In this document: positions 1 through 64,000 of the stretch, one piece after another
How the letters are laid out: every line of letters starts with the position of its first letter
Numbering within the stretch: position 1 is the first letter of the stretch
Source of the DNA: Streptomyces barringtoniae
Lineage (GTDB): Bacteria > Actinomycetota > Actinomycetes > Streptomycetales > Streptomycetaceae
DNA length: 64,000 nucleotides
Direction: 5' to 3'
NCBI RefSeq assembly: GCF_020819595.1
Contig: NZ_JAJHNP010000002.1
Location: forward strand, 186,001-250,000
Position numbers and translations under genes: made by a program
Notes under the pieces: model-generated
Told to the model about the DNA's origin: nothing
What the model saw: the letters and a program-made list of their open reading frames with translations, nothing else
Database searches by the model: none

Positions 1-1360
1 GGACCACCCAGCCGTCGTCCTCCACGGCCAGCTCCTGCAGCCGCTCGGTCTGCCAGGCGAGCATCGCGTCGGTCATGCCCTTGAAGGTCTTGCCGAGCAT
101 GGCGAAGCCGCCGTCCGGGGTGCGGGCGCCGAGGTGGAGGTTGGAGAGCCTGCCCGTGCGGCGGCCGTGACCCCACTCGGCGGCCAGCACGACCAGGTCG
201 AGGGTGTGGACGGGCTTGACCTTCAGCCACGCGGCGCCGCGCCGGCCCGCGCTGTACGGCGCGTCCAGCGCCTTGACCACCACGCCCTCGTGACCACGGG
301 CCAGGGTCTCGGCGAGGAACCGTTCCGCCTCGGCGATGTCCCCCGGTCCGGAGGCGACCGTCCGGCGCACCCGCATCGGCTCGGGCACCAGCCGGGCCAG
401 CCGCGCGTGCCGCTCGGCGAAGGGCAGGTCCAGAAGATCGGTGCCGTCGACCGACAGGACGTCGAAGAAGACGGGGGAGACCGGGGTCTCCTCGGCGGCC
501 TTCGTCACGTCCGTCCGGGAGCCGACCCGGCCCGAGGTCTCCTGGAAGGACCGGGGCCGGCCGGCCGCGTCGAAGGAGATCACCTCGCCGTCCAGGATGA
601 ACCGCTCGCCCAGCAACCGACGTGCCGCGGCGGTCACTTCGGGCAGCCGTCCGGTGATGTCGTCCAGGGTGCGGGTGTGCACCCGGACGGTGTCGCCGTC
701 CCGGTGGACCTGCACCCGGATGCCGTCCAGCTTCTCCTCCACCGCGCAGGCGCCGAGCTTCTCCACCGCCTCGGCGACCGAGGACGCGCTGTGCGCCAGC
801 ATCGGCAGCACCGGGCGGCCCACGGTGAGCCGGAACCTCTCGAGCGCCCCGGGTCCCTCGCCGAGCAGGGCCTGGGCGACCGTCTGCAGGGACCCGGCGA
901 GCATCACCGCCCGGCGTACGGCGGCCGGGTCGGCGCCGGTCGCCCGGGCGAGCCCCTCCACCGCGACCGCGTCCAGCGCGCCCTGCCGTACCTCGCCGGT
1001 GAGCAGACCGCGCAGAAAGAGCTGTTCCTCCTCGGTGGCCGAGCCCATCAGATCGCCCACCAGCCGGACCCGCTCCGCCTGCGAACCCGCCCCCGAGACC
1101 TTGCCGAGCTCGCTGAGCAGGGCGTCGACCTCCCGGACCGTGAGCGTGGGCTCGTCGGCCGGGGGCGCCGGGCGGCTCAGCACCTTCCAGCCGACGCCCA
1201 GCCGGCCCTGCGGCAGCCGCCCCGCCAGGTACGGGATGACGATCGGCACGTCGTCCGCCTCCGCCTCCCGGAACAGCTCCGCGAGCAGCGCCGTCTTGCG
1301 GGACCGGGCCGCCGTCGCGGCGACCTCCCGGGACACCTGGGCCAGCCGGGTCAGCAGCAT
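1..1360 (-). CDS. ATP-dependent DNA ligase (partial, C-terminus off the left edge)
   Basis: Joins nicks in duplex DNA through an enzyme-adenylate intermediate; secondary, ATP-using ligases like this usually support repair rather than replication. The frame starts at an ATG at 1360 and runs open to position 1, giving about 453 residues; actinobacterial homologues have about 510, so the end of the OB-fold domain is missing. The nucleotidyltransferase motif EEKLDGIR lies around residues 208-215 and its lysine (about K210) would carry the AMP. Later motifs (FILDGEVISFD, EGVVVK, AWLKVKP) follow in the expected order. The first 180 residues form the N-terminal DNA-binding domain of this class. It sits 29 bp downstream of the reductase gene on the same strand, so co-transcription is possible. 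The family is clear; which biological ligase role it has is inference. Confidence 0.93.
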   Translation of the reverse strand, partial: MLLTRLAQVSREVAATAARSRKTALLAELFREAEADDVPIVIPYLAGRLPQGRLGVGWKVLSRPAPPADEPTLTVREVDALLSELGKVSGAGSQAERVRLVGDLMGSATEEEQLFLRGLLTGEVRQGALDAVAVEGLARATGADPAAVRRAVMLAGSLQTVAQALLGEGPGALERFRLTVGRPVLPMLAHSASSVAEAVEKLGACAVEEKLDGIRVQVHRDGDTVRVHTRTLDDITGRLPEVTAAARRLLGERFILDGEVISFDAAGRPRSFQETSGRVGSRTDVTKAAEETPVSPVFFDVLSVDGTDLLDLPFAERHARLARLVPEPMRVRRTVASGPGDIAEAERFLAETLARGHEGVVVKALDAPYSAGRRGAAWLKVKPVHTLDLVVLAAEWGHGRRTGRLSNLHLGARTPDGGFAMLGKTFKGMTDAMLAWQTERLQELAVEDDGWVV

Positions 1361-1389
1361 GGCATCAGAGTGCACCCGGGGCCCGGGGC

Positions 1390-2346
1390 CTACACCCGGA
1401 CGGCAGCGTCGAGATCGGCGAACAGCAGGTCCCCGTTGATCGCAGCACCGGCCCGGTAGCCGCGGCTGGCCGCGTTGATCACCTGCTCGGCGAAGCCGCC
1501 GGCGTTGCCCGCCGCCCACAGCCCGGGCACGGTCGTCAGTCCCCGCTCGTCGATCACCGGGTAGGCGCCGAACGGCGTCTGCTGCAGCTCGGCGCCCAGC
1601 TTCAGCAACAGCTCGTTGTTCGGGGCGGCGTACAGCACCGCGCGGTCGTGGACCGTGCCTCCCCCGGAGGGGGTGCCCCCAGCGAGCCGGACCCCGGTGA
1701 GCCGGTCGTCGGCGACGACGAGTTCCGCGACCTTCCCGGGCACGACCGTGACCCCGGCGGCGGACAGCCGGCGCAGGTCGGTGTCCGTCAGTTCCGACTC
1801 GCTCACCTCGTGCAGGAAGAGCCGCACGTCCTTCGACCACTGGGTGACCATGAGCGCCTGGTGCACGCTCAGCGCGGAGCTCGCGAGCACCCCGGTCGGC
1901 AGGTCGCGGGCCTCCCAGCCGTGGCAGTACGGACAGTGGATCACATCCCGGCCGAACCGCTCGGCCAGGCCGGGGACATCCGGGAGCTCGTCCCTCAGGC
2001 CCGTGGCGATCACCAGCTGCCGGGCCCGGACGGTCCCACCGCTCGCGAGTACCACGGTGAACTCCTCGTTTTCGTCCTTGTCCGCGTCCACGACCCGGTC
2101 CCGGACCAGCTCCACTCCGTACCGGGCGATCTCCTCGCGCCCGACGGCCAGGAACTCGGCCGGGGACATGCCGTCGCGGGACAGATAGCCCTGCATGTGC
2201 GCGGACGGCGCGTTGCGCGGCTCGCCCGCGTCGACGATCAGGGTGCGGCGCCGGGCGCGGCCGAGGACCAGCGCGGCGGAGAGCCCGGCGGCTCCGCCGC
2301 CCACGACCACTACCTCGTACCTGCCGTTCTCGGTGTTCTGGGTCAT
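1390..2346 (-). CDS. NAD(P)/FAD-dependent oxidoreductase, thioredoxin reductase-like
   Basis: A 318-residue flavoprotein with the pyridine nucleotide-disulfide reductase fold. An N-terminal dinucleotide-binding motif VVVGGGAAGLSAA lies at residues 13-25, a redox-type CPYC motif at C138-C141 (within HCPYCHGWE), and a C-terminal FAD motif around GLWAAGNAGG. Its length matches thioredoxin reductases, but the CPYCHGWE context is typical of the TrxR-like subfamily that sits beside XRE-cupin regulators, so thioredoxin itself may not be the substrate. The frame is open further upstream to 2403, but ATG 2346 is preferred because the longer form would run through the divergent promoter region. It is divergent from the XRE-cupin regulator, with a 16-bp dyad in the gap, so regulation by that protein is likely. 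Confidence 0.88.
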   Translation of the reverse strand: MTQNTENGRYEVVVVGGGAAGLSAALVLGRARRRTLIVDAGEPRNAPSAHMQGYLSRDGMSPAEFLAVGREEIARYGVELVRDRVVDADKDENEEFTVVLASGGTVRARQLVIATGLRDELPDVPGLAERFGRDVIHCPYCHGWEARDLPTGVLASSALSVHQALMVTQWSKDVRLFLHEVSESELTDTDLRRLSAAGVTVVPGKVAELVVADDRLTGVRLAGGTPSGGGTVHDRAVLYAAPNNELLLKLGAELQQTPFGAYPVIDERGLTTVPGLWAAGNAGGFAEQVINAASRGYRAGAAINGDLLFADLDAAVRV

Positions 2347-2377
2347 GACGCGACGGTCGCCCGAGGCCTGCGGGATT

Positions 2378-2393
2378 GACAAACATATTTGCC
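2378..2393. promoter_or_regulatory. Imperfect 16-bp palindrome in the divergent reductase/XRE promoter region
   Basis: GACAAACATATTTGCC reads the same on both strands at 12 of 16 positions. It overlaps a TTGACA box at 2376-2381 which, with a 17-bp spacer, is followed by TGCAAT at 2399-2404. It lies between two divergent genes, one encoding a DNA-binding protein, so an autoregulatory operator is the natural reading. This is inference from position and symmetry. Confidence 0.5.
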
Positions 2394-2411
2394 GTTCCTG
2401 CAATAGGGGGT

Positions 2412-2987
2412 ATGAGCACGGACGACGTACTGGCCGAAGTGGGCCCCCGGCTGCGCCGCATCCGCAAGGACCGGGAGGTGACCCTGGCAGCGCTCTCCGA
2501 GGCCACCGGCATCTCCGTCAGCACGCTCTCCCGGCTGGAGTCCGGTCTGCGCAAGCCCAGCCTCGAACTGCTGCTGCCGATCGCCCAGGCCCATCAGGTG
2601 CCGCTGGACGAGCTGGTCGGGGCGCCGCCGGTGGGGGACCCCCGGGTGCGGTCCGAGCCGATCGTGCGGGGCGGGCGCACCCACTGGCCGCTGACCCGCC
2701 AGCCCGGCGGTCTCCAGGCCTTCAAGGTGCTGGAACCGAAGCGCGAGCTCGAACCGGAGCCGCGCACCCACGAGGGCTACGAGTGGCTGTATGTGCTCTC
2801 CGGGCGACTGCGGCTGGTCCTCGGCGAGCACGACGTGGTGCTGACGGCGGGGGAGGCCGCCGAGTTCGACACCCGCGTGCCGCACTGGTTCGGGTCGACG
2901 GGGGAGGGGCCGGTGGAGTTCCTCAGCCTGTTCGGGCCGCAGGGGGAGCGGATGCACGTGCGGGCGCGGCCGACGTCCCGGAAGTGA
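2412..2987 (+). CDS. XRE-family regulator with C-terminal cupin domain
   Basis: A 191-residue regulator. Residues about 10-65 form an XRE-type helix-turn-helix (VTLAALSEATGISVSTLSR), and residues about 110-185 form a small-molecule-binding cupin barrel (HEGYEWLYVLSGRLRLVLG, then FDTRVPHWF). Proteins of this layout usually sense a metabolite through the cupin and control an adjacent enzyme gene. The ATG at 2412 follows the candidate -10 box by only 7 bases, so the transcript may be leaderless; an alternative TTG at 2376 in the same frame would have to lie inside the -35 box and is less likely. The divergent flavoprotein reductase is the probable target. Confidence 0.9.
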   Translation: MSTDDVLAEVGPRLRRIRKDREVTLAALSEATGISVSTLSRLESGLRKPSLELLLPIAQAHQVPLDELVGAPPVGDPRVRSEPIVRGGRTHWPLTRQPGGLQAFKVLEPKRELEPEPRTHEGYEWLYVLSGRLRLVLGEHDVVLTAGEAAEFDTRVPHWFGSTGEGPVEFLSLFGPQGERMHVRARPTSRK

Positions 2988-3036
2988 CCGACACGACGCG
3001 CACCGGGGTGCGGCCGACTGTTCCCTGATCGGCAAG

Positions 3037-3057
3037 CGACCGCTTAGTATGCGGTCG
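3037..3057. promoter_or_regulatory. 21-bp palindromic operator overlapping a -10 box
   Basis: Arms CGACCGC and GCGGTCG are perfectly complementary around a 7-base centre TTAGTAT. The centre contains TAGTAT (3045-3050), a good -10 hexamer, so a bound repressor would block the promoter of the oxidoreductase/acyl-CoA dehydrogenase operon that starts at 3095. The form suits TetR-type regulators, which commonly control acyl-CoA dehydrogenase operons in actinomycetes; no TetR gene is adjacent in this window. Confidence 0.6.
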
Positions 3058-3094
3058 GACCCGGTCAGACGAAGCAGTCCCGTGGAGGCCCCGC

Positions 3095-4060
3095 ATGCAG
3101 GCATGGCAAGTGCACGAGAACGGCGAGCCGAGCGAGGTGATGCGCCTGGCGGAGGTGGAGCGGCCCGTGCCCGGAGAGGGCCAGGTGCTGCTGCGCGTGC
3201 GCGCCGCCAACATCAACTTCCCGGACGCGCTGCTGTGCCGGGGCCAGTACCAGGTGCGCCCGCCGCTGCCGTTCACGCCCGGTGTGGAGATCTGCGGCGA
3301 GACCGAGGACGGCCGCCGGGTGATCGCCAACCCCGCCCTGCCGCACGGCGGTTTCGCCGAGTACGCCCTCGCCGACGCCCGCGCCCTGCTGCCCGCGCCC
3401 GAGGCGCTGGACGACGCCGAGGCCGCCGCCCTGCACATCGGCTACCAGACCGGCTGGTTCGGCCTGCACCGCCGGGCCCACCTCCAGGCGGGCGAGACCC
3501 TGCTCGTGCACGCCGCCGCCGGCGGTGTCGGCAGCGCCGCCGTCCAGCTCGGCAAGGCGGCCGGGGCCCGCGTGATCGGTGTCGTCGGCGGCGCGGACAA
3601 GGCCGCCGTGGCCCGCGAGCTGGGCTGTGACGTGGTGGTCGACCGCCGCTCCGAGGACGTGATCACGGCCGTGAAGGAGGCCACCGGCGGCCGGGGCGCG
3701 GACGTGATCTACGACCCCGTGGGCGGCGAGGCCTACGCCCAGTCCGCCAAGCTCGTCGCCTTCGAGGGCCGGATCGTCGTCGTCGGTTTCGCGAGCGGCA
3801 CCATCCCCAGCCCGGCCCTCAACCACGCGCTGGTGAAGAACTACTCGATCGTCGGCCTGCACTGGGGCCTGTACAACACCAAGAACCCCAAGCTGGTCCA
3901 GCGCTGCCACGAGGAACTGACCGAACTGGCCGCCCGGGGTGCGATCAGGCCGCTGGTCAGCGAGCGGGTGCCGCTGGGCGAGGCCGCCGTGGCCGTGCAG
4001 AAGGTGGCGGACGGCCGGTCCACCGGCCGGATCGCCGTGGTGATGGAGGGAGCAGCATGA
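3095..4060 (+). CDS. Zinc-independent NADPH:quinone oxidoreductase family protein
   Basis: A 321-residue medium-chain dehydrogenase/reductase of the quinone oxidoreductase type. It has the GroES-like N-terminal half, the NADPH motif HAAAGGVGSAAVQL around residues 139-152, and the signature region near DVIYDPVGGEA. No cysteine/histidine zinc ligands of the alcohol dehydrogenases are seen. GTGGAGG lies shortly before the ATG. It is the first gene of a tight operon: its stop overlaps the ATG of the following acyl-CoA dehydrogenase (4057-4060), suggesting translational coupling. In this context it probably acts on an enoyl-CoA or quinone-like intermediate of an acyl-CoA degradation route; the actual substrate is not visible. 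Confidence 0.9.
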   Translation: MQAWQVHENGEPSEVMRLAEVERPVPGEGQVLLRVRAANINFPDALLCRGQYQVRPPLPFTPGVEICGETEDGRRVIANPALPHGGFAEYALADARALLPAPEALDDAEAAALHIGYQTGWFGLHRRAHLQAGETLLVHAAAGGVGSAAVQLGKAAGARVIGVVGGADKAAVARELGCDVVVDRRSEDVITAVKEATGGRGADVIYDPVGGEAYAQSAKLVAFEGRIVVVGFASGTIPSPALNHALVKNYSIVGLHWGLYNTKNPKLVQRCHEELTELAARGAIRPLVSERVPLGEAAVAVQKVADGRSTGRIAVVMEGAA

Positions 4061-5238
4061 CCGACGCCGAAGAACTGCGCCGCCGCACACGGGAGTTGCT
4101 GGCCGCACACCCGCCCGCGGACACCGGCCGCCTCGACTTCCTGCGCGCCCGCTTCGACGCCGGCCTCGCCTGGGTGCACTACCCGGAGGGCCTCGGCGGA
4201 CTGAACGCGCCCCGCCACCTCCAGGCCGTCGTGGACGCCGAGCTGGAGGCCGCCGGCGCCCCCGACAACGACTCGCGCCGCAACGGCATCGGGCTCGGCA
4301 TGGCCGCGCCGACCATCCTGAAGTACGGCACGGAGGAGCAGAAGCAGCGCTATCTGCGGCCACTGTGGACGGGGGAGGAGGTCTGGTGCCAGCTGTTCAG
4401 CGAGCCCGGCGCCGGCTCCGACCTGGCCGCGCTCGGCACCCGGGCCGTACGGGAGGGTGACGAGTGGGTCGTCAACGGGCAGAAGGTGTGGACGTCCGGC
4501 GCACACAACGCCCGCTGGGCCATCCTCATCGCCCGCACCGACCCGAGCGTGCCCAAGCACGCCGGCATCACCTACTTCCTCTGCGACATGACCGACCCCG
4601 GCGTCGAGGTCCGGCCACTGCGCCAGATCACCGGCGAGGCGGAGTTCAACGAGGTCTTCCTCACTGACGTCCGCATCCCCGACTCCCGCCGCCTCGGCGA
4701 GGTCGGTAACGGCTGGCGGGTCGCCCAGACCACGCTCAACAACGAACGCGTGGCCATCGGCGGCATGCGGCTGCCCCGAGAGGGCGGCATGATCGGCCCG
4801 GTCGCCAAGACCTGGCGCGAACGCCCCGAGCTGCGCACCCACGAACTGCACCAGCGCCTGCTGAAGCTGTGGGTCGAGGCCGAGGTCTCGCGCCTCACCG
4901 CCGAACGCCTGCGCCAGCAGCTCGTCGCCGGGCAGCCCGGCTACGAGGGCTCCGGCATGAAGCTCGCCTTCGCCCGCCTCAACCAGGAGATCAGCGGCCT
5001 GGAGGTCGAACTCCGGGGCGAAGAGGGCCTGTTGTACGACGACTGGACCATGCGCCGCCCCGAGCTGGTCGACTTCACCGGCCGCGACGCCGGCTACCGC
5101 TATCTGCGCTCCAAGGGCAACAGCATCGAGGGCGGGACCAGCGAGGTCCTGCTGAACATCGTCGCCGAGCGGGTCCTCGGCCTGCCCGCCGAGCCGCGCA
5201 CCGACAAGGACGTCGCCTGGAAGGACCTCGCCCGATGA
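4057..5238 (+). CDS. Acyl-CoA dehydrogenase (first of a pair)
   Basis: A 393-residue FAD enzyme that would introduce an alpha,beta double bond into an acyl-CoA. Family signatures are present: QLFSEPGAGSDLA (flavin- and substrate-binding strand, about residues 111-123), VNGQKVWTSGA (about 138-148), and the C-terminal region KGNSIEGGTSEVLLNIVAER. The start overlaps the previous stop by four bases (ATGA), and its own stop overlaps the next start in the same way. Two different acyl-CoA dehydrogenase subunits made from one operon often form a heteromeric enzyme that acts on bulky CoA esters such as steroid side chains. Whether these two do so is inference. Confidence 0.92.
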   Translation: MTDAEELRRRTRELLAAHPPADTGRLDFLRARFDAGLAWVHYPEGLGGLNAPRHLQAVVDAELEAAGAPDNDSRRNGIGLGMAAPTILKYGTEEQKQRYLRPLWTGEEVWCQLFSEPGAGSDLAALGTRAVREGDEWVVNGQKVWTSGAHNARWAILIARTDPSVPKHAGITYFLCDMTDPGVEVRPLRQITGEAEFNEVFLTDVRIPDSRRLGEVGNGWRVAQTTLNNERVAIGGMRLPREGGMIGPVAKTWRERPELRTHELHQRLLKLWVEAEVSRLTAERLRQQLVAGQPGYEGSGMKLAFARLNQEISGLEVELRGEEGLLYDDWTMRRPELVDFTGRDAGYRYLRSKGNSIEGGTSEVLLNIVAERVLGLPAEPRTDKDVAWKDLAR

Positions 5239-6308
5239 CGGACCTGCTGTACTCGGAGGAGGAAGAGGCGCTGCGCGCCGCCGTCCGCGACCTCCTGACG
5301 GACCACTGCGCGTCGGCGCACGTCATCGCCCGCGTCGAGTCGGACACCCCGCACGACCTCGCCCTGTGGAAGTCCCTCGCCGAGGGCATGGGCCTGGCCG
5401 GGCTCCTGGTGCCCGAGGAGCAGGGCGGCCAGGGTGCCTCCGCCCGCGAAGTCGCCGTTATCCTCGAGGAGTTGGGGCGGGCGGTCGCACCGGTGCCGTA
5501 CCTCACCAGCGCGGTGGTGGCCACCGAGGCCCTGCTGGCCTGCGGTGACGAGGAGCTGCTGGGACAGCTGGCCTCGGGGCGCACCATCGGCGCCCTCGCG
5601 GTCGGCCTGCACGCGGCTCCGGGCGCCCCGTTCAGGGCCGTACGACTCGACGACGGCCTCCTGCACGGGGAGCTGACCGGGATCGCCGACGCGGCCGTGG
5701 CCGACGTCCTGCTCGTCCCGGCCGACGACGGCGGCCTGTACGCCGTGACCGCGGACGCCGCGACCGTCACCGCGCAGACCGCCCTCGACCTGACCCGGCC
5801 ACTGGCGACGGTACGGCTGGACGGCGCTCCCGGCCGCCGCGTCGGCGACGCCGAACCCGCCGTGCGACGTGCCCTGGGCGCCGCCGCCGGACTGCTCGCC
5901 TCCGAGCAACTCGGCGTCGCCGACTGGGCGTTGACCGAGACGGTCCGCTATCTGAAGGAGCGCAAGCAGTTCAACCGGCCGGTCGGCGGATTCCAGGCGC
6001 TCAAGCACCGGCTCGCCCAGCTGTGGCTGGAGGTCGTCAACCTGCGGGCGGCCGCCCGGGCCGCGGCCGACGCGCTGGCCTCCGGCGAGGACGCGGACGT
6101 CGCGGTCGCCCTCGCCCAGGCGTACGCGGCGCCGGTCGCCGTCCACGCCACGGAGGAGGCCCTGCAGCTGCACGGCGGCATCGGGATGACCTGGGAACAC
6201 CCGATCCACCTGTATCTGAAGCGCGCCAAGGCGGACTCGATCGCCTACGGCACGGCCGGCGCCCACCGGGAGGCCCTGGCCGAACTGGTCGACCTCCAGG
6301 CACCCTGA
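5235..6308 (+). CDS. Acyl-CoA dehydrogenase (second of a pair)
   Basis: A 357-residue acyl-CoA dehydrogenase family protein, beginning MTDLLYSEEEEALRAAV at an ATG inside the preceding stop overlap. It is shorter and more divergent than its partner. The N-terminal helical domain and the C-terminal part with YLKERKQFNRPVGGFQALKH and QLHGGIGMTWEHPIHLYLKR are clear, while the central SEPGAGSD-type strand is not recognisable. This asymmetry fits a heteromeric pair in which only some subunits bind FAD properly, as known for the steroid-degrading FadE pairs of actinobacteria; that parallel is inference. It ends the operon, and a strong hairpin follows. Confidence 0.9.
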   Translation: MTDLLYSEEEEALRAAVRDLLTDHCASAHVIARVESDTPHDLALWKSLAEGMGLAGLLVPEEQGGQGASAREVAVILEELGRAVAPVPYLTSAVVATEALLACGDEELLGQLASGRTIGALAVGLHAAPGAPFRAVRLDDGLLHGELTGIADAAVADVLLVPADDGGLYAVTADAATVTAQTALDLTRPLATVRLDGAPGRRVGDAEPAVRRALGAAAGLLASEQLGVADWALTETVRYLKERKQFNRPVGGFQALKHRLAQLWLEVVNLRAAARAAADALASGEDADVAVALAQAYAAPVAVHATEEALQLHGGIGMTWEHPIHLYLKRAKADSIAYGTAGAHREALAELVDLQAP

Positions 6309-6321
6309 CGCGACCCGTGTG

Positions 6322-6349
6322 AAGCCCGCCCCACCTGGGGCGGGCTTTT
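6322..6349 (+). terminator. Rho-independent terminator of the acyl-CoA dehydrogenase operon
   Basis: An 11-bp perfect stem, AAGCCCGCCCC paired with GGGGCGGGCTT, with an ACCT loop and a TTTT run at its 3' side. It lies 14 bases after the last stop codon of the operon. Confidence 0.92.
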
Positions 6350-6469
6350 CCGCGTGCGTGCTCCGCAGAAGTGAACAACGCGCCAACTCCCCGCGAGAGG
6401 AGGTCTCTTCGGTGGTGAGGCCACGCATACTCCCTTCGGTCCCATCCGGCACCTCAAGGGAGGCAGAGC

Positions 6470-7333
6470 ATGGCCCTCACCACCCGTCGCAGAGCCCTCA
6501 CCACCCTCGCCGCCGCCCTCGCCGGCGCGGCCGCCCTGCCCGCGTCGCAGGCCAGGGCGGGCACCGCACGGCCCGGTCCGCACCCGCTGTGGAACGCGCA
6601 CGCCCACAACGACTACGAGCACCCCCGGCCGCTGTTCGACGCGCTCGACCACCGCTTCAACAGCGTCGAGGCCGACATCTTCCTCGTCGGCGACCAGCTC
6701 CTCATCGGGCACGACAGCTCCGAGCTGGACCCGACCCGCACCCTGGAATCCCTCTACCTCGACCCGCTCGCCGCCCGGGTCTGCGCCGACCACGGCTCGG
6801 TGTACCGGGGTTGGCGCAGGCCGCTGCAGCTCCTGGTCGACATCAAGACCGAGGGTTCCTCGACGTACCTCGAACTCGACCGCCATCTGCGCCGCTACCC
6901 GCACCTGTTCACCCGGTACGCCCACGGCCGCGTGCACCCCGGACCCGTCACCGCCGTCATCTCCGGCGACCGCGCCGCCCGCATCCCCATGGAGGCACAG
7001 GAAGAGCGGCGCGCCTTCTACGACGGCCGGCTCACCGACCTCGGCACCGCCGCCCCCGCCACCTTCATCTCGCTGATCAGCGACAACTGGACGCAGAACT
7101 TCACCTGGTCGGGCGAGGGCGCCTTCCCCGACGCCGAGCGCCAGAAGCTGCGGAGCATCACCGCCGCCGCGCACGCGCGCGGACAGCAGGTGCGGTTCTG
7201 GGCCACCCCGGACGCCGCGGGCCCGGCCCGCGACGCCCTGTGGACGGAACTCCTCGCCGCCGGCGTCGACTACCTGAACACCGACGACCTGGCCGGTCTG
7301 GAGAACTTCCTCGACACCCGCCCCACCGCGTAA
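6470..7333 (+). CDS. Secreted PI-PLC/GDPD-like phosphodiesterase (Tat-type signal)
   Basis: A 287-residue protein related to phosphatidylinositol-specific phospholipase C and glycerophosphodiester phosphodiesterases. The N-terminus LTTRRRALTTLAAALAGAAA followed by ASQARA looks like a twin-arginine-type signal, with cleavage near residue 30. The mature part opens with NAHAHNDYEHPRPLFDALD, the hallmark of the bacterial AIM6-like branch, followed by VEADIFLV and GHDSSEL, which supply the catalytic histidine and acidic metal ligands. A good ribosome-binding site (AAGGGAGG) precedes the ATG. It would hydrolyse a glycerophospholipid or related phosphodiester outside the cell; the substrate is unknown. 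The small membrane-protein gene just downstream may be co-transcribed. Confidence 0.85.
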   Translation: MALTTRRRALTTLAAALAGAAALPASQARAGTARPGPHPLWNAHAHNDYEHPRPLFDALDHRFNSVEADIFLVGDQLLIGHDSSELDPTRTLESLYLDPLAARVCADHGSVYRGWRRPLQLLVDIKTEGSSTYLELDRHLRRYPHLFTRYAHGRVHPGPVTAVISGDRAARIPMEAQEERRAFYDGRLTDLGTAAPATFISLISDNWTQNFTWSGEGAFPDAERQKLRSITAAAHARGQQVRFWATPDAAGPARDALWTELLAAGVDYLNTDDLAGLENFLDTRPTA

Positions 7334-7436
7334 CACCACACGTTTGGGGGACACGTCAGCCGCCCGGACGAACCCTCCGCTACGCCACACTTGCGGCCGG
7401 AACGCCACTCAACGGGCGTGGCGGAGGAGGTTCCTG

Positions 7437-7631
7437 GTGGTCATTCCCGTCTCTGCGGTCCTGCTGCTCCTGATCCTGGCCGTGATCTTCATTCGCAACT
7501 GCTCGCTGAAGATCTCCCACGCCGTGGTCTGCCTGCTGCTCGGCTTCTTCCTGGCCGGCACGAGCATGGCGCCCACCATCCACAGCGGGCTCATGACGAC
7601 CGCCGACCTGGTGAGCAGCCTGCGGCCCTGA
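7437..7631 (+). CDS. Small one- or two-helix membrane protein, conserved hypothetical
   Basis: A 64-residue protein. I prefer the GTG at 7437 because GGAGGAGG (7423-7430) sits six bases before it; the frame is open upstream to 7344 but that extension has no protein-like character. The first 20 residues after the start form a transmembrane segment (IPVSAVLLLLILAVIFI), followed by a second hydrophobic stretch (HAVVCLLLGFFLAGT) and a short polar tail. I know this general type of short actinobacterial membrane protein but cannot assign a function. It converges on the glycosidase gene, whose stop is three bases away. Confidence 0.65.
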   Translation: MVIPVSAVLLLLILAVIFIRNCSLKISHAVVCLLLGFFLAGTSMAPTIHSGLMTTADLVSSLRP

Positions 7632-7633
7632 GA

Positions 7634-8872
7634 TCAGCCGGCGGAGAACACCCCGATGCCGTTCGCGACGGGGCGCTCGGAACCACCGCTCGGATGGTTG
7701 CGGACCGTCACGGCGCTCGCCCCGTCATCGCGGGTGACCAGCTCCGTCGAGCCGCCGCCGTCGAGGTTGAACGCGTCGGACGCGCCCAGCGAGCGCATGG
7801 TGTCGGCCTCTTCCGCGACCGTCATACCGGTCCGGTACTCGGTGGCCCCGTCCAGCGCCAGGATCAGCAGCTGCTGTCCGTCGCCCCTGAAGCCCACGAC
7901 CGTGCGCACCGCCGAGGCGGTGTCGTCCAGGCCGGACAGCGCCTCGCCGTCCCTCAGGACCGGGAAGCCGCCGATCGCGAAGGCGTACGGCACCCCGGAC
8001 GAGGCCGCCACCAGGGAATGCGTCACGGTCACCGCGTCCCCGACGGACAGCTTGCGCAGCCGCTGCGCACCCTCCTCCCGGCCCACCAGGACCGTGGTTC
8101 CCGCCGGAATCGAGCCACTGCCCGGGGTGTCGGAGGCGGACACCACCCGGCCGCCCTCCACCCTCACCTCGTAGGTGTCGGTACTGCACGGCGCCGACCG
8201 CTGGGTGTCGGTGCCGCAGACGGCACGCATCCGGGACGCGCTGCCCCACAGTGCGGTGAAGGCGCCGACCGAGTTCTCCGGGAGCGCGTACTGGTTGAGG
8301 CCCCGCAACGGGTAGGAACCCTCCGGTGTGTTCACGTTGCCGACGAGGGACAGGCGGTCCAGCCGGGCCCGTCGGTCGGTGCCCACGCCGAAGACGTCCT
8401 GGGTGCTCGTGCCCGGCGGCAGTGCGGGGCCGAACCGCTGGCCCTGCGGCACCGCCGCCTTGAGCACCTGCCCGGCCGCGATCGCCGGTCCGACGCTCGC
8501 GCCGGTGGCCTCCACGCCCGGGTGCTGGGTCTCGGTGATGTTGAAGAAGTCACCGTTGACCCCCGCGACCGCCCCCGCCGAGTCCGCCATCCGGGACACG
8601 GTGGCCCGGGCCGCCACCGCGCCCGGGTACAGCAGGTCCACGCGGACGTGCGGATTGGCCAGGTCGACCGTGAGCAGATGGGCGTGTGCCGGGCCCGCGG
8701 CCGCGTCGACGTCGAACTGCCGGTACGTGACACCCGGCGCGATTCGTCTGTCGGCCGGTACGGCGCCGGCCGGTGCCGCCCCCGTCAGGGCCGCACCGGC
8801 CAGCACACCCAGCGCCGTGACAACCGTGAGAACCGCTCTGCCCGCTGCTGAACGCCTGCGACGTCTGATCAC
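7634..8872 (-). CDS. Secreted phosphodiester glycosidase (NAGPA-domain) family protein
   Basis: A 412-residue exported protein. The start is GTG 8872 (GGGGG box four bases upstream), giving an arginine-rich N-terminus MIRRRRRSAAGRAV followed by a hydrophobic signal core and an alanine-rich cleavage region around residue 40. The NAGPA domain (the family of N-acetylglucosamine-1-phosphodiester alpha-N-acetylglucosaminidase, found in many bacterial cell-envelope proteins) covers roughly residues 90-410. AGVNGDFFN is near residue 115 and the family motif FNLDGGGSTELV is near residue 380. It would remove a sugar from a sugar-phosphodiester, for instance in a cell-wall glycopolymer or exopolysaccharide, outside the membrane. 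The substrate is not visible from sequence. Confidence 0.88.
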   Translation of the reverse strand: MIRRRRRSAAGRAVLTVVTALGVLAGAALTGAAPAGAVPADRRIAPGVTYRQFDVDAAAGPAHAHLLTVDLANPHVRVDLLYPGAVAARATVSRMADSAGAVAGVNGDFFNITETQHPGVEATGASVGPAIAAGQVLKAAVPQGQRFGPALPPGTSTQDVFGVGTDRRARLDRLSLVGNVNTPEGSYPLRGLNQYALPENSVGAFTALWGSASRMRAVCGTDTQRSAPCSTDTYEVRVEGGRVVSASDTPGSGSIPAGTTVLVGREEGAQRLRKLSVGDAVTVTHSLVAASSGVPYAFAIGGFPVLRDGEALSGLDDTASAVRTVVGFRGDGQQLLILALDGATEYRTGMTVAEEADTMRSLGASDAFNLDGGGSTELVTRDDGASAVTVRNHPSGGSERPVANGIGVFSAG

Positions 8873-8982
8873 CGTGCCCCCTGATGCCTCGTCAACTGTC
8901 CCTGCTCGTACGAGCTGTCGTACGGGCTGCCGTAACGGGTTCCAAGGGGCAGTGGACCAGAGGGCGGCGACGGCCGGGCCGA

Positions 8983-9342
8983 CTAGGCGTCGACTACGCG
9001 AGAACGAGTGAGAAAACGCACCCCCTCGGGTGCCTCCAGCGAGAAGCCGCTGCCCCGTCCGGGGACCACGTCCACGATCAGCCGGGTGTGGCTCCAGGCC
9101 TGGTACTGGCTCCGGGACATCCAGAAGGTGACGGGCTCGGCCACGCCGTCCACCGAGAGCTCCGCCAGCAGCACGTCCGAGTCGCCGGTGCGGAACTCGC
9201 CGTCCGGGTAGCACATGGGCGCGCTGCCGTCGCAGCAGCCGCCGGACTGGTGGAACATCAGCGGACCGTGGTCGGCGTGCAGCCGCCGCACCAGGTCCGC
9301 GGCCTCCGGGGTGAGTTCGACGCGCGGGGTTTCCTCATCCAT
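8983..9342 (-). CDS. DUF779 domain-containing protein
   Basis: A 119-residue protein starting MDEETPRVELTPEAADLVRR. The family core is intact: FHQSGGCCDGSAPMCYP (three cysteines in eight residues) and the aromatic stretch FWMSRSQYQAWSHTRLIVDV. DUF779 genes are usually found next to acetaldehyde-type aldehyde dehydrogenases and are thought to accompany them; here the matching dehydrogenase lies about 14 kb away (23531-25054). The cysteines could bind a metal or undergo redox change, but that is inference. The upstream in-frame extension to 9408 is low-complexity and was not used. Confidence 0.85.
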   Translation of the reverse strand: MDEETPRVELTPEAADLVRRLHADHGPLMFHQSGGCCDGSAPMCYPDGEFRTGDSDVLLAELSVDGVAEPVTFWMSRSQYQAWSHTRLIVDVVPGRGSGFSLEAPEGVRFLTRSRVVDA

Positions 9343-9447
9343 GGGGTCACCGTCCTGAAGAGCCGGGGCGCGGGGCGTCGGACCCGGCCCAGTCTCACGG
9401 ATCGTCACCGCCCCGTCCAGAACGCCTCGCAGTCCCGCGGCCGGCGT

Positions 9448-9795
9448 TCAGAGATGGCTGAGCACGTTCACCACCCGGCCGCACGGATCCCGCACGAAGA
9501 ACCGCCGTACGCCCCACTCCTCGTCCGTGAGGGAATGCACGATCTCCGCGCCGCGCTCCAGCATCGCCGCGTACGCCGCGTCCACGTCATCGACCTCGAT
9601 GCTCAGATCCGGGGCGACCGGCGCGGTGCGGTCCTCGGTGATCAGGCCGAGCTGCACGGACGGGTTGTCGGGGGAGGCCAGCGTCATGATCCAGCCGAGG
9701 TTCATGACCTCCTCCAGCCCCAGCACTCCGTAGAACTCCGCGCTCTGCGGCAGCGCGGTCGACCGGACGTCGGGCACGACACGGCGTACGTGCAT
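9448..9795 (-). CDS. VOC-superfamily (glyoxalase/bleomycin resistance-like) protein
   Basis: A 115-residue single-domain protein with the beta-alpha-beta-beta-beta repeats of the vicinal oxygen chelate fold. The first half reads STALPQSAEFYGVLGLEEVM, and the second half ends with RRFFVRDPCGRVVNVLSHL, the usual C-terminal strand with DPxGxxxxxxxH. Members may be glyoxalases, extradiol dioxygenases or antibiotic-binding proteins; nothing here separates these. It is a single gene, divergent from the hypothetical gene at 9873, with 77 bp between the starts. Confidence 0.85.
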   Translation of the reverse strand: MHVRRVVPDVRSTALPQSAEFYGVLGLEEVMNLGWIMTLASPDNPSVQLGLITEDRTAPVAPDLSIEVDDVDAAYAAMLERGAEIVHSLTDEEWGVRRFFVRDPCGRVVNVLSHL

Positions 9796-9872
9796 CTCGC
9801 GGCTCCGAGGGGCGGTGGGCTGCGGTGGACGGCGACCACGGTAGTAGGCCGTGACCCTGAGAGGATGGGCTC

Positions 9873-10349
9873 ATGCGCGCTTTCTTCGACCGGTCCGAGC
9901 CGCGCCTCGTGCTCGACGGCGAACATCCGCTGTGGGACGAGGCGCTGGCGGCCGTCAACCGGGACCTGGCGGCGACCCTGCCCGATCAGCGTCCCCTGCG
10001 TCTGATCGCATACCCGGAGTGCGAGGACCTGGACGAGGTCTACGTGGCGCTGTCCAACGGCGAAGCGCACGGCAGCCCCCTGACACCCGTGCGGTCCGCC
10101 GTCGAAGCCCTGATGGCCGTCGCCGACGCCGCCCAGGACACGGTGACGGAGCGTCTGTGGCGGGCGTGGCCGGTCTGCACCGTCCATGACCTCGGCATGC
10201 ACCCGCGGGACGTCGACGGCCGGCCGTCCTGGTGGTGCGCCGGTGGCGCGCGCCGGGGCGACCCGGCTCACATCCGCGCGGCGATAGGGGAGTTGGACGC
10301 GGTTCGGCGCACCCCCCGCCCCAACCGCAAGCGCCGCAAGTCCAGCTGA
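9873..10349 (+). CDS. Conserved hypothetical protein, 158 aa
   Basis: An ATG-initiated gene beginning MRAFFDRSEPRLVLDGEHPL. It is soluble and mostly acidic, with a tryptophan/cysteine-containing central part (RLWRAWPVCTVHDLGMH, then SWWCAGG) and a strongly basic tail (RTPRPNRKRRKSS). Good codon bias and a clean start next to a divergent gene support it as real. I do not recognise a catalytic motif. It is followed directly by the decaying DUF2625 gene. Confidence 0.7.
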   Translation: MRAFFDRSEPRLVLDGEHPLWDEALAAVNRDLAATLPDQRPLRLIAYPECEDLDEVYVALSNGEAHGSPLTPVRSAVEALMAVADAAQDTVTERLWRAWPVCTVHDLGMHPRDVDGRPSWWCAGGARRGDPAHIRAAIGELDAVRRTPRPNRKRRKSS

Positions 10350-10371
10350 TGCGTCCGGTGCGGGGCCGCAG

Positions 10372-11318
10372 GTGTTCGCCACGAGCGCCGTACCGCTACG
10401 GGTCCTGCCCGCCGACCCCGACGAGGGGCGCCGCCGTCTGCTGCAGCTCCAGGTCAGCGCGCGCTCGGTGCTGGGGGCGCTGACCCTGCACTGAGGCGGG
10501 CTCGTCCTGGACGACGGATGGGTACGGGTGTACGGCGCGGGGTCGGCCGCGAGCGGGCTGCCGGGCCTCGGCCGGGCCAACGCCTTCCCCGTGCAGCCCG
10601 ACCCCGGCTGGTCCTTCGGCAGCCCGCCGCCAACACCGCGAGCGCACCCGCTCCCCGGAAACGGGAGGCGGACGCTCGCGTGTCCTGCCGGCATGGCGTC
10701 GACTGCGGGAACGCGGCGCAGACGGCGGCGCGGGACATGGCCGGGCGGGACGCCTGGCCGGCCGGGGCACTGAAGTCGCTCGGCGAGACCGGGCGCGGCG
10801 TGCCGGCGCTGACGGCCGGGCTGATGGAGCGGCTGGGAACGGGAGCGCTGGAGGCGGACGACCGGGCCGAGACCTAGAAACCCCCGCCCCGGCGGACGGG
10901 CTCGTGGCCGGCCACGACGTGCTCGGCGGGGCGTTCCGCCTCAACGCCCACGCCCCGGCCCGCGCCGGCCGCCCCGGCGCGCCCGGACAGATGCCGTACT
11001 TCGCGCCGGCCACCCTGGAGTGGGAGGCGCTGGACATGGGCCACTCCGCCTGGGTGCGGTGGCTGCTGTCCGGCCGGCTGGAGACGTTCCACGACGGGCT
11101 GCGTCGGCCGCCCCGGCGCGAGGAGGCGGCGGTCCTCGACCTCGGGCAGGCCATCACCGTCTTCCCGCCCCTGTGGAGCGGGGAGGCGCACCGGGACCTC
11201 GCCGCGAGCAGCCGGCGGGCGGTGGCGCTGCGGGAGGTCCTCGGCGTGGCCGCCGACTCCGCCCGGCAGCTGGGCCCGGCCGGCCCCGGTTTCCTCGGCG
11301 AGGGCCCGCGGGCGGTGT
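10372..11318 (+). pseudogene. Broken DUF2625 family gene
   Basis: Two blocks match the layout of DUF2625 proteins. Block one (10372-about 10608) reads VPLRVLPADPDEGRRRLLQL, then ARSVLGALTLH, a TGA stop at 10492-10494 where the family has a residue before GG, then GGLVLDDGWVRVYGAG in the same frame. Block two (from about 10898, another frame) reads GLVAGHDVLGGAFRLNAH, PGQMPYFAPATLEWEALDMG and SAWVRWLLSGRLETFH, ending near GPGFLGEG. Between them lie about 290 bases of unrelated sequence with a frameshift. The first 30 or so residues of the family are also absent. So the gene carries a nonsense mutation, an insertion with frameshift and truncated ends. The family's function is unknown. Confidence 0.75.
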
Positions 11319-11319
11319 C

Positions 11320-12138
11320 TCACCCGGTGACGCGCAGCTTGCGCATAAGCAGCGCGTACACCGCCGCGGACACGATCAGACCCGTCGGCAGGGCCAGGTC
11401 GACACCGCCCAGGGGGGCGGCCACCAGGCCGGTGTAGACGGTGTCGACGCACACCGCGGAGGCGCCCGCGCCCGCCCCGAGCGCAAGGACCCCGGACCGG
11501 TTGAACCCGCCCGTGTACCAGAAGGGCCGGGTGCGGGACTCGTCGCCGAGGGCGAGGCCGACGTAGCGGTTGCGGCGCAGCAGGATGTCGGTGGCGTAGA
11601 CGGCCGTGCTCGGGCCGAGCAGGACCACCGTCAGCTGCAGCACGGTGCCGACGGTGTCGGGGAAGTCCGAGACGAGCAGCGCGTACAGGGTCAGGGCGAC
11701 GGAGACGGTGCCGTCGACGAGGACGCTCAGCGAGAGCCGGATTGGTTCATGTCGACGGCGGTCGCGGCGAACGTGCCGATGCCGCAGACCAGGACGCTGG
11801 ACAGGAAGCCGCCGAACGCCGTCCAGGCCGGCCACCGCCCTGGCGGGCGCGCCGGTGGTGTACGACAGCGGCCCCGAGGCGGTGAGGGCGACACCGGCCG
11901 GCAGGGTCGCCCCCTGGGCGGTGCAGGTCAGCGGCCGGTCCGGGACGCGACCGAAGTCGGTGTGCCGCACCACCACGAAGTTGATCGCGGCGTGGCTGCA
12001 GACGCTGATGGCGAGGGTGACCGCGGCGATGAGCACCACGACGAGGGCCTTCACGCCGGTGTTCACCGGCAGACCGGTCCGGGCGACCAGCGAGAAGGCC
12101 GCGGTCGCCGCCGCGGCCAGGTTCGGGGGCTGGCTCAC
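11320..12138 (-). pseudogene. Remnant of an NCS1-type cytosine/purine permease
   Basis: The C-terminal third is well preserved: VLLGPSTAVYATDILLRRNRY, RPFWYTGGFNRSGVLALGAG and GGVDLALPTGLIVSAAVYAL are the last transmembrane helices and loops of a nucleobase:cation symporter-1. Upstream, the segment TGLPVNTGVKALVVVLIAAV is also membrane-like. Between them the reading frame is lost for roughly 110 bases: the expected helix FGGFLSSVLVCGIGTFAATA appears in another frame and the original frame returns later, so at least two compensating indels occurred. The first half of a normal 450-500 residue permease is absent. It abuts the broken DUF2625 gene, and together they form a decaying stretch. Confidence 0.75.
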
Positions 12139-12266
12139 GTATCGGGGTGGGGGGGGGCTGAGCGCCTGGAAGGGGCGCGGGGCAGGTTCTGATGTGCGGG
12201 TACCCTCGCGTGGGCGCTACCGGCCACAACGCTGCGGCACACGAAACACGGCACAGCGCGGAGGCG

Positions 12267-12902
12267 TCAGCGGCGGGAACGCCCTTCGCGGCGGGCGCGG
12301 AGGGCCTCGAACAGCACGGGCAGCATCGACAGGACGACGACCACGGCGACCAGCGGCAGCAGATAGTCGTCGATGTGCGGGACCGACGTACCGAGGCTGT
12401 AACCGGCGAGGACGAGCAGTTGCGACCACAGCACCCCGCCCACGGTCTGCCAGAGCGTGAAGGTCCGCACGGGCACCCCGAGCACGCCGGCCACAGGGTG
12501 CAGCACCGTCCGCAGCAGCGGCACGAACCGGCCGATGACCAGTGCCTTCCCGTGGCCGTACCGGGCCAGCAGCTCCTCGGCGCGGACGGCCGCAGCCTTC
12601 ACCCGCCCGCTGGAGGTGCGGGCCAGCAGCGCCCGACCGCCGTGCCGGCCGACCAGGTACCCGACCTGCCCGCCGGCCACCGCCCCGACCGCCGCGCACA
12701 GCAGCACCTGCCACAACGCCAGCCGGGGTTCCTGGTGCGCACCGCCGGCGCACAGCACGCCGGCCGGGAACAGCAGGGTGTCACCGGGCAGGAAGAAGCC
12801 GACGACGAGGAGACCGGACTCCGCGAAGATCACCACCAGGACGCCGATCGCCCCGAAGGCGGCCAGCACCGAGGCGCTGTTCAACGGATTGACGGCTGTC
12901 AC
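12267..12902 (-). CDS. DedA family membrane protein
   Basis: A 211-residue integral membrane protein. GTG 12902 is preceded by GGGAGG at a good distance. The family region is clear: FAESGLLVVGFFLPGDTLLF near residues 26-45, the conserved GRHGGRALL around 85-93, and RFVPLLRTVLHPVAGVLGV near 125-143, where the arginines and proline-rich re-entrant loop are typical. DedA proteins (now linked to undecaprenyl-phosphate or lipid flipping) keep membrane homeostasis. Four to five hydrophobic segments are visible. The gene appears to be transcribed alone. Confidence 0.9.
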   Translation of the reverse strand: MTAVNPLNSASVLAAFGAIGVLVVIFAESGLLVVGFFLPGDTLLFPAGVLCAGGAHQEPRLALWQVLLCAAVGAVAGGQVGYLVGRHGGRALLARTSSGRVKAAAVRAEELLARYGHGKALVIGRFVPLLRTVLHPVAGVLGVPVRTFTLWQTVGGVLWSQLLVLAGYSLGTSVPHIDDYLLPLVAVVVVLSMLPVLFEALRARREGRSRR

Positions 12903-13064
12903 GGCCGCGCCTCCCGGCCTGCTCGCAGGGCTCCCCGCTCACCAGCATCGCCCGACCGCTGCGAAAGCGCCCGCCCCGTAGCCGTACCTGTGGCTCCCCC
13001 GGTTCCCCTGCGGGCTGCGATGGGCTGGGAGGCGCGCACCAACCCGACGGTACGAGCGCGGCTG

Positions 13065-14264
13065 TCAGAGGAAGCCGGCGAGCCCGTCGAGGAAGCGGGC
13101 CACGTCGTCGGTGGTGTTGTAGGGGGCCAGGCCCGCGCGCAGGGCGGGGCCCTCGAGCTTGAGCGCGGTGAAGGGTTCGTAGGCGTAGAACGACCCGGCC
13201 GGTGCCACCACGTCGCGCGCGGCCAGATGTGCCTGGGCGTCGCGGGCGTCGCGGCCTTCGATGGACATCAGGAGCGTCGGGGTGCGGTCGGCGGCCTTCG
13301 GGTGCACGGTGATGGCGTCGCCCAGGGACTCCACACCCTCCTGCAGCCGTGCCCGCAGCGACCGTTCGTGCTCGTGCATGGACTCCAGGGAGTGGGTGAG
13401 GCGCTCCCGGCGCGAGGCCGCCGTGCCCGGGTCCAGCTCGGCGAGGAAGTCGACGGCGGCGGTGGCGCCCGCCAGGATCTCGTACGGCAGCGTGCCGAAC
13501 TCGAAGCGTTCGGGCACCGTGTCGGGGGACGGCAGGAGCTTGTCCGGGCGCAGGGTTTCGAGGAACTCGGGCGCCGCCGCGAGCACCCCGCAGTGCGGTC
13601 CGAGGAACTTGTACGGTGAGCAGACGAAAACGTCGGCCCCGAGGGCGGGCACGTCCACGAGGTGGTGCGCCGCGTAGTGCACGCCGTCCACGTACACCAA
13701 GGCGCCGACTTCATGGGCGCGGTCGGCGATCCGGCGGACGGGCGGCTTGGTGCCCAGCACGTTCGAGGCCGCCGTGACCGCGACCAGCCGGGTCCGGGGC
13801 GACAGCGCCTGGTCGTACGAGTCGAGGTCGAGCTCCGTGGTCTCCGGGGCGATCTCGATCCAGCGGACCGTCACTCCGGCGCGCTCGGCGGCCTGGACCC
13901 AGGGGCGGACGTTGGCGTCGTGGTCGAGGCGGCTGAGGACGATCTCGTCACCAGCGGTCCAGGTCTTGGCCAGGTGGTGGGAGAAGTCGTACGTCAGCTG
14001 GGTGGCGCTGCGGCCGTGGACGATGCCGTTCGCGGGCACGTTCAGCAGATCGGCGTAGGCGGCGCGGAAGTCCGCGACGGCGCGCTCGGCGTTGAGCTCC
14101 GACGGGCTGACGGTTCCCCGGTTGGACAGGGGGCCGGTCAGCGTCGCGGCGATGGCGTCGGCAACGGGGCGGGGGGTCTGCGTTCCGCCCGGACCGTCGA
14201 AGAAGGCGAGCCCGGTGGCGAGAGAGGGGAAGTGGGCCCGCAGGGCCGTGAGGTCGATGGCCAT
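13065..14264 (-). CDS. Cysteine desulfurase-like protein (class V aminotransferase fold)
   Basis: A 399-residue PLP-dependent enzyme of the subfamily annotated as cysteine desulfurase-like. Visible features are the N-terminal substrate loop FFDGPGGTQTPRPV (about 22-35), the nucleation region HGRSATQLTYDFSHHLAK, the PLP-phosphate/pyridine region LVYVDGVHYAAHH around residue 190, and the Schiff-base lysine in SPYKFLGPHCG near residue 217. True desulfurases carry a catalytic cysteine loop near residue 330-360; I see no such cysteine there, so sulfur transfer is doubtful and a lyase or other PLP reaction is possible. It is divergent from a LysR-type regulator (108-bp gap), which probably controls it. 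Confidence 0.85.
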   Translation of the reverse strand: MAIDLTALRAHFPSLATGLAFFDGPGGTQTPRPVADAIAATLTGPLSNRGTVSPSELNAERAVADFRAAYADLLNVPANGIVHGRSATQLTYDFSHHLAKTWTAGDEIVLSRLDHDANVRPWVQAAERAGVTVRWIEIAPETTELDLDSYDQALSPRTRLVAVTAASNVLGTKPPVRRIADRAHEVGALVYVDGVHYAAHHLVDVPALGADVFVCSPYKFLGPHCGVLAAAPEFLETLRPDKLLPSPDTVPERFEFGTLPYEILAGATAAVDFLAELDPGTAASRRERLTHSLESMHEHERSLRARLQEGVESLGDAITVHPKAADRTPTLLMSIEGRDARDAQAHLAARDVVAPAGSFYAYEPFTALKLEGPALRAGLAPYNTTDDVARFLDGLAGFL

Positions 14265-14372
14265 CGTCTCTGCTTTCTGTCGGGCGGAGTGCCTGGCGTC
14301 GCGGTGCCTCTACTCTGACGTCGACCAAGAGACACGTAAAGCGATGGATCCCGAAGAGAAAGTTCATGAACC

Positions 14373-15317
14373 GTGAAGTCTCAGCCGGATCTGAAGCTCC
14401 TGGCCACCTTCCTGGCCGTCGTACGCCGCGGCTCGATGGCCGAGGCCGCGACCGAGCTCGGTTATGTGCCCTCGGCGGTGTCCCAGCACATCGCCGCGCT
14501 CGAAAGCGACATGGGCGTCGAACTGATCACCCGGCGCCCCGGCAGCCGGCTGATCCTCACCGCGGCCGGCCGCTCCCTCGCCCAGGCGACCGAGACGCTC
14601 TTCGACGCGACCGCGCGCTTCCAGGACGCCGCCCACGGCATCGCGAACCGTGAGATCGCCGAGCTCCGCGTCGGGACCTACCCCAGCGCCATGACCTACC
14701 TCCTCCCCCAGGTCCTGTCCACGCTCAGGGCTCGCCGCCCGGGTCCCCGGATCCGTCTCGTCGTCGTGGAGACGGACGAGGGGGTGCCGAGAGTGAAGTC
14801 GGGGGACATCGACCTGCTCGTCGCCTACCGCTACCTGCCCGAGGATCCGCCGGCCCCGTCCGAGGCGTTGACGATCACCGTCCTGGGCCGTGAACCGCTC
14901 GTCCTGGTCACGGGTGCCGAGCCTGGGCGCCGACGCCCGGTGGAGCTGGCCGAATGCCTGGACCGGGAATGGGTCTCGGGCCACGCCCACAACCCCGACC
15001 GGCGTCTGCTGCACCGCTGGGCCGGAGAGCTCGGGATCACGCCGCACGTGACGTTGGAGACCGAGGACCTGCACAGCATGCTTGCCATGATCCGGGCGGG
15101 CCTCGCGGTGGGCCTGATCCCGGCCACGCTCCTCGGAGCTGGACGCGACGCCGGAGTCGACAGGGTGGTCCTGCCATCCGGGGTCGCGCCGCTCCACCGG
15201 GAGATCCTCGCCGTCGGCAGACCCGGTGCCCGCTCCCCGCTCATCGACGACCTGGTCACGCTCCTGGCCGGTGCCGCAGGCGGCGCGCAGTCGTCAGGGG
15301 CGATCACCGTCCGTTGA
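14373..15317 (+). CDS. LysR-type transcriptional regulator
   Basis: A 314-residue regulator starting at GTG 14373. The winged helix-turn-helix occupies residues 6-65 (FLAVVRRGSMAEAATELGYV, then SAVSQHIAALESDMGVELITR). The effector-binding domain begins near residue 95 (LRVGTYPSAMTYLLPQVL) and continues to about 300. The palindrome TTCATGAA (14363-14370) lies directly before the start, and with the following TGAA forms TTCA-N7-TGAA, a possible autoregulatory contact. The divergent cysteine desulfurase-like gene is the obvious target, as is usual for LysR regulators. Confidence 0.92.
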   Translation: MKSQPDLKLLATFLAVVRRGSMAEAATELGYVPSAVSQHIAALESDMGVELITRRPGSRLILTAAGRSLAQATETLFDATARFQDAAHGIANREIAELRVGTYPSAMTYLLPQVLSTLRARRPGPRIRLVVVETDEGVPRVKSGDIDLLVAYRYLPEDPPAPSEALTITVLGREPLVLVTGAEPGRRRPVELAECLDREWVSGHAHNPDRRLLHRWAGELGITPHVTLETEDLHSMLAMIRAGLAVGLIPATLLGAGRDAGVDRVVLPSGVAPLHREILAVGRPGARSPLIDDLVTLLAGAAGGAQSSGAITVR

Positions 15318-15329
15318 TCACATGGGCGA

Positions 15330-15481
15330 CGCGTCGCTCCCGCCCGGGCTGCGGGGCCGCTGTCCGTCGTCGCATGCGCCTTCGCCAACTCCTCGGCCAG
15401 GCGGTCGGCGATGAAGTCGTACCAGGTGCGGGCGCTCTCCTCGGTCCAGGGGCGAGCCCGAAAGGGGCGCCTGCCAGGCAT
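15330..15481 (-). pseudogene. Possible gene fragment (unrecognised)
   Basis: On the minus strand an ATG at 15481 opens a peptide with protein-like content, including PWTEESARTWYDFIADRLAE, then AKAHATTDSG. The frame then runs without a stop into the antisense of the LysR gene, where it is certainly not coding. It may be the surviving start of a truncated gene, or simply chance in GC-rich DNA. I do not recognise a family. Confidence 0.25.
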
Positions 15482-15533
15482 CTCCCCTGGTCAGGAGCCC
15501 TTTCCCTCTCATCGCGACCGGCCCCGGACTGTC

Positions 15534-16559
15534 TCAGGCGGCTGCGAGGATGTCGAGCACCGAGATCACGGTGGCGCCGGGTGCCAGGCCCTTCGGGGGA
15601 TGCTGACCGTACGCCAGGTTCGCGGGAATGACGGCCAGCACACGGCTGCCGACCCGCTGGCCGACCAGGGCGCGGTCCCAGCCCGCGATGACGTTGCCCC
15701 GGCCGATCACGACGGGCAACGGGCCGCCGTCCGCGTGGGAGCTGAGGAAGAGGTCGGTCCGGTCCTTGCCACGGGCGGTGTCCCACGCGGCCGAGGAGTG
15801 CTGCAGGACCACGGTCTGCCCGGCTTCGACCACCGGACCGGTGCCGTCCACCAGGCGCTTGATGACCAGGCCCTTGGGGGCCGCCTGGTCGGGGACGGAC
15901 AGAGTCGCGGTGCCGTCGTCCTTGTTCATGTGCACCTCGGGCAGCGCGTCGGAGATCGACTGCTGCTCGCCGGGGACGATGGCGTGGGCGCCGATGACGT
16001 CCAGGATGTCGACGGCGAACACGACGGTGTCCTTGCCGGTGACATGGAGCCGCGCGTTGCCGGTCGCCCCATACGCAGCCGCGGGGGGTGCGACGACCAG
16101 GATTCGGCTACCGGCGCGCCGGCCTTGCACGGCCCGGTCCAGGGCGGTCAGGGTCGCGCCGCGCCCGACGGCGAACACCTGCGGCCGGGCACCCTTGTCG
16201 TACGAGCTGGGAAGTGCCTTGCCGGTGCGCCACACCTTGGCGGTGTAGCGGACGACGGCCACGTCGCCGGTGTGCGCGGCAGGTCCCCGCCCCGGCGCCT
16301 GCGGTGCGACGACGAACTTGCCGCTCGGCGCGGACTTCGGCAGCGAGATCGTGGCCGGACTCCCGAACTTCCCGGAGACGGTGGGGAGTACGGCGTCCGT
16401 ACGCACCGCGGTGGGCACGGATCGCGCGTGCACGGTTACCGAGGGGGCCGCGAGCGGCCGGTGCCAGCCGTCGGGCCGCGGCCTGTCGGACGAATGGTTG
16501 CTGCTGCACCCCACGAGCAGGAGGGCGGGCGCTATCAGCAGTGCTGCGAATCGACGCAT
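15534..16559 (-). CDS. FKBP-type peptidyl-prolyl isomerase lipoprotein with two FKBP domains
   Basis: A 341-residue exported protein. The lipobox LLVGC (cysteine at residue 18) follows a short basic/hydrophobic signal, so it is probably anchored to the outer face of the membrane. Two FKBP modules are visible: residues about 90-190 (AAHTGDVAVVRYTAKVW ... PQVFAVGRGATLTALDRAV ... VVAPPAAAYG) and about 225-341 (KGLVIKRLVDGTGPVVEAGQ ... VVIGRGNVIAGWDRALVGQR ... VIPANLAYGQHPPKGLAPG). The second domain keeps the canonical end; the first is more divergent and may be inactive. It would assist folding of secreted proteins. GGGAAAG precedes the ATG. Confidence 0.9.
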   Translation of the reverse strand: MRRFAALLIAPALLLVGCSSNHSSDRPRPDGWHRPLAAPSVTVHARSVPTAVRTDAVLPTVSGKFGSPATISLPKSAPSGKFVVAPQAPGRGPAAHTGDVAVVRYTAKVWRTGKALPSSYDKGARPQVFAVGRGATLTALDRAVQGRRAGSRILVVAPPAAAYGATGNARLHVTGKDTVVFAVDILDVIGAHAIVPGEQQSISDALPEVHMNKDDGTATLSVPDQAAPKGLVIKRLVDGTGPVVEAGQTVVLQHSSAAWDTARGKDRTDLFLSSHADGGPLPVVIGRGNVIAGWDRALVGQRVGSRVLAVIPANLAYGQHPPKGLAPGATVISVLDILAAA

Positions 16560-16665
16560 TTGTTTCTTTCCCGAGGTTCGGGCAGGTGCGACCGCCGGAG
16601 GTTCGGATCGATCGCCCCACCGTGAAGTGTCTTCGCCAGTGCCCCAAGAGTTCTCGGGGCAAGGT

Positions 16666-16705
16666 GTCAGGGGCGGTGCCGGGATGACCCGGCACCGCCC
16701 CTGAC
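16666..16705 (-). terminator. Strong hairpin after the RHS/immunity genes
   Basis: An 18-bp perfect inverted repeat (16666-16683 and 16688-16705) with an ATGA loop. It starts six bases past the stop of the small membrane-protein gene and about 105 bases upstream of the FKBP start. On position it ends the minus-strand RHS/immunity transcription unit. There is no clear T-run, as is common in Streptomyces. Confidence 0.75.
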
Positions 16706-16711
16706 GATGGG

Positions 16712-16891
16712 TCAGCTACTCCTGACCTTGCGCCAGGCCGCGCGTGCCAGTGTCACCGCACCGAGCACCACGAACGCGACCACCAGAAAGGCCACGGCCT
16801 CTGTCGGCGACGGGAGTTGATGGCGACCGATCAAGGAGGCGAGCGTCATGCCCACCGCGGCGAACACGAGTGACAGAGCCGCTCGTTTCAT
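16712..16891 (-). CDS. Small two-helix membrane protein, candidate RHS immunity protein
   Basis: A 59-residue protein starting MKRAALSLVFAAVGMTLASL, with GGGAGG a few bases before the ATG. It has two hydrophobic segments (residues about 3-20 and 31-50) and a basic tail (RAAWRKVRSS). It begins 26 bp after the last codon of the RHS C-terminal tail and is followed by a strong hairpin, so it is the last gene of the RHS unit. In polymorphic-toxin loci the gene right after the toxin tail encodes immunity; a membrane immunity protein would match a hydrophobic, membrane-acting tail. The immunity role is inference from position only. Confidence 0.55.
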   Translation of the reverse strand: MKRAALSLVFAAVGMTLASLIGRHQLPSPTEAVAFLVVAFVVLGAVTLARAAWRKVRSS

Positions 16892-16917
16892 GAAGGACCT
16901 CCCAGAAGGCTGCCCCG

Positions 16918-17211
16918 TCATGCGTACCACCAGCCGACGAAGGTTGCCCGGATCCGGTAGACGGTCCACCAGTGGTGGTGTCCGGGCCACTTCCAGGCGA
17001 ACAACAGCCACTTGGCCCGCGGGTGCCACGAGTCCGAGATGTGGTTGCTGATGACCGCGGCGAGGAATCCGATGACGAAGTAGCAGCCGAAGCCGGCGCA
17101 CCATGAGCCGATTGCGCCTGCCAGACCCCAGACCGCCCCCTGCGCGAGGTCACGCTGGAGCGTGCTGCTCAGGTACACCATGATGTAGTGCCATTGGCCC
17201 CACTTCCAGCG
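16918..17211 (-). CDS. RHS C-terminal toxin-like tail, in frame behind an amber codon
   Basis: Directly after the TAG that ends the RHS frame (17212-17214), the same frame stays open for 98 codons: RWKWGQWHYIM, then VYLSSTLQRDLAQGAVWGLA, GAIGSWCAGFGCYFVIGFLA, and a tail rich in tryptophan and histidine (WKWPGHHHWWTVY, ending FVGWWYA). The first ATG is at 17181 and has no ribosome-binding site before it, so separate translation looks unlikely. RHS proteins normally continue past the DPVNAFDLAG core into a variable C-terminal toxin; this is exactly that place. The hydrophobic glycine-rich middle suggests insertion into or passage through a membrane. Either the amber codon is read through at some rate, or it is a recent nonsense mutation (or sequencing error) that detached the toxin. 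Confidence 0.6.
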   Translation of the reverse strand, partial: RWKWGQWHYIMVYLSSTLQRDLAQGAVWGLAGAIGSWCAGFGCYFVIGFLAAVISNHISDSWHPRAKWLLFAWKWPGHHHWWTVYRIRATFVGWWYA

Positions 17212-20200
17212 CTAGATCCGGAAGGTGCCCGCGAGGTCGAATGCGTTGACGGGGTCCTGCCCCGCGTAGTCGTACGCGTTGGCGCTGCCGCCCAGCACCG
17301 GGTCCACGGACAGGAAGCGGCCGGCGGTCGGGTCGTACAGCCGTACTCCCATGAGCGTGAGCCCTGAGACAGGCGCCTCGGCCCGCTGTTTGCCGCCGAG
17401 CCAGCCGTAGCGGGCGGCGGTGGCGTCGCCCTCGGCGTTGCCGAACTCGTCGTAGGCGAGCGCGGTCGGCGCCTGGGAGATGTCCAGCGGGAGACGCACC
17501 GTCACATCGCCGTGGATGTCGGTGAGTTGCAGGACGGTGTCACCCGTGGCGCTGGTGATCGCGGCCAGTTCGCCGTCGACGGCCTGGACGTTGCGGGTGA
17601 TGGTGCCGGTGTCCTCCTGGGTCCAGTCGGGGCTGTCGCAACCACACCCGTAGTGGTTGGTCTTCGACTCGGTCTGGGTCCAGGTGCCGGCGTTGTTGGT
17701 CTCCGTCGTCCAGGACGCGAGACGCTGGGCGGCGTCCAGGGTCCAGGTCTGCCGGCTGGTGCCGTCGGCGGAGGTCTGCTGGCGGACCAGGTCGTTGGCG
17801 TAGTAGGCGATGGTCACGCCGGACGCCTGGGTGGTGGTGCGGCCGAAGGCGTCGTAGACGATGCCCGCGTTCACCAGCCGGTCGGCGCTGTCGTAGGAGT
17901 TGTTCGTGGTCGTGGCGCCGGTGGAGCTGCACGCCGTGCCCGCCGCGCTGACGCTGGTGGCCAGAGCGGTACGGTTGCTGTTGTTGTCGAAGGTGTAGCC
18001 GCGGCGGGTGCAGGTTCCGTCCGGGGCGCTGTCGTCCGCCTGGGTCAGGCGGCCGGTGTTGTCGTAGGAGTAGGCGCGGTCGTAGGTCTGGCCTCCCGTG
18101 TCGGTATCGGCGACGGTCTGGCCGTGGACGGAGTGGTCGGCGGTGTCGGAGGCGACGACGGTGCCGTCACTGTCCTTGGTGTAGACCCGGGAGGTCTCCG
18201 CGCCGGTCTCGTCCTGGGTCAGGTTGAGGGTGTAGCCACCGGGCATCTGCTCGGTGGCGACATTGCCGTCCGCGTCGTAGGTGGCGTTGAAGGTGCCTGC
18301 GACCGAGTCGGTGCGGGAGGTCTCCAGACCGCGCGGGTCCTTGGCGGTGTCGTAGGTGTAGGTGGTCGTCGACGGAGCCGAGTCGGTCACCTTGGTGGGC
18401 CGGCCGAGCGCGTCGTACTGGGTGGCCGCGGTGTTGCCGCTGCCGTCGTTGTAGGAGATCTCCCGTCCCAGCATGTCGGTGACATGCGTGATGGTCTGAC
18501 CGCCCGACGTGACGGAAGCGACGTCTCCGCTGTTCTGGTCGTATGTGGTGGTGGTGTCCGGAACCGCGGTGCCCACCCCGCCGGTCACCGACACCAGGGT
18601 CGGACGGCCGGCCGCGTCAGCAGTGATCGTGGTGGTACGGGTCACGCCGTTGGCGGTCTCGGTCAGTTTCGCCGTATTGCCCCACCGGTCGTACTCGGTG
18701 GTCTTGGCCGGCATCTGGGTGGGATTGGTACCGCCGCCGGTGATGGCACCGGCAGGACCCACCGAGCAGACCAGGTCCGCCCACTCCGGACGCCCGTTGC
18801 AGGCACCCGTACCCGTCGCCGAGTAGTAGGTGATCACGGTCGCACCGGCGTCGGCGCCGTTCGACTTCGGCAGGGTGGTCTTGGTGACCCGGCCCTGGGA
18901 GTCGTACGTCGTCGTCTTGACAAGGTTCAGACCGCCCGGATCCTCCGTCGCGGAGGTGGTCAGGCCTTTCACCCAGTCATAGGCCGTCTTCGTCGTGCGG
19001 GTGTCGCCGTCGGACGGGTAACCGCCCACGTAGGCGCCGATGGTGACGGTGGTCGGCTGGTTGGACACGGTGGCCGTACCGTCGGTGGGGCGGCCCTCGT
19101 CGTAGGCGGTGATCGTGTGCTGGCGGGCCGCCACCTCGCTGCCGGCGGGCAGGTCGGTGCCACCGGTTCCGGCGTGCAGCACTCCGGTCAGAGTGACCAG
19201 GTGCAGCGGGCCGAAGCTCTCCAGCTCGCGCTGGCCGTCACTGGAGTCGATGTGCGTGGTGGACAACTGCTCCGCGCGGTCCGCCGTGGACAGGCCGTTG
19301 ACGCCGAGCAGGGTCAGCTCGTTCAGCCCCGCACCGCTGGTGGACAGCGCCAGCTCACGGTTGCCCGCGGTCAGTTCGCGGATGGTGTTGCCGAGGTGGT
19401 CGTACTCGGTCACGCTCAGGTGACCGCCAGGGGTGGAGCTGTCGACCTCACGACCCGACGCGTCCGCGTACGAGATCGAGGCACGGGTGTAGCTCGCCGC
19501 GGTCATCGCCGAGCCGTCGTGCGACGCGGGCACGGAGTCAGCCGGGAAAACCGCCGTGGCGTCGGTGGGAACGTCGGTCTGGCCCCAGGCCGCGACGTCG
19601 GTGGCGCCCACCGGGTAGGGGGCGTTGGTCCCGGTCAGCGGAACGTCGTAGACCATGCTGGTCGTGGCGGTGCCGCCGTCGGTCTGCGTCTTCGAGCCCG
19701 CCACCAGGGTGGGACGGGAGGCGGAGAGCAGCATGCCCGGGCCCGCGGTGGCCGTGTTGCCGGCCTGGCCGTAGGTGAAGGTCCACGGCAGCTCACCGGG
19801 CGGCGTCAGGGTCGCGACCCGGCCGGCGCTGTCGTAGGTGTAGGCGGTCTTCAGCGCAGGCGAGATGCGCGGGTCCCAGCTCTCGCGGAGCCGGCCGGAG
19901 GTGTCGTAGTCGTACTGCGCGATCACCGACGCGGTCGCGGAAGCCGCACCCGGGTCGGTGACCCACAGCTTGATCTGCGACACCTGACCCACGTAGTCGC
20001 CGAACACCGAGGACGTGGCGGTCGTGGAGGCCGCGTACACGTACTCCAGGATGCGGCAGCCCTTGGTGGACGGGGTCGACGCACAGGTGGCGGACGACAC
20101 TGCCGACGTGGGCGCGATCACGTACTTCGGGCGGGCCAGCGTCAGCGAGCCGTTGACGACCTTCTCCGAGACCACCGTGGTGGTGGTGTTGCTGGTCGGC

Positions 20201-22797
20201 AGAGAGGAGGTGGACACCTGCCAGGTGGTGGCGGCCGGATCGACCTTGGCGAAGGTGGTCGTCGTGCCGTCGGCGTCCTTCAGCGTGAAGGAACCCGTCA
20301 GGGAACCGGTCAGGGTCAGGTCCTCGGAACCCGGCTCGCTCTTCCAGCCACCGGTGGAGGTGGCGGTGAACCCGGTCTCGTCACCGTCCACGTTCACGAC
20401 CGCCACCGAAGTGGACGACGTCTGGCGGACGTAGGCGTAGTCGGAGTCGGAGATCTCCGCGGTCGTGCCGGCCGTCCACTGCGGGCCGAAGATGGCCACC
20501 TGGCCCTGGGCGTCCGCGCCCGCGGTCGGCTTCCGGGACGACGCCGTGCGCGACACGCTCATACCGAACGCGGACGCGTCCGTCGCCGACAGGGTGTAGT
20601 CACCGGTCAGATCATTGACCGTACCCGGACCGACCTGGTCCGACGGAGCTGTGCCCGCGTTGCGGTCCACGGTGACCGTCGACACCGGCGAGTAGCCCGT
20701 CGTCGTACCGTCGGTGAACGCGGCACGCAGGTCGACCGGGCCGTCCTCCGTCAGCGACGTGGTGATGTTCCACGTCAGCGCCGGCGGCGCACCGCTCGGC
20801 GCTGCCAGCGGCCACGCCGTCACCGGCGAACCGTCACTGTTCTTCGTCACGTCCGCGAGCGGCACGTTCTGCCAGCTGTCGGTCTCACCACGGCGGTACT
20901 GGTACGTCACACCGGTGTAGGTGTTCTTGCCGGTCGACGCCAGCGCCACCCGGCGCGCGGGCCGGTCACCGTTGCCGGGGCTCAGCAGCGCGGCACCGTC
21001 CGCACCCACACCGAAGGAGTACTGGGTCTTGGCCGTCGACAGGTTGCCGCCGGAGTCGATCGTCTGCGCATACAGCGTGTGCCAGCCGTCAGCGGGCGTG
21101 ATGGTGATGTTCAGCGGGTCGCCGCCGCTGCCGTCCACCGTGTCGTCGATGCGCTTCGCCATCGTCGGGTCGTCCAGGCCCCACTTGAAGCCCTGGCCGT
21201 CCGTCGACGTCGTGTCGAGGGTGCAGGTCACCGAGCCGGGTGCCTTCGCCGACCACGTGTTCAGCGGGTAGGAGGGGCAGCTGATGGTCGGGGCCGCCGG
21301 CAGTGCGGTGTTCAGCACGAAGGTGGTGTAGCCGGTCCAGGACCCGTAGTCGGTGGAGTCGTACCCCCGCACCCGGAACCGCAGGTGCGCCCCCGCCGGG
21401 AAGGCGTTGGCCGACGGGATGGCAAGAGTGGCAGTGGAACCCGACGCCACCCCACCGCTGGTTGCGGTGTAGGTGTAGGTGGTGTCGTTGTACGCGGGGT
21501 CCGGGGTCACCTCGAACTGCGCCTTGACCGTGCCGCCGTCCGCGTCCGTCACCTTCGCCGACAGCGTCGGCGTCAGCGAGGTCGCGTACCGCTTGCCGTT
21601 GTAGGCGTTCAGGGCCGAGGGCGAGATCGCGGCGGACGTCGGGACGGCCGGGTAGGAGTTGTACGTGACCGTCAGGTGCGGCTCGGCCGAGTTGTCCCCG
21701 GAGACGTAGTTGGCGGAACGGAAGCGCCGCCACGTCAGCGGGTCGGTCTCACTCGCACCGGCAATCCGAAGGCCGTAGTTGGCCGTTCCACTCGCCCACG
21801 CCGCCACGATGGAGTCGATGTCGAAGTTCATCGTGCCGCCCGGGCACGAACTGTCGTAACCCAGCGCGGCCTTGTTCACCACGGCACCGGTCGTCGTGGT
21901 CGCCGGCTGGGTTCCCCAGGTGATGGTGGAGGAGTCCCAGTTCGCGGTGATGCGACGCACCTCGGTTCCGGCGCCCGTCGTGGCGCAGGTCGAGGAGTAG
22001 TACGAGTACAGCGCCAGGTTCGTGTCGATGATGTGCTTGCCCGCGAAGGGCGACACATCGAACTTCAGGTACGAACGCGCCACGTCCGTGCCCGTGTCGT
22101 ACGTTCCCGACTTCAGCTCCGGTGACGAGAGCTGCGAGTCCGGGTAGTCCGGGGTCTGTACCCACGTGTCCGTGGTGACCGCCAGAGTGGACGTCGGGTC
22201 CACGGTCACCGGGTACGTGAGCGCCGGATCGGCCAGGAACTTCGCATCCGGGGTCAGGACCAGGGTCTGCGAACCGTCCTTCGCCGTCTCGATCTTCGTG
22301 GCCACGCGGGCCAGATGCTTGGACTCACCCGAACGCCGGTCCTTGGAGGAGTCCCACATCATCGGCGCCGGCGCCTCGGCCACCAGCTTGCCGCCTGCGT
22401 CCTTCAGCAGCAGGTGCCCCGACCGGGCCTGGGACAGCTTCAGTCCGTCCAGCCGCAACGGAATCCGGTACGACACCGGGCCGTTGGGCCTGCTCGCCAG
22501 GACCACGTCCTCGGAGAAGCCCTGCTTCTGCGCGGTGACCTTCAGCGTCTGGCCGGCGCCCAGCTCGTAGGAGGCGGTCGAACCCTTCACCTTCGGCGCA
22601 GGCAACTTGTCCTGCCAGTCCATGGCGAACCGGGTCTTGCCCCGGGCGACCGATGCCAGCCGGCTGTCACCGCCGTCGGAGACGGCCACGTCCGCGGCCG
22701 CCGCCTTCGGCTTCAGATCGGCACCCACATCCGACAGCGACGTGTCGATGTCCTGCCACTTGCCGTCCCGCTTCACCCGCACCGGGCCGGCGAACGA
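17212..22797 (-). pseudogene. Giant RHS/YD-repeat protein, N-terminus lost; tail cut by an amber codon
   Basis: An open frame of about 1,860 codons. From the N-terminal side: a leader region (VRVKRDGKWQDIDTSLSDVG), a DNRLRE-type domain (about residues 195-375, TWVQTPDYPDSQLSS to EPHLTVTYNSYP), a beta-rich region, many YD repeats (about 950-1750, such as YDSAGRVATLTPPG and YDALGRPTKVTDS), and the RHS core end (YDPTAGRFLSVDP, then YAGQDPVNAFDLAG). Such proteins form a secreted shell around a C-terminal toxin. Two defects are visible. The first residues, including any signal peptide, are missing: upstream of 22797 the sequence turns into an aldehyde dehydrogenase fragment, and the only start left is an internal GTG at 22782 without a ribosome-binding site. 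The end is a TAG in the middle of the normal C-terminal continuation. The frame is otherwise undamaged over 5.5 kb, so these events are recent or the product is still used. Confidence 0.75.
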
Positions 22798-23056
22798 CTC
22801 TGATCTTCGGGTAGGTGAATTCCCGAAGCGTTTCGACGGCGTGCTCGCGCCCGTAGCCGCTGTGCTCGGTGCCTCCGAAAGGGGTGCCGAGGGTGCCGCG
22901 GAAGTAGTTGTCGACGCACACTATCCAGACCTCCAGCCGTGGCCACCCGGAACGCGGTCGCGCTGTCGCGGCTGTACACGCCGGCCAGCAGCCCGTCGTC
23001 CGATTCGTTGGCGATCTCGACGGCCTCGTCCTCCGAGGAGAACGTGACCGTGAGTC
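22798..23056 (-). pseudogene. C-terminal remnant of an aldehyde dehydrogenase
   Basis: Minus-strand sequence encodes the last part of an NAD-dependent aldehyde dehydrogenase in two frames. First comes VTFSSEDEAVEIANESDDGL, then LAGVYSRDSATAFRVAT. After a frameshift it continues as VDNYFRGTLGTPFGGTEHSG and YGREHAVETLREFTYPKI, the standard C-terminus of the superfamily. It runs straight into the RHS frame at about 22797-22806, so the two genes were joined by recombination. The other end (about 23056) meets the LysR remnant. It is not a copy of the intact dehydrogenase at 23531-25054: the wording of the matching regions differs. Confidence 0.75.
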
Positions 23057-23071
23057 GTCGACGTCACTGAC

Positions 23072-23345
23072 GGGCGGCCAGGACACGTCGACCGGCGCCT
23101 CGAATCGCTGGGCAGACCGAGGCGAGCGAGCGTGACCGTGCCCTGCCACGCGGCGGCCGCCGTCGCGGTCCCGGGAACCCGGTTGGTGGCGACCCTGCCG
23201 ACGAGGTTCGCCCTCCAGCACGCGGCCCCGGGCGTCACCACCGTCGTCCCGGCACCGGACGAAATCGGCCCGATGAGCTACGCGATGTCCTGGCACCCCC
23301 GCCTGGACGACGACGCCGCACATAGGTTCCTCCAGCTTGCTGACC
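23072..23345 (+). pseudogene. C-terminal remnant of a LysR-type regulator
   Basis: On the plus strand the frame reads HVDRRLESLGRPRRASVTVP, then AVPGTRLVATLPTRFALQHA and IGPMSYAMSWHPRLDDDAAH, which is the second effector-binding lobe of LysR regulators up to the usual WHPRLDxDxAHR ending. No N-terminal helix-turn-helix remains. It is placed back to back with the aldehyde dehydrogenase remnant, both missing their N-terminal halves, as if one deletion removed a divergent promoter and the starts of both genes. Beyond 23345, on the minus strand to about 23440, lies another protein-like fragment (FVPPAFNKKAGSSDPHVERE, then AALDWLERHSPP) that I cannot assign. Confidence 0.7.
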
Positions 23346-23530
23346 GGCGGGGAGTGCCGCTCCAGCCAGTCCAGTGCCGCCTCCCGTTCGACGTGCGGAT
23401 CGGAACTCCCCGCCTTCTTGTTGAACGCTGGTGGAACGAACGAGAAGGCCCGACGCGCTGCAGGCGTGCCTGTGTCAGCCGGTGTTCACCGTCGAGATGA
23501 TCGTGTCGCGGAGCCAGATTTTGCCTGTGC

Positions 23531-25054
23531 CTAGAAGAAGCCCAGCTTCTTCGGCGAGTACGACACGAGCAGGTTCTTCGTCTGCTGGTAGTGCTCCAGC
23601 ATCATCTTGTGCGTCTCGCGGCCGATCCCGGACTGCTTGTAGCCGCCGAACGCCGCGTGCGCGGGGTAGGCGTGGTAGCAGTTGGTCCACACCCGGCCCG
23701 CCTGGATCGCGCGGCCCGCGCGGTAGGCGGTGTTGGCGTCCCGGGTCCACACGCCCGCGCCGAGGCCGTACAGGGTGTCGTTGGCGATCTTGATGGCGTC
23801 GTCGAAGTCGTCGAAGGAGGTCACCGAGACGACCGGGCCGAAGATCTCCTCCTGGAAGATCCGCATGCGGTTGTCGCCCTCGAAGATGGTCGGCTGGACG
23901 TAGTAGCCGCCCTTGAGCTCGCCGTCGTACTCGATGCGCTCGCCGCCGGTGAGGACCTTCGCGCCCTCCTGCCGGCCGATGTCCAGGTAGGAGAGGATCT
24001 TCTCCAGCTGGTCGTTGGAGGCCTGGGCGCCGATCATCGTGTCGGTGTCGAGCGGGTGGCCCGGCCTGATCTGCCGGGTGCGTTCGACCGCCGCCTGGAG
24101 GAACTCCGCGTAGTGACCGCGCTGGACCAGCGCCCGGGACGGGCAGGTGCAGACCTCGCCCTGGTTGAGCGCGAACATGGTGAAGCCCTCGAGCGCCTTG
24201 TCGCGGAAGTCGTCGTCGTGCGCCCAGACGTTGTCGAAGAAGATGTTGGGTGACTTGCCGCCGAGCTCCAGGGTGACGGGCTTGATGTTCTCGGAGGCGT
24301 ACTGCATGATCAGCCGCCCCGTCGTGGTCTCCCCGGTGAACGCCACCTTCGCCACGCGCGGGCTGGACGCCAGCGGCTTGCCCGCCTCCACGCCGAAGCC
24401 GTTGACGATGTTCAGTACGCCGGGCGGCAGCAGGTCCGCGATCAGGCCGACCCAGTAGTGGATGGAGGCCGGGGTCTGCTCGGCCGGCTTGAGGACGACC
24501 GCGTTGCCCGCGGCCAGCGCCGGCGCCAGCTTCCACGCCGCCATGAGAATCGGGAAGTTCCACGGGATGATCTGCGCGACGACCCCGAGCGGCTCGTGGA
24601 AGTGGTACGCCACCGTGTCGTCGTCGATCTCGCCGAGCGACCCCTCCTGCGCCCGGATCGCGCCTGCGAAGTAACGGAAGTGGTCGATCGCCAGCGGGAT
24701 GTCCGCCGCCAGCGTCTCGCGGACCGGCTTGCCGTTCTCCCAGCTCTCCGCCACCGCGAGGGCTTCGAGGTTGGCCGCCATGCGGTCGGCGATCTTCAGC
24801 AGGATGTCGCTGCGCTCCGCCACCGGCGTACGGCCCCACGCCGGCGCGGCCTCGTGCGCCGCGTCCAGCGCCCGCTCCACGTCCTCCGCGGTACCGCGCG
24901 CGATCTCGGTGAACGGCTGTCCGTTGACCGGCGACGGATTCTCGAAGTACTGCCTGCGCAGCGGCGGCACGTACTCCCCGCCGATGAAGTGGTCGTAGCG
25001 CGCCTGGTAGGAGACGATCGCGCCTTCGGTGCCCGGCGCCGCGTAACGAGTCAT
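23531..25054 (-). CDS. NAD-dependent aldehyde dehydrogenase, acetaldehyde-type (AldA/ExaC-like)
   Basis: A 507-residue enzyme that oxidises an aldehyde to the acid with NAD+. The oxyanion/cofactor region [20 protein letters not shown] lies near residues 168-187, the general-base motif [12 protein letters not shown] near 268, and the catalytic cysteine in [11 protein letters not shown] near 305. The C-terminus has [20 protein letters not shown], typical of the acetaldehyde/ethanol-induced subgroup. It lies downstream of, and on the same strand as, a GAF-domain regulator of the AcoR type (57-bp gap), the usual partner of this dehydrogenase. The DUF779 gene often paired with it is separate here (8983-9342). 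Length and motifs are complete. Confidence 0.94.
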
Positions 25055-25111
25055 GCTGGTCTGCCTCCCGGTGCAGCGCTGCCCGCCGTTGGGCAGCTCT
25101 CGGGCGCGAGG

Positions 25112-26419
25112 CTAGGCGGGCGGACGTTGCAACCACGTTGCGCCGCGGGCCCGCCCCGGCATCAGGCCGGCCGGTGCCGCCAGCTCCGCCTCCAGCGCGG
25201 CCAGCCGGGACCGCACCGGCGCCGTGGGCCGCACCGCGGCCAGCGCCCGCCACACCTCCAGGTCGTCCTCGCCCCACGGCGCGTGCGCCCAGTCCGCCAG
25301 CAGGTCCGGGTCGCGGTGCGCGACGAGCGCCGCCCGCAGCTCGGCCGCGAGACGGTCCCGCAGCCGTACGATCGCCGGCGCCTGCGAACCGGGCAGCAGC
25401 GGGCCGGTGTACGCCTCCGCCGCCGCCGTGACCGCGCCCGCCCGCAGCCGCCGCTCCACCACGGTGACGTCCGACTCGACCGCGGCCGTGAGCCGGTAAG
25501 GCCGCGAGGAGAGCAGGCCGGGATCCAACAGTCTGCGCAGCCGGGCCAGTTCGGCTCGCAGGGTCACCGGTGTCACCGACTCGTCCGCGTACAGCGCGCA
25601 CAGCAGCTCGTCACCGCTCAGCCCCTCGGGGTGCCGGGCCAGCAGCACGAGGATCTCGCTGTGCCGCCGGCTGAGCCGGATCCGGTTGCCGTTCACGACG
25701 AACTCGGCCTCGTCCCGGCCCAGCGCGCCGAGCAGCGGCGTGTCCACCGCACTCCCCGGCGGATCGAGCAGCGCGAGCTGTGCCTCCGCGGCCCGCGCCA
25801 CCGCCTGCACGAACCCGAGGCTGTGCGGATGGGCCAGCCCGTCCCCGCCGGTGATGTCCACGGCGCCCAGGACCTGCCCGGTGCGCGGATCGTGCACCGG
25901 TGCCGCCGCACACGTCCACGGCTGGACCCGCCGTATGAAGTGCTCCGCGGCGAACACCTGCACCGGCCGGTCCACGGCGACCGCGGTCCCCGGCGCGTTC
26001 GTGCCGACCGCGCTCTCCGACCAGCGCGCCCCCGGCACGAAGTTCATCCCGTCCGCCCGACGCCGGGTCACCGGATGTCCCTCGACCCACAGCAGCCTGC
26101 CGTGCGCATCGCACACCGCCAGCAGGTGCTCGCCGTCGGCCGCGAACGTGCCGAGCAGCTCCCGGAACAACGGCATCACCCTCGCCAGCCGGTGCTCCGC
26201 CCGGTACGAGCCGAGGTCGCCGTCGGTCAGTTCCACGCTGGCGGTGCCGTCCGGCCCGACACCGGCCCGCGCGCTGCGCCGCCACGACTCCGCCACCACC
26301 GACCGCACCGGGCGCGGCACCGTGCCCACCGTCGTGAACGTCTCGTGCGCCCGGCGCAGCACACGGATCCGCTCGGCGGGGTCGGCTCCCGGCTCCAGGG
26401 CCACCCACGCATCGGTCAA
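25112..26419 (-). CDS. GAF-domain, AcoR-like transcriptional regulator
   Basis: A 435-residue regulator. I chose TTG 26419 (MTDAWVALEPGADPAERIRV) because GGGGAGG sits five bases before it; the frame stays open upstream into the amidase antisense, which is not coding. The N-terminal half has the AcoR-like sensor (SWRRSARAGVG, then a GAF domain with GARWSESAVGTNAPGTAVAV and FAAEHFIRRVQPWTCAAAPV, about residues 100-230). No sigma-54 AAA+ domain follows; instead the C-terminal half carries a winged-helix-type DNA-binding region (FVVNGNRIRLSRRHSEILVL, then LRAELARLRRLLDPG). This replacement is typical of actinomycetes. It probably controls the downstream aldehyde dehydrogenase. Confidence 0.88.
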   Translation of the reverse strand: MTDAWVALEPGADPAERIRVLRRAHETFTTVGTVPRPVRSVVAESWRRSARAGVGPDGTASVELTDGDLGSYRAEHRLARVMPLFRELLGTFAADGEHLLAVCDAHGRLLWVEGHPVTRRRADGMNFVPGARWSESAVGTNAPGTAVAVDRPVQVFAAEHFIRRVQPWTCAAAPVHDPRTGQVLGAVDITGGDGLAHPHSLGFVQAVARAAEAQLALLDPPGSAVDTPLLGALGRDEAEFVVNGNRIRLSRRHSEILVLLARHPEGLSGDELLCALYADESVTPVTLRAELARLRRLLDPGLLSSRPYRLTAAVESDVTVVERRLRAGAVTAAAEAYTGPLLPGSQAPAIVRLRDRLAAELRAALVAHRDPDLLADWAHAPWGEDDLEVWRALAAVRPTAPVRSRLAALEAELAAPAGLMPGRARGATWLQRPPA

Positions 26420-26475
26420 CTCGGCCTCCCCGACGGTGAAAGAGCGACATCGGTCCCGCGACCATCGTCTGCCCG

Positions 26476-27132
26476 CTAGGCGAAGTTGACCAGCCTGAGG
26501 TAGCGGACCCAGTCCCAGTACGCGCCCGGGTCGGTGTGATCGGTGCCGGGCACCTGGTAGTGGCCGATGATGTGCTCCCTGTCCTTCGGGATGCCGTATG
26601 TCTCGCAGATCGCCGCCGTGAGCTTGGCCGACCCCTCGTAGAGGGCGTTGGTGAAGTAGCCCGGCTGGTCCACCCAGCCTTCGTGCTCGATGCCGATGCT
26701 GCGGGTGTTGTAGTCCCAGTCGCCCGCGTGCCACGCGACGTCGGCCTCGTGCACGCACTGCGCGACGTGCCCGTCCGCCGAGCGGACCAGATAGTGCGCG
26801 GAGACCTTTTTCTCCGGATTCGCGAAGATCGCCAGCGTGTTGGCGTACGTCTCCTGCGTGACATGGATGATCACGCGGTCGATGGCGTAACTGCCGGGGC
26901 GGTCGGACGCGGTGTAGTTGGAGGTGCTCGCCGCCTGCCACTCGGCGGACGGATAGTCGACGGACGCGGTCTGCGCACCGGCGCGTGGGTCGGGCAGCAG
27001 CGCATAGGGGACGGCGGCGAGCGCCGCGCCCTTGAGCAGCCGTCGTCTGCTCAGGCGCGGCTCGGCCTTGCTCGCCGGTTGCTCCGGTTCGCTGCGCCGC
27101 GCAGGTCCGTCCGGGTCCAGGTCCATGTCCAT
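26476..27132 (-). CDS. Tat-exported N-acetylmuramoyl-L-alanine amidase (Amidase_2/PGRP fold)
   Basis: A 218-residue peptidoglycan hydrolase that would cut the bond between muramic acid and the stem peptide. The start is the ATG at 27132 (MDMDLDPDGPARR). A twin-arginine signal, RLSRRRLLKGAALAAVP, lies at about residues 27-43, so it is folded before export. The zinc-site pieces are in order: VIIHVTQE near residue 88, EADVAWHAGDWDYN near 130 and REHIIGHYQVPGTDHTDPG near the end. There is no extra cell-wall-binding domain. It lies alone between the regulator and the acetamidase gene on the same strand. Confidence 0.9.
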   Translation of the reverse strand: MDMDLDPDGPARRSEPEQPASKAEPRLSRRRLLKGAALAAVPYALLPDPRAGAQTASVDYPSAEWQAASTSNYTASDRPGSYAIDRVIIHVTQETYANTLAIFANPEKKVSAHYLVRSADGHVAQCVHEADVAWHAGDWDYNTRSIGIEHEGWVDQPGYFTNALYEGSAKLTAAICETYGIPKDREHIIGHYQVPGTDHTDPGAYWDWVRYLRLVNFA

Positions 27133-27232
27133 CGGCGGGTGCCTTTCGGGGGTGTGGGGGGCGTCAGGAGTTGTGGGGTGGGGGTGCGGGGACGTCACCG
27201 GTCCGGAGGGCGTCTTCGGGGCGTGGTCGGTG

Positions 27233-28246
27233 TCAGCCCCGCAGGGCCCGCGCGGTTTCCCGCAGCCGCGCGTGCACACCCCGGTACGTCTCGCGGGCCG
27301 GCAGCCACTCCTTGCGCAGCTTGGCCACGCACGTGTAGTTCGTGTCGCACACGTTGGCCAACGGCGATTCCACCGCCTGGGTTGCGAATTGGTACGCGTC
27401 CGGCTCACTGAACCCGTAGTCGCGCGCAAGCCACTGCACCAGGTCCAGCTGCGATATCCGGAACGCGTCCTCCAGTGGGCGGGCTGAGCCGGTCGAGATG
27501 ATGTGGGTGTCCGACTCCAGCCGGGGCCACGGCGTGGCGACATCCTTGAGGAGCTCGACGACCACCACGGTGTTCATCGCGCACTCCACGGCCACGCCGC
27601 AGGTCTCGCCCTCGCCCTGCCGGGCGTGCCCGTCGCCGAGGCTGAGCAGGGCGCCCTCGACTTTGACGCCCAGATAGCAGGTGACGCCGGCCCGCATCTC
27701 AGGGGTGTCCATGTTCCCGCCGTGCGCGTCCGGCACCAGGGCCGAGCGCACTTCGAGATTGGCGGGGGCCACGCCCACCGTGCCGTGCATGGGGTCCATG
27801 GGCAGCTCCACCTCGATGTCGCTGTCGTGCGCCTGGAAGAGGGCGGTGCGCCGCGCGCGGTCCAGCTGCCAGATCCAGACGCGTTCCGGCAGTGGGGGCT
27901 GCAGCGTGGCCGTGGTGTGCGTGGAGGTGAGCGCGCCGAAGAGCGGGACCGTCGTCGACGCCGCCCAGTCGCGGGCCGGTTCGATCGACACGAAGTGCAC
28001 GGCCACCGTGTCGCCCGGCTCGGCGCCCTCGATGTGGAAGGGGCCGGTCTGCGGATTCAGGAACGGGAACTCGCAGACCTCGGAGACGAGGTCCTTCTCG
28101 GAGCGCACCCGGCCGGCGAAGCAGTCCTCCGTGTACAGGTCGAGAACCGTGCCGGGCGCGATCCGCGCCACGGGCGGTGCGCCGCCGAACGTCCAGGCGT
28201 ACGAGTCCGGTTCCGGGCGCACGGTGAGGATCCGGGGGTCTGTCAT
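27233..28246 (-). CDS. Acetamidase/formamidase family protein
   Basis: A 337-residue enzyme of the FmdA/AmdA family, which hydrolyses short amides to the acid and ammonia. Characteristic stretches include GPFHIEGAEPGDTVAVHFVS (about 92-111), LPMDPMHGTVGVAP (about 150) and GGNMDTPEMRAGVTCYLGVK, followed by LGDGHARQGEGETCGVAVEC with the expected metal/active-site histidine and glutamates. It follows an APC-type permease gene by 40 bp on the same strand, so transporter and amidase form an operon, suggesting uptake of an amide or amine followed by its hydrolysis. Substrate choice between formamide, acetamide and larger amides cannot be read from the sequence. Confidence 0.9.
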   Translation of the reverse strand: MTDPRILTVRPEPDSYAWTFGGAPPVARIAPGTVLDLYTEDCFAGRVRSEKDLVSEVCEFPFLNPQTGPFHIEGAEPGDTVAVHFVSIEPARDWAASTTVPLFGALTSTHTTATLQPPLPERVWIWQLDRARRTALFQAHDSDIEVELPMDPMHGTVGVAPANLEVRSALVPDAHGGNMDTPEMRAGVTCYLGVKVEGALLSLGDGHARQGEGETCGVAVECAMNTVVVVELLKDVATPWPRLESDTHIISTGSARPLEDAFRISQLDLVQWLARDYGFSEPDAYQFATQAVESPLANVCDTNYTCVAKLRKEWLPARETYRGVHARLRETARALRG

Positions 28247-28286
28247 CGTGGAGGTGGTCCCTTCTGACGGAAGAGGGTCCGGCAGG

Positions 28287-29771
28287 TCAGCGGGGCACGG
28301 TCCCGTCCTGGCGGGGACCGGCCTGGTCGTACCTGTCGAGGTGCACTCGAGCGGTCTCGGCTATGCGCTCCGGGTGACGCCGTATCAACAGGAGCAGCAC
28401 CAGCACGCCGGCCGCCATCCAGATGCCGACGATCGGGCCGGCGTAGGACACCGGGGCCGTCAGTTCGGTGACGAAGTCGAAGACCGGGAGACCGGCGGCC
28501 GTCAGGAGGGCGGGGACGAAGGCGGCGATGCCGAGCACCGGGAACAGCAGATGTCGTACCGGCTTGAGGGCGGCCCGGCCGGCCCGCAGGAAGTAGCCGG
28601 CGCAGGCGAGGTTCACGACGATGTACACACCGACGACGACCGTGACGATCACCGTGGCGAGCAGCAGGAACGCGGTCACGGGGTCGTAGCCGAAACCGAG
28701 TCCCAGGACCGCCCCGACCGCCACGACGGTCTGCAGTGCGATACCGGCCACGGGGGAGCGGTGCCGTGGGTGGAGCGTGGCGAGCAGGCGGGGCAGGACC
28801 CGGATACGGGCCAGGGCGAAGGCCGTACGGGTCGAGACGTTGGCGCACGCGTTGGCGTTGGCGATCGTGGAGTTGATCACCGCCAGGAAGACCAGAACCC
28901 AGAAGAGGCCGAAGGAGGCCCGGGCGACGCCGTCCCAGGAGGCTTCGCCCGAGGCACCGAACTTCGCGAAGCGGTCCGGGCCGAAGTAGACGGTCATCGC
29001 ATACGTCGTGACGACATAGAACAGGCCGATGCCCAGGGCCGCGCCGAGGACCGCGCGGTGCATCGTCCGCCGGGGGTCGCGTGTCTCCTCGGCGAGGGGC
29101 GCGGCGGCCTCGAACCCCGCGAACGCCAGCACCGTGTACACGGAGCCGGCGAACACACCACTGATCCCGGCGTAGCCGTCGGCGGTGTGCGACGTCCCGA
29201 AGACCGACAGGGTGTTGGCGTCGCCCGCCTTGCCGATGAGCAGGACCGCGAACACCAGGAAGACGAGGATCTCGAAGACGCCGAGGACGGTGCCGAAGCG
29301 GGCCGAGGCGCGGACCCCCAGGTAACCGGCGACGGTGATCACGCCTGCGCCCGCCAGGGACCACGGCCACCACAGGCCCGCCGGGTAGGAGGACCACTCC
29401 TCGTGCAGCGTGCCCGCCGCCGTGAAGCCCAGTTGGAGAAGCAGCAGCGGGGGGACCAGCATCTCCACGAAGACGTAACCCCAGCCGACCAGGAACCCGA
29501 CGGCGGGGTGCAGCCCCCGCGCCGCATACGTGGCCACCGAGCCGGCGGCCGGCAGCTCGCGGGCCAGCTCGGCCACGCACGACGCCGTGAACAGACAGGC
29601 CACGAGGGCGATCAGCACCGCCAGCGGCAGGCTGCCGCCCGCGAAGGCGGCCCCGGCCGGGATCGACGCGGCCACGGCGGCCGCCGGCGCCATCGCCGTG
29701 ACGCTCTGGAACAGCACTTCGCGCAACCCGACGGCGTCGCGCCGCAGCACCCCGGTCGTCTCCTCGTGCAT
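28287..29771 (-). CDS. APC-family amino acid/polyamine-type permease
   Basis: A 494-residue integral membrane protein with about 12 hydrophobic segments. The family start VGLREVLFQSVTAMAPAAAV (about 13-32), the TM6-TM8 region (AFAGFEAAAPLAEETRDPRR, about 220) and NSTIANANACANVSTRTAFA near residue 300 fit the amino acid-polyamine-organocation superfamily. It is transcribed with the acetamidase gene, 40 bp downstream, and likely imports that enzyme's substrate or a related amine. A -35-like TTGACG lies on the minus strand at 29825-29830, but I could not fix a convincing -10. Confidence 0.9.
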   Translation of the reverse strand: MHEETTGVLRRDAVGLREVLFQSVTAMAPAAAVAASIPAGAAFAGGSLPLAVLIALVACLFTASCVAELARELPAAGSVATYAARGLHPAVGFLVGWGYVFVEMLVPPLLLLQLGFTAAGTLHEEWSSYPAGLWWPWSLAGAGVITVAGYLGVRASARFGTVLGVFEILVFLVFAVLLIGKAGDANTLSVFGTSHTADGYAGISGVFAGSVYTVLAFAGFEAAAPLAEETRDPRRTMHRAVLGAALGIGLFYVVTTYAMTVYFGPDRFAKFGASGEASWDGVARASFGLFWVLVFLAVINSTIANANACANVSTRTAFALARIRVLPRLLATLHPRHRSPVAGIALQTVVAVGAVLGLGFGYDPVTAFLLLATVIVTVVVGVYIVVNLACAGYFLRAGRAALKPVRHLLFPVLGIAAFVPALLTAAGLPVFDFVTELTAPVSYAGPIVGIWMAAGVLVLLLLIRRHPERIAETARVHLDRYDQAGPRQDGTVPR

Positions 29772-30042
29772 GTGTGTCCCCCCGCTGCCTGTCAGCCCAC
29801 TACCACCCGACGCGTCTGAAATACCGTCAACGGTTCGGCATCCGGCGGCCTTGACGGCCCCCCGGCCGGTGCCTCGCGTGAATCACGGTACGGCGCGGGC
29901 GGGTTGGGCAGAAGAGCGCACACCGCATCCGTGGAGAAGCCTCCACTTGTGGAAAACCCGGCCACCCGATCGGGTGAACACAGGCGGCCGTGCCGCCCTG
30001 GATCTCGACGGCGCGGGGCCCCTGGCGACTCGATCCGAGCCG

Positions 30043-31251
30043 TCAGGAACGTTCCGCCACCACCGCCGGATCGTCCAGCACGCCCCGGACGACCGAATGC
30101 GCCGCCCCCAGCAGCGGTCCCTCGGGGCCCAGCCGGGACACCGTCACCGGGCAGGGCGGGCCCGCCGTACGGCTCGTCAGCTCTGTCTCCAGCGACGGCA
30201 GCAGCCAGGGAGAGAGGCCCGCCAGGGCGCCGCCCAGGACCACCGCCTCGGGGTCGAGGAGGTTCACCGCCCCGGTCAGGGCGATGCCGAGCGCCGTACC
30301 GGCGTCGCGCAGGGCTGCCCGTACGCTCTCGTCGCCCTGCTCGGCGCACTCCGCGAGCAGGCCCACCAGATCCTCGCGCGGCTCCAGCCCCGCCGCGCGC
30401 AGTACCGCCTCCTCGCCCGCGTACTGCTCCAGGCAGCCCCGGCCGCCGCACGGACATAGCGGTCCGTCCGGCCGCACCGGCACGTGACCCAGCTCGCCCG
30501 CGAAGCCGCGGGTGCCACGCAGCAGTCCGCCGTCCACGACGACCGCGGCGCCGATGCCGATCTCGGCCGACACGTGCAGGAAGTCCCACGGCGTGCCCTC
30601 GCCCAGCCACAGCTCGGCGAGCGCACCGAAGTTCGCCTCGTTGTCCACGGTCAGCGGCCACAGGTCGGGCAGCAGGGCGCCCAGGTCGGTGTCGTGCCAG
30701 TCGAGGTTCGGAGCGCGCACGACCGTACGGCCGTCCCGCGCCACCAGTCCGGGCACGGCGACCGCGAGCCCGGCGGGCCAGAGTGCCTCCCGCTCCGCCT
30801 CCGCGACGACCCGGCGCACCAGCTCGGTCAGTTCCTCGACCACCGGTGCAGCCGGCCGGCCACGGTTCGCCCCGTGCCGCACGGCCCGCGCCCGGACGAC
30901 GCCGCGCAGGTCGACCGCGCACACCGCGAGGTGGTCGACGCCGATCTCGGCGCCGATGCCCGCCGGACCGCGTCCGCTCACCGCGAGCGCCGACCCGGGC
31001 CGCCCCACCCGGCCCGGCCGCTCCGGACCCAGTTCCTCCAGCAGGCCCCACCGGATCAGCTCGTCCACCAGCGTCGACACGGCCGCCCGCGTCAGCCCGA
31101 TGCGCGAGGCGACCGCGGCCCGCGACAGCGAACCCTCCGCGCTGACGGCGTGCAGCACGCGCGCCAGATTGCGCCGGCGCATGCCCTGCTGGGTGTCCGG
31201 CAGGGCGCGGCCGGCGCCCGGCGGGCGGGCCTCGTGCAGCGGTGCGGTCAT
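30043..31251 (-). CDS. ROK-family transcriptional repressor, probable XylR
   Basis: A 402-residue regulator. Residues about 25-85 form an N-terminal winged helix-turn-helix (VSAEGSLSRAAVASRIGLTR, then AAVSTLVDELIRWGLL). The rest is a ROK domain with the sugar-kinase-like phosphate motifs and the zinc-site signature CPCGGRGCLEQY near residue 255. It lies 34 bp downstream of xylB on the same strand and likely shares its transcript; by analogy with other bacteria it represses the divergent xylA/xylB promoters until xylose binds. The gene name XylR rests on context, so I leave the symbol empty. Confidence 0.9.
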   Translation of the reverse strand: MTAPLHEARPPGAGRALPDTQQGMRRRNLARVLHAVSAEGSLSRAAVASRIGLTRAAVSTLVDELIRWGLLEELGPERPGRVGRPGSALAVSGRGPAGIGAEIGVDHLAVCAVDLRGVVRARAVRHGANRGRPAAPVVEELTELVRRVVAEAEREALWPAGLAVAVPGLVARDGRTVVRAPNLDWHDTDLGALLPDLWPLTVDNEANFGALAELWLGEGTPWDFLHVSAEIGIGAAVVVDGGLLRGTRGFAGELGHVPVRPDGPLCPCGGRGCLEQYAGEEAVLRAAGLEPREDLVGLLAECAEQGDESVRAALRDAGTALGIALTGAVNLLDPEAVVLGGALAGLSPWLLPSLETELTSRTAGPPCPVTVSRLGPEGPLLGAAHSVVRGVLDDPAVVAERS

Positions 31252-31285
31252 GCCTGAAGTCAGTCCTCGGTGTCTGCTGCCCGGC

Positions 31286-32740
31286 TCATGCGCGCGGGGT
31301 GGTCTGCGGCCCCCGCTCCAGCAGCGGGGCCGCGTCGGAGAGTACCCCGGTGATCCGCTCCAGCGTCTCCTGGTCCCGTTCCACGGCGTCCAGCACCGGC
31401 CCCGCGGCCGTCTTCCAGCGGCGGGCCACCGCGGCCGGGTCCTCGCCGGTGAGCAGGCCCGCGGCCTGTGCCGCGGCTCCGAGGGCGACCAGTTCCCTGG
31501 ACTCGGGGACCTGCACCGGCCGTCCGGACAGCCGTCGTACCGTCTGCTGCCAGGCCGTACCCCGCGCTCCGCCTCCGATCAGCAGCAGTGGCGTGCTGCG
31601 GTCGGCGTCCTCGTCGAGGACCAGGTCGAGCGCGCCCAGGAGCGCGTGCACGGCGCCGTCGTACGCGGCCTGAAGCAGCTGCCCGGCCGTCGTGTCGTGG
31701 CGCAGGCCGTGCAGGAGGCCGGAGGCGTTCGGCAGGTTGGGGGTGCGCTCGCCGTCCAGGTACGGCAGCAGGGTCACGGAGCCGCCGGACGCCACCGCCT
31801 CGCGGTCCAGGCTCAGCAGCGCCGCGACGCGGTCCACGGCGAGCGTGCAGTTGAGGGTGCAGGCCAGGGGCAGCCAGTCACCGTGCGCGTCGGCGAACCC
31901 CGCCACTGTGCCGGTCGGATCGGCCGGGCGGCGCCTGGAAACGGCGTACACCGTGCCGGACGTGCCGAGGCTGAGCACCGGGGTGCCGGGCCGCAGACCG
32001 AGGCCGAGCGCCGCCGCCGCGTTGTCGCCGGTGCCGGGGGCGACCAGCGTGCCCTTGGAGAACGGCAGGTCGTGGCTGCCGCGCACGGTGCCGGCCACCT
32101 CTCCCGGCCGCACCACCCGGGGCAGCAGCGCCGGGTCGAGACCGACGTGCGCGAGGGTCTCCGTGTCGTACGTCTCCGTGCCGGACGCCCACCAGCCGGT
32201 GCCGGACGCGTCGCCGCGGTCGGTGGTGCCCTGCCCGGTCAGGCGCTCGGTGAGGTAGTCGTGGGGGAGCCGTACCGCCTTGGTCGCACGGACCGACTCC
32301 GGCTCGTGCTCGGCCAGCCACGCCCACTTGGTGACCGTGAAGGACGCGCCGGGCACGCTGCCGGTCCGCTCCGCCCAGGCCTTCGGCCCGCCCAGTTCCT
32401 CCACCAGCCGGCGGGCCTGCGGTGCCGAGCGCACGTCGTTCCACAGCAGCGCCGGACGCACCGGCTCGCCCCGCTCGTCCAGGGTGACCAGCCCGTGCTG
32501 CTGGCCGCCGATCGACACGGCGGCCGCCTCGTGGGCCGCGTCACCGCACTGGCGCAACGCCTCGCACAGCGCGCCCCACCACTGACGCGGGTCGCTCTCG
32601 CGGCCCGCGCCGGCGGACACGGTGTGCGGCGCCTGGCCGCTCGCCACCACCTGGCCGGTGGCCGCGTCGACGACCAGTGCCTTCGTGGACTGGGTGGATG
32701 TGTCCACGCCGACGACGAGCGGACCCTCGGCTGCTGACAT
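31286..32740 (-). CDS. xylB: Xylulokinase
   Basis: A 484-residue FGGY-family kinase that phosphorylates D-xylulose to xylulose 5-phosphate, which then enters the pentose phosphate pathway. The start is ATG 32740 with GGGAGAG upstream. Signatures are VVGVDTSTQSTKALVVD (phosphate 1, residues 9-25), SIGGQQHGLVTLD near residue 77, and the catalytic aspartate in PGTGDNAAAALGLGL near 240. The C-terminal adenosine motif is LLIGGGARGTAWQQTVRRL near 405. It is divergent from xylose isomerase and followed by a ROK regulator, the standard xylose layout. Confidence 0.95.
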   Translation of the reverse strand: MSAAEGPLVVGVDTSTQSTKALVVDAATGQVVASGQAPHTVSAGAGRESDPRQWWGALCEALRQCGDAAHEAAAVSIGGQQHGLVTLDERGEPVRPALLWNDVRSAPQARRLVEELGGPKAWAERTGSVPGASFTVTKWAWLAEHEPESVRATKAVRLPHDYLTERLTGQGTTDRGDASGTGWWASGTETYDTETLAHVGLDPALLPRVVRPGEVAGTVRGSHDLPFSKGTLVAPGTGDNAAAALGLGLRPGTPVLSLGTSGTVYAVSRRRPADPTGTVAGFADAHGDWLPLACTLNCTLAVDRVAALLSLDREAVASGGSVTLLPYLDGERTPNLPNASGLLHGLRHDTTAGQLLQAAYDGAVHALLGALDLVLDEDADRSTPLLLIGGGARGTAWQQTVRRLSGRPVQVPESRELVALGAAAQAAGLLTGEDPAAVARRWKTAAGPVLDAVERDQETLERITGVLSDAAPLLERGPQTTPRA

Positions 32741-32753
32741 CGGGCTCTCCCTT

Positions 32754-32790
32754 TTCCGCGACGTTCCGCGATTTCCGTGACTTTCCGCGA
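32754..32790. repeat. Four TTCCGCGA-type repeats at about one-helical-turn spacing
   Basis: TTCCGCGA at 32754-32761, 32764-32771 and 32783-32790, plus TTCCGTGA at 32773-32780, spaced 10, 9 and 10 bases apart. They lie 14-50 bp upstream of the xylB start, in its leader or promoter. The helical phasing would place each copy on the same DNA face. Confidence 0.7.
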
Positions 32791-32798
32791 CTCTGCGG

Positions 32799-32815
32799 GA
32801 CAAAGACATCTTGTC
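32799..32815. promoter_or_regulatory. Inverted repeat GACAA-N7-TTGTC between xylB and xylA
   Basis: A 17-bp element with perfect 5-bp arms in the 153-bp gap between the divergent xylose genes. Further toward xylA the DNA becomes unusually A/T-rich (about 32837-32852), suitable for promoter melting. The inverted repeat is a candidate operator for the ROK repressor encoded downstream of xylB; this is inference. Confidence 0.4.
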
Positions 32816-32860
32816 TCTTCCCAGAGGCGCGAGCGCATACTAATTTGTAAACGGCCATGA

Positions 32861-34060
<1,200 letters not shown>

Positions 34061-34064
34061 ACGC

Positions 34065-34102
34065 ACGGAGGGCCGGGCGGCATGTGCCGCCCGGCCCTCC
34101 GT
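34065..34102. terminator. Bidirectional terminator between xylA and the phytase-like gene
   Basis: A perfect 17-bp inverted repeat (34065-34081 and 34086-34102) with an ATGT loop. It lies between two convergent genes, four bases after the xylA stop and 34 bases before the stop of the opposite gene, so it can end transcription from both sides. No T-run is present. Confidence 0.85.
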
Positions 34103-34136
34103 CAGTCCACTTTCCGGACTGTCTGGTCGAGGAACG

Positions 34137-35477
34137 TCACAGCCCCTCGGGCAGCCGGACGTACACGACGGTCGTCTTGATCCCGCTGTCGACCAGCCGG
34201 CCCTGCGCGTCGAAGGCGCCCGCGCCGTCGGTCATCCCGAAGTCGTTGTCGTTGATCAAGGCGAGCGTGTCGTGGTCCACGCGCGCGATGCCCTCGATCT
34301 TCTGCTGCACGCCGTCGACCTTGTTGAGGTCGACCACGAGCCGCTTGGCCAGTACCGGCACGCCGGCGGCGGCAGGATCGTCGAGCTGCTCCAGGGAAGG
34401 CGAGGTCGTGTCGTCGTCCCAGGGGGCGCCCAGAACGCTCGACTCGCGCCCCAGCCGAACCAGTTGGAGCCGCGCCGCCTTGTCCGTGCGCTCCTCGACG
34501 AGCAGCCGGTCGCCGCCCGCTGCGACGATCGAGGAGATCTTCAGTTCGGAGGTGTCGTCCTCGCTCGGGTCGACCACGTCCACCGGGTCGAACCGGTAGG
34601 CGTACTCGGCGGTGACGGCCTTCTGGCGCGGCGAGAACCGCAGCAGCCGGGTGGTGCGCGAGGCGTCCCCGGCGCCCGTGTCGGGCAGCGACAGCGGGCT
34701 CTGCAGAGCCATCACCAGGTCACCGTCGGGAAGCTGCGCCAGCCCCTCGAAACCCCGGTTGATCTTGCGGTGCAGGAAGATCGACGGCAGCGCCTCCACC
34801 ACCGGGTAGTCGGCGCCCGTCAGGCCGAGCCCCTTGGGTACGTACCGGGTGAGCACCTGCCCGCGCGCGGAGACGTGGATCAGCGAGGGGCCGTACTCGT
34901 CGACGAGCCAGAACGTACCGTCCGCGGCGCGCACGATGCCCTCGGTGTCGAGGCCGTTCGCGTTGTACGAGAGCGGCGTCTTCGCATCGTAGGTGTACGG
35001 CGTCTCGTCGCGGCTCTGCTGATCGGGCAGCCCGGTGACGGCCTTCCCGCCGGTAGTGGTCAGGGGGATGGCGTCGATGACCTGGACCCTGTCTCCGCAG
35101 ACCCGGATCTTCACGATCGTGGGGTCGAATCCCGGCACCGGAAAGGTGCGCCGCTTCTTGCCGTCCACCTTGATCTGGCCGTTGGGGCCGCGGTCGGTCA
35201 CCGTCCAGTACTCGCCCTTGCGGCCCGCCGGGTAGATGTCACTGCCGATGCCGCCGAGCTTCACCCCGTGGTCGTCGTCGACGCTGCCGGGCAGCAGGGC
35301 GTTGCTGAACGCGCCGAGCGGGATCTCGCCGAGCGTCGCCGTGCGGATGACGCGGGCGTCCGGGGACGGCGCCGCCGTGGCCGTTCCCGCGGCCACGAGA
35401 GCGGCCGCCAGGGCCAGCGGCAGTCCCGTGGTGACGGAACGGTGGACGCGGTGCCGGCCGGCATCGTGCGGGGACAT
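34137..35477 (-). CDS. Secreted esterase-like phytase-domain protein
   Basis: A 446-residue exported protein of the family described as esterase-like activity of phytase. The ATG at 35477 is preceded by AGGAGG. A histidine/arginine-rich N-terminus is followed by a hydrophobic signal (TTGLPLALAAALVAAGTATA) with cleavage near residue 36. The beta-propeller-type domain shows GGIGSDIYPAGRKGEYWTVTD and DRGPNGQI early, NGLDTEGIVRAADGTFWLVD EYGP in the middle (two adjoining blocks), and EGIARVDHDTLALINDND near the end. It probably acts on phosphoesters or other esters outside the cell. It is convergent with xylA. Confidence 0.83.
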   Translation of the reverse strand: MSPHDAGRHRVHRSVTTGLPLALAAALVAAGTATAAPSPDARVIRTATLGEIPLGAFSNALLPGSVDDDHGVKLGGIGSDIYPAGRKGEYWTVTDRGPNGQIKVDGKKRRTFPVPGFDPTIVKIRVCGDRVQVIDAIPLTTTGGKAVTGLPDQQSRDETPYTYDAKTPLSYNANGLDTEGIVRAADGTFWLVDEYGPSLIHVSARGQVLTRYVPKGLGLTGADYPVVEALPSIFLHRKINRGFEGLAQLPDGDLVMALQSPLSLPDTGAGDASRTTRLLRFSPRQKAVTAEYAYRFDPVDVVDPSEDDTSELKISSIVAAGGDRLLVEERTDKAARLQLVRLGRESSVLGAPWDDDTTSPSLEQLDDPAAAGVPVLAKRLVVDLNKVDGVQQKIEGIARVDHDTLALINDNDFGMTDGAGAFDAQGRLVDSGIKTTVVYVRLPEGL

Positions 35478-36094
35478 CGGGCCTCCTGGGGACAAGTTCG
35501 TTGACAGCGGCCAGACTTGGACCCCATGGGGAACGCCGTACGGCCGCGGGGTGAACGGCCGGCATCGGCCGCTCATCGGATCACGGTGGTCGTTGCGGTG
35601 ACAGGCCATCAGAAGACGTTCATGTCCTGCGGGTCGGAGTCGAGCTGTGCCGCCGCCAGTACCGTCGCCGGATCGCGGTCCGGTACGCCCGCAGCCGCAC
35701 TCATCAAATTTGACTACTGGGATCGAATTCGCCGAGGGTGCAGCACGCCGAGGTGGCCACGGCCGAGCCGGCCTCCGCGATCCGGGCCACTTCACAATCT
35801 GTTCGAGTGATGGCCAACGTTCCTGGCAAGCGCGGGAACGGAATGCATCGGGAACTCGCCCGCCCAGGAGCACGCTGGTGCGTGGAGTGCTATCACGGTC
35901 TTGTCCGGCGCGGGTGAGGCCGCGCGGATCCACAAGGGCAGTGAGTCACGAGGGCGGTGAGTCACGGGGGCAGCGAGCCCCATCCACTAAGGGTGGGCCT
36001 CAGGGATGTCTCAGGGGCGGGCTCAGGAACCGCGGGGAGCGGGCGGCCGTTCTCAGGGCAGAGAGCGGCAGTGGCCGCGAAGGAGGCGACGCTC
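35478..36094. other. 617-bp mostly non-coding stretch with one candidate small ORF and a 16-bp tandem repeat
   Basis: Apart from the candidate 31-codon gene at 35609-35704 I see no convincing gene. The stretch holds a comparatively A/T-rich spot (around 35702-35732), widely spaced GTTCACC and GTTCCCC boxes on the minus strand upstream of the phytase-like gene, and a 16-bp tandem repeat at 35941-35972 (GTGAGTCACGAGGGCG, then GTGAGTCACGGGGGCA). A 35-codon plus-strand frame from 35811 is open but has weak coding character. Confidence 0.5.
35609..35704 (-). CDS. Candidate 31-residue peptide ending DPQDMNVF
   Basis: A minus-strand frame from ATG 35704 to TGA 35609-35611. The peptide starts MSAAAGVPDRDPATVLAA and ends AAQLDSDPQDMNVF. 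Third codon positions are strongly G/C (about 25 of 31), as in real genes here, and a stop lies a few codons upstream, so the frame is not the end of something longer. It has no ribosome-binding site; the DNA just upstream is A/T-rich, so a leaderless message is possible. The acidic, amphipathic sequence resembles no motif I can name. Low confidence that it is expressed. Confidence 0.35.
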   Translation of the reverse strand: MSAAAGVPDRDPATVLAAAQLDSDPQDMNVF

Positions 36095-36277
36095 ATGTCG
36101 AACAACGCGAAGATCGCCGTCGGGGGTGTGGCGGTCGGGCTGATCCTGCTGATCTGGCTGCCCTGGTGGGTGGCGTTCCTGGTCGTGGTCGGGGTTCCGG
36201 CGGCCGCGTATCTGGCGCTGGACCCCTCACAGCGGCGCAGGCTCCGCAGGGTGACGCGCAAGGAAATCGGCCGCTGA
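36095..36277 (+). CDS. Small conserved membrane protein, 60 aa
   Basis: AAGGAGG lies eight bases before ATG 36095. The protein (MSNNAKIAVGGVAVGLILLI, then a second hydrophobic segment containing LPWWVAFLVVVGVPAAAY) has two adjoining transmembrane segments and a basic tail (DPSQRRRLRRVTRKEIGR) that should stay in the cytoplasm. Short proteins of this pattern are widespread in Streptomyces and have no known function. The gene appears to be transcribed alone. Confidence 0.78.
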   Translation: MSNNAKIAVGGVAVGLILLIWLPWWVAFLVVVGVPAAAYLALDPSQRRRLRRVTRKEIGR

Positions 36278-36744
36278 CCGGAGCGGGGGCGCCGCCGGGA
36301 GGCGCGCTGAGGTGGCTGCGGGGGCCCGGTCGGCCCCGGTAGCGCGCCCGTTCCACGGGGTGCGCCTGGCCCTCGCAGCACCGCCGGGCGCGTGCCTGGG
36401 GCCTCGTGCCGAGCGCGGCCACCAGCGCTCAGCACCGGCCTTACGGCCGTCGCGGAACACGCCGGCGGGCTGGGTGGCACGGTCCCGGCCCCAGATCGCC
36501 GCACGTAGTCCCGAGACCGGTGGTGTCGGCCCCGCGACCCCGGGCCCTGCGGTCGTCGTCCGGTCCCCGCCGGCGGCAGGATCGTCCGCCGCCCCGGATG
36601 GCGAGCTTGCCGCCGCTTGTTGCCTCTCGAACGGTGACCGTGTGCGTGTCCGACGACAGACGGCAGGCCATAGGGAGGCCCGGCATCGCGCGGTGGGTCA
36701 CAGGGGCGCCCCGCCTCGCGTGCCGGCCCGGGCGCCGTCCGGCC
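36278..36744. other. 467-bp intergenic stretch without a supported gene
   Basis: GC-rich sequence between the small membrane-protein gene and the stop of the repeat-containing hypothetical gene. Long open frames exist on both strands but are arginine/proline-rich low-complexity translations without protein character or ribosome-binding sites. No terminator-like hairpin with clear arms was identified by eye. Confidence 0.5.
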
Positions 36745-37662
36745 TCAGATGGGCCGTACGGCCATCTTGTCGAGTGCCTCCAGCAGGCCCGGCAACTCGG
36801 GGCCCCGGCCCACCGGCAGGATCTCGCCGGGCTCGTCGTCGAGCAGGACGAAGGCGATGTCGTCGGTGCGGGCCACGATCGACCAGCCGGGGCCGTCGGC
36901 GCGCAGCGTACGGGCGTCACCAGGGGCGAACGACGAGCGCACCCGGCCGAGCGGCGGCGGTGAGTCGACGTAGCCGCGTGCCTCCGCGAGCACCCGCCTG
37001 ATCCCCTGGTGGCCGCTCTGCGGCACACCATGCCCGCTCTCCGGCGACGACTCCTCGGCCTTCTGGTGGCCGCTCTGCGGCACACCATGCCCGCTCTCCG
37101 GCGACGACTCCTCGGCCTTCTCCGGCTCGCCCGGCGTCGCCCGCCCGCCCGGTACGGAGAATTCCTCGTCGTTGACCTGCTCCCGCCATGCCGCCCACTG
37201 CAGGGCTATCTCGTCGGCGCCCAGGCGGCGCTGGGCCGGTCCCCAGACGCTGGTGTCCGGCGGGCTCAGCGCAGGCCGGTCCGCCACCTCGGGACCGGGG
37301 TCGTGCGGGGCGGGGACACCCGGAGCCGCAACGGCGACGGCCAGCGGCCAGCCCGGGAGGGCGGCCACGACCGCGCGCTCGTCCGGGGACAGCTCGTACT
37401 CCATGCCGCAGTCCCAGGACGCGATCGCCACGGCGACCAGCGAGACGTCGTCGATCACGACCGTCCAGCGCGCACCGTCGCCGTCCTGGCCCAGCACCAG
37501 GCCGTACCCGTCGGCGAGCGGCGCGAGTCCCAGCGCCGCGCACGCCTCCGGGTAGTCGTCGCCCAGAACGCTCGGAAACTGCGCCGGCGTCAACAACACC
37601 GCCGTCAGAACGTACAGCGCATCGTCCGCGGCGGCGACGGCCTCATCGTCGGCTACGGCCAT
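36745..37662 (-). CDS. Conserved hypothetical protein with a perfect 19-residue tandem duplication
   Basis: A 305-residue soluble acidic protein; GGGAGG precedes the ATG by five bases. The N-terminal part (about 1-110) and the C-terminal part (about 225-305, beginning GIRRVLAEARGYVDSPPPLG) are compact domains of the kind seen in Streptomyces SseB-like or T3SS/immunity-like hypothetical proteins, but I cannot name the family firmly. Between them is a hydrophilic linker in which KAEESSPESGHGVPQSGHQ occurs twice in a row, encoded by an exact 57-bp duplication. The repeat preserves the frame. No catalytic motif was seen. Confidence 0.78.
   Translation of the reverse strand: MAVADDEAVAAADDALYVLTAVLLTPAQFPSVLGDDYPEACAALGLAPLADGYGLVLGQDGDGARWTVVIDDVSLVAVAIASWDCGMEYELSPDERAVVAALPGWPLAVAVAAPGVPAPHDPGPEVADRPALSPPDTSVWGPAQRRLGADEIALQWAAWREQVNDEEFSVPGGRATPGEPEKAEESSPESGHGVPQSGHQKAEESSPESGHGVPQSGHQGIRRVLAEARGYVDSPPPLGRVRSSFAPGDARTLRADGPGWSIVARTDDIAFVLLDDEPGEILPVGRGPELPGLLEALDKMAVRPI
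37006..37119. repeat. Perfect 57-bp tandem duplication inside a hypothetical gene
   Basis: The units 37006-37062 and 37063-37119 are identical base for base and are followed by the same two bases. Because 57 is a multiple of three, copies can be gained or lost without changing frame. Complete identity indicates a recent duplication. Confidence 0.95.
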
Positions 37663-37803
37663 CCCTGCCTCCCAGTGGTTCGTCCATCGGCGCGCACCCT
37701 AGTGCGAGCGGAAGCCGCTTGTCACGACTCCTCACACCACGCGGAGCTGCAGGTTTCCGCCTGGACGGGGGCGAAACGACCACTGCGGACGGTGAGCTTC
37801 CGT

Positions 37804-38100
37804 TCAGCCCGTGGGCAGCCCGAGGAGATCACGGGCCACTGCCGCGGGCGACTCGTCGCGATCCCGGGCCAGCGCGACGACGGCCCGGCAGGCGAGTTCG
37901 CTCACTCCGAACGACAGCGCCTCCGGCGACACCCAGGCCGCAGCCTCCTCGATCCGGTCCTGATCGTCCTCCGCACGCGCCACGACATAAGTGGCCGCCG
38001 CTTCGAACAAGTTGTGCGCACGTCTCTCCCGAGTGTCCGCCGGCTGCGTGTGTGTGGAGGTGCGGAGTCTGGCGGTGTACTTGCGTATCTGAACGAACAC
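37804..38100 (-). CDS. Conserved hypothetical protein, 98 aa
   Basis: I chose GTG 38100 (MFVQIRKYTARLRTSTHTQP) because GGGGGGAGGG lies just upstream; a TTG at 38136 would extend it by 12 residues but includes that ribosome-binding site. The middle is helical and acidic (AHNLFEAAATYVVARAEDDQ, then EEAAAWVSPEALSFGVSEL), ending in a short helix (SPAAVARDLLGLPTG). Codon bias is good. No family was recognised. It is divergent from the MpaB-type gene, with 95 bp between the starts. Confidence 0.6.
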   Translation of the reverse strand: MFVQIRKYTARLRTSTHTQPADTRERRAHNLFEAAATYVVARAEDDQDRIEEAAAWVSPEALSFGVSELACRAVVALARDRDESPAAVARDLLGLPTG

Positions 38101-38195
38101 GCGGACCACCCTCCCCCCGAACGGGGACGTCGTCAATCGTTCATCTGCTCTCTTTCAACGTAGGGTTGGACTTTCCGCGGCAGAAGGGGGACGAC

Positions 38196-39104
38196 GTGGT
38201 GAAGCGCTTCGAGCGGCTCGGACAGATCCGTCGGCTGGACCCGGTGGCGGACGCCCTGGAGATCTACCGGCTCAGTGTGGCGTTCGAGTTCCCCTGGGAC
38301 TACACGCGCGCCTTGGAGCTGGCCCTGTATCGCACGTACGCGGTGCCGAGCATCGGGCGGCTGCTCGCGCGGACGGCGGAGCTGACCGAGCGCACGCAGA
38401 AGCGGTACGACGACACCGCCCTGCTCCTCGACACCGTCGTCGAGCACGGCTTCGCCTCCGAGGAGGGCCGTACCGCGATCCGCCGTATCAACCAGATGCA
38501 CCGCAGCTACGACATCAGCGACGACGACATGCGGTATGTGCTGAGCACCTTCGTCGTGATGCCGAGGCGCTGGATCGACGCCTACGGCTGGCGGCGGCTG
38601 TCGCGACACGAGGTCGTCGCCGCGACCGAGTACTACCGCACTCTCGGTCGGCACATGGGAATTCCTCGCATCCCGGAGACGTACGAGGAGTTCGAGGCGC
38701 TCCTCGACGCGTACGAGGAGGAGCACTTCGGCTGGGACGAGCAGTCCCGGCGGGTATCGGACGCCACACTCGACCTGATGGCGTCCTGGTATCCGCGCCC
38801 TCTGGCGCCGTTGCTGCGCACCGCGACGCTCGCCTTGCTCGACGAGCCGCTGCTGCACGCCTTCCGCTACACCCCGCCCGGCGCGGCCACCTCGGCGTTC
38901 GTGCGTCGGGCCGTACGCGCGCGTGGCCGGCTTGTCCGGCTGCTGCCGCCGCGCCGGGCCCCGCACTTCGCACGGCAGAACCGGGAGATCAAGGGCTATC
39001 CGGACGGCTACCGAGTGGCGGAGCTGGGCACCCGCCCGGTTCCCGGACTGCGCGGCTGCCCGGTTCGGCACCAGGACAGCTCAGCGGCCGACGCCGTCGA
39101 GTGA
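38196..39104 (+). CDS. MpaB/DUF2236-type oxygenase family protein
   Basis: A 302-residue protein from GTG 38196 (AAGGGGG five bases before). The family core reads INQMHRSYDISDDDMRYVLS and TFVVMPRRWIDAYGWRRL (about residues 108-145), with the conserved histidine and aspartates that in characterised relatives (latex-clearing protein Lcp, MpaB) serve the haem-type oxygenase site. The N-terminal helical part includes YRLSVAFEFPWDYTRALELA. There is no signal peptide, so it is cytoplasmic. The substrate is unknown. Its last 24 bases overlap the convergent small frame at 39081. Confidence 0.82.
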   Translation: MVKRFERLGQIRRLDPVADALEIYRLSVAFEFPWDYTRALELALYRTYAVPSIGRLLARTAELTERTQKRYDDTALLLDTVVEHGFASEEGRTAIRRINQMHRSYDISDDDMRYVLSTFVVMPRRWIDAYGWRRLSRHEVVAATEYYRTLGRHMGIPRIPETYEEFEALLDAYEEEHFGWDEQSRRVSDATLDLMASWYPRPLAPLLRTATLALLDEPLLHAFRYTPPGAATSAFVRRAVRARGRLVRLLPPRRAPHFARQNREIKGYPDGYRVAELGTRPVPGLRGCPVRHQDSSAADAVE

Positions 39105-39389
39105 GGCGAGGGTGTCGCGCAGCCAGGCCAGTTCGGCCCGGCTCGTGGCACGCGCGGCGGTGAGGACACCGCGCCGGAACGGGTTGTCCAGTTCCTCTGC
39201 GCCCAGCGGCCGGTCACCGTGGTAGAAGAAACCAGTGGGCTCCTCCGGACTTGTGGGCTCCTCCAGAAAGGCCAGCCGGCGGGGCAATGCGGCCGCCTGG
39301 GCGGGCGGATAGCGCACGCGCGCGTGGCTGGGACCGTCAGTCCGCTGTGGGCGGCCACCATACGATTGGCCGATCCGCGCGCCCTGCAC
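39081..39389 (-). CDS. Doubtful small hypothetical gene
   Basis: A minus-strand frame of 102 codons ending in a protein-like stretch: LPRRLAFLEEPTSPEEPTGF, FYHGDRPLGAEELDNPFRRG, then TSRAELAWLRDTLASLDGVGR. The N-terminal 24 residues look non-coding and the GTG at 39389 has no ribosome-binding site, so the true start may be further in (GTG 39317) or the gene may be a remnant. It overlaps the end of the MpaB-type gene tail to tail. No family was recognised. Confidence 0.4.
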   Translation of the reverse strand: MQGARIGQSYGGRPQRTDGPSHARVRYPPAQAAALPRRLAFLEEPTSPEEPTGFFYHGDRPLGAEELDNPFRRGVLTAARATSRAELAWLRDTLASLDGVGR

Positions 39390-39476
39390 CGCAGGGCCGT
39401 CGGCCTGTGCCGGGGCTCGGACCCTGTGCCGTGGCCGGAACGGCCCGACTCGCCCGGCTGTCAGTGAATACGGCGT

Positions 39477-40091
39477 TCAGTTGTCGCGTCCGCGTACCGC
39501 GAGCGCGAGGAAACGGGCGTCCTCGTCGACGTAAGACGTCATGTTCCACCCCGAACGGGCCAGCAATGGACGGAGGTTGGCCTCGGCGCGCAGGTCGTCG
39601 GGTGTGATCTGCCGGCCCTGGCGCGCCGCCAGTGCCGCGCGGCCGATGGGATGGAACAACGCCAGCGTGCCGCCGGGCCGCACCACCCGGACAAGCTCCC
39701 GCAGGTTCTCCTCCGGGCGCGGCAGATGGGCGATCAGTCCGGCCGCGAACACCGCATCCAGTGACCCGGACCGCAGCGGCAGCGCGGCGACGTCCGCCAG
39801 CAGCAGGTGCCCGTTGCGGCCGCGGCCCGCCCGAACGGCCGCCTGTAGCATCGCCGGTGTCACATCGGCGCCCAGCACCACCCCGGACGCCCCCACGGCG
39901 GCCCGCAACGGCGGCAGGGCGCGCCCCGTTCCGCAGCCCGCGTCCAGCACGCGGTCGCCCGGCCGCAGCCCGAGATCGGCGACCGCCGACGCGTAGGCGG
40001 GACCGTCGTCGGGGAACCGGCTGTCCCAGTCGGCCGCACGGGCGGTGAAGAATTCCTGGACGTGTGTGTGGTCGTCGCTCATGTTCCGCAT
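39477..40091 (-). CDS. Class I SAM-dependent methyltransferase
   Basis: A 204-residue enzyme with the classic Rossmann methyltransferase order: motif I DRVLDAGCGTGRALPPL (about 47-63), an acidic residue after strand 2 (GVVLGADVTPAMLQAAV), motif III around LLLADVAALPLRSGSLDAVF, and the later LPRPEENLRELVRVVRPGG. GAGG lies five bases before ATG 40091. The acceptor is not visible; the sequence belongs to the broad UbiE/Methyltransf_11-like group. It is divergent from the MHYT gene at 40234. Confidence 0.9.
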   Translation of the reverse strand: MRNMSDDHTHVQEFFTARAADWDSRFPDDGPAYASAVADLGLRPGDRVLDAGCGTGRALPPLRAAVGASGVVLGADVTPAMLQAAVRAGRGRNGHLLLADVAALPLRSGSLDAVFAAGLIAHLPRPEENLRELVRVVRPGGTLALFHPIGRAALAARQGRQITPDDLRAEANLRPLLARSGWNMTSYVDEDARFLALAVRGRDN

Positions 40092-40233
40092 AATTCCTCA
40101 CCGTCACGGGGGATACATAGGTGCACATGTTCGGGCCGGACTCGATCGTTCCGTCGCATCCAGGTGTCATATTCCAACACCTTTCGAAATGCGCCCCCTT
40201 TGTGCGCCCGTGCCCCCCTAGCGTCCCTTGGCC

Positions 40234-41007
40234 ATGGGACACCTGGACCACGCCGCCTTCGGCTGGCTGACCCCCGTGCTGTCGTACCTCATGGCCTGCG
40301 TGGGCGCCGCGCTCGGACTGCGCTGCACCGTCCGCGCGCTGGCCACCACGGGCCGCTCGCGCCGCAACTGGCTCGTCACCGCGGCCTCCGCCATCGGGAC
40401 CAGCATCTGGACCATGCACTTCGTGGCCATGCTCGGCTTCCGCGTCAGCGGCACCGACATCCGCTACAACGTGCCGCTGACCATCCTCAGCCTCCTCGTC
40501 GCCATGGTCGTCGTCTGCGCCGGCGTCTTCGCCGTCGGCTACAGCCGCGACCGCACCCGGGCGCTCCTCCTCGGCGGCCTCACCACCGGGGTGGGCGTCG
40601 CGAGCATGCACTACCTGGGCATGGCGGCGGTCCGGCTGCACGGCGACATCCGGTACGACCCCGTACTCGTCGGAGTGTCGGTGCTGATCGCCGTCGTGGC
40701 GGCGACCGCGGCCCTGTGGGCCGGGCTCAACATCAAGTCGCCTCTCGCGGTCACCGTCGCCTCCCTCGTCATGGGAGCGGCCGTCAGCAGCATGCACTAC
40801 ACCGGGATGTTCGCCGTGAGCGTGCGGGTGAACCCCTCCGGCGAGACCCTGCCCGGGGCCACGGCGATGCAGTTCATCTTCCCCCTCGCCGTCGGCCTCG
40901 GGTCCTACCTGTTCATCACCTCGGCCTTCGTCGCCCTCTCGCCCACGGCCGACGAGCGAGAGGCATCCGCCTTCGCCCAGCGGCCCGTCGAGAGCATCGC
41001 CCGCTAG
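40234..41007 (+). CDS. MHYT-domain integral membrane sensor
   Basis: A 257-residue protein with seven predicted transmembrane segments. Three MHYT-type motifs mark the domain: WTMHFVAM near residue 59, ASMHYLGM near 125 and SSMHYTGM near 187; their methionines and histidines are thought to bind copper and sense oxygen, CO or NO. There is no attached GGDEF, EAL or kinase domain, so it must act with a partner. The conservon kinase gene begins 48 bp downstream on the same strand, making a shared transcript and function plausible. ATG 40234 was chosen; a TTG two codons earlier is also possible. Confidence 0.88.
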   Translation: MGHLDHAAFGWLTPVLSYLMACVGAALGLRCTVRALATTGRSRRNWLVTAASAIGTSIWTMHFVAMLGFRVSGTDIRYNVPLTILSLLVAMVVVCAGVFAVGYSRDRTRALLLGGLTTGVGVASMHYLGMAAVRLHGDIRYDPVLVGVSVLIAVVAATAALWAGLNIKSPLAVTVASLVMGAAVSSMHYTGMFAVSVRVNPSGETLPGATAMQFIFPLAVGLGSYLFITSAFVALSPTADEREASAFAQRPVESIAR

Positions 41008-41055
41008 CGGGAGCCCGGCTCGAGCACCCCGACCCACGTCCCGAACGAGGAGGCC

Positions 41056-43596
41056 ATGCGCCCACCCCGTACCACCACCAAAGCCGGCACCCCCGGGCAT
41101 GCGCCGCGTGGCCGCCGCGCACACGCCGGACCGCCCGCCGCCGAGGCTGCCGACCGCCCGTTCGGCACCCCGCCGGCCAAGGCACGCGCGCGTGGCAACC
41201 GCCGGCACCTGCGCCCCCGCACCGTGCGCGCCAAGGTGGTCGGCCTGCTGATGGTGCCTGTCGTCTCCCTGCTCGCCCTGTGGGCGTACGCCACCGTCAC
41301 CACCGCCCAGGACGTGGCCCGGCTGCGGCAGTCCCAGCGCGTCGACGCCGAACTGCGCACCCCGGTGGCGGCGGCCGTCACCGCCCTGCAGGCCGAGCGC
41401 ACCGCAGCCGTGCGCTACGCCACCGCGCCGGGCGCGGGCGACGACACCGACCTGCGAGGCCTGGCCGCCCGTACCGACGGAGCCGTGGCCGAGCTGCGGC
41501 TCGGCGGCCACAACACCGTCGCCGACAGCGAGGAACTGCCCGCCGGTGTCTCCGGTCGCCTCTCCGCCTTCGTCACCGGCGTCGAGCACCTGCGCGCCCT
41601 GCGCACGGCCGTACTCGACCGCAAGGCCGGCTGGGACAGGGTGTACGCGCAGTACACGAAGACCATCGGCGCGGCCTTCGCCGTGGACGGCGCCCTCACC
41701 GGCATCCAGCGGGCCGACGTCGGCTCCGACGCGCGCGTGCTGCTCGAATTCAGCCGGGCCGCCGAGGCGCTGGCCCAGGAGGACACCCTGCTCGGCAGCG
41801 CGCGGACCGCCGCGCAACTGCAGGGCGAACGGCTACGGCTGTTCGGCGCCGCGGTCACGGCGCGCCGTACCCTCACCGAGGTCGCGGTCGCCGACCTGCC
41901 GGTCGCCCAGCGCACCGCCTGGCAGGGCCTGGCCGGCAGCGGCGCCTACACCGCCCTCGGTGCCGCCGAGGACAAGATCATTGCCGCCGGGCCCGGCAGC
42001 AAGCCGGCCGACGCGTCGCCTCAGGCCGCGTGGAACGCTGCCCACGCGCGTGTGCAGGACGGAATGCAGGGCATCGCGGCGAACACGGGCCGGGCCGTAG
42101 CGGGCCGCGCCGATCCCTTCACACGCGGCCTGCTCAGCCCCGCGGGCTCTGCCGTGCTCCTCGGCCTGGCCGCCGTCGCCGCCTCGCTCGTCATCTCCGT
42201 CCGCATCGGACGCGGTCTCGTCGTCGAACTCGTGAGCCTGCGCAACGACGCCCTGGAGATCGCGCGCCGCAAACTCCCCGAAGCGATGCGCAGACTGCGC
42301 GCCGGAGAGGAGATCGACATCCAGGCGGAGGCGCCCGTCGGACCACCCGCCGAGGACGAGACGGGTCAGGTCTCCGAAGCCCTGACCACCGTCCACCGCG
42401 CCGCGTTGCACGCCGCCGTGGAACGCGCCGAACTCGCCAGCGGCATCTCCGGCGTCTTCGTCAACCTGGCCCGCCGCAGCCAGGTGCTGGTCCACCGCCA
42501 GCTCAGCCTCCTGGACAGCATGGAGCGCCGCTCGGAGGATCCCAACGAGCTCAGCGACCTGTTCCGCCTCGACCACCTCACCACGCGCATGCGGCGGCAC
42601 GCCGAGAGCCTGATCATCCTCTCCGGCGCCGCACCCGGCCGGGCCTGGCGCATGCCGGTGTCCCTGACCAACGTCGTACGGGCCGCGGTTTCCGAGATCG
42701 AGGACTACGCGCGCGTGGAGGTGCGTCAGCTCCCCGAAGCCCATGTCATCGGCGCCGCCGTCGCCGACCTCACCCACCTGCTCGCCGAACTCGTCGAGAA
42801 CGCCGCCCAGTTCTCCCCGCCCCACACGCGCGTGCGCGTCACCGGCGAGCCCGTCGGCAACGGCTACGCCCTGGAGATCGAGGACCGGGGACTCGGCATG
42901 GGCGCCGAGACCCTCGCCGAGGCCAATCGCCGCATCGAACAGTCCGAGGCGCTCGACCTGTTCGACAGTGACCGGCTCGGACTCTTCGTGGTCAGCCGGC
43001 TCGCCTCCCGGCACGACGTCAAGGTGCATCTGCGGACCTCCCCCTACGGAGGCACCACGGCGGTCGTCCTGGTGCCCACCGCCCTGCTGCACACCGGGGC
43101 GACGGAACGTTCGTCCCGTCAAGGCGAACAGTCCCGTCGGGATCCGGACCGCGAGTACGCGCGCGTGCCGGGCGCAAGTCCACATCAAGAGGCCGTCGCC
43201 ACACGGTCGGACCGGCCCGCCCTCGCGGCCACCGCTCCAGGCCTCCACGGCGTGGTCGACGAGCCACGCCCGCACGGAACCGGCGACGAAACCCCACCCC
43301 CCGGAGTCACCGCCTTGAGGCTGCACCGACCGCCGGACGACTCCGAGAGCTCGGACAACCTCCCACGCCGCGTGCGCCAGGCGAGCCTTGCCCCTCAGCT
43401 CCGGCAGCAGCGTCCCGAAGAGCCGGCGCAGGAGACCGCACGGCACAGTGACGAACGGCGCACCCCCGAACTGGTACGGGACCGAATGGCCGCCTACCGC
43501 GCCGGCTGGGCTCGCGGCGGCGGAAGACAGCCCGGGCGCGGCGCCGCCCCGGAACCCGAAACGGGCAGTGACCTCAGCGAAGGAGACCCGGCATGA
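41056..43596 (+). CDS. Conservon sensor histidine kinase (CvnA-type)
   Basis: An 846-residue membrane kinase-like protein, first gene of a conservon. GAGGAGG sits two bases before the ATG. It has a basic proline-rich N-terminus, a first transmembrane helix (VVGLLMVPVVSLLALWAYAT, about 61-80), a nitrate/nitrite-sensor-like extracellular region (about 85-350), a second helix (AVLLGLAAVAASLVISVRIG, about 361-380), a HAMP-like linker, and a C-terminal ATPase domain with ELVENAAQFSPP (N box) near 578 and EDRGLGMG (G1 box) near 614. The long disordered C-terminal tail is usual. Its stop overlaps the next start (ATGA, 43593), implying coupling with the roadblock protein. Confidence 0.93.
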   Translation: MRPPRTTTKAGTPGHAPRGRRAHAGPPAAEAADRPFGTPPAKARARGNRRHLRPRTVRAKVVGLLMVPVVSLLALWAYATVTTAQDVARLRQSQRVDAELRTPVAAAVTALQAERTAAVRYATAPGAGDDTDLRGLAARTDGAVAELRLGGHNTVADSEELPAGVSGRLSAFVTGVEHLRALRTAVLDRKAGWDRVYAQYTKTIGAAFAVDGALTGIQRADVGSDARVLLEFSRAAEALAQEDTLLGSARTAAQLQGERLRLFGAAVTARRTLTEVAVADLPVAQRTAWQGLAGSGAYTALGAAEDKIIAAGPGSKPADASPQAAWNAAHARVQDGMQGIAANTGRAVAGRADPFTRGLLSPAGSAVLLGLAAVAASLVISVRIGRGLVVELVSLRNDALEIARRKLPEAMRRLRAGEEIDIQAEAPVGPPAEDETGQVSEALTTVHRAALHAAVERAELASGISGVFVNLARRSQVLVHRQLSLLDSMERRSEDPNELSDLFRLDHLTTRMRRHAESLIILSGAAPGRAWRMPVSLTNVVRAAVSEIEDYARVEVRQLPEAHVIGAAVADLTHLLAELVENAAQFSPPHTRVRVTGEPVGNGYALEIEDRGLGMGAETLAEANRRIEQSEALDLFDSDRLGLFVVSRLASRHDVKVHLRTSPYGGTTAVVLVPTALLHTGATERSSRQGEQSRRDPDREYARVPGASPHQEAVATRSDRPALAATAPGLHGVVDEPRPHGTGDETPPPGVTALRLHRPPDDSESSDNLPRRVRQASLAPQLRQQRPEEPAQETARHSDERRTPELVRDRMAAYRAGWARGGGRQPGRGAAPEPETGSDLSEGDPA

Positions 43597-44030
43597 TCCA
43601 GGACCCGAACACGAGGGCCGGCCAGCGCTCCGGCGAACTGGACTGGTTGCTCGACGACCTGGTGATGCGCGTGAGCGAGGTGCGGCACGCCGTCGTGCTC
43701 TCCAACGACGGACTGGCCGTCGGCGCCTCCACGGGCCTTGCGCGCGAGGACGCCGAACACCTCGCCGCCGTAGCCTCCGGCTTCAACAGCCTCGCCAAGG
43801 GGGCGGGACGGCACTTCGGAGCGGGCGGCGTGCGGCAGACCATGGTCGAGATGGACGACGCGTTCCTCTTCGTGGCCGCCGCCGGCGACGGTTCCTGCCT
43901 CGCCGTGCTCACCGCCGTCACCGCCGACATCGGGCTGGTCGCCTACGAGATGGCGCGCCTGGTCAAACGGGTCGGCGAGCACCTGTACACGCCGCCGCGC
44001 GTCACCGCGCAGCCGCCCGCAGCCGGATGA
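43593..44030 (+). CDS. Roadblock/LC7 domain protein (CvnB-type)
   Basis: A 145-residue MglB/roadblock-type protein. The core LDWLLDDLVMRVSEVRHAVV, then LSNDGLAVGASTGLAREDAE and FNSLAKGAGRHFGAGGVRQT (about residues 12-85) is typical. Such proteins regulate the conservon GTPase, as MglB does for MglA. It starts inside the kinase stop codon. A close paralogue lies about 2.2 kb downstream at 45791. Confidence 0.93.
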   Translation: MIQDPNTRAGQRSGELDWLLDDLVMRVSEVRHAVVLSNDGLAVGASTGLAREDAEHLAAVASGFNSLAKGAGRHFGAGGVRQTMVEMDDAFLFVAAAGDGSCLAVLTAVTADIGLVAYEMARLVKRVGEHLYTPPRVTAQPPAAG

Positions 44031-44049
44031 CCCGGGACGGGCGGCACAG

Positions 44050-44460
44050 ATGACCGAGAACGACAGCGCCGGGCCGTGGGAGCCGGGCAGCCAGTGGTAC
44101 GACGGCGAGGCCGGACCACTCGTGCGCCCGTACGCGATGACGGGCGGGCGCACCCAGCCGGGTCCCACCGGGGTGCGCTTCGACCTGATCGCCCTCGTCA
44201 CCCTCGACCCCGCGGCACCGGCGCTCGAGGACGCCGCGCTCGGCCCCGAACACCGCACGCTGATCGAGCTCTGCCGCACGGAGACACAGTCCGTCGCCGA
44301 ACTCGCGGCGGACGCCGACCTTCCTGTCGGCGTCGTCAGAGTGCTCCTCGGCGACCTGCTGGAACTCGGCTGCGTGGTCGTCAGCCGTCCCGTGCCGCCG
44401 GCCCACCTGCCCGACGAGCGGATCCTGCGCGAGGTCATCGAGGGATTGCGAGCCCTGTAG
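44050..44460 (+). CDS. DUF742 protein (CvnC-type)
   Basis: A 136-residue protein with the DUF742 pattern: an N-terminal VRPYAMTGGRTQPG (about 22-36), a winged-helix-like middle (ETQSVAELAADADLPVGVVR, then VLLGDLLELGCV) and the end DERILREVIEGLRAL, which is a near-invariant terminus of this family. It is the third conservon component; it is thought to link the membrane kinase to the GTPase. It lies 19 bp after the roadblock gene. Confidence 0.92.
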   Translation: MTENDSAGPWEPGSQWYDGEAGPLVRPYAMTGGRTQPGPTGVRFDLIALVTLDPAAPALEDAALGPEHRTLIELCRTETQSVAELAADADLPVGVVRVLLGDLLELGCVVVSRPVPPAHLPDERILREVIEGLRAL

Positions 44461-44657
44461 ATGAACGTTCCGAAGCCGCCGTTCGCCGTGCAGCATCCCG
44501 ATCCGTACGCGTTCCGCCTCCGACCGGACGAGAGTCAGTCACATCAGGTGCGTTTCGGTCCAACAGCCCGGAGGTGCGGCTCCGTTGTCATGATGCTGCC
44601 TTCGCGCCCGCAGCAGACGGACGCCGACCGCAGCCGGCCCTCCCGAGAGAAGTGATC
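44461..44657 (+). other. 197-bp spacer inside the conservon with an open 64-codon frame
   Basis: In most conservons cvnC and cvnD overlap or nearly touch. Here an ATG lies directly after the cvnC stop (44461) and opens a frame of 64 codons (MNVPKPPFAVQHPDPYAFRL ... RSRPSREK) that ends just before cvnD. There is no separate ribosome-binding site and the translation has little domain character, so I treat it as a spacer with possible coupling or an internal promoter, not as a firm gene. Confidence 0.4.
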
Positions 44658-45260
44658 ATGGTCACCGAGCACTCCGAAGCCGTCGGCGACACCGCCGCCC
44701 TGGCGCTGAAGATACTGGTCGCCGGCGGGTTCGGCGTGGGCAAGACGACCCTGGTCGGGGCCGTCAGCGAGATCCGGCCGCTGCGCACCGAGGAACTCCT
44801 CAGCGAGGCAGGGCAGCTGGTGGACGACACCGACGGCGTGGACCAGAAGGTCACCACCACCGTCGCCATGGACTTCGGCCGCATCACCATCCGCTCCGGC
44901 CTGTCCCTCTACCTCTTCGGCACACCGGGACAGGACCGCTTCTGGTTCCTCTGGGACGAGCTGTCCCAGGGCGCTCTCGGCGCCGTCGTCCTCGCGGACA
45001 CCCGGCGCCTGGAGGACTGCTTCCCCGCGGTCGACTACTTCGAGCACCGGCGCATCCCGTTCGTGGTGGCCGTCAACTGCTTCGCGGGCGCCCGCGCCTA
45101 CGGCGCACACGACGTCTCACGTGCCCTCGACCTCGACCGCGGCACTCCCGTGGTGCTGTGCGACGCGCGTGACCGGGACTCCGGCAAGGAGGTGCTGATC
45201 CGGCTCGTCGAGTACGCCGGGCGGATGCACACCGCCCGGCTCCTGGACTCGGTCGGTTGA
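44658..45260 (+). CDS. Conservon small GTPase (CvnD-type)
   Basis: A 200-residue Ras-like/MglA-type ATP/GTP-binding protein. The P-loop VAGGFGVGKTTLVGAVSEI is at about residues 18-36, switch II LFGTPGQDRFWFLWDELSQG near 90-109. The NKxD motif is degenerate (VAVNCFAGA near 140), as is common in this group. ATG 44658 was chosen, with GAGAGAAG upstream. Between cvnC and this gene there is a 197-bp gap that is unusual for a conservon. Its stop is nine bases from the stop of the convergent PPOX gene. Confidence 0.92.
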   Translation: MVTEHSEAVGDTAALALKILVAGGFGVGKTTLVGAVSEIRPLRTEELLSEAGQLVDDTDGVDQKVTTTVAMDFGRITIRSGLSLYLFGTPGQDRFWFLWDELSQGALGAVVLADTRRLEDCFPAVDYFEHRRIPFVVAVNCFAGARAYGAHDVSRALDLDRGTPVVLCDARDRDSGKEVLIRLVEYAGRMHTARLLDSVG

Positions 45261-45269
45261 GCCCGCCGC

Positions 45270-45698
45270 TCAGGCCGCCAGATCCTTCACGGCCACCACC
45301 TGGTCGACCGGCACCCGGACCAGCAACTCACCCGGAACGCCGTTGCGGGCGCCGTAGTCCTCGGCGCGGTCCTCGCCCATGTACCGGGCGGCGATCCGGG
45401 TGGCCCAATGACGCACCTCCTCCAGGTTCTCCGACAGCCGTGCGCGGCCGTTCAGCACCACGAAGTGGAACGGCGGACGATCGTCGTCCACACACAGGGC
45501 GACCCGCCCGTCCCGGGCGAGATTGCGCCCCTTCACCGTCTCCTTGCCCGTGTTGAAGACCAGTTCGTCCCCGTCCAGCAGGAACCAGATCGGGGCCACA
45601 TGAGGGCTCCCGTCGGCGCGAACGGTGGAGAGCTTGCCGGTCCGGGTGCCGTGCGAGACGAACGCCCGCCATTCCTCGTCGGTCATCTTCTGTGCCAT
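45270..45698 (-). CDS. PPOX-class F420-dependent (or FMN) oxidoreductase
   Basis: A 142-residue split-barrel flavin/deazaflavin protein of the pyridoxamine 5'-phosphate oxidase-like family. The strand order is clear: TGKLSTVRADGSPHVAPIWF (about 21-40), DELVFNTGKETVKGRNLARD (about 44-63), VALCVDDDRPPFHFVVLNGR (about 66-85), and a C-terminal helix and strand. Proteins of this type in actinomycetes often use F420. The substrate is unknown. It is a single gene, convergent with the conservon GTPase. Confidence 0.88.
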   Translation of the reverse strand: MAQKMTDEEWRAFVSHGTRTGKLSTVRADGSPHVAPIWFLLDGDELVFNTGKETVKGRNLARDGRVALCVDDDRPPFHFVVLNGRARLSENLEEVRHWATRIAARYMGEDRAEDYGARNGVPGELLVRVPVDQVVAVKDLAA

Positions 45699-45790
45699 GC
45701 GCCCATCCTGCTTGCCCGGACGCCGGAGGTGGGGAAGGCTGGCGGGGAGTTCCTCCTGCCAGGGGGGAGACATCACACGGGGAGACGGAG

Positions 45791-46204
45791 ATGGCGCAGA
45801 ACCAGGGACTCGACTGGCTCCTGGACGATCTGACCGAGCGAGTGGACCACGTGCGGCACGCGCTGGTCCTGTCGAACGACGGGTTGGTCACGGGCGCGAG
45901 CACGGGCCTACGCCGTGAGGACGCCGAGCATCTGGCCGCCGTGGCATCCGGGTTGCACAGCCTCGCCAAGGGATCGGGCCGCCACTTCGGCGCCGGCAGG
46001 GTACGCCAGACCATGATCGAATACGACGACGCGGTGCTGTTCGTGACCGCCGCCGGCACCGGAAGCTGCCTGTGCGTGCTCAGCGGCGCGGAGGCAGACA
46101 TCGGTCAGATCGCCTACGAGATGACCCTGCTCGTCAATCGCGTCGGCGAGCATCTCGGCGTCGATGCCAGACAACCGGAGCGCACCCCCACCGCAGACGC
46201 CTGA
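45791..46204 (+). CDS. Second roadblock/LC7 protein, paralogue of the conservon CvnB
   Basis: A 137-residue protein starting MAQNQGLDWLLDDLTERVDH. Over the first 110 residues it closely matches the conservon roadblock protein at 43593: both contain LSNDGL, the ASTGL-REDAEHLAAVASG segment, SLAKG, GRHFGAG and VRQTM. It therefore looks like a duplicate. No kinase, DUF742 or GTPase gene accompanies it; the next gene is a DUF6397 protein. It may provide an extra regulator for the neighbouring GTPase or act alone. Confidence 0.9.
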   Translation: MAQNQGLDWLLDDLTERVDHVRHALVLSNDGLVTGASTGLRREDAEHLAAVASGLHSLAKGSGRHFGAGRVRQTMIEYDDAVLFVTAAGTGSCLCVLSGAEADIGQIAYEMTLLVNRVGEHLGVDARQPERTPTADA

Positions 46205-46231
46205 CCTGCGAGTTCTGCTCCCGCGGCGAAG

Positions 46232-46240
46232 TTATCCACA
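46232..46240. promoter_or_regulatory. Single DnaA-box-like nonamer TTATCCACA
   Basis: A perfect match to the classical DnaA box, about 90 bp upstream of the DUF6397 gene. One isolated box does not make an origin; it may regulate the gene or simply be chance. Confidence 0.4.
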
Positions 46241-46330
46241 GGGCTGCCACGACTTGCGCCGAACTGGCTACGGTGGGTGCACGGCGAACGCACAGGGCGT
46301 GAGCCAACGACTCCACGGGGGAGTACGACC

Positions 46331-47512
46331 ATGTCGGCAAGCACCTTCAGTCCGCCCCGGTCCACGACCTGCACCCCGACCCAAGCCGCCCGGGAACTGG
46401 GCCTCAGGCGCGGCGAGTTCGACCTCGCCGTGCACCTCGGCCACATCCGGACCGTGCCCGACGAGGGCGGGGGAGGCCGCAGGGTGGAGCGCACCGAGAT
46501 CGACCGCCTTCGCGCACAGGAGGGCTACCCGGACGCTCTTCACGACCGCGTGCGGGTGGTCGGCACCACCGAGGGTGCCGCCCTCATGGAGATCCCGGCC
46601 GGGCGGTTCACCCGCCTCGCCCGCCTGGGCCTGCTCGTGCCGGCCAAGTGGTACCTCAACCGGTACCGAGCCGTGGTCTGGTTGTATCTGGCCGAAGACC
46701 TGCGGAACTTCACCGCGGACCCCAAGAACGCCCATCTGCTCAAGGGACGTACGCCCGAGAACCTGCGGAGCCAGCTGGAAGCCGGAGTGGACCTGCGTGC
46801 CCGCAACTGGCGGGGACGCCACCTCGGATTCCTGCTGCGGCAAGCGGACGATCCGTGGGTACGAGTCGGCGCCGTGGCAGCCTTCCTGTCGCCCGTCGAG
46901 ATCGCGGACGTCGTCAAGGATCCCTACGAGCGTGCCTATGTGAACCGGTTCCGTCCCGCGCCACCCGGTCGGGGCACTCCGGGATCGCCTGCCGCGTACC
47001 TCGCCGAGCGGGTCACGACCGCGCAGGACGCGGACGAGATCGAGTGGCTCCGCAGCGAACTGGGCCATGTGCTCGAGGAGGCCCGCGCCCACTCACGGGC
47101 CCCGCGTCCGGCCGTCCGTCGCACCGCACCGGCCGTGCGAGCCGTCGCACGGCCCATCCCGCCCATGGCCCGGACGGTCACGCCACCCACGGAGGAGGCC
47201 GTACGGGCGCCGTCGGAGACCGGGGAGCAGCCGACCGCGGCCCGGGCAGCCGCGCCCCCGCTGCGAGAGCCGGAGGGCGAGCCGGTGACAGTGGGATCCG
47301 GGCCGAGCGGTGGACGGCTGCCGGGGCCGCCCGACCCGAAGGACGAGCCCGTGGTCCGAGCCTTCGAGTGGCACGGCACGCCGGTGGTGCGGGCGGCCGC
47401 GCCGTCTTCGGCCCGCCGGGGACACCGCGGCGCCGAGCAGTCCCCGACGCGGACCAAGCGGGGCCTGCGCGCCTGGCTGCGGGGGAGAAGGCCCGGGCCC
47501 GCGCGGGTCTGA
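46331..47512 (+). CDS. DUF6397 family protein
   Basis: A 393-residue protein known from Streptomyces genomes. GGGGGAG lies seven bases before ATG 46331. The N-terminal part (about 14-70) has a helix-turn-helix-like start (TPTQAARELGLRRGEFDLAV, then HLGHIRTVPD), followed by a conserved all-helical region with FTRLARLGLLVPAKWYLNRY and VVWLYLAEDLRNFTADPKN, ending about residue 250. The remaining third is a proline/alanine-rich disordered tail with several arginines at the end. It lies after the lone roadblock gene and may share its transcript. The function is unknown. Confidence 0.82.
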   Translation: MSASTFSPPRSTTCTPTQAARELGLRRGEFDLAVHLGHIRTVPDEGGGGRRVERTEIDRLRAQEGYPDALHDRVRVVGTTEGAALMEIPAGRFTRLARLGLLVPAKWYLNRYRAVVWLYLAEDLRNFTADPKNAHLLKGRTPENLRSQLEAGVDLRARNWRGRHLGFLLRQADDPWVRVGAVAAFLSPVEIADVVKDPYERAYVNRFRPAPPGRGTPGSPAAYLAERVTTAQDADEIEWLRSELGHVLEEARAHSRAPRPAVRRTAPAVRAVARPIPPMARTVTPPTEEAVRAPSETGEQPTAARAAAPPLREPEGEPVTVGSGPSGGRLPGPPDPKDEPVVRAFEWHGTPVVRAAAPSSARRGHRGAEQSPTRTKRGLRAWLRGRRPGPARV

Positions 47513-47546
47513 ACCACACGGCCGCAAGCCCGGTCACCTGGGCGCG

Positions 47547-48416
47547 CTACAGGGACCTGAACAGGCCTTCCTGGACGACCGAGACGAGCAGACGCCCCTG
47601 CAGGTCGTAGATGCGCCCGCGGGCCAGGCCCCGGCCGCCGGTGGCGATCGGCGACTCCTGGTCGTACAGGAACCACTCGTCCGCCCGGAACGGCCGGTGG
47701 AACCACATGGCGTGATCCAGCGAGGCCATGTCGAAGTTCCGCGGCCCCCACAGCGGCTCGACGGGGATCCGGACCGCGTCCAGGAGGGTCATGTCACTGG
47801 CGTAGGTCAGCGCGCACGTGTGCACCAGCGGGTCGTCGCCGAGCGGTCCGACCGCGCGCATCCACACGGCACTGCGCGGCTCGGCCCCCTTGATGTCCTC
47901 GGCGTTCCAGCGCAGCCGGTCGACATAGCGGATGTCGAAGGGCTGGCGGCGCGCCATCCGCTCCAACTGCTCCGGCAGCGCGCCCAGGTGCTTGCGGATC
48001 TCCTCGGAGACCGTCGGCAGCGACTCCGGGTCGGGCACCTCACGGGCCGGCGGCAGCTGGTGCTCGAACGGTCCTTCCTCAGGCTTGTGAAAGGAGGCGG
48101 TCAGATTGAAGATCGTGCGGCCCTGCTGCACGGCTGTGACCCGGCGCGTGGTGAACGACAGGCCATCACGGACCCGCTCCACCTGGTACACGATGGGCAC
48201 ACCGGGGCGGCCCGGCCGCAGGAAGTACGCGTGCAGCGAGTGCACCGGGCGGTCGCCGTCCGTGGTGCGGCCGGCGGCGACCAGTGCCTGGCCCGCCACC
48301 TGGCCGCCGAAGACGCGCTGCAGCGACTCCTGCGGGCTTCGGCCACGGAAGATGTTGACCTCGATCTGCTCCAGGTCGAGCAGGTCGACCAGTCGCTCGG
48401 CCGGGTTCGTCGTCAT
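47547..48416 (-). CDS. tesB: Acyl-CoA thioesterase II
   Basis: A 289-residue double-hotdog enzyme that hydrolyses acyl-CoAs to free fatty acids and CoA. AGGAGA precedes the ATG. The first hotdog shows VFGGQVAGQALVAAGRTTDG and SLHAYFLRPGRPGVPIVYQV (about 36-80); the second shows TYASDMTLLDAVRIP, DHAMWFHRPFRADEWFLYDQ and the end GRIYDLQGRLLVSVVQEGL. The conserved aspartate, serine/threonine and glutamine of the TesB site are in the expected places. It converges on the DUF6397 gene and lies downstream of the helicase gene on the same strand. Confidence 0.95.
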   Translation of the reverse strand: MTTNPAERLVDLLDLEQIEVNIFRGRSPQESLQRVFGGQVAGQALVAAGRTTDGDRPVHSLHAYFLRPGRPGVPIVYQVERVRDGLSFTTRRVTAVQQGRTIFNLTASFHKPEEGPFEHQLPPAREVPDPESLPTVSEEIRKHLGALPEQLERMARRQPFDIRYVDRLRWNAEDIKGAEPRSAVWMRAVGPLGDDPLVHTCALTYASDMTLLDAVRIPVEPLWGPRNFDMASLDHAMWFHRPFRADEWFLYDQESPIATGGRGLARGRIYDLQGRLLVSVVQEGLFRSL

Positions 48417-48456
48417 CGGTGGGATTCTCCTGGGCTCACAACTGGTCTACAAGGGT

Positions 48457-50970
48457 TCACAGCTGACCGACATCGGTGACGCGCACGACCGCACGGCCCT
48501 CGGCGTCCGAGGCCGCGAGGTCGATCTCCGCACTGATGCCCCAGTCGTGATCACCGTTCGGGTCGTCGAAGATCTGGCGGACGCGCCAGAGGCCGTTCTC
48601 CGGCTCCTCGTTGATGACCAGCAGCTTGGGACCGCGGGAGTTGGGACCGGTGCCGAGGTCGTCGTACTCGTCCCAGTACTTGTCCATCGCCTCGCCCCAG
48701 GCGTCGGCGTCCCACCCGGACTCGGCGTCCATCTCGCCGAGCTCCTCGACCTGGTCCAGGGCGGCCAGTTCCACGCGGCGGAACATGGCGTTGCGGACCA
48801 GGACCCGGAAGGCGCGCGCGTTGGCGGTGACCGGCTTCACCTCGTCGGCCTTTTCCTGAGCCTCCTCGGCGGTCATCTCCTCCGGGTTCGCGAGCTGCTC
48901 CCATTCATCCAGCAGACTGGAGTCCACCTGGCGGACCATCTCGCCGAGCCACTCGATCAGATCCTGCAGATCCTCGGACTTCAGGTCGTCGGGGATGGTG
49001 TGGTCGAGGGTCTTGTAGGCGCTGGCGAGGTAGCGCAGCACGATGCCCTCGGTGCGGGCCAGCTCGTAGAAGGAGACCAACTCGGTGAAGGACAGCGCCC
49101 GTTCGTACATGTCCCGGATGACCGACTTCGGCGACAGCGGGTGGTCGCCGACCCAGGGGTGGCTCTTGCGATAGGTGTTGTACGCGTGGAAGAGGAGCTC
49201 CTCCAGCGGCTTCGGGTAGGTGATGTCCTGGAGGCGCTCCATGCGCTCCTCGTACTCGACGCCGTCCGCCTTCATCGCGGCGACGGCCTCGCCCCGCGCC
49301 TTGTTCTGCTGGGCGACGAGGATCTGCCGCGGGTCGTCCAGGGTGGACTCGACGACGGAGACCATGTCGAGGGCGTAGGACGGCGACTCGGGGTCGAGGA
49401 GTTCGAACGCGGCGAGCGCGAACGTGGACAGCGGCTGGTTGAGCGCGAAGTCCTGCTGCAGGTCGACGGTGAGCCGGACGATACGGCCCTCGGCGTCGGG
49501 CTTGTCGAGCTTCTCCACGATCCCGCCGTCGAGCAGCGACCGGTAGATCGCGATCGCCCGGCGGATGTGCCGGAGCTGCTGCCTGCGCGGCTCGTGGTTG
49601 TCCTCCAGGAGGTGGCGCATCGCCTCGAACGCGTTGCCCGGGCGGGCGATCACCGACAGCAGCATCGTGTGCGTCACCCGGAAACGCGAGGTCAGCGGCT
49701 CCGGTTCCGACTCGATCAGCTTCTGGAAGGTGTTCTCCGTCCAGCCGACAAAACCCTCCGGCGCCTTCTTGCGCACCACCTTGCGCCGCTTCTTCGGGTC
49801 GTCGCCCGCCTTCGCCAGCGCCTTCTCGTTCTCGATGACGTGCTCCGGCGCCTGCGCCACGACGAGCCCCGCCGTGTCGAAACCGGCCCGGCCCGCCCGG
49901 CCCGCGATCTGGTGGAACTCCCGGGCCCGCAGCGTGCGTACGCGGCTGCCGTCGTACTTGGTGAGGGCGGTGAACAGGACCGTACGGATGGGCACGTTGA
50001 CGCCGACTCCGAGCGTGTCCGTGCCGCAGATGACCTTCAGCAGACCGGCCTGGGCGAGCTTCTCCACCAGGCGCCGGTACTTGGGCAGCATGCCGGCGTG
50101 GTGGACGCCGATGCCGTGCCGGACGTATCGGGAGAGGTTGCGGCCGAACTTGGTGGTGAAGCGGAAGTTGCCGATCAGTTCGGCGATCTGGTCCTTCTCC
50201 TCGCGCGAGCACATGTTGATGCTCATCAGCGCCTGTGCCCGCTCCACGGCCTGTGCCTGCGTGAAGTGCACGATGTACACCGGAGCCTGCTTGGACTCCA
50301 GCAGGTCGGTGAGGGTCTCGGTGAGCGGGGTGAGCTGGTACTCGTAGGAGAGCGGCACCGGGCGGGTCGCCGAACGGACCACCGACGTGGGGCGGCCGGT
50401 GCGGCGGGCGAGGTCCTTCTCGAAGAAGGACACATCGCCCAAAGTGGCCGACATCAGGATGAACTGCGCCTGGGGAAGCTCCAGCAGCGGGATCTGCCAG
50501 GCCCAGCCACGGTCGCCCTCGGCGTAGAAGTGGAACTCGTCCATGACGACCTGGCCGACATCCGCGCCCTTGCCGTCGCGCAGCGCGATCGACGCCAGCA
50601 CCTCGGCGGTGCAGCAGATCACGGGCGCGTCGGCGTTCACGGAGGCATCGCCGGTGAGCATGCCGACGTTCTCGGTGCCGAACAGCTTGCACAGCTCGAA
50701 GAACTTCTCCGACACCAGCGCCTTGATCGGGGCGGTGTAGAAGGTGACCTCGTCCCGGGCCAGCGCGGCGAAGTGCGCGCCCGCGGCGATCATGCTCTTT
50801 CCGGAGCCGGTGGGCGTCGAGACGATCACGTTCGCCCCGGAGACCACCTCGATCAGCGCCTCCTCTTGATGGGGGTAGAGGGTGAGGCCGCGCTCCTGCG
50901 CCCACGACTCGAAGGCTTCGTACAGGGCATCGGGGTCGGCGGTCGGCGGCAGCTGATCGATGAGGGTCAC
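48457..50970 (-). CDS. DEAD/DEAH-box (DEFH) helicase with DUF3516-type C-terminus
   Basis: An 837-residue Ski2-like ATP-dependent helicase. GTG 50970 was chosen; the frame extends 20 residues upstream without protein character. Motif I STPTGSGKSMI is near residue 50, motif II DEFH in VVMDEFHFYAEG near 142, motif III SATLGDVSFF near 175, and motif VI in FHQIAGRAGRAGFDTAGLVV near 345. HHAGMLPKYRRLVEKLAQAG marks the second RecA lobe. The C-terminal half (about 430-837) has the actinobacterial DUF3516 pattern, with YERALSFTELVSFYELARTE. It likely acts on structured RNA or DNA; the in vivo role is unknown. Confidence 0.92.
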   Translation of the reverse strand: MTLIDQLPPTADPDALYEAFESWAQERGLTLYPHQEEALIEVVSGANVIVSTPTGSGKSMIAAGAHFAALARDEVTFYTAPIKALVSEKFFELCKLFGTENVGMLTGDASVNADAPVICCTAEVLASIALRDGKGADVGQVVMDEFHFYAEGDRGWAWQIPLLELPQAQFILMSATLGDVSFFEKDLARRTGRPTSVVRSATRPVPLSYEYQLTPLTETLTDLLESKQAPVYIVHFTQAQAVERAQALMSINMCSREEKDQIAELIGNFRFTTKFGRNLSRYVRHGIGVHHAGMLPKYRRLVEKLAQAGLLKVICGTDTLGVGVNVPIRTVLFTALTKYDGSRVRTLRAREFHQIAGRAGRAGFDTAGLVVAQAPEHVIENEKALAKAGDDPKKRRKVVRKKAPEGFVGWTENTFQKLIESEPEPLTSRFRVTHTMLLSVIARPGNAFEAMRHLLEDNHEPRRQQLRHIRRAIAIYRSLLDGGIVEKLDKPDAEGRIVRLTVDLQQDFALNQPLSTFALAAFELLDPESPSYALDMVSVVESTLDDPRQILVAQQNKARGEAVAAMKADGVEYEERMERLQDITYPKPLEELLFHAYNTYRKSHPWVGDHPLSPKSVIRDMYERALSFTELVSFYELARTEGIVLRYLASAYKTLDHTIPDDLKSEDLQDLIEWLGEMVRQVDSSLLDEWEQLANPEEMTAEEAQEKADEVKPVTANARAFRVLVRNAMFRRVELAALDQVEELGEMDAESGWDADAWGEAMDKYWDEYDDLGTGPNSRGPKLLVINEEPENGLWRVRQIFDDPNGDHDWGISAEIDLAASDAEGRAVVRVTDVGQL

Positions 50971-51115
50971 GCACCCATCTTGCCTGGCCTTGCCCCCGAG
51001 GGGGGAATCGGCTTCGGGCAGGAAGATCATGGCCGCTACGCTGTGTCGCCGACGGCATGTCAGCGCACCAGGTCAACTGGACAGCGGCACACGAGGAATG
51101 GGGCGGGAAGCGGCC

Positions 51116-51910
51116 ATGATGGGACCAGCACACTCACTGTCGGGGGCCGCGGCCTGGCTCGGGGTCGGAGCCGCCGCCGCGGCGGCGGGGCATCCGATGC
51201 CCTGGCCGGTTCTCCTCGTGGGGGCTCTGATCTGTGCCGGTGCCGCGCTCGCCCCGGACCTCGACCACAAGGCGGCGACCATCTCGCGCTCCTTCGGTCC
51301 GATCTCCCACTGGATCTGCGAGATCGTGGACAAGCTGTCGTACGCCGTCTACAAGGCGACCCGGATGAAGGGCGACCCGCGCCGCAACGGCGGTCACCGC
51401 ACGCTGACGCACACCTGGCTGTGGGCGGTCCTGCTCGGTGCCGGCTGCTCGGCGGCGGCGATCGCGGGGGGCCGATGGGCCGTGCTGGCGATCCTGTTCG
51501 TGCACATGGTGCTGGCGATCGAGGGCCTGCTGTGGCGGGCGGCGCGCGGCTCCAGCAGCGATGTCCTGGTCTGGCTGCTGGCGGCGACCACTGCGTGGAT
51601 TCTCGCGGGCGTCCTGGACAAGCCGGGCAACGGCTCCGACTGGCTGTTCACGGCGCCGGGCCAGCAGTACCTGTGGCTGGGGCTGCCGATCGTGCTCGGT
51701 GCGCTGGTGCACGACATCGGGGACGCGCTGACGGTGTCCGGCTGCCCGATCCTGTGGCCGATCCCCCTGGGGCGCAAGCGCTGGTACCCGGTGGGGCCGC
51801 CGAAGGCACTGCGGTTCCGGGCCGGGAGCTGGGTGGAGCTGAAGGTGTTGATGCCCGTGTTCATGCTCCTCGGCGGCATGGGCTGCGCGGCGGCCCTCAA
51901 CGTCATCTGA
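51116..51910 (+). CDS. Membrane-bound metal-dependent hydrolase, YdjM family
   Basis: A 264-residue integral membrane protein of the LexA-binding, inner-membrane-associated putative hydrolase family. Conserved acidic and histidine residues lie at predicted membrane boundaries: HSLSGAAAWLG (residue 6), ALAPDLDHKAATISRSFGPI (about 45-64), GGHRTLTHTWLW (about 92-103) and GALVHDIGDALTVSGCPILW (about 202-221). This set of H and D residues is the putative metal site. Start ATG 51116, immediately followed by a second ATG. It is divergent from the helicase gene. The substrate is unknown. Confidence 0.88.
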   Translation: MMGPAHSLSGAAAWLGVGAAAAAAGHPMPWPVLLVGALICAGAALAPDLDHKAATISRSFGPISHWICEIVDKLSYAVYKATRMKGDPRRNGGHRTLTHTWLWAVLLGAGCSAAAIAGGRWAVLAILFVHMVLAIEGLLWRAARGSSSDVLVWLLAATTAWILAGVLDKPGNGSDWLFTAPGQQYLWLGLPIVLGALVHDIGDALTVSGCPILWPIPLGRKRWYPVGPPKALRFRAGSWVELKVLMPVFMLLGGMGCAAALNVI

Positions 51911-52001
51911 GGCACCCCTCGCATCTGCGGTGCCCCGCGGATCTGCGCCACCCTCCGCGTCCGAGGCGCCCCGCGCATCTGACGCCCCCGGCACCTGGCC
52001 C

Positions 52002-52029
52002 GAGGCGCCCCTGGGGATCAGGGCGCCTC
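52002..52029. terminator. Hairpin between the hydrolase gene and rpmE2
   Basis: GAGGCGCCC (52002-52010) pairs perfectly with GGGCGCCTC (52021-52029) around a 10-base loop that contains the stop codon of the ribosomal-protein gene. It sits between convergent genes and could end both transcripts. No T-run. Confidence 0.5.
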
Positions 52030-52281
52030 GCCGGTCTCCGCCCCGCCGTACCGGCGCTCGAAGCGGGCGATCCGGCCCTCGGTGTCGACCGTGCGGGCCT
52101 TGCCCGTGTAGAAGGGGTGGCTCTCCGAGGAGATCTCCACATCTATCACCGGGTAGGTCTGGCCGTCGTCCCACTCGATGGTCTGCTCACTCCGCGCCGT
52201 CGAGCGGGTCAGGAACGCGTAGCCTGCGGCGCGGTCGCGGAACACCACGGCGTGGTACTCGGGGTGCTTGTCCTGCTGCAT
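52018..52281 (-). CDS. rpmE2: 50S ribosomal protein L31, type B (zinc-free form)
   Basis: An 87-residue L31 of the B type: [20 protein letters not shown], then the signature [20 protein letters not shown] and the end ARFERRYGG. The zinc-binding CxxC pair of type A L31 is absent. Such zinc-free copies replace the zinc form when zinc is scarce and are usually under Zur control; I looked for a Zur-like palindrome in the 60 bp upstream and saw none. A normal GAGGAG ribosome-binding site is present. It lies alone, without the other zinc-free ribosomal-protein genes often grouped with it. Confidence 0.94.
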
Positions 52282-52341
52282 GGCGGCTCCTCGGGCGGGG
52301 CGGTCGGGCAGGGCGTGGGCGGGCCGGCCGGGGCCCGACGG

Positions 52342-52809
52342 TCAGCCGGACAGGGACTCCTCGTCGACGATGTGCATCGCGGCCTCCTCGGCGGAGGCGG
52401 CGGCGCCGTCGATGCCGACGTCCGTGGCGACGAGGGCCGCCTCCTCGTCCTCGTGCGCCCCCTCGTCCGGGGCCACAAGCCGGCCGGAGCGGAGGTTGCC
52501 CACCTCGTTGTCGAGGGGTTCCCCGTCGGTGTCGCGGTCACCGATGTCGTCGCCGTCCCGGGCGACGAGGTCGGGCTGCTCCTCGGCGAGCCGCTGGTCC
52601 AGCGTCTCACCCGCCTGGCGTTCGGCCGCCGTCACCCCGGTGTGCTCCACAGCCCAGGGACGCTCGGGAGGGGACCAGCCACGGTCGAGCGGGTCCGCGA
52701 CGCCGTCGAAGTCCAGTGTGTCCTCGACGTCGAGCACCCCCGAGTCCTCCCGGATCTCCGAGGAATCGGGCTGGTAGACGTCGTCCCCCCAGCCGTCGGC
52801 GCTGTCCAC
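52342..52809 (-). CDS. DUF5709 family protein
   Basis: A 155-residue, very acidic protein. GTG 52809 is preceded by GGAGG at five bases, which settles the start against longer open frames. The start region DSADGWGDDVYQPDSSEIRE and the middle (WSPPERPWAVEHTGVTAAER, then QAGETLDQRLAEEQPD) are typical of DUF5709. The family is common in Streptomyces and has no known function. The end is rich in alanine and glutamate (AEEAAMHIVDEESLSG). Confidence 0.85.
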   Translation of the reverse strand: MDSADGWGDDVYQPDSSEIREDSGVLDVEDTLDFDGVADPLDRGWSPPERPWAVEHTGVTAAERQAGETLDQRLAEEQPDLVARDGDDIGDRDTDGEPLDNEVGNLRSGRLVAPDEGAHEDEEAALVATDVGIDGAAASAEEAAMHIVDEESLSG

Positions 52810-53397
52810 GAGTACCTCCAGGTGGTGAGGACGGCCATGTGCCACCACACCGGGCGGCGGGCCGCCGGCACGCCTGGCACGAGGCGCACACGCCGCGAAC
52901 CGGGTGGTTCCGGAGTGTTCCCCGCACCGGTGCCGTTCTCCAGACTTCCACCCCTGCTCGGGACAGCGCAACGGCACGGGTACCGGACAGTGCCCGCGCC
53001 CGGACACCGGCACCGGTCACAGCCCACCGCGCGCCCGCCCGGCGTCACCTGGCTCGGTCGAGCGCCGGCAGGCCCTACTGGCCGCCCGTGTGCCATGGCC
53101 TGGCTGTCCGAAGCGCGGGGAGGCAGGGGTGCGCACCCGCCCGCCGTGACCCGGCTCGGTCGAGCGCCGGCGCCGATCCCCACGGTGGCCCGACGGGGCA
53201 CGGCGCCGGCCCCGGCCACGCGCCCGTCTGTGGCGGTCGGGCCGTCCCAGGAACCGGCGGCCGTGACCACGCCGCCTGACGGCGCGCCCCCGGTCACTGC
53301 GGGCAGCGTCGCCGCGATCGGGGGGACGACCGGGGGGAACGGCCTTGCCCGCGGGCACTGTGCCGCGGTACCGGCCGCCCGCGCGCCCGCCGGGTCC
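52810..53397. other. 588-bp intergenic stretch with a 19-bp direct repeat
   Basis: No gene is supported; open frames on both strands translate to low-complexity proline/alanine/arginine sequence. A perfect 19-bp direct repeat, GGCTCGGTCGAGCGCCGGC, occurs at 53051-53069 and 53153-53171, 102 bp apart, and each copy is preceded by a similar context. The stretch lies between the start of the DUF5709 gene and the end of the ABC exporter unit. Confidence 0.6.
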
Positions 53398-55179
53398 TCA
53401 CCCGTGCCAGGACCGCCACAGCGCCGCGTATGCGCCGTCCGTCGCGACCAGCTCGTCATGGCTGCCGAGCTCGCTGATGCGGCCCTCCTCCACGACGGCG
53501 ATCACGTCCGCGTCATGGGCGGTGTGCAGACGGTGGGCGATGGCGACCACGGTGCGGCCGTCCAGGACCCGGGCCAGGGAACGTTCCAGATGCCGGGCCG
53601 CGCGCGGGTCCAGCAGCGAGGTCGCCTCGTCCAGGACCAGCGTGTGCGGATCGGCGAGCACGAGCCGGGCCAGCGCGATCTGCTGGGCCTGCGCCGGTGT
53701 CAGCGCAAGACCGCCGGAGCCGACCTCGGTGTCCAGGCCGTCGTCCAGGACCCGCGCCCAGCCGTCGGCGTCGACCGCTTCCAGCGCTGCCCACAGCTCG
53801 GCGTCCGTGGCATTGGTGCGGGCCAGCAGGAGGTTGTCGCGCAGGGAGCCGACGAACACGTGGTGTTCCTGGTTGACCAGGGCGACGTGCGAGCGGACGC
53901 GTTCCGCCGGCATCCGGGACAGCTCGGCGCCGCCGAGGGTGATCCGGCCGTCGCGGGGTGCGTAGATCCCGGCGAGCAGCCGGCCCAGGGTGGACTTGCC
54001 CGCGCCCGAGGGGCCGACCAGGGCCAGCCGGGTGCCCGGGGCGACCTCGAGGGACACTCTGCGCAGCACGTCGACGCCCTCGCGGTAACCGAAGTGCACC
54101 TGGTCGGCCAGCACGTCTCGCCCGTCCGGCGCCAGCGAGGCGTCCCCGGCGTCCGGCTCGATGTCCCGCACTCCGACCAGGCGGGCCAGCGACACCTGGG
54201 CGACCTGTACCTCGTCGTACCAGCGCAGGATCAGGTTCACCGGGTCGACGAGCATCTGTGCGATGAGGGCGCCCGTGGTCAGCTGCCCCACCCCGATCCA
54301 GCCGCTCAGCACGAACGCCCCGCCGGCCATCAGCACCGAGCCGAGGACGATGACGTGGACTGCGTTGATGACCGGGAAGAGCACGGACCGCAGCCACAGC
54401 GTGTACCGCTCCCAGGCGGTCCACTCCTTGATCCGCCGTTCCGACAGGGCGACGCGGCGGGCGCCGAGCCGGTGCGCCTCGATGGTGTGGCCCGCGTCCA
54501 CCGTCTCGGCGAGCACGGCGGCGACGGCCGCGTACCCGGCGGCCTCGGAGCGGTAGCTGGAGGGCGCCCGTTTGAAGTACCAGCGGCACCCGGCCACCAG
54601 CACCGGTACGGCGAGCAGTACGGCGGCCGCGAGGGGCGGGGCCGTCACGACGAGACCGCCGAGCAGCAGCAGGGCCCACACGACACCGATCGCCAGCTGC
54701 GGCACGGCCTCGCGCATCGCGTTGGCCAGGCGGTCGATGTCGGTGGTGATGCGCGAGAGCAGATCGCCCGTCCCCGCCCGTTCCAGCACTCCCGGCGGCA
54801 GCCCGACCGAGCGGACGAGGAAGTCCTCGCGCAGATCGGCCAGCATCCGCTCGCCGAGCATCGCGCCCCGCAGCCGCACCTGTCGCGTGAACACGGCCTG
54901 CACGGCCAGCGCGAGCACGAACAGCCCGGCGGTCGGGCCGAGATCAAGCTCCCGCGACCGGTCGGACACCCGCTCGACCAGGCCACCGAGCAGGTAGGGA
55001 CCCACCATGGAGGCGATCACGGCCACCGTGTTGACGCCGATGAGCAGCAGGAACGCCCGCCGGTGCCGGCGGAACAGCTCCACGACATAGGCGCGCACGG
55101 TCGCGGCTGCGCCGACGGGCAGGGTGGTGGCGGTCGTCGGGGCCGCCGGGTCGTACACCGGCGGCGCTACGCCGATCAT
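53398..55179 (-). CDS. ABC exporter half-transporter with intact Walker A but altered signature motif
   Basis: A 593-residue permease-ATPase fusion. About six transmembrane helices occupy residues 45-320. The nucleotide-binding domain has Walker A GPSGAGKST near 390, Walker B TLVLDEATSLLD and the H-loop VVAIAHRL, all normal. The signature motif is LTPAQ in place of LSGGQ. The preceding gene has the opposite defects and overlaps it by four bases (ATGA), so the two must form a heterodimer with one complete catalytic site built from this protein's Walker A and the partner's LSGGQ. The exported substrate is unknown; there is no biosynthetic cluster nearby. Confidence 0.92.
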   Translation of the reverse strand: MIGVAPPVYDPAAPTTATTLPVGAAATVRAYVVELFRRHRRAFLLLIGVNTVAVIASMVGPYLLGGLVERVSDRSRELDLGPTAGLFVLALAVQAVFTRQVRLRGAMLGERMLADLREDFLVRSVGLPPGVLERAGTGDLLSRITTDIDRLANAMREAVPQLAIGVVWALLLLGGLVVTAPPLAAAVLLAVPVLVAGCRWYFKRAPSSYRSEAAGYAAVAAVLAETVDAGHTIEAHRLGARRVALSERRIKEWTAWERYTLWLRSVLFPVINAVHVIVLGSVLMAGGAFVLSGWIGVGQLTTGALIAQMLVDPVNLILRWYDEVQVAQVSLARLVGVRDIEPDAGDASLAPDGRDVLADQVHFGYREGVDVLRRVSLEVAPGTRLALVGPSGAGKSTLGRLLAGIYAPRDGRITLGGAELSRMPAERVRSHVALVNQEHHVFVGSLRDNLLLARTNATDAELWAALEAVDADGWARVLDDGLDTEVGSGGLALTPAQAQQIALARLVLADPHTLVLDEATSLLDPRAARHLERSLARVLDGRTVVAIAHRLHTAHDADVIAVVEEGRISELGSHDELVATDGAYAALWRSWHG

Positions 55180-56981
55180 GCGCTCTCCTCGATCTCTTCC
55201 AGCTCCTGGCGCGCGCCCACCAGGGCGCCCTCCTCGGCCGCGGCCAGTTCGTCGTCCGTCTCCCGCGTGACCACGGCCCGGTATCGCGGCTCGCCGTCGA
55301 CCAGTTCGCGGTGCACACCGACCGCCACGACCTCGCCCTCGTGGACCAATGCGACCCGGTCCGCGCGGTCGAGCAGCAGCGGCGAGGAGGTGAACACGAC
55401 GGTTGTACGGCCCGAGCGCAGCCGGCGCAGTCCGTCGGCGATCCGCGCCTCGGTGTGCGAGTCGACCGCGGAGGTCGGCTCGTCCAGCACCAGCACCTCC
55501 GGGTCGGTGATCAGCGACCGGGCCAGCGCGAGCCGCTGGCGCTGGCCGCCGGACAGGGACCGCCCGCGCTCGGTGATGCGGGCGTCCATCGGGTCGGCGG
55601 CGTCCAGGGATCCCTGGACGAGCGCGTCCAGGACGTCCTCGCACTGCGCCGCGGCCAGCGCGTCCGCGGCCCGTACGGCTCCCGAGGCGGGCACGTCGAG
55701 CAGTTCCCGCAGCGTGCCGGAGAGCAGCACCGGGTCCTTGTCCTGGACGAGCACGGCGGTGCGCGCGCTGTCCAGGGGGAGGTCGTCCAGTGCGACCCCG
55801 CCGAGCAGCACCGAGCGGCCTGGCTCGGCCGGGTGGCCGCCCAGCCGTTCCGCGAGCCTGCCCGCCGCGTCCGGGTCTCCGCAGACCACTGCGGTGAGAA
55901 GGCCGGCGGGAGCGAGTAGACCGGTGCTGGGGTCGTGCAGATCGCCGCCCGGCACCCGCTCCTCGAGGGTGCCCTCGGTGGCCGTGGACCGCTCCAGCGA
56001 CAGCACGCGGGCCGCCCGTGTGGCCGACGGGCGCGAGAAGGAGTACGCCATGGCGATCTCCTCGAAGTGCCGCAGCGGATAGTTGAGGACCATGACCGCG
56101 CTGTAGACGGTGACGAGTTCACCGACGGTGATGCGGCCCTGGCGGGCCAGGTGGGTGCCGTGCCAGACGACGGCGATGAGCAGCAGCCCGGGCAGCAGCA
56201 CCTGGACGGCGGAGATCAGCGACCACATCCGGGCGCTGCGCACCGCGGCGTGCCGTACCTCCTGCGACGCGCGGCGGTAGCGGTCGAGGAACAGTTCCTC
56301 GCCGCCGATGCCGCGCAGCACCCGCAGTCCGGCGACCGTGTCCGAGGCCAGCTCGGTGGCCCGGCCGGCCTTCTCCCGCTGCTCGTCGGCGCGGCGCGTC
56401 GCCCGGGGCAGCAGCGGCAGCACCGCGAGCGCCACGACCGGCAGTCCGAGGGCGACGACCACGCCCAGGGCGGGCTGGTAGACGAGGAGGCCGACACAGA
56501 CCACCACGACCGTCAGCGCGGCCGCGGTGAACCGGGAGACCGCCTCGACGAACCAGCCGATCTTCTCGACATCGCCGGTGGAGACGGCCACCACCTCGCC
56601 GGCGGCGACCCGTCGGGTCAGGGCGGAGCCCAAGTGGGCGGCCTTGCGCGCCAGCAGTTGCTGGACGCGGGCGGCGGCGGTGATCCAGTTGGTGACGGCG
56701 GTCCGGTGCAGGAAGGTGTCACCGACGGCGATGCCCGCGGCGCACAGCAGCATCAGACCACCCGTCAGGGCGAGCCGGGAGCCGGAGCGCTCGATGACCG
56801 CCTGGACGGCCAGGCCGACACAGAAGGGAAGAGCCGAGACGGAGACGAAGTGCAGCAGGCCCCAGGCGAGCGACTTCAGCTGTCCGCCCAGCTGGTTCCG
56901 TCCGAGCCACCACAGGAACCGGGGGCCCGAACGTGCGTCCGGGACGCCCGGATCGGAGTACGGAAGATCTTGAATCTGCAT
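55176..56981 (-). CDS. ABC exporter half-transporter with degenerate Walker A but intact signature motif
   Basis: A 601-residue permease-ATPase fusion, first gene of the pair. The membrane domain spans about residues 35-320. In the nucleotide-binding domain the Walker A position reads GDPDAAGRL: the essential lysine and serine/threonine are replaced by arginine and leucine. The H-loop histidine is replaced (VVFTSSPLLL), while LSGGQRQRLALARSL and Walker B EVLVLDEPTSAVD are intact. Thus it likely supplies the signature motif for its partner's ATP site but does not itself hydrolyse ATP well. The stop overlaps the next start, giving balanced synthesis. Confidence 0.92.
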   Translation of the reverse strand: MQIQDLPYSDPGVPDARSGPRFLWWLGRNQLGGQLKSLAWGLLHFVSVSALPFCVGLAVQAVIERSGSRLALTGGLMLLCAAGIAVGDTFLHRTAVTNWITAAARVQQLLARKAAHLGSALTRRVAAGEVVAVSTGDVEKIGWFVEAVSRFTAAALTVVVVCVGLLVYQPALGVVVALGLPVVALAVLPLLPRATRRADEQREKAGRATELASDTVAGLRVLRGIGGEELFLDRYRRASQEVRHAAVRSARMWSLISAVQVLLPGLLLIAVVWHGTHLARQGRITVGELVTVYSAVMVLNYPLRHFEEIAMAYSFSRPSATRAARVLSLERSTATEGTLEERVPGGDLHDPSTGLLAPAGLLTAVVCGDPDAAGRLAERLGGHPAEPGRSVLLGGVALDDLPLDSARTAVLVQDKDPVLLSGTLRELLDVPASGAVRAADALAAAQCEDVLDALVQGSLDAADPMDARITERGRSLSGGQRQRLALARSLITDPEVLVLDEPTSAVDSHTEARIADGLRRLRSGRTTVVFTSSPLLLDRADRVALVHEGEVVAVGVHRELVDGEPRYRAVVTRETDDELAAAEEGALVGARQELEEIEESA

Positions 56982-57240
56982 GACGTACCAGTGGCTCGTG
57001 TCAGGAGGGAAGGATTGAGGGGTACGGCGAGGGGACGGGGGAGAAGCAGGGAAGCGGCGAAAAGCCGTGACAAGCCGTGAAAGGTTCGCCTCGCTGAGTG
57101 GTGAATTTCAAACGGTTTTCCTGACCGAGGGGCGTAATCCACCCGCTTCCGGCCACCGCTCACCGGGCCTGGTGCCGCTGCCGTCACCCGAATGTCCAGA
57201 AGATTGCACAATAGACCGTTATCTAAGCCACCATGGAATC

Positions 57241-58002
57241 GTGAAGATCCCCGGTCTGCCGCGAAAGGCGGTCGTGCTGACGGCCTTTGGGACCCTTCTG
57301 GCGACTGTGTCGGCGTGCGGCACCGAAGCGTCCGTCCCGGCTCGATCCCACGGGGCGGCGGCAAGCCCCCGGCCTGGCGCGCAGAGCTCGACGGTGTCGA
57401 CCGCCCCCACGACCGACCCGGCCCGCATCCCGGGCGTCGGTGACCGGCTGTTCCGGCAGATCCCCCGTGACTCCGGCCAGGTCGTCGCGGTGTACGGAGA
57501 GGATGAGGACTCTGCCGACTCCACGGTCGTGCTGTACACACGGGAGGGGCCGGAGTGGCGGGCGGTGGCCGAGTGGCCCGGGCACAACGGCAGGAACGGC
57601 TGGACCACGGACCATCACATGGGTGACGAGCGCAGTCCTGTCGGCGTGTTCGGTCTGTCCGACGCGGGGGGTGTGCTCGCCGACCCCGGCACCCGGCTGC
57701 CGTACAACCAGGACGAGGAGGCCTACGCACCGCCGAACGACTGGGGCGAGGCGCACCAGCACGACTTCGACTACGTCATCGCCATCGACTACAACCGCCT
57801 CCCGGGCACCCCGCCGTACGACCTCACGCGCCCCGAGGGTGACGACAAAGGCGGCGGCATCTGGCTGCATCTCGACCACGGCGACGGCACGTCCGCGTGT
57901 GTCGGCGTGTCCAAGGACGCCATGGAGTTCCTGCTGCGCACGCTCGACCCGGACCGGCATCCGGTGATGGTGATGGGCGACCGCGCGGAACTTCGGGCCT
58001 GA
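57241..58002 (+). CDS. L,D-transpeptidase (YkuD-type) lipoprotein
   Basis: A 253-residue exported protein. I chose GTG 57241 (MKIPGLPRKAVVLTAFGTLL), which gives a short basic signal and the lipobox VSAC (cysteine near residue 24), so it is a membrane-anchored lipoprotein. No ribosome-binding site is evident, and a TATCTA box lies 16 bases upstream, so the leader may be very short. The C-terminal catalytic region reads GIWLHLDHGDGTSACVGVSK: the histidine and cysteine of the HxxxG/SxGCxxxS motif are present, with alanine in place of the usual glycine before the cysteine. It would form 3-3 cross-links in peptidoglycan, or act as a related transpeptidase. Confidence 0.82.
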   Translation: MKIPGLPRKAVVLTAFGTLLATVSACGTEASVPARSHGAAASPRPGAQSSTVSTAPTTDPARIPGVGDRLFRQIPRDSGQVVAVYGEDEDSADSTVVLYTREGPEWRAVAEWPGHNGRNGWTTDHHMGDERSPVGVFGLSDAGGVLADPGTRLPYNQDEEAYAPPNDWGEAHQHDFDYVIAIDYNRLPGTPPYDLTRPEGDDKGGGIWLHLDHGDGTSACVGVSKDAMEFLLRTLDPDRHPVMVMGDRAELRA

Positions 58003-58009
58003 CGCACCG

Positions 58010-58061
58010 GCGCGTGCGGCGTCCGGCGGCCAGAGGCGCGTGCGGCGTCCGGCGGCCAGGA
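58010..58061. repeat. 26-bp tandem duplication downstream of the L,D-transpeptidase gene
   Basis: Units 58010-58035 and 58036-58061 agree at 24 of 26 positions, differing only in the last two bases. They begin eight bases after the stop codon. No coding role. Confidence 0.85.
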
Positions 58062-58219
58062 GAGACCGAGCGCGGTCCGGGCATCCACGTGCGTGAAGTG
58101 CGACTCGGCACCGCCACACCCGAAGGGCGGCTCGGCGTCGGCGCGTCCGGCGCGCGATCGCGCCGTTCTTCCCGAGGCGTCATTGCGGACCGGCACCGAC
58201 TGGCCGTAGAACACCGGCC

Positions 58220-59830
58220 ATGAGAAGACGGATAGTCATGTCCATGCTTGCCGGAGCGACCCTCCTGGTGAGCGCGTTCTTCGGCACCGGAGCCGCCACG
58301 GCCCAAGCGGCCGACGTCCCGGCCGAGTTCGGTTCCGACTGGCACGATCCGGTCACCGCGGCACCGTCCGTCGAGCGACCGCACACCAAGTCGTGCCAGG
58401 TCACCCTCGCCGACGCCCAGTTCCGCGACTTCACGCCGTACCGGGGCGCCTACACCCCGCCCCAGGGCTGCGGCGACCACTGGAGCAAGGTAGTCCTGCG
58501 GCTCGACGGCAAGGTGAAGGGCCGTCAGTACGACCGCCTCGGCTATCTGCATGTCGGCGGGGTCGAGATCCTGCGCACCTCCACCCCGGAGCCCTCACCC
58601 GACGGCATCGAATGGCACGTCGAGAAGGACGTCACCCGCTACAGCGGCACCTTCCGCAGCCCGCAGGACGTCGAGATGCTGATCGGCAACGTCGTGAACG
58701 ACACCTACACCGGCGTCATCGACGTGCACGTCACCCTGACCTTCTACGCGGGCCGCCCCCCGCAGCGGACGCCCGACCGCGTGCTCACCCTCACCGACAC
58801 GCCCGACGGCACGACCCTCACCACCCCGCGCAACAGCGAGCGGATCGTCGCCGAGGTCTACGCGACCGGTTCGGGCGGCGGCTGCGAGGAGTTCTGGTAC
58901 CTGACCGTGGCCGACCCGGCGTCGTACTCCTGCAAGGCCGATCACGGCCCCTACCGCGAGGTGCAGATCAAGGTCGACGGCCAACTGGCCGGAATCGCCG
59001 CGCCGTTCCCGAACGTGTGGACCGGAGGCTGGTCCAACCCCTTCCTCTGGTACGTCGTTCCGGCGCCGGGCGCCTTCGACGTCCGGCCGATCGAATATGA
59101 CCTCACACCCTTTGCGGGCCTGCTCGATGACGGGCGTGCGCACCGCGTCGAGGTCTCCGTCGTCGGCGTGCCCGCGGGCCAGTCGGGCTGGAGCGCACCG
59201 GTGAACGTCCTGGTCTGGCAGGATGCGCACCGCGCCCACGTCACGGGAGCGCTCACCGAGAACAAGGCGACGGACACCGCCAACTCCTCCACCTACACGC
59301 CCGGTTCGGAGAACCGCGTGGACACCGAGGCCGGGCACCGGCTCACCGTCTCCGGATACCTCGACACCTCCCACGGCCGCGTGACCACCACCGTCACCCG
59401 GACACTCGCCAACACCTCCGTCCACCGGTGGACCGACGGCGAGAACACCGACGGACTGGACGCGACCTGGACCGACGACCAGACGGTCACCGTCGGCGGT
59501 GACGGTCCCGCACGGGCCACGCGCACCGACCGGACGTACGCCATGGACGGCGCCACGACCATCGGTGCGGACGACCGGCTGCGTACCGTGCTGACGATCG
59601 GCGACCGCGCGTCGGTCGTGGAGCTGCGGGACGGCCGGCGCACCGCGTGGTCGCGACTCGACGACACCTACAGCGGCGACGCGGCGTACACGATCAACGT
59701 CCCGCGCGACCAGCGGCACGCGGTCGGCACCTCGAGCGAGCGCTACCGGCTCTACGGCTCCGACGGCTGCTACGACCGATCGCTGACCACGGTTCAGGGA
59801 GAGCTGACGCAGGATCGCGAGCGCTGCTGA
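58220..59830 (+). CDS. Secreted PNGase A-like (peptide-N-glycosidase A) family protein
   Basis: A 536-residue exported protein. A basic N-terminus (MRRRIVMSMLAGATLLVSAF) and alanine-rich cleavage region near residue 30 form a Sec signal. The mature domain matches the peptide-N4-asparagine amidase A family, better known from plants and fungi: CQVTLADAQFRDFTPYRGAY and CGDHWSKVVLRLDGKVKGRQ, DRLGYLHVGGVEILRTSTPE, then GTFRSPQDVEMLIGNVVNDT. The family would release N-linked glycans from glycoproteins, but activity in bacterial members is not assured. Cysteine pairs suggest disulfides. It appears to be transcribed alone. Confidence 0.82.
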   Translation: MRRRIVMSMLAGATLLVSAFFGTGAATAQAADVPAEFGSDWHDPVTAAPSVERPHTKSCQVTLADAQFRDFTPYRGAYTPPQGCGDHWSKVVLRLDGKVKGRQYDRLGYLHVGGVEILRTSTPEPSPDGIEWHVEKDVTRYSGTFRSPQDVEMLIGNVVNDTYTGVIDVHVTLTFYAGRPPQRTPDRVLTLTDTPDGTTLTTPRNSERIVAEVYATGSGGGCEEFWYLTVADPASYSCKADHGPYREVQIKVDGQLAGIAAPFPNVWTGGWSNPFLWYVVPAPGAFDVRPIEYDLTPFAGLLDDGRAHRVEVSVVGVPAGQSGWSAPVNVLVWQDAHRAHVTGALTENKATDTANSSTYTPGSENRVDTEAGHRLTVSGYLDTSHGRVTTTVTRTLANTSVHRWTDGENTDGLDATWTDDQTVTVGGDGPARATRTDRTYAMDGATTIGADDRLRTVLTIGDRASVVELRDGRRTAWSRLDDTYSGDAAYTINVPRDQRHAVGTSSERYRLYGSDGCYDRSLTTVQGELTQDRERC

Positions 59831-60166
59831 GCCCGGCGATGTGAGTGCGCCACGCGCGGGGTGACTTACCCGAACCCCCCTCTTCACACGGGTCACCTGC
59901 GCACTCGTGCTCGGCATCGTCGTCGGGGCCGTCGGGGCACGGCCCGCTGCCGAGGAACCCGCTCCGGAAGCGGGCCGATGGTCGAGGAGTTCGCGCCGCG
60001 CGTGGTCTGACCGTTGAGGAACTCGCGCCGCGCGGGGGCTGACCGCGCCGGGAGTCGCGCCGCGTATGGGCTGACCGCAGGCCGGCGGGCCGTGCGCCGA
60101 GGGGGGCGCGGCCCGCCGTGCTGTGCGCCGAGCCCGGTTCGCCGTACGCCGAGCCCGCCGCGCTGC
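59831..60166. other. 336-bp intergenic stretch with three imperfect tandem repeats and a hairpin
   Basis: Three units of about 30-34 bp are visible at 59984-60015, 60016-60049 and 60050-60079, sharing the cores TCGCGCCGCG and CTGACCG. They are followed by a GC-rich hairpin at 60083-60118. No gene was supported in either strand. Confidence 0.6.
60083..60118. terminator. GC-rich hairpin between convergent PNGase A-like and MarR genes
   Basis: CGGCGGGCC at 60083-60091 pairs with GGCCCGCCG at 60110-60118, and inside it GCGCC pairs with GGCGC around a GAGGGG loop, leaving a two-base bulge. It lies between the ends of two convergent genes. No T-run. Confidence 0.6.
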
Positions 60167-60616
60167 TCAGCAGCGCTGTCCGCCGTCCCCCTCGATGAGT
60201 GTGTTCAGCAGCACGCCGAGCACCTGGCGTTCCTTCTCCGTGAGCGGAGCGAGGATCTCCTCGGCCGCCGAGCGGCGTGCGCCGCGTAGTTCACGCAGGG
60301 TCGTGCGCCCCTCGTCCGTGAGCTCGATCCGGGTGACCCGCCGGTTCGCCGGATCCGGCACCCGCCGCACCTTCCCGTTCGTCTCCAGCCCGTCGACCAG
60401 CGTCGTCACCGCGCGCGGCACCACCTCCAGGCGCTCGGCGAGGTCGGCCATGCGCGGAGGCGAGGCGTAGTGCGCGAGGGTGCGCAGGAGCCGGGACTGC
60501 GCCGGGGTGACGCCCAGGTCGTGGCGTTCCAGATGGCGTTTCTGGATGCGGTGCACCCGGCGGGTCAGCCGCAGCAGCTGCTCGGCGAGGAGGCCGTCGG
60601 GATCGGGGGTGGTCAT
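60167..60616 (-). CDS. MarR-family transcriptional regulator
   Basis: A 149-residue winged helix-turn-helix protein. The DNA-binding region is at about residues 35-100: LGVTPAQSRLLRTLAHYASP, then MADLAERLEVVPRAVTTLVD and the wing around GKVRRVPDPANRRVTRIELT. The dimerisation helices are at both ends. It is divergent from an ABC exporter gene with 114 bp between starts, and a clear inverted repeat lies in that gap, so it probably represses both itself and the exporter. A hydrophobic drug or metabolite would relieve repression; that is the common behaviour of the family. Confidence 0.93.
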   Translation of the reverse strand: MTTPDPDGLLAEQLLRLTRRVHRIQKRHLERHDLGVTPAQSRLLRTLAHYASPPRMADLAERLEVVPRAVTTLVDGLETNGKVRRVPDPANRRVTRIELTDEGRTTLRELRGARRSAAEEILAPLTEKERQVLGVLLNTLIEGDGGQRC

Positions 60617-60640
60617 GCGGGAACAATATCAGGATGCCGT

Positions 60641-60665
60641 TCATTGTGAGTATAGGTAACAATGA
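60641..60665. promoter_or_regulatory. MarR-type operator: TCATTGT-N11-ACAATGA
   Basis: Perfect 7-bp arms around an 11-base centre that contains TATAGG, a fair -10 box for the exporter gene. A further ACAAT half-site lies at about 60622-60626, close to the MarR start. Position between divergent regulator and target, and the symmetric form, make this the likely operator. Confidence 0.75.
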
Positions 60666-60730
60666 GCTACGATCCGTTGGTCATCGTCGGCCGATCCCCG
60701 ACCGGCGCCCGTTCACCTCCGTAGGAGCCC

Positions 60731-62539
60731 ATGCATCCCGACCGAGAACCGTCCTGGACCCCGCCTGCCGATGCCAAGGAACAGCCCCGGCAGGTGCGCC
60801 GCATCCTGAAGCTCTTCCGTCCCTACCGCGGGCGGCTCGCGATCGTCGGCCTGCTGGTCGGCGCCTCCTCGCTGGTCTCGGTGGCCACACCGTTCCTGCT
60901 CAAGGAGACCCTGGACGTCGCGATCCCCCAGGGCCGCACCGGCCTGCTCAGCCTGCTCGCGCTCGGCATGATCCTCAGTGCCGTCCTCTCCAGCGTCTTC
61001 GGCGTCCTCCAGACGCTGATCTCGACCACCGTCGGCCAGCGCGTGATGCACGACCTGCGCACCGCCGTCTACGGCCGGCTGCAGCGCATGTCCCTCGCCT
61101 TCTTCACGCGCACGCGCACCGGCGAGGTCCAGTCCCGCATTGCCAACGACATCGGTGGCATGCAGGCCACCGTCACCTCGACCGCCACCTCCCTGGTCTC
61201 CAATGTCACCAGCGTGGTCGCCACGATCGTCGCGATGGTCGCCCTCGACTGGCGGCTCACGATCGTCTCGCTGCTCCTGCTGCCGGTGTTCGTGTGGATC
61301 AGCCGCCGCGTCGGCAACGAACGCAAGAAGATCACCACACAGCGGCAGAAGCAGATGGCCGCGATGGCGGCCACCGTCACCGAGTCGCTCTCGGTCAGCG
61401 GCATCCTGCTGGGCCGCACCATGGGCCGCTCCGACTCGCTCACCGCGTCCTTCGCCGAGGAGTCCGAGCGCCTGGTCGACCTGGAAGTGAAGTCGAACAT
61501 GGCCGGGCGCTGGCGCATGGCCGTGATCACGATCGTCATGGCCGCGATGCCGGCCGTCATCTACTGGACGGCAGGCCTGGCCCTGCAGTTCGGCGGCCCC
61601 AGGGTCTCGCTCGGCACCATCGTCGCGTTCGTCTCGCTCCAGCAGGGGCTGTTCCGGCCGGCCGTGAGCCTGCTCGCCACCGGCGTGCAGATCCAGACCT
61701 CCCTCGCCCTCTTCCAGCGCATCTTCGAGTATCTGGACCTGCCCATCGACATCACCGAGCGCGAGCAGCCCGTCCACCTCGACCAGGTCAAGGGTGAAGT
61801 CCGCTTCGAGGGCGTGGAGTTCCACTACGACAACGACGACAGGACCCGCCCCGTCCTCGACGGCATTGATGTCACGGTGCCCGCGGGCGGCAGCCTCGCC
61901 GTCGTCGGTCCGACCGGCGCCGGCAAGTCCACGCTCGGTTATCTGGTGCCCCGCCTCTACGACGTCACGGGCGGGCGCGTCACCATCGACGGCGTCGACG
62001 TCCGGGACCTCGACTTCGACACCCTCGCCCGCGCGGTCGGTGTCGTCTCGCAGGAGACGTACCTCTTCCACGCCTCGGTCGCCGACAACCTCCGCTTCGC
62101 CAAGCCGGACGCCACGGACGAGGAACTGCAGGCGGCGGCCAGAGCGGCACAGATACACGACCACATAGCCGCGCTGCCCGACGGCTATGACACGGTCGTC
62201 GGCGAACGCGGCCACCGCTTCTCCGGCGGTGAGAAGCAGCGCCTCGCGATCGCCCGCACCATCCTGCGCGATCCGCCGGTCCTCATCCTCGACGAGGCGA
62301 CCAGCGCGCTCGACACCCGTACGGAGGCCGCCGTCCAGGAGGCGATCGACGCCCTGTCGGCCGACCGGACGACGATCACCATCGCCCACCGCCTGTCCAC
62401 GATCCGCGGCGCCGACCAGATCGTGGTCCTCGACTCCGGGCGGGCCGCCGAACGCGGCAGCCACGAGCAACTGCTGGAACTGGACGGGCGGTACGCAGCG
62501 CTGGTGCGCCGGGACGCACAGCTCGAGCCGACGAGCTGA
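60731..62539 (+). CDS. ABC exporter (permease-ATPase fusion), probable multidrug type
   Basis: A 602-residue half-transporter expected to work as a homodimer. GTAGGAG precedes the ATG. The membrane domain (about 30-330) begins LFRPYRGRLAIVGLLVGASS and contains six helices. The nucleotide-binding domain is complete: Walker A VVGPTGAGKSTLGYL near 400, Q-loop VVSQETYLF, signature FSGGEKQRLAIARTI near 500 and Walker B VLILDEATSALD, then H-loop TIAHRLSTI. Unlike the pair at 53398-56981, nothing is degenerate. It is controlled, by position, by the divergent MarR regulator. Confidence 0.94.
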   Translation: MHPDREPSWTPPADAKEQPRQVRRILKLFRPYRGRLAIVGLLVGASSLVSVATPFLLKETLDVAIPQGRTGLLSLLALGMILSAVLSSVFGVLQTLISTTVGQRVMHDLRTAVYGRLQRMSLAFFTRTRTGEVQSRIANDIGGMQATVTSTATSLVSNVTSVVATIVAMVALDWRLTIVSLLLLPVFVWISRRVGNERKKITTQRQKQMAAMAATVTESLSVSGILLGRTMGRSDSLTASFAEESERLVDLEVKSNMAGRWRMAVITIVMAAMPAVIYWTAGLALQFGGPRVSLGTIVAFVSLQQGLFRPAVSLLATGVQIQTSLALFQRIFEYLDLPIDITEREQPVHLDQVKGEVRFEGVEFHYDNDDRTRPVLDGIDVTVPAGGSLAVVGPTGAGKSTLGYLVPRLYDVTGGRVTIDGVDVRDLDFDTLARAVGVVSQETYLFHASVADNLRFAKPDATDEELQAAARAAQIHDHIAALPDGYDTVVGERGHRFSGGEKQRLAIARTILRDPPVLILDEATSALDTRTEAAVQEAIDALSADRTTITIAHRLSTIRGADQIVVLDSGRAAERGSHEQLLELDGRYAALVRRDAQLEPTS

Positions 62540-62625
62540 ACGCGGCCGCGACCGGCGCGCTGACGCTCGGCCGACAGAACGAACATATGCCGGGTTTGCG
62601 GTGATATGCGTATTACCGTTCCCGC

Positions 62626-63510
62626 ATGCAGACGAACATTCCGCCACGGAGCACGATTCGACTGACCCGCCGGGGCAGACTCGTCCTCGTCGTGGCCGGC
62701 GCCGTCGTGGCCGGTACCGCCGTGGCGATGCCGCTGCTGATGCTGAACGGCGGATCCGAGCAGACACCGTCCGCCGCGCTGGTCGTCCCGGAGGGCTGGC
62801 GTGCGAGCCAGGTGTACGACGCGATCGACAAGGCCCTCCGGCTGCCTGCCGGAAGCACGCGCAGGTCCGTGGGGAAGGCCGGTCTGAAGCTGCCGGGTGA
62901 TGCCGCGGGCAACCCGGAGGGCTATCTCTTCCCGGCAACGTACCCCCTGCAGAAGGGAGCGACGTCCGAGTCCCTGCTGCGCTTCATGGTCGACACCGCC
63001 GACAGCAAGCTCAGCGCGGCGCCGATCGCGGCCGGGGCGCAGCGCAACGCGATGAACGTCTACCAGACCGTCACCGTCGCCAGCATCGTCCAGGCCGAGG
63101 CCGCGACCAAGGAGGACATGGGCAGGGTCGCCCGGGTCGTCTTCAACCGGCTGAAGCGCGGGATGCCGCTGCAGATGGACTCGACGATCAACTACGCGCT
63201 GGACCGTAGCAGCGCCCGCACCAGCCAGGTCGGCGCCCGCATCGAGAGCCCCTACAACACCTACCAGCGCATGGGCCTGCCGCCCACACCGATCGACAAC
63301 CCCGGCGAGGACGCGATGCGTGCCGCGCTCAACCCGACGCCGGGGGACTGGCTGTACTTCGTCACGGTCAAGCCCGGAGACACCCGCTTCACCTCCGACT
63401 ACGCGACGCACATGCGCAACGTGGCGGAGTTCAACTCCCTCCACGGGGGCACGGGGCGGGCACAGGGCCCGAGTGGGAGTCCGTCCTCCCCGCGGTCCTC
63501 GGCCCGCTGA
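62626..63510 (+). CDS. MltG-like endolytic murein transglycosylase (YceG family)
   Basis: A 294-residue protein with one N-terminal membrane helix (GRLVLVVAGAVVAGTAVAMP, about 18-37) and an extracytoplasmic catalytic domain. Family signatures are NPEGYLFPATYPL near 103, the catalytic glutamate in VASIVQAEAATKEDMG near 158, MPLQMDSTINYAL near 183, and YNTYQRMGLPPTPIDNPG near 213. MltG cuts nascent glycan strands and sets their length. The protein lacks the long N-terminal extension of the main actinobacterial MltG and is probably a second copy. There is no ribosome-binding site; TATTAC lies 10-15 bases before the ATG, so a leaderless message is possible. Confidence 0.88.
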   Translation: MQTNIPPRSTIRLTRRGRLVLVVAGAVVAGTAVAMPLLMLNGGSEQTPSAALVVPEGWRASQVYDAIDKALRLPAGSTRRSVGKAGLKLPGDAAGNPEGYLFPATYPLQKGATSESLLRFMVDTADSKLSAAPIAAGAQRNAMNVYQTVTVASIVQAEAATKEDMGRVARVVFNRLKRGMPLQMDSTINYALDRSSARTSQVGARIESPYNTYQRMGLPPTPIDNPGEDAMRAALNPTPGDWLYFVTVKPGDTRFTSDYATHMRNVAEFNSLHGGTGRAQGPSGSPSSPRSSAR

Positions 63511-63522
63511 GCCGGCGGAACG

Positions 63523-64000
63523 TCACGCGGCGGCAGGCTGTTCCTCGGCCAGTAGTCGCCTGATGTCCCGGACTGCCGAGCGGCCAGCCCGGTTCGCGCC
63601 GATGGTGCTGGCCGACGGGCCGTAGCCGACGAGATGGACGCGCGGATCGGCCACCGCACGAGTGTCCTCGACCCGGATCCCGCCGCCCGGCTCGCGCAGC
63701 CGCAGCGGACGGAGATGGTCCAGTGCGGCGCGGAACCCGGTCGCCCAGAGGATCACATCGGCGGTGACGTGCCGTCCGTCTCCCCATTCCACGCCGTCCG
63801 GGGTGACCCGGTCGAACATCGGCTGCCGGTCCAGGACTCCGTCCGCGAGCCCCTGCCGGATGGCGTCGTTGAGGGGCAGCCCGGTGACCGAGACGACGCT
63901 GCGCGGGGGCAGCCCCTGGCGCACCCGCTCCTCCACCAGTGCGACGGCCGTGCGGCCCGCCTCCTGGTCGAACGGCCCCTCGCGGAACACCGGAGGCCGC
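63523..64000 (-). CDS. FAD-dependent oxidoreductase/flavin monooxygenase (partial, N-terminus off the right edge)
   Basis: The frame is open from 64000 to the stop at 63523, giving the last 158 residues. DVILWATGFRAALDHLRPLR is the conserved ATGxR/F segment of flavin-containing monooxygenases and pyridine nucleotide-disulfide reductases, and the following DPRVHLVGYGPSASTIGANR is the C-terminal FAD-binding motif. An internal methionine-like start at 63990 is not the true start because the frame continues (RPPVFREG). It would oxidise a small molecule using NADPH and FAD. The N-terminal dinucleotide motifs lie outside the window. Confidence 0.82.
   Translation of the reverse strand, partial: RPPVFREGPFDQEAGRTAVALVEERVRQGLPPRSVVSVTGLPLNDAIRQGLADGVLDRQPMFDRVTPDGVEWGDGRHVTADVILWATGFRAALDHLRPLRLREPGGGIRVEDTRAVADPRVHLVGYGPSASTIGANRAGRSAVRDIRRLLAEEQPAAA

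Follow-up and report, generated by a model that had tools for sequence, protein, structure and literature searches.

The closest described systems are the RHS polymorphic toxins, whose C-terminal toxin-immunity cassettes are exchangeable according to Zhang et al. 2012 (PMC3482391). A gene of this type is expected to encode RHS/YD repeats with an RHS-associated core domain, an N-terminal export signal or trafficking part, and a tail that is translated together with the core and varies between similar cores by recombination. The tail should be toxic, and an immunity gene lying immediately behind it should neutralise it. The window, a stretch of 64,000 nucleotides from Streptomyces barringtoniae, contains one such locus. 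Compared with the toxins of that account (PMC3482391), it shares the Rhs_assc_core end, signs of exchange at the 3' tip and a small gene in the position expected of an immunity gene, but differs in having no signal-peptide-like start, a stop codon at the border of core and tail, and a tail with no family in the libraries searched. The locus is very probably a fairly recently broken RHS polymorphic-toxin gene, with a tail and a probable immunity gene that appear to have been acquired earlier by cassette exchange.

The RHS core and the in-frame stop

The features at the 3' end of the locus are the following.

17212..22782, minus strand: RHS core open frame, 1856 aa, 5'-truncated, with a GTG start and a TAG end (Pfam/NCBIfam domains, relatives)
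17212..17214, minus strand: TAG in frame between core and tail, where both relatives have a sense codon (sequence and relatives)
16918..17211, minus strand: toxin-like tail, 97 codons and TGA, one hydrophobic segment, no known family (family searches, relatives)
16712..16891, minus strand: 59-aa protein with two hydrophobic segments and GGGAGG before the ATG, probable immunity gene (counterpart behind the tail in both relatives)

The core has the repeats and the core domain of an RHS polymorphic toxin. Rhs_assc_core is located at residues 1777–1852 with 49.6 bits (cut-off 32.5), RHS_repeat was found with 28.4 bits (cut-off 22) and YD_repeat with 19.2 (cut-off 15.8), and the Pfam/NCBIfam search also gave a DNRLRE domain. 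There is no frameshift and no second stop in the 1,856 codons, and the third-position G+C is 0.92. The last core residues, DPVNAFDLAGTFRI, stand directly before the TAG (17214–17212, minus strand), and past it the same frame runs on for 97 sense codons and ends with TGA at 16920–16918 (minus strand). A TAG at 17212–17214 with a continuous frame to 16918 had been described in a sequence-only reading of this DNA and was confirmed on the minus strand; the tail of 98 codons given there is a real open frame, with 97 sense codons, and the number 98 includes the stop. With the TAG in place the tail is not translated together with the core, and in the two relatives the frame is open. That reading had also found no ribosomal binding site at the first methionine codon after the stop, and by eye there is indeed no Shine-Dalgarno-like sequence ahead of this ATG (17181). 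A separate small gene starting from it was rejected, as the tail is fused to the core in the relatives and no such sequence is seen.

The tail and the gene downstream of it

The tail is judged to be genuine coding sequence, more than a chance open frame, because of its homology, its third-position G+C and its dN/dS; the length of the frame is not the basis for this. It shows 85% and 82% amino-acid identity to the tails of the two relatives across all 97 residues and has a third-position G+C of 0.90, and the pairwise dN/dS to the two is 0.23 and 0.30, values that come from three tails with no outgroup and are not branch-specific. No family match was obtained in Pfam or NCBIfam, PHROG gave a single match at chance level (E 0.32), and no relative was found among PDB sequences. 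An AlphaFold2 model of the tail (2 sequences) is all helix, with a mean pLDDT of 52 and a pTM of 0.22, and is too poor to inform.

The 59-aa protein has a recognisable counterpart behind the tail in both relatives. Its score to Pfam DUF202 is 19.9 bits, below the cut-off of 23.4, and it has no match in NCBIfam or PHROG. Hydrophobic segments (Kyte-Doolittle above 1.6 over 19 residues) number one in the tail and two in the 59-aa neighbour. Immunity genes of polymorphic toxins sit directly behind the toxin tip (PMC3482391), and the 59-aa membrane protein is probably the immunity factor of the tail. Judged by hydropathy only, membranes were probably the original target of the tail, against which the two-segment membrane protein would have given immunity.

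Adjoining the RHS locus at 15534–16559 is a gene for an FKBP-type peptidyl-prolyl isomerase with a start that by eye resembles that of a lipoprotein. Over 681 bases the DNA of this gene shows 66.5% identity with the DNA next to an RHS paralogue located on contig C71 of the same genome.

Relatives with an intact gene

The tail was found in 3/392 genomes of a genus sample, namely the own genome, G079 and G091, and in 3/295 genomes of a smaller genus sample. A scan of another genome collection gave one locus, in Streptomyces sp. GQFP (NZ_CP089312.1), a member of the same genus as the window that we take to be G079. When the search was made around G079 the tail was present in G079 and G091 alone (2/199 genomes). 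Weak matches in G357 (E 0.001, with one internal TGA) and G015 (E 0.007), among matches in 5/199 genomes, were taken as chance and not counted as relatives; G015 is not matched by the tail alignment in the 392-genome sample.

In both relatives core and tail form one open frame of 2,043 (G079) and 2,098 codons (G091) from stop to stop, and the proteins counted from the start codon have 2,039 and 2,090 aa respectively. The GQFP gene is like that of the window in its tail, 85% identical over 97 residues, and in the gene for a small hydrophobic protein behind it, but unlike it in that its frame is uninterrupted over 2,039 aa and begins with a signal-peptide-like stretch. Homologues with the tail fused without a stop, which the sequence-only reading proposed to search for, were thus found in 2/2 relatives. 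A sense codon stands at the place of the TAG in both of them, which are other species and not sister strains, and since it does, the TAG is best read as a nonsense change specific to this lineage (or an assembly error) and not as a conserved recoding signal. The proposal that a recent nonsense mutation silenced the tail is supported by the same comparison, with a sense codon and a single open frame in two of the two relatives.

Loss of the 5' end

Upstream of the core the following features were found.

22783..22802, no strand: junction zone, where the RHS homology ends at 22791–22792 and the aldehyde dehydrogenase scrap begins (DNA comparison)
22803..23033, minus strand: scrap from the 3' part of a gene for aldehyde dehydrogenase (DNA 80% identical to that of a frame for this enzyme in G301, 494 codons long)
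23055..23314, plus strand: scrap, 3' part of a LysR-type regulator gene (DNA 79–83% identical in four genomes of another family)

The homology at the DNA level stops at 22791–22792 in all three comparisons, with the two relatives and with the own-genome paralogue, and the RHS gene lacks roughly 110 N-terminal residues, among them the signal-peptide-like stretch. Before the place of the first residue of the window protein there are 112 residues in G079 and 127 in the C71 paralogue, and in G091 there are 163 from the furthest start and 106 from the start corresponding to that of G079. The N-terminal stretch of G079 is basic, then hydrophobic, and reads by eye as a signal peptide plus linker. In a search of the own genome, the N-terminal residues of G079 have just two matches, one at the C71 paralogue (E 4.7e-27) and a weak one on C63 (E 1.0e-4), and none at the RHS locus of the window. 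The export signal or trafficking part of an RHS polymorphic toxin is therefore missing from the window gene. No Shine-Dalgarno-like sequence precedes the GTG at 22782. A start further upstream that would restore the N-terminus was rejected, as the frame is open for just 46 codons above the GTG before a stop is reached, and these 46 codons are the aldehyde dehydrogenase scrap in another reading frame.

The LysR scrap has matches in G299, G301, G304 and G307, and the match in G301 belongs to a LysR-type frame, of which it forms the 3' part. The families of the scraps were assigned by Pfam on the frames of G301, which belongs to another family of the same order; with the scraps of the window themselves, Pfam gave Aldedh below its cut-off and no match for the LysR scrap. 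In G301 about 3 kb, with an alpha/beta hydrolase frame in it, separates the two counterpart pieces, and in the window the two scraps almost touch, making about 0.5 kb of broken-gene pieces that run into a headless RHS gene. This loss, which is absent from the sequence-only reading, is more telling damage than the TAG.

The paralogue and the mosaic

The RHS paralogue on contig C71 (L011, 3099–9161) is the best DNA match of the window over most of the RHS shell, with 75% DNA identity over 4,558 aligned bases. Like the window locus it has an FKBP-like gene downstream, but its 5' end is intact and its C-terminus is different, with a stretch containing cysteine where the end of the RHS core would be.

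Identity was followed in 250-base blocks between the window and the paralogue and the two relatives. In the first block (22,800–22,551) none is clearly closest (0.67 and 0.70 vs 0.68). From 22,550 to 18,301 the paralogue is closest in 16 of the 17 blocks, with an identity of 0.69–0.83, the exception being 20,050–19,801, and over 18,300–16,801 it is the two relatives that are closer, in 6/6 blocks, which are all the later ones with full alignment. The change is clearest over 17,550–16,801, with 0.78–0.87 for the relatives vs 0.54–0.62 for the paralogue, which aligns partly there. Such a mosaic fits an exchange of a 3' cassette that would comprise the core end, the tail and the immunity gene. 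Variation of the tail between similar cores by recombination, as in RHS polymorphic toxins, is seen both in this mosaic and in the different C-terminus of the paralogue.

Over the 1,464 codons common to all four genes, the dN to G079 is 0.340 for the window and 0.329 for the intact paralogue. With the different C-terminus of the paralogue included the values are 0.339 and 0.402 respectively, and those on shared codons are preferred.

Origin of the broken gene

The ancestor of the gene should have encoded a protein of about 2,000 residues with a signal-peptide-like start, an RHS shell and a C-terminal toxin-like tail, followed by the small membrane protein that probably served as immunity factor. 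Tail and immunity genes would have come by recombination within the RHS core, for which the identity mosaic is evidence. In the relatives with an intact gene, the RHS shell is presumably exported and brings the tail to bacteria nearby. In the window lineage, as the DNA comparisons show, the 5' end was later lost in a rearrangement that fused what was left of the gene to the aldehyde dehydrogenase and LysR-type scraps, and a nonsense change, shown by the comparison with the relatives, placed the TAG between core and tail; either break may be the first. Without its start region the product should not be exportable as that of the relatives presumably is, and the TAG is therefore probably neutral debris. 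The window gene most likely no longer works.

As a counterpoint to decay, the core of 1,856 codons is free of frameshifts and second stops and has a third-position G+C of 0.92, its dN is like that of the intact paralogue, and the dN/dS of the tail is low. No sign of long decay is therefore seen, and the gene either was broken recently or still has something in it that is under selection. From the sequence, the damage looks recent.

Alternative explanations

A sequencing or assembly error, in which case the living strain would have a sense codon in place of the TAG and perhaps a complete 5' end as well, is very unlikely. The genome is a draft of 140 contigs, in which the TAG or the junction at 22791 could come from a faulty assembly, and there is no other damage in the core; but the same gene would have to contain two separate faults, and the 5' junction runs into scraps of two other genes and is no misjoin to an intact one, which looks like real decay.

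Also very unlikely is that the stretch of core, tail and immunity gene is a silent store, unexpressed and kept as a donor for the presumably expressed C71 paralogue. If so, the locus would be inactive through the 5' loss and the amber stop, and the intact tail, the immunity gene and the homology would let recombination load the tail onto the working gene. Polymorphic toxins are described as swapping tips (PMC3482391) with standalone toxin-immunity cassettes. The homology to the paralogue is long (4,558 bases at 75% DNA identity), and the different 3' end of the paralogue and the mosaic of the window show that exchange at this place has happened in the gene family. However, the tail is present in just two other genomes of the 392-genome sample, with no case of movement onto a core of the C71 type. 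An identity of 75% is also low for frequent homologous exchange, and plain decay of the toxin gene fits the same data.

The sequence-only reading had offered, as one of two possibilities, amber readthrough giving a small share of full-length toxin. Such readthrough as a regulated device is extremely improbable, being rejected mainly by the absence of the stop in both relatives and by the lost 5' end. In its favour, the frame past the TAG has stayed intact and is conserved, as is the probable immunity gene. But conservation of the stop among homologues, as expected of recoding, was not found (the TAG is in 0/2 relatives), and the start region with its signal-peptide-like stretch is gone. A sense codon in relatives, which that reading had itself named as evidence against readthrough, is what both carry, as other species and not as sister strains. 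A weaker point is that a pattern for a tRNA with the anticodon CTA gave 0 matches in the own genome, the pattern being narrow, noisy and blind to near-cognate misreading; with the anticodon GTA the same pattern gave 9 matches vs 13 for a backward control, and ARAGORN found tRNA-Tyr in one of the two loci tested.

The border of core and tail is also without a stop in all 30 of the RHS loci sampled in the genus, which are open for at least 83 codons past the core. This base rate is a rough one: of 61 genomes searched, 30 contributed their best match, most of these loci are of another RHS clade, and for one of them (L041), which is truncated on one side, a wrong core length (34 codons) was used. 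A literature search covering titles and abstract openings, with most subscription papers outside its scope, gave no matching title for a stop at the RHS core-tail border.

Among the RHS-core matches listed, some cores have short open frames and at least two contain an internal stop. Such stops, one TAG and one TAA, are found in the matches G041:C197:5046-5270 and G057:C1:2278628-2278852, and broken RHS genes therefore occur elsewhere in the genus.

The locus shows that a conspicuous stop between an RHS core and its toxin can turn out to be ordinary gene decay when the opposite end of the gene and the relatives are examined too. From the intact genes of the relatives a rare type of RHS tail can be defined (3/392 genomes, the own genome included), which has no named family in the libraries searched and is followed by a small membrane protein.
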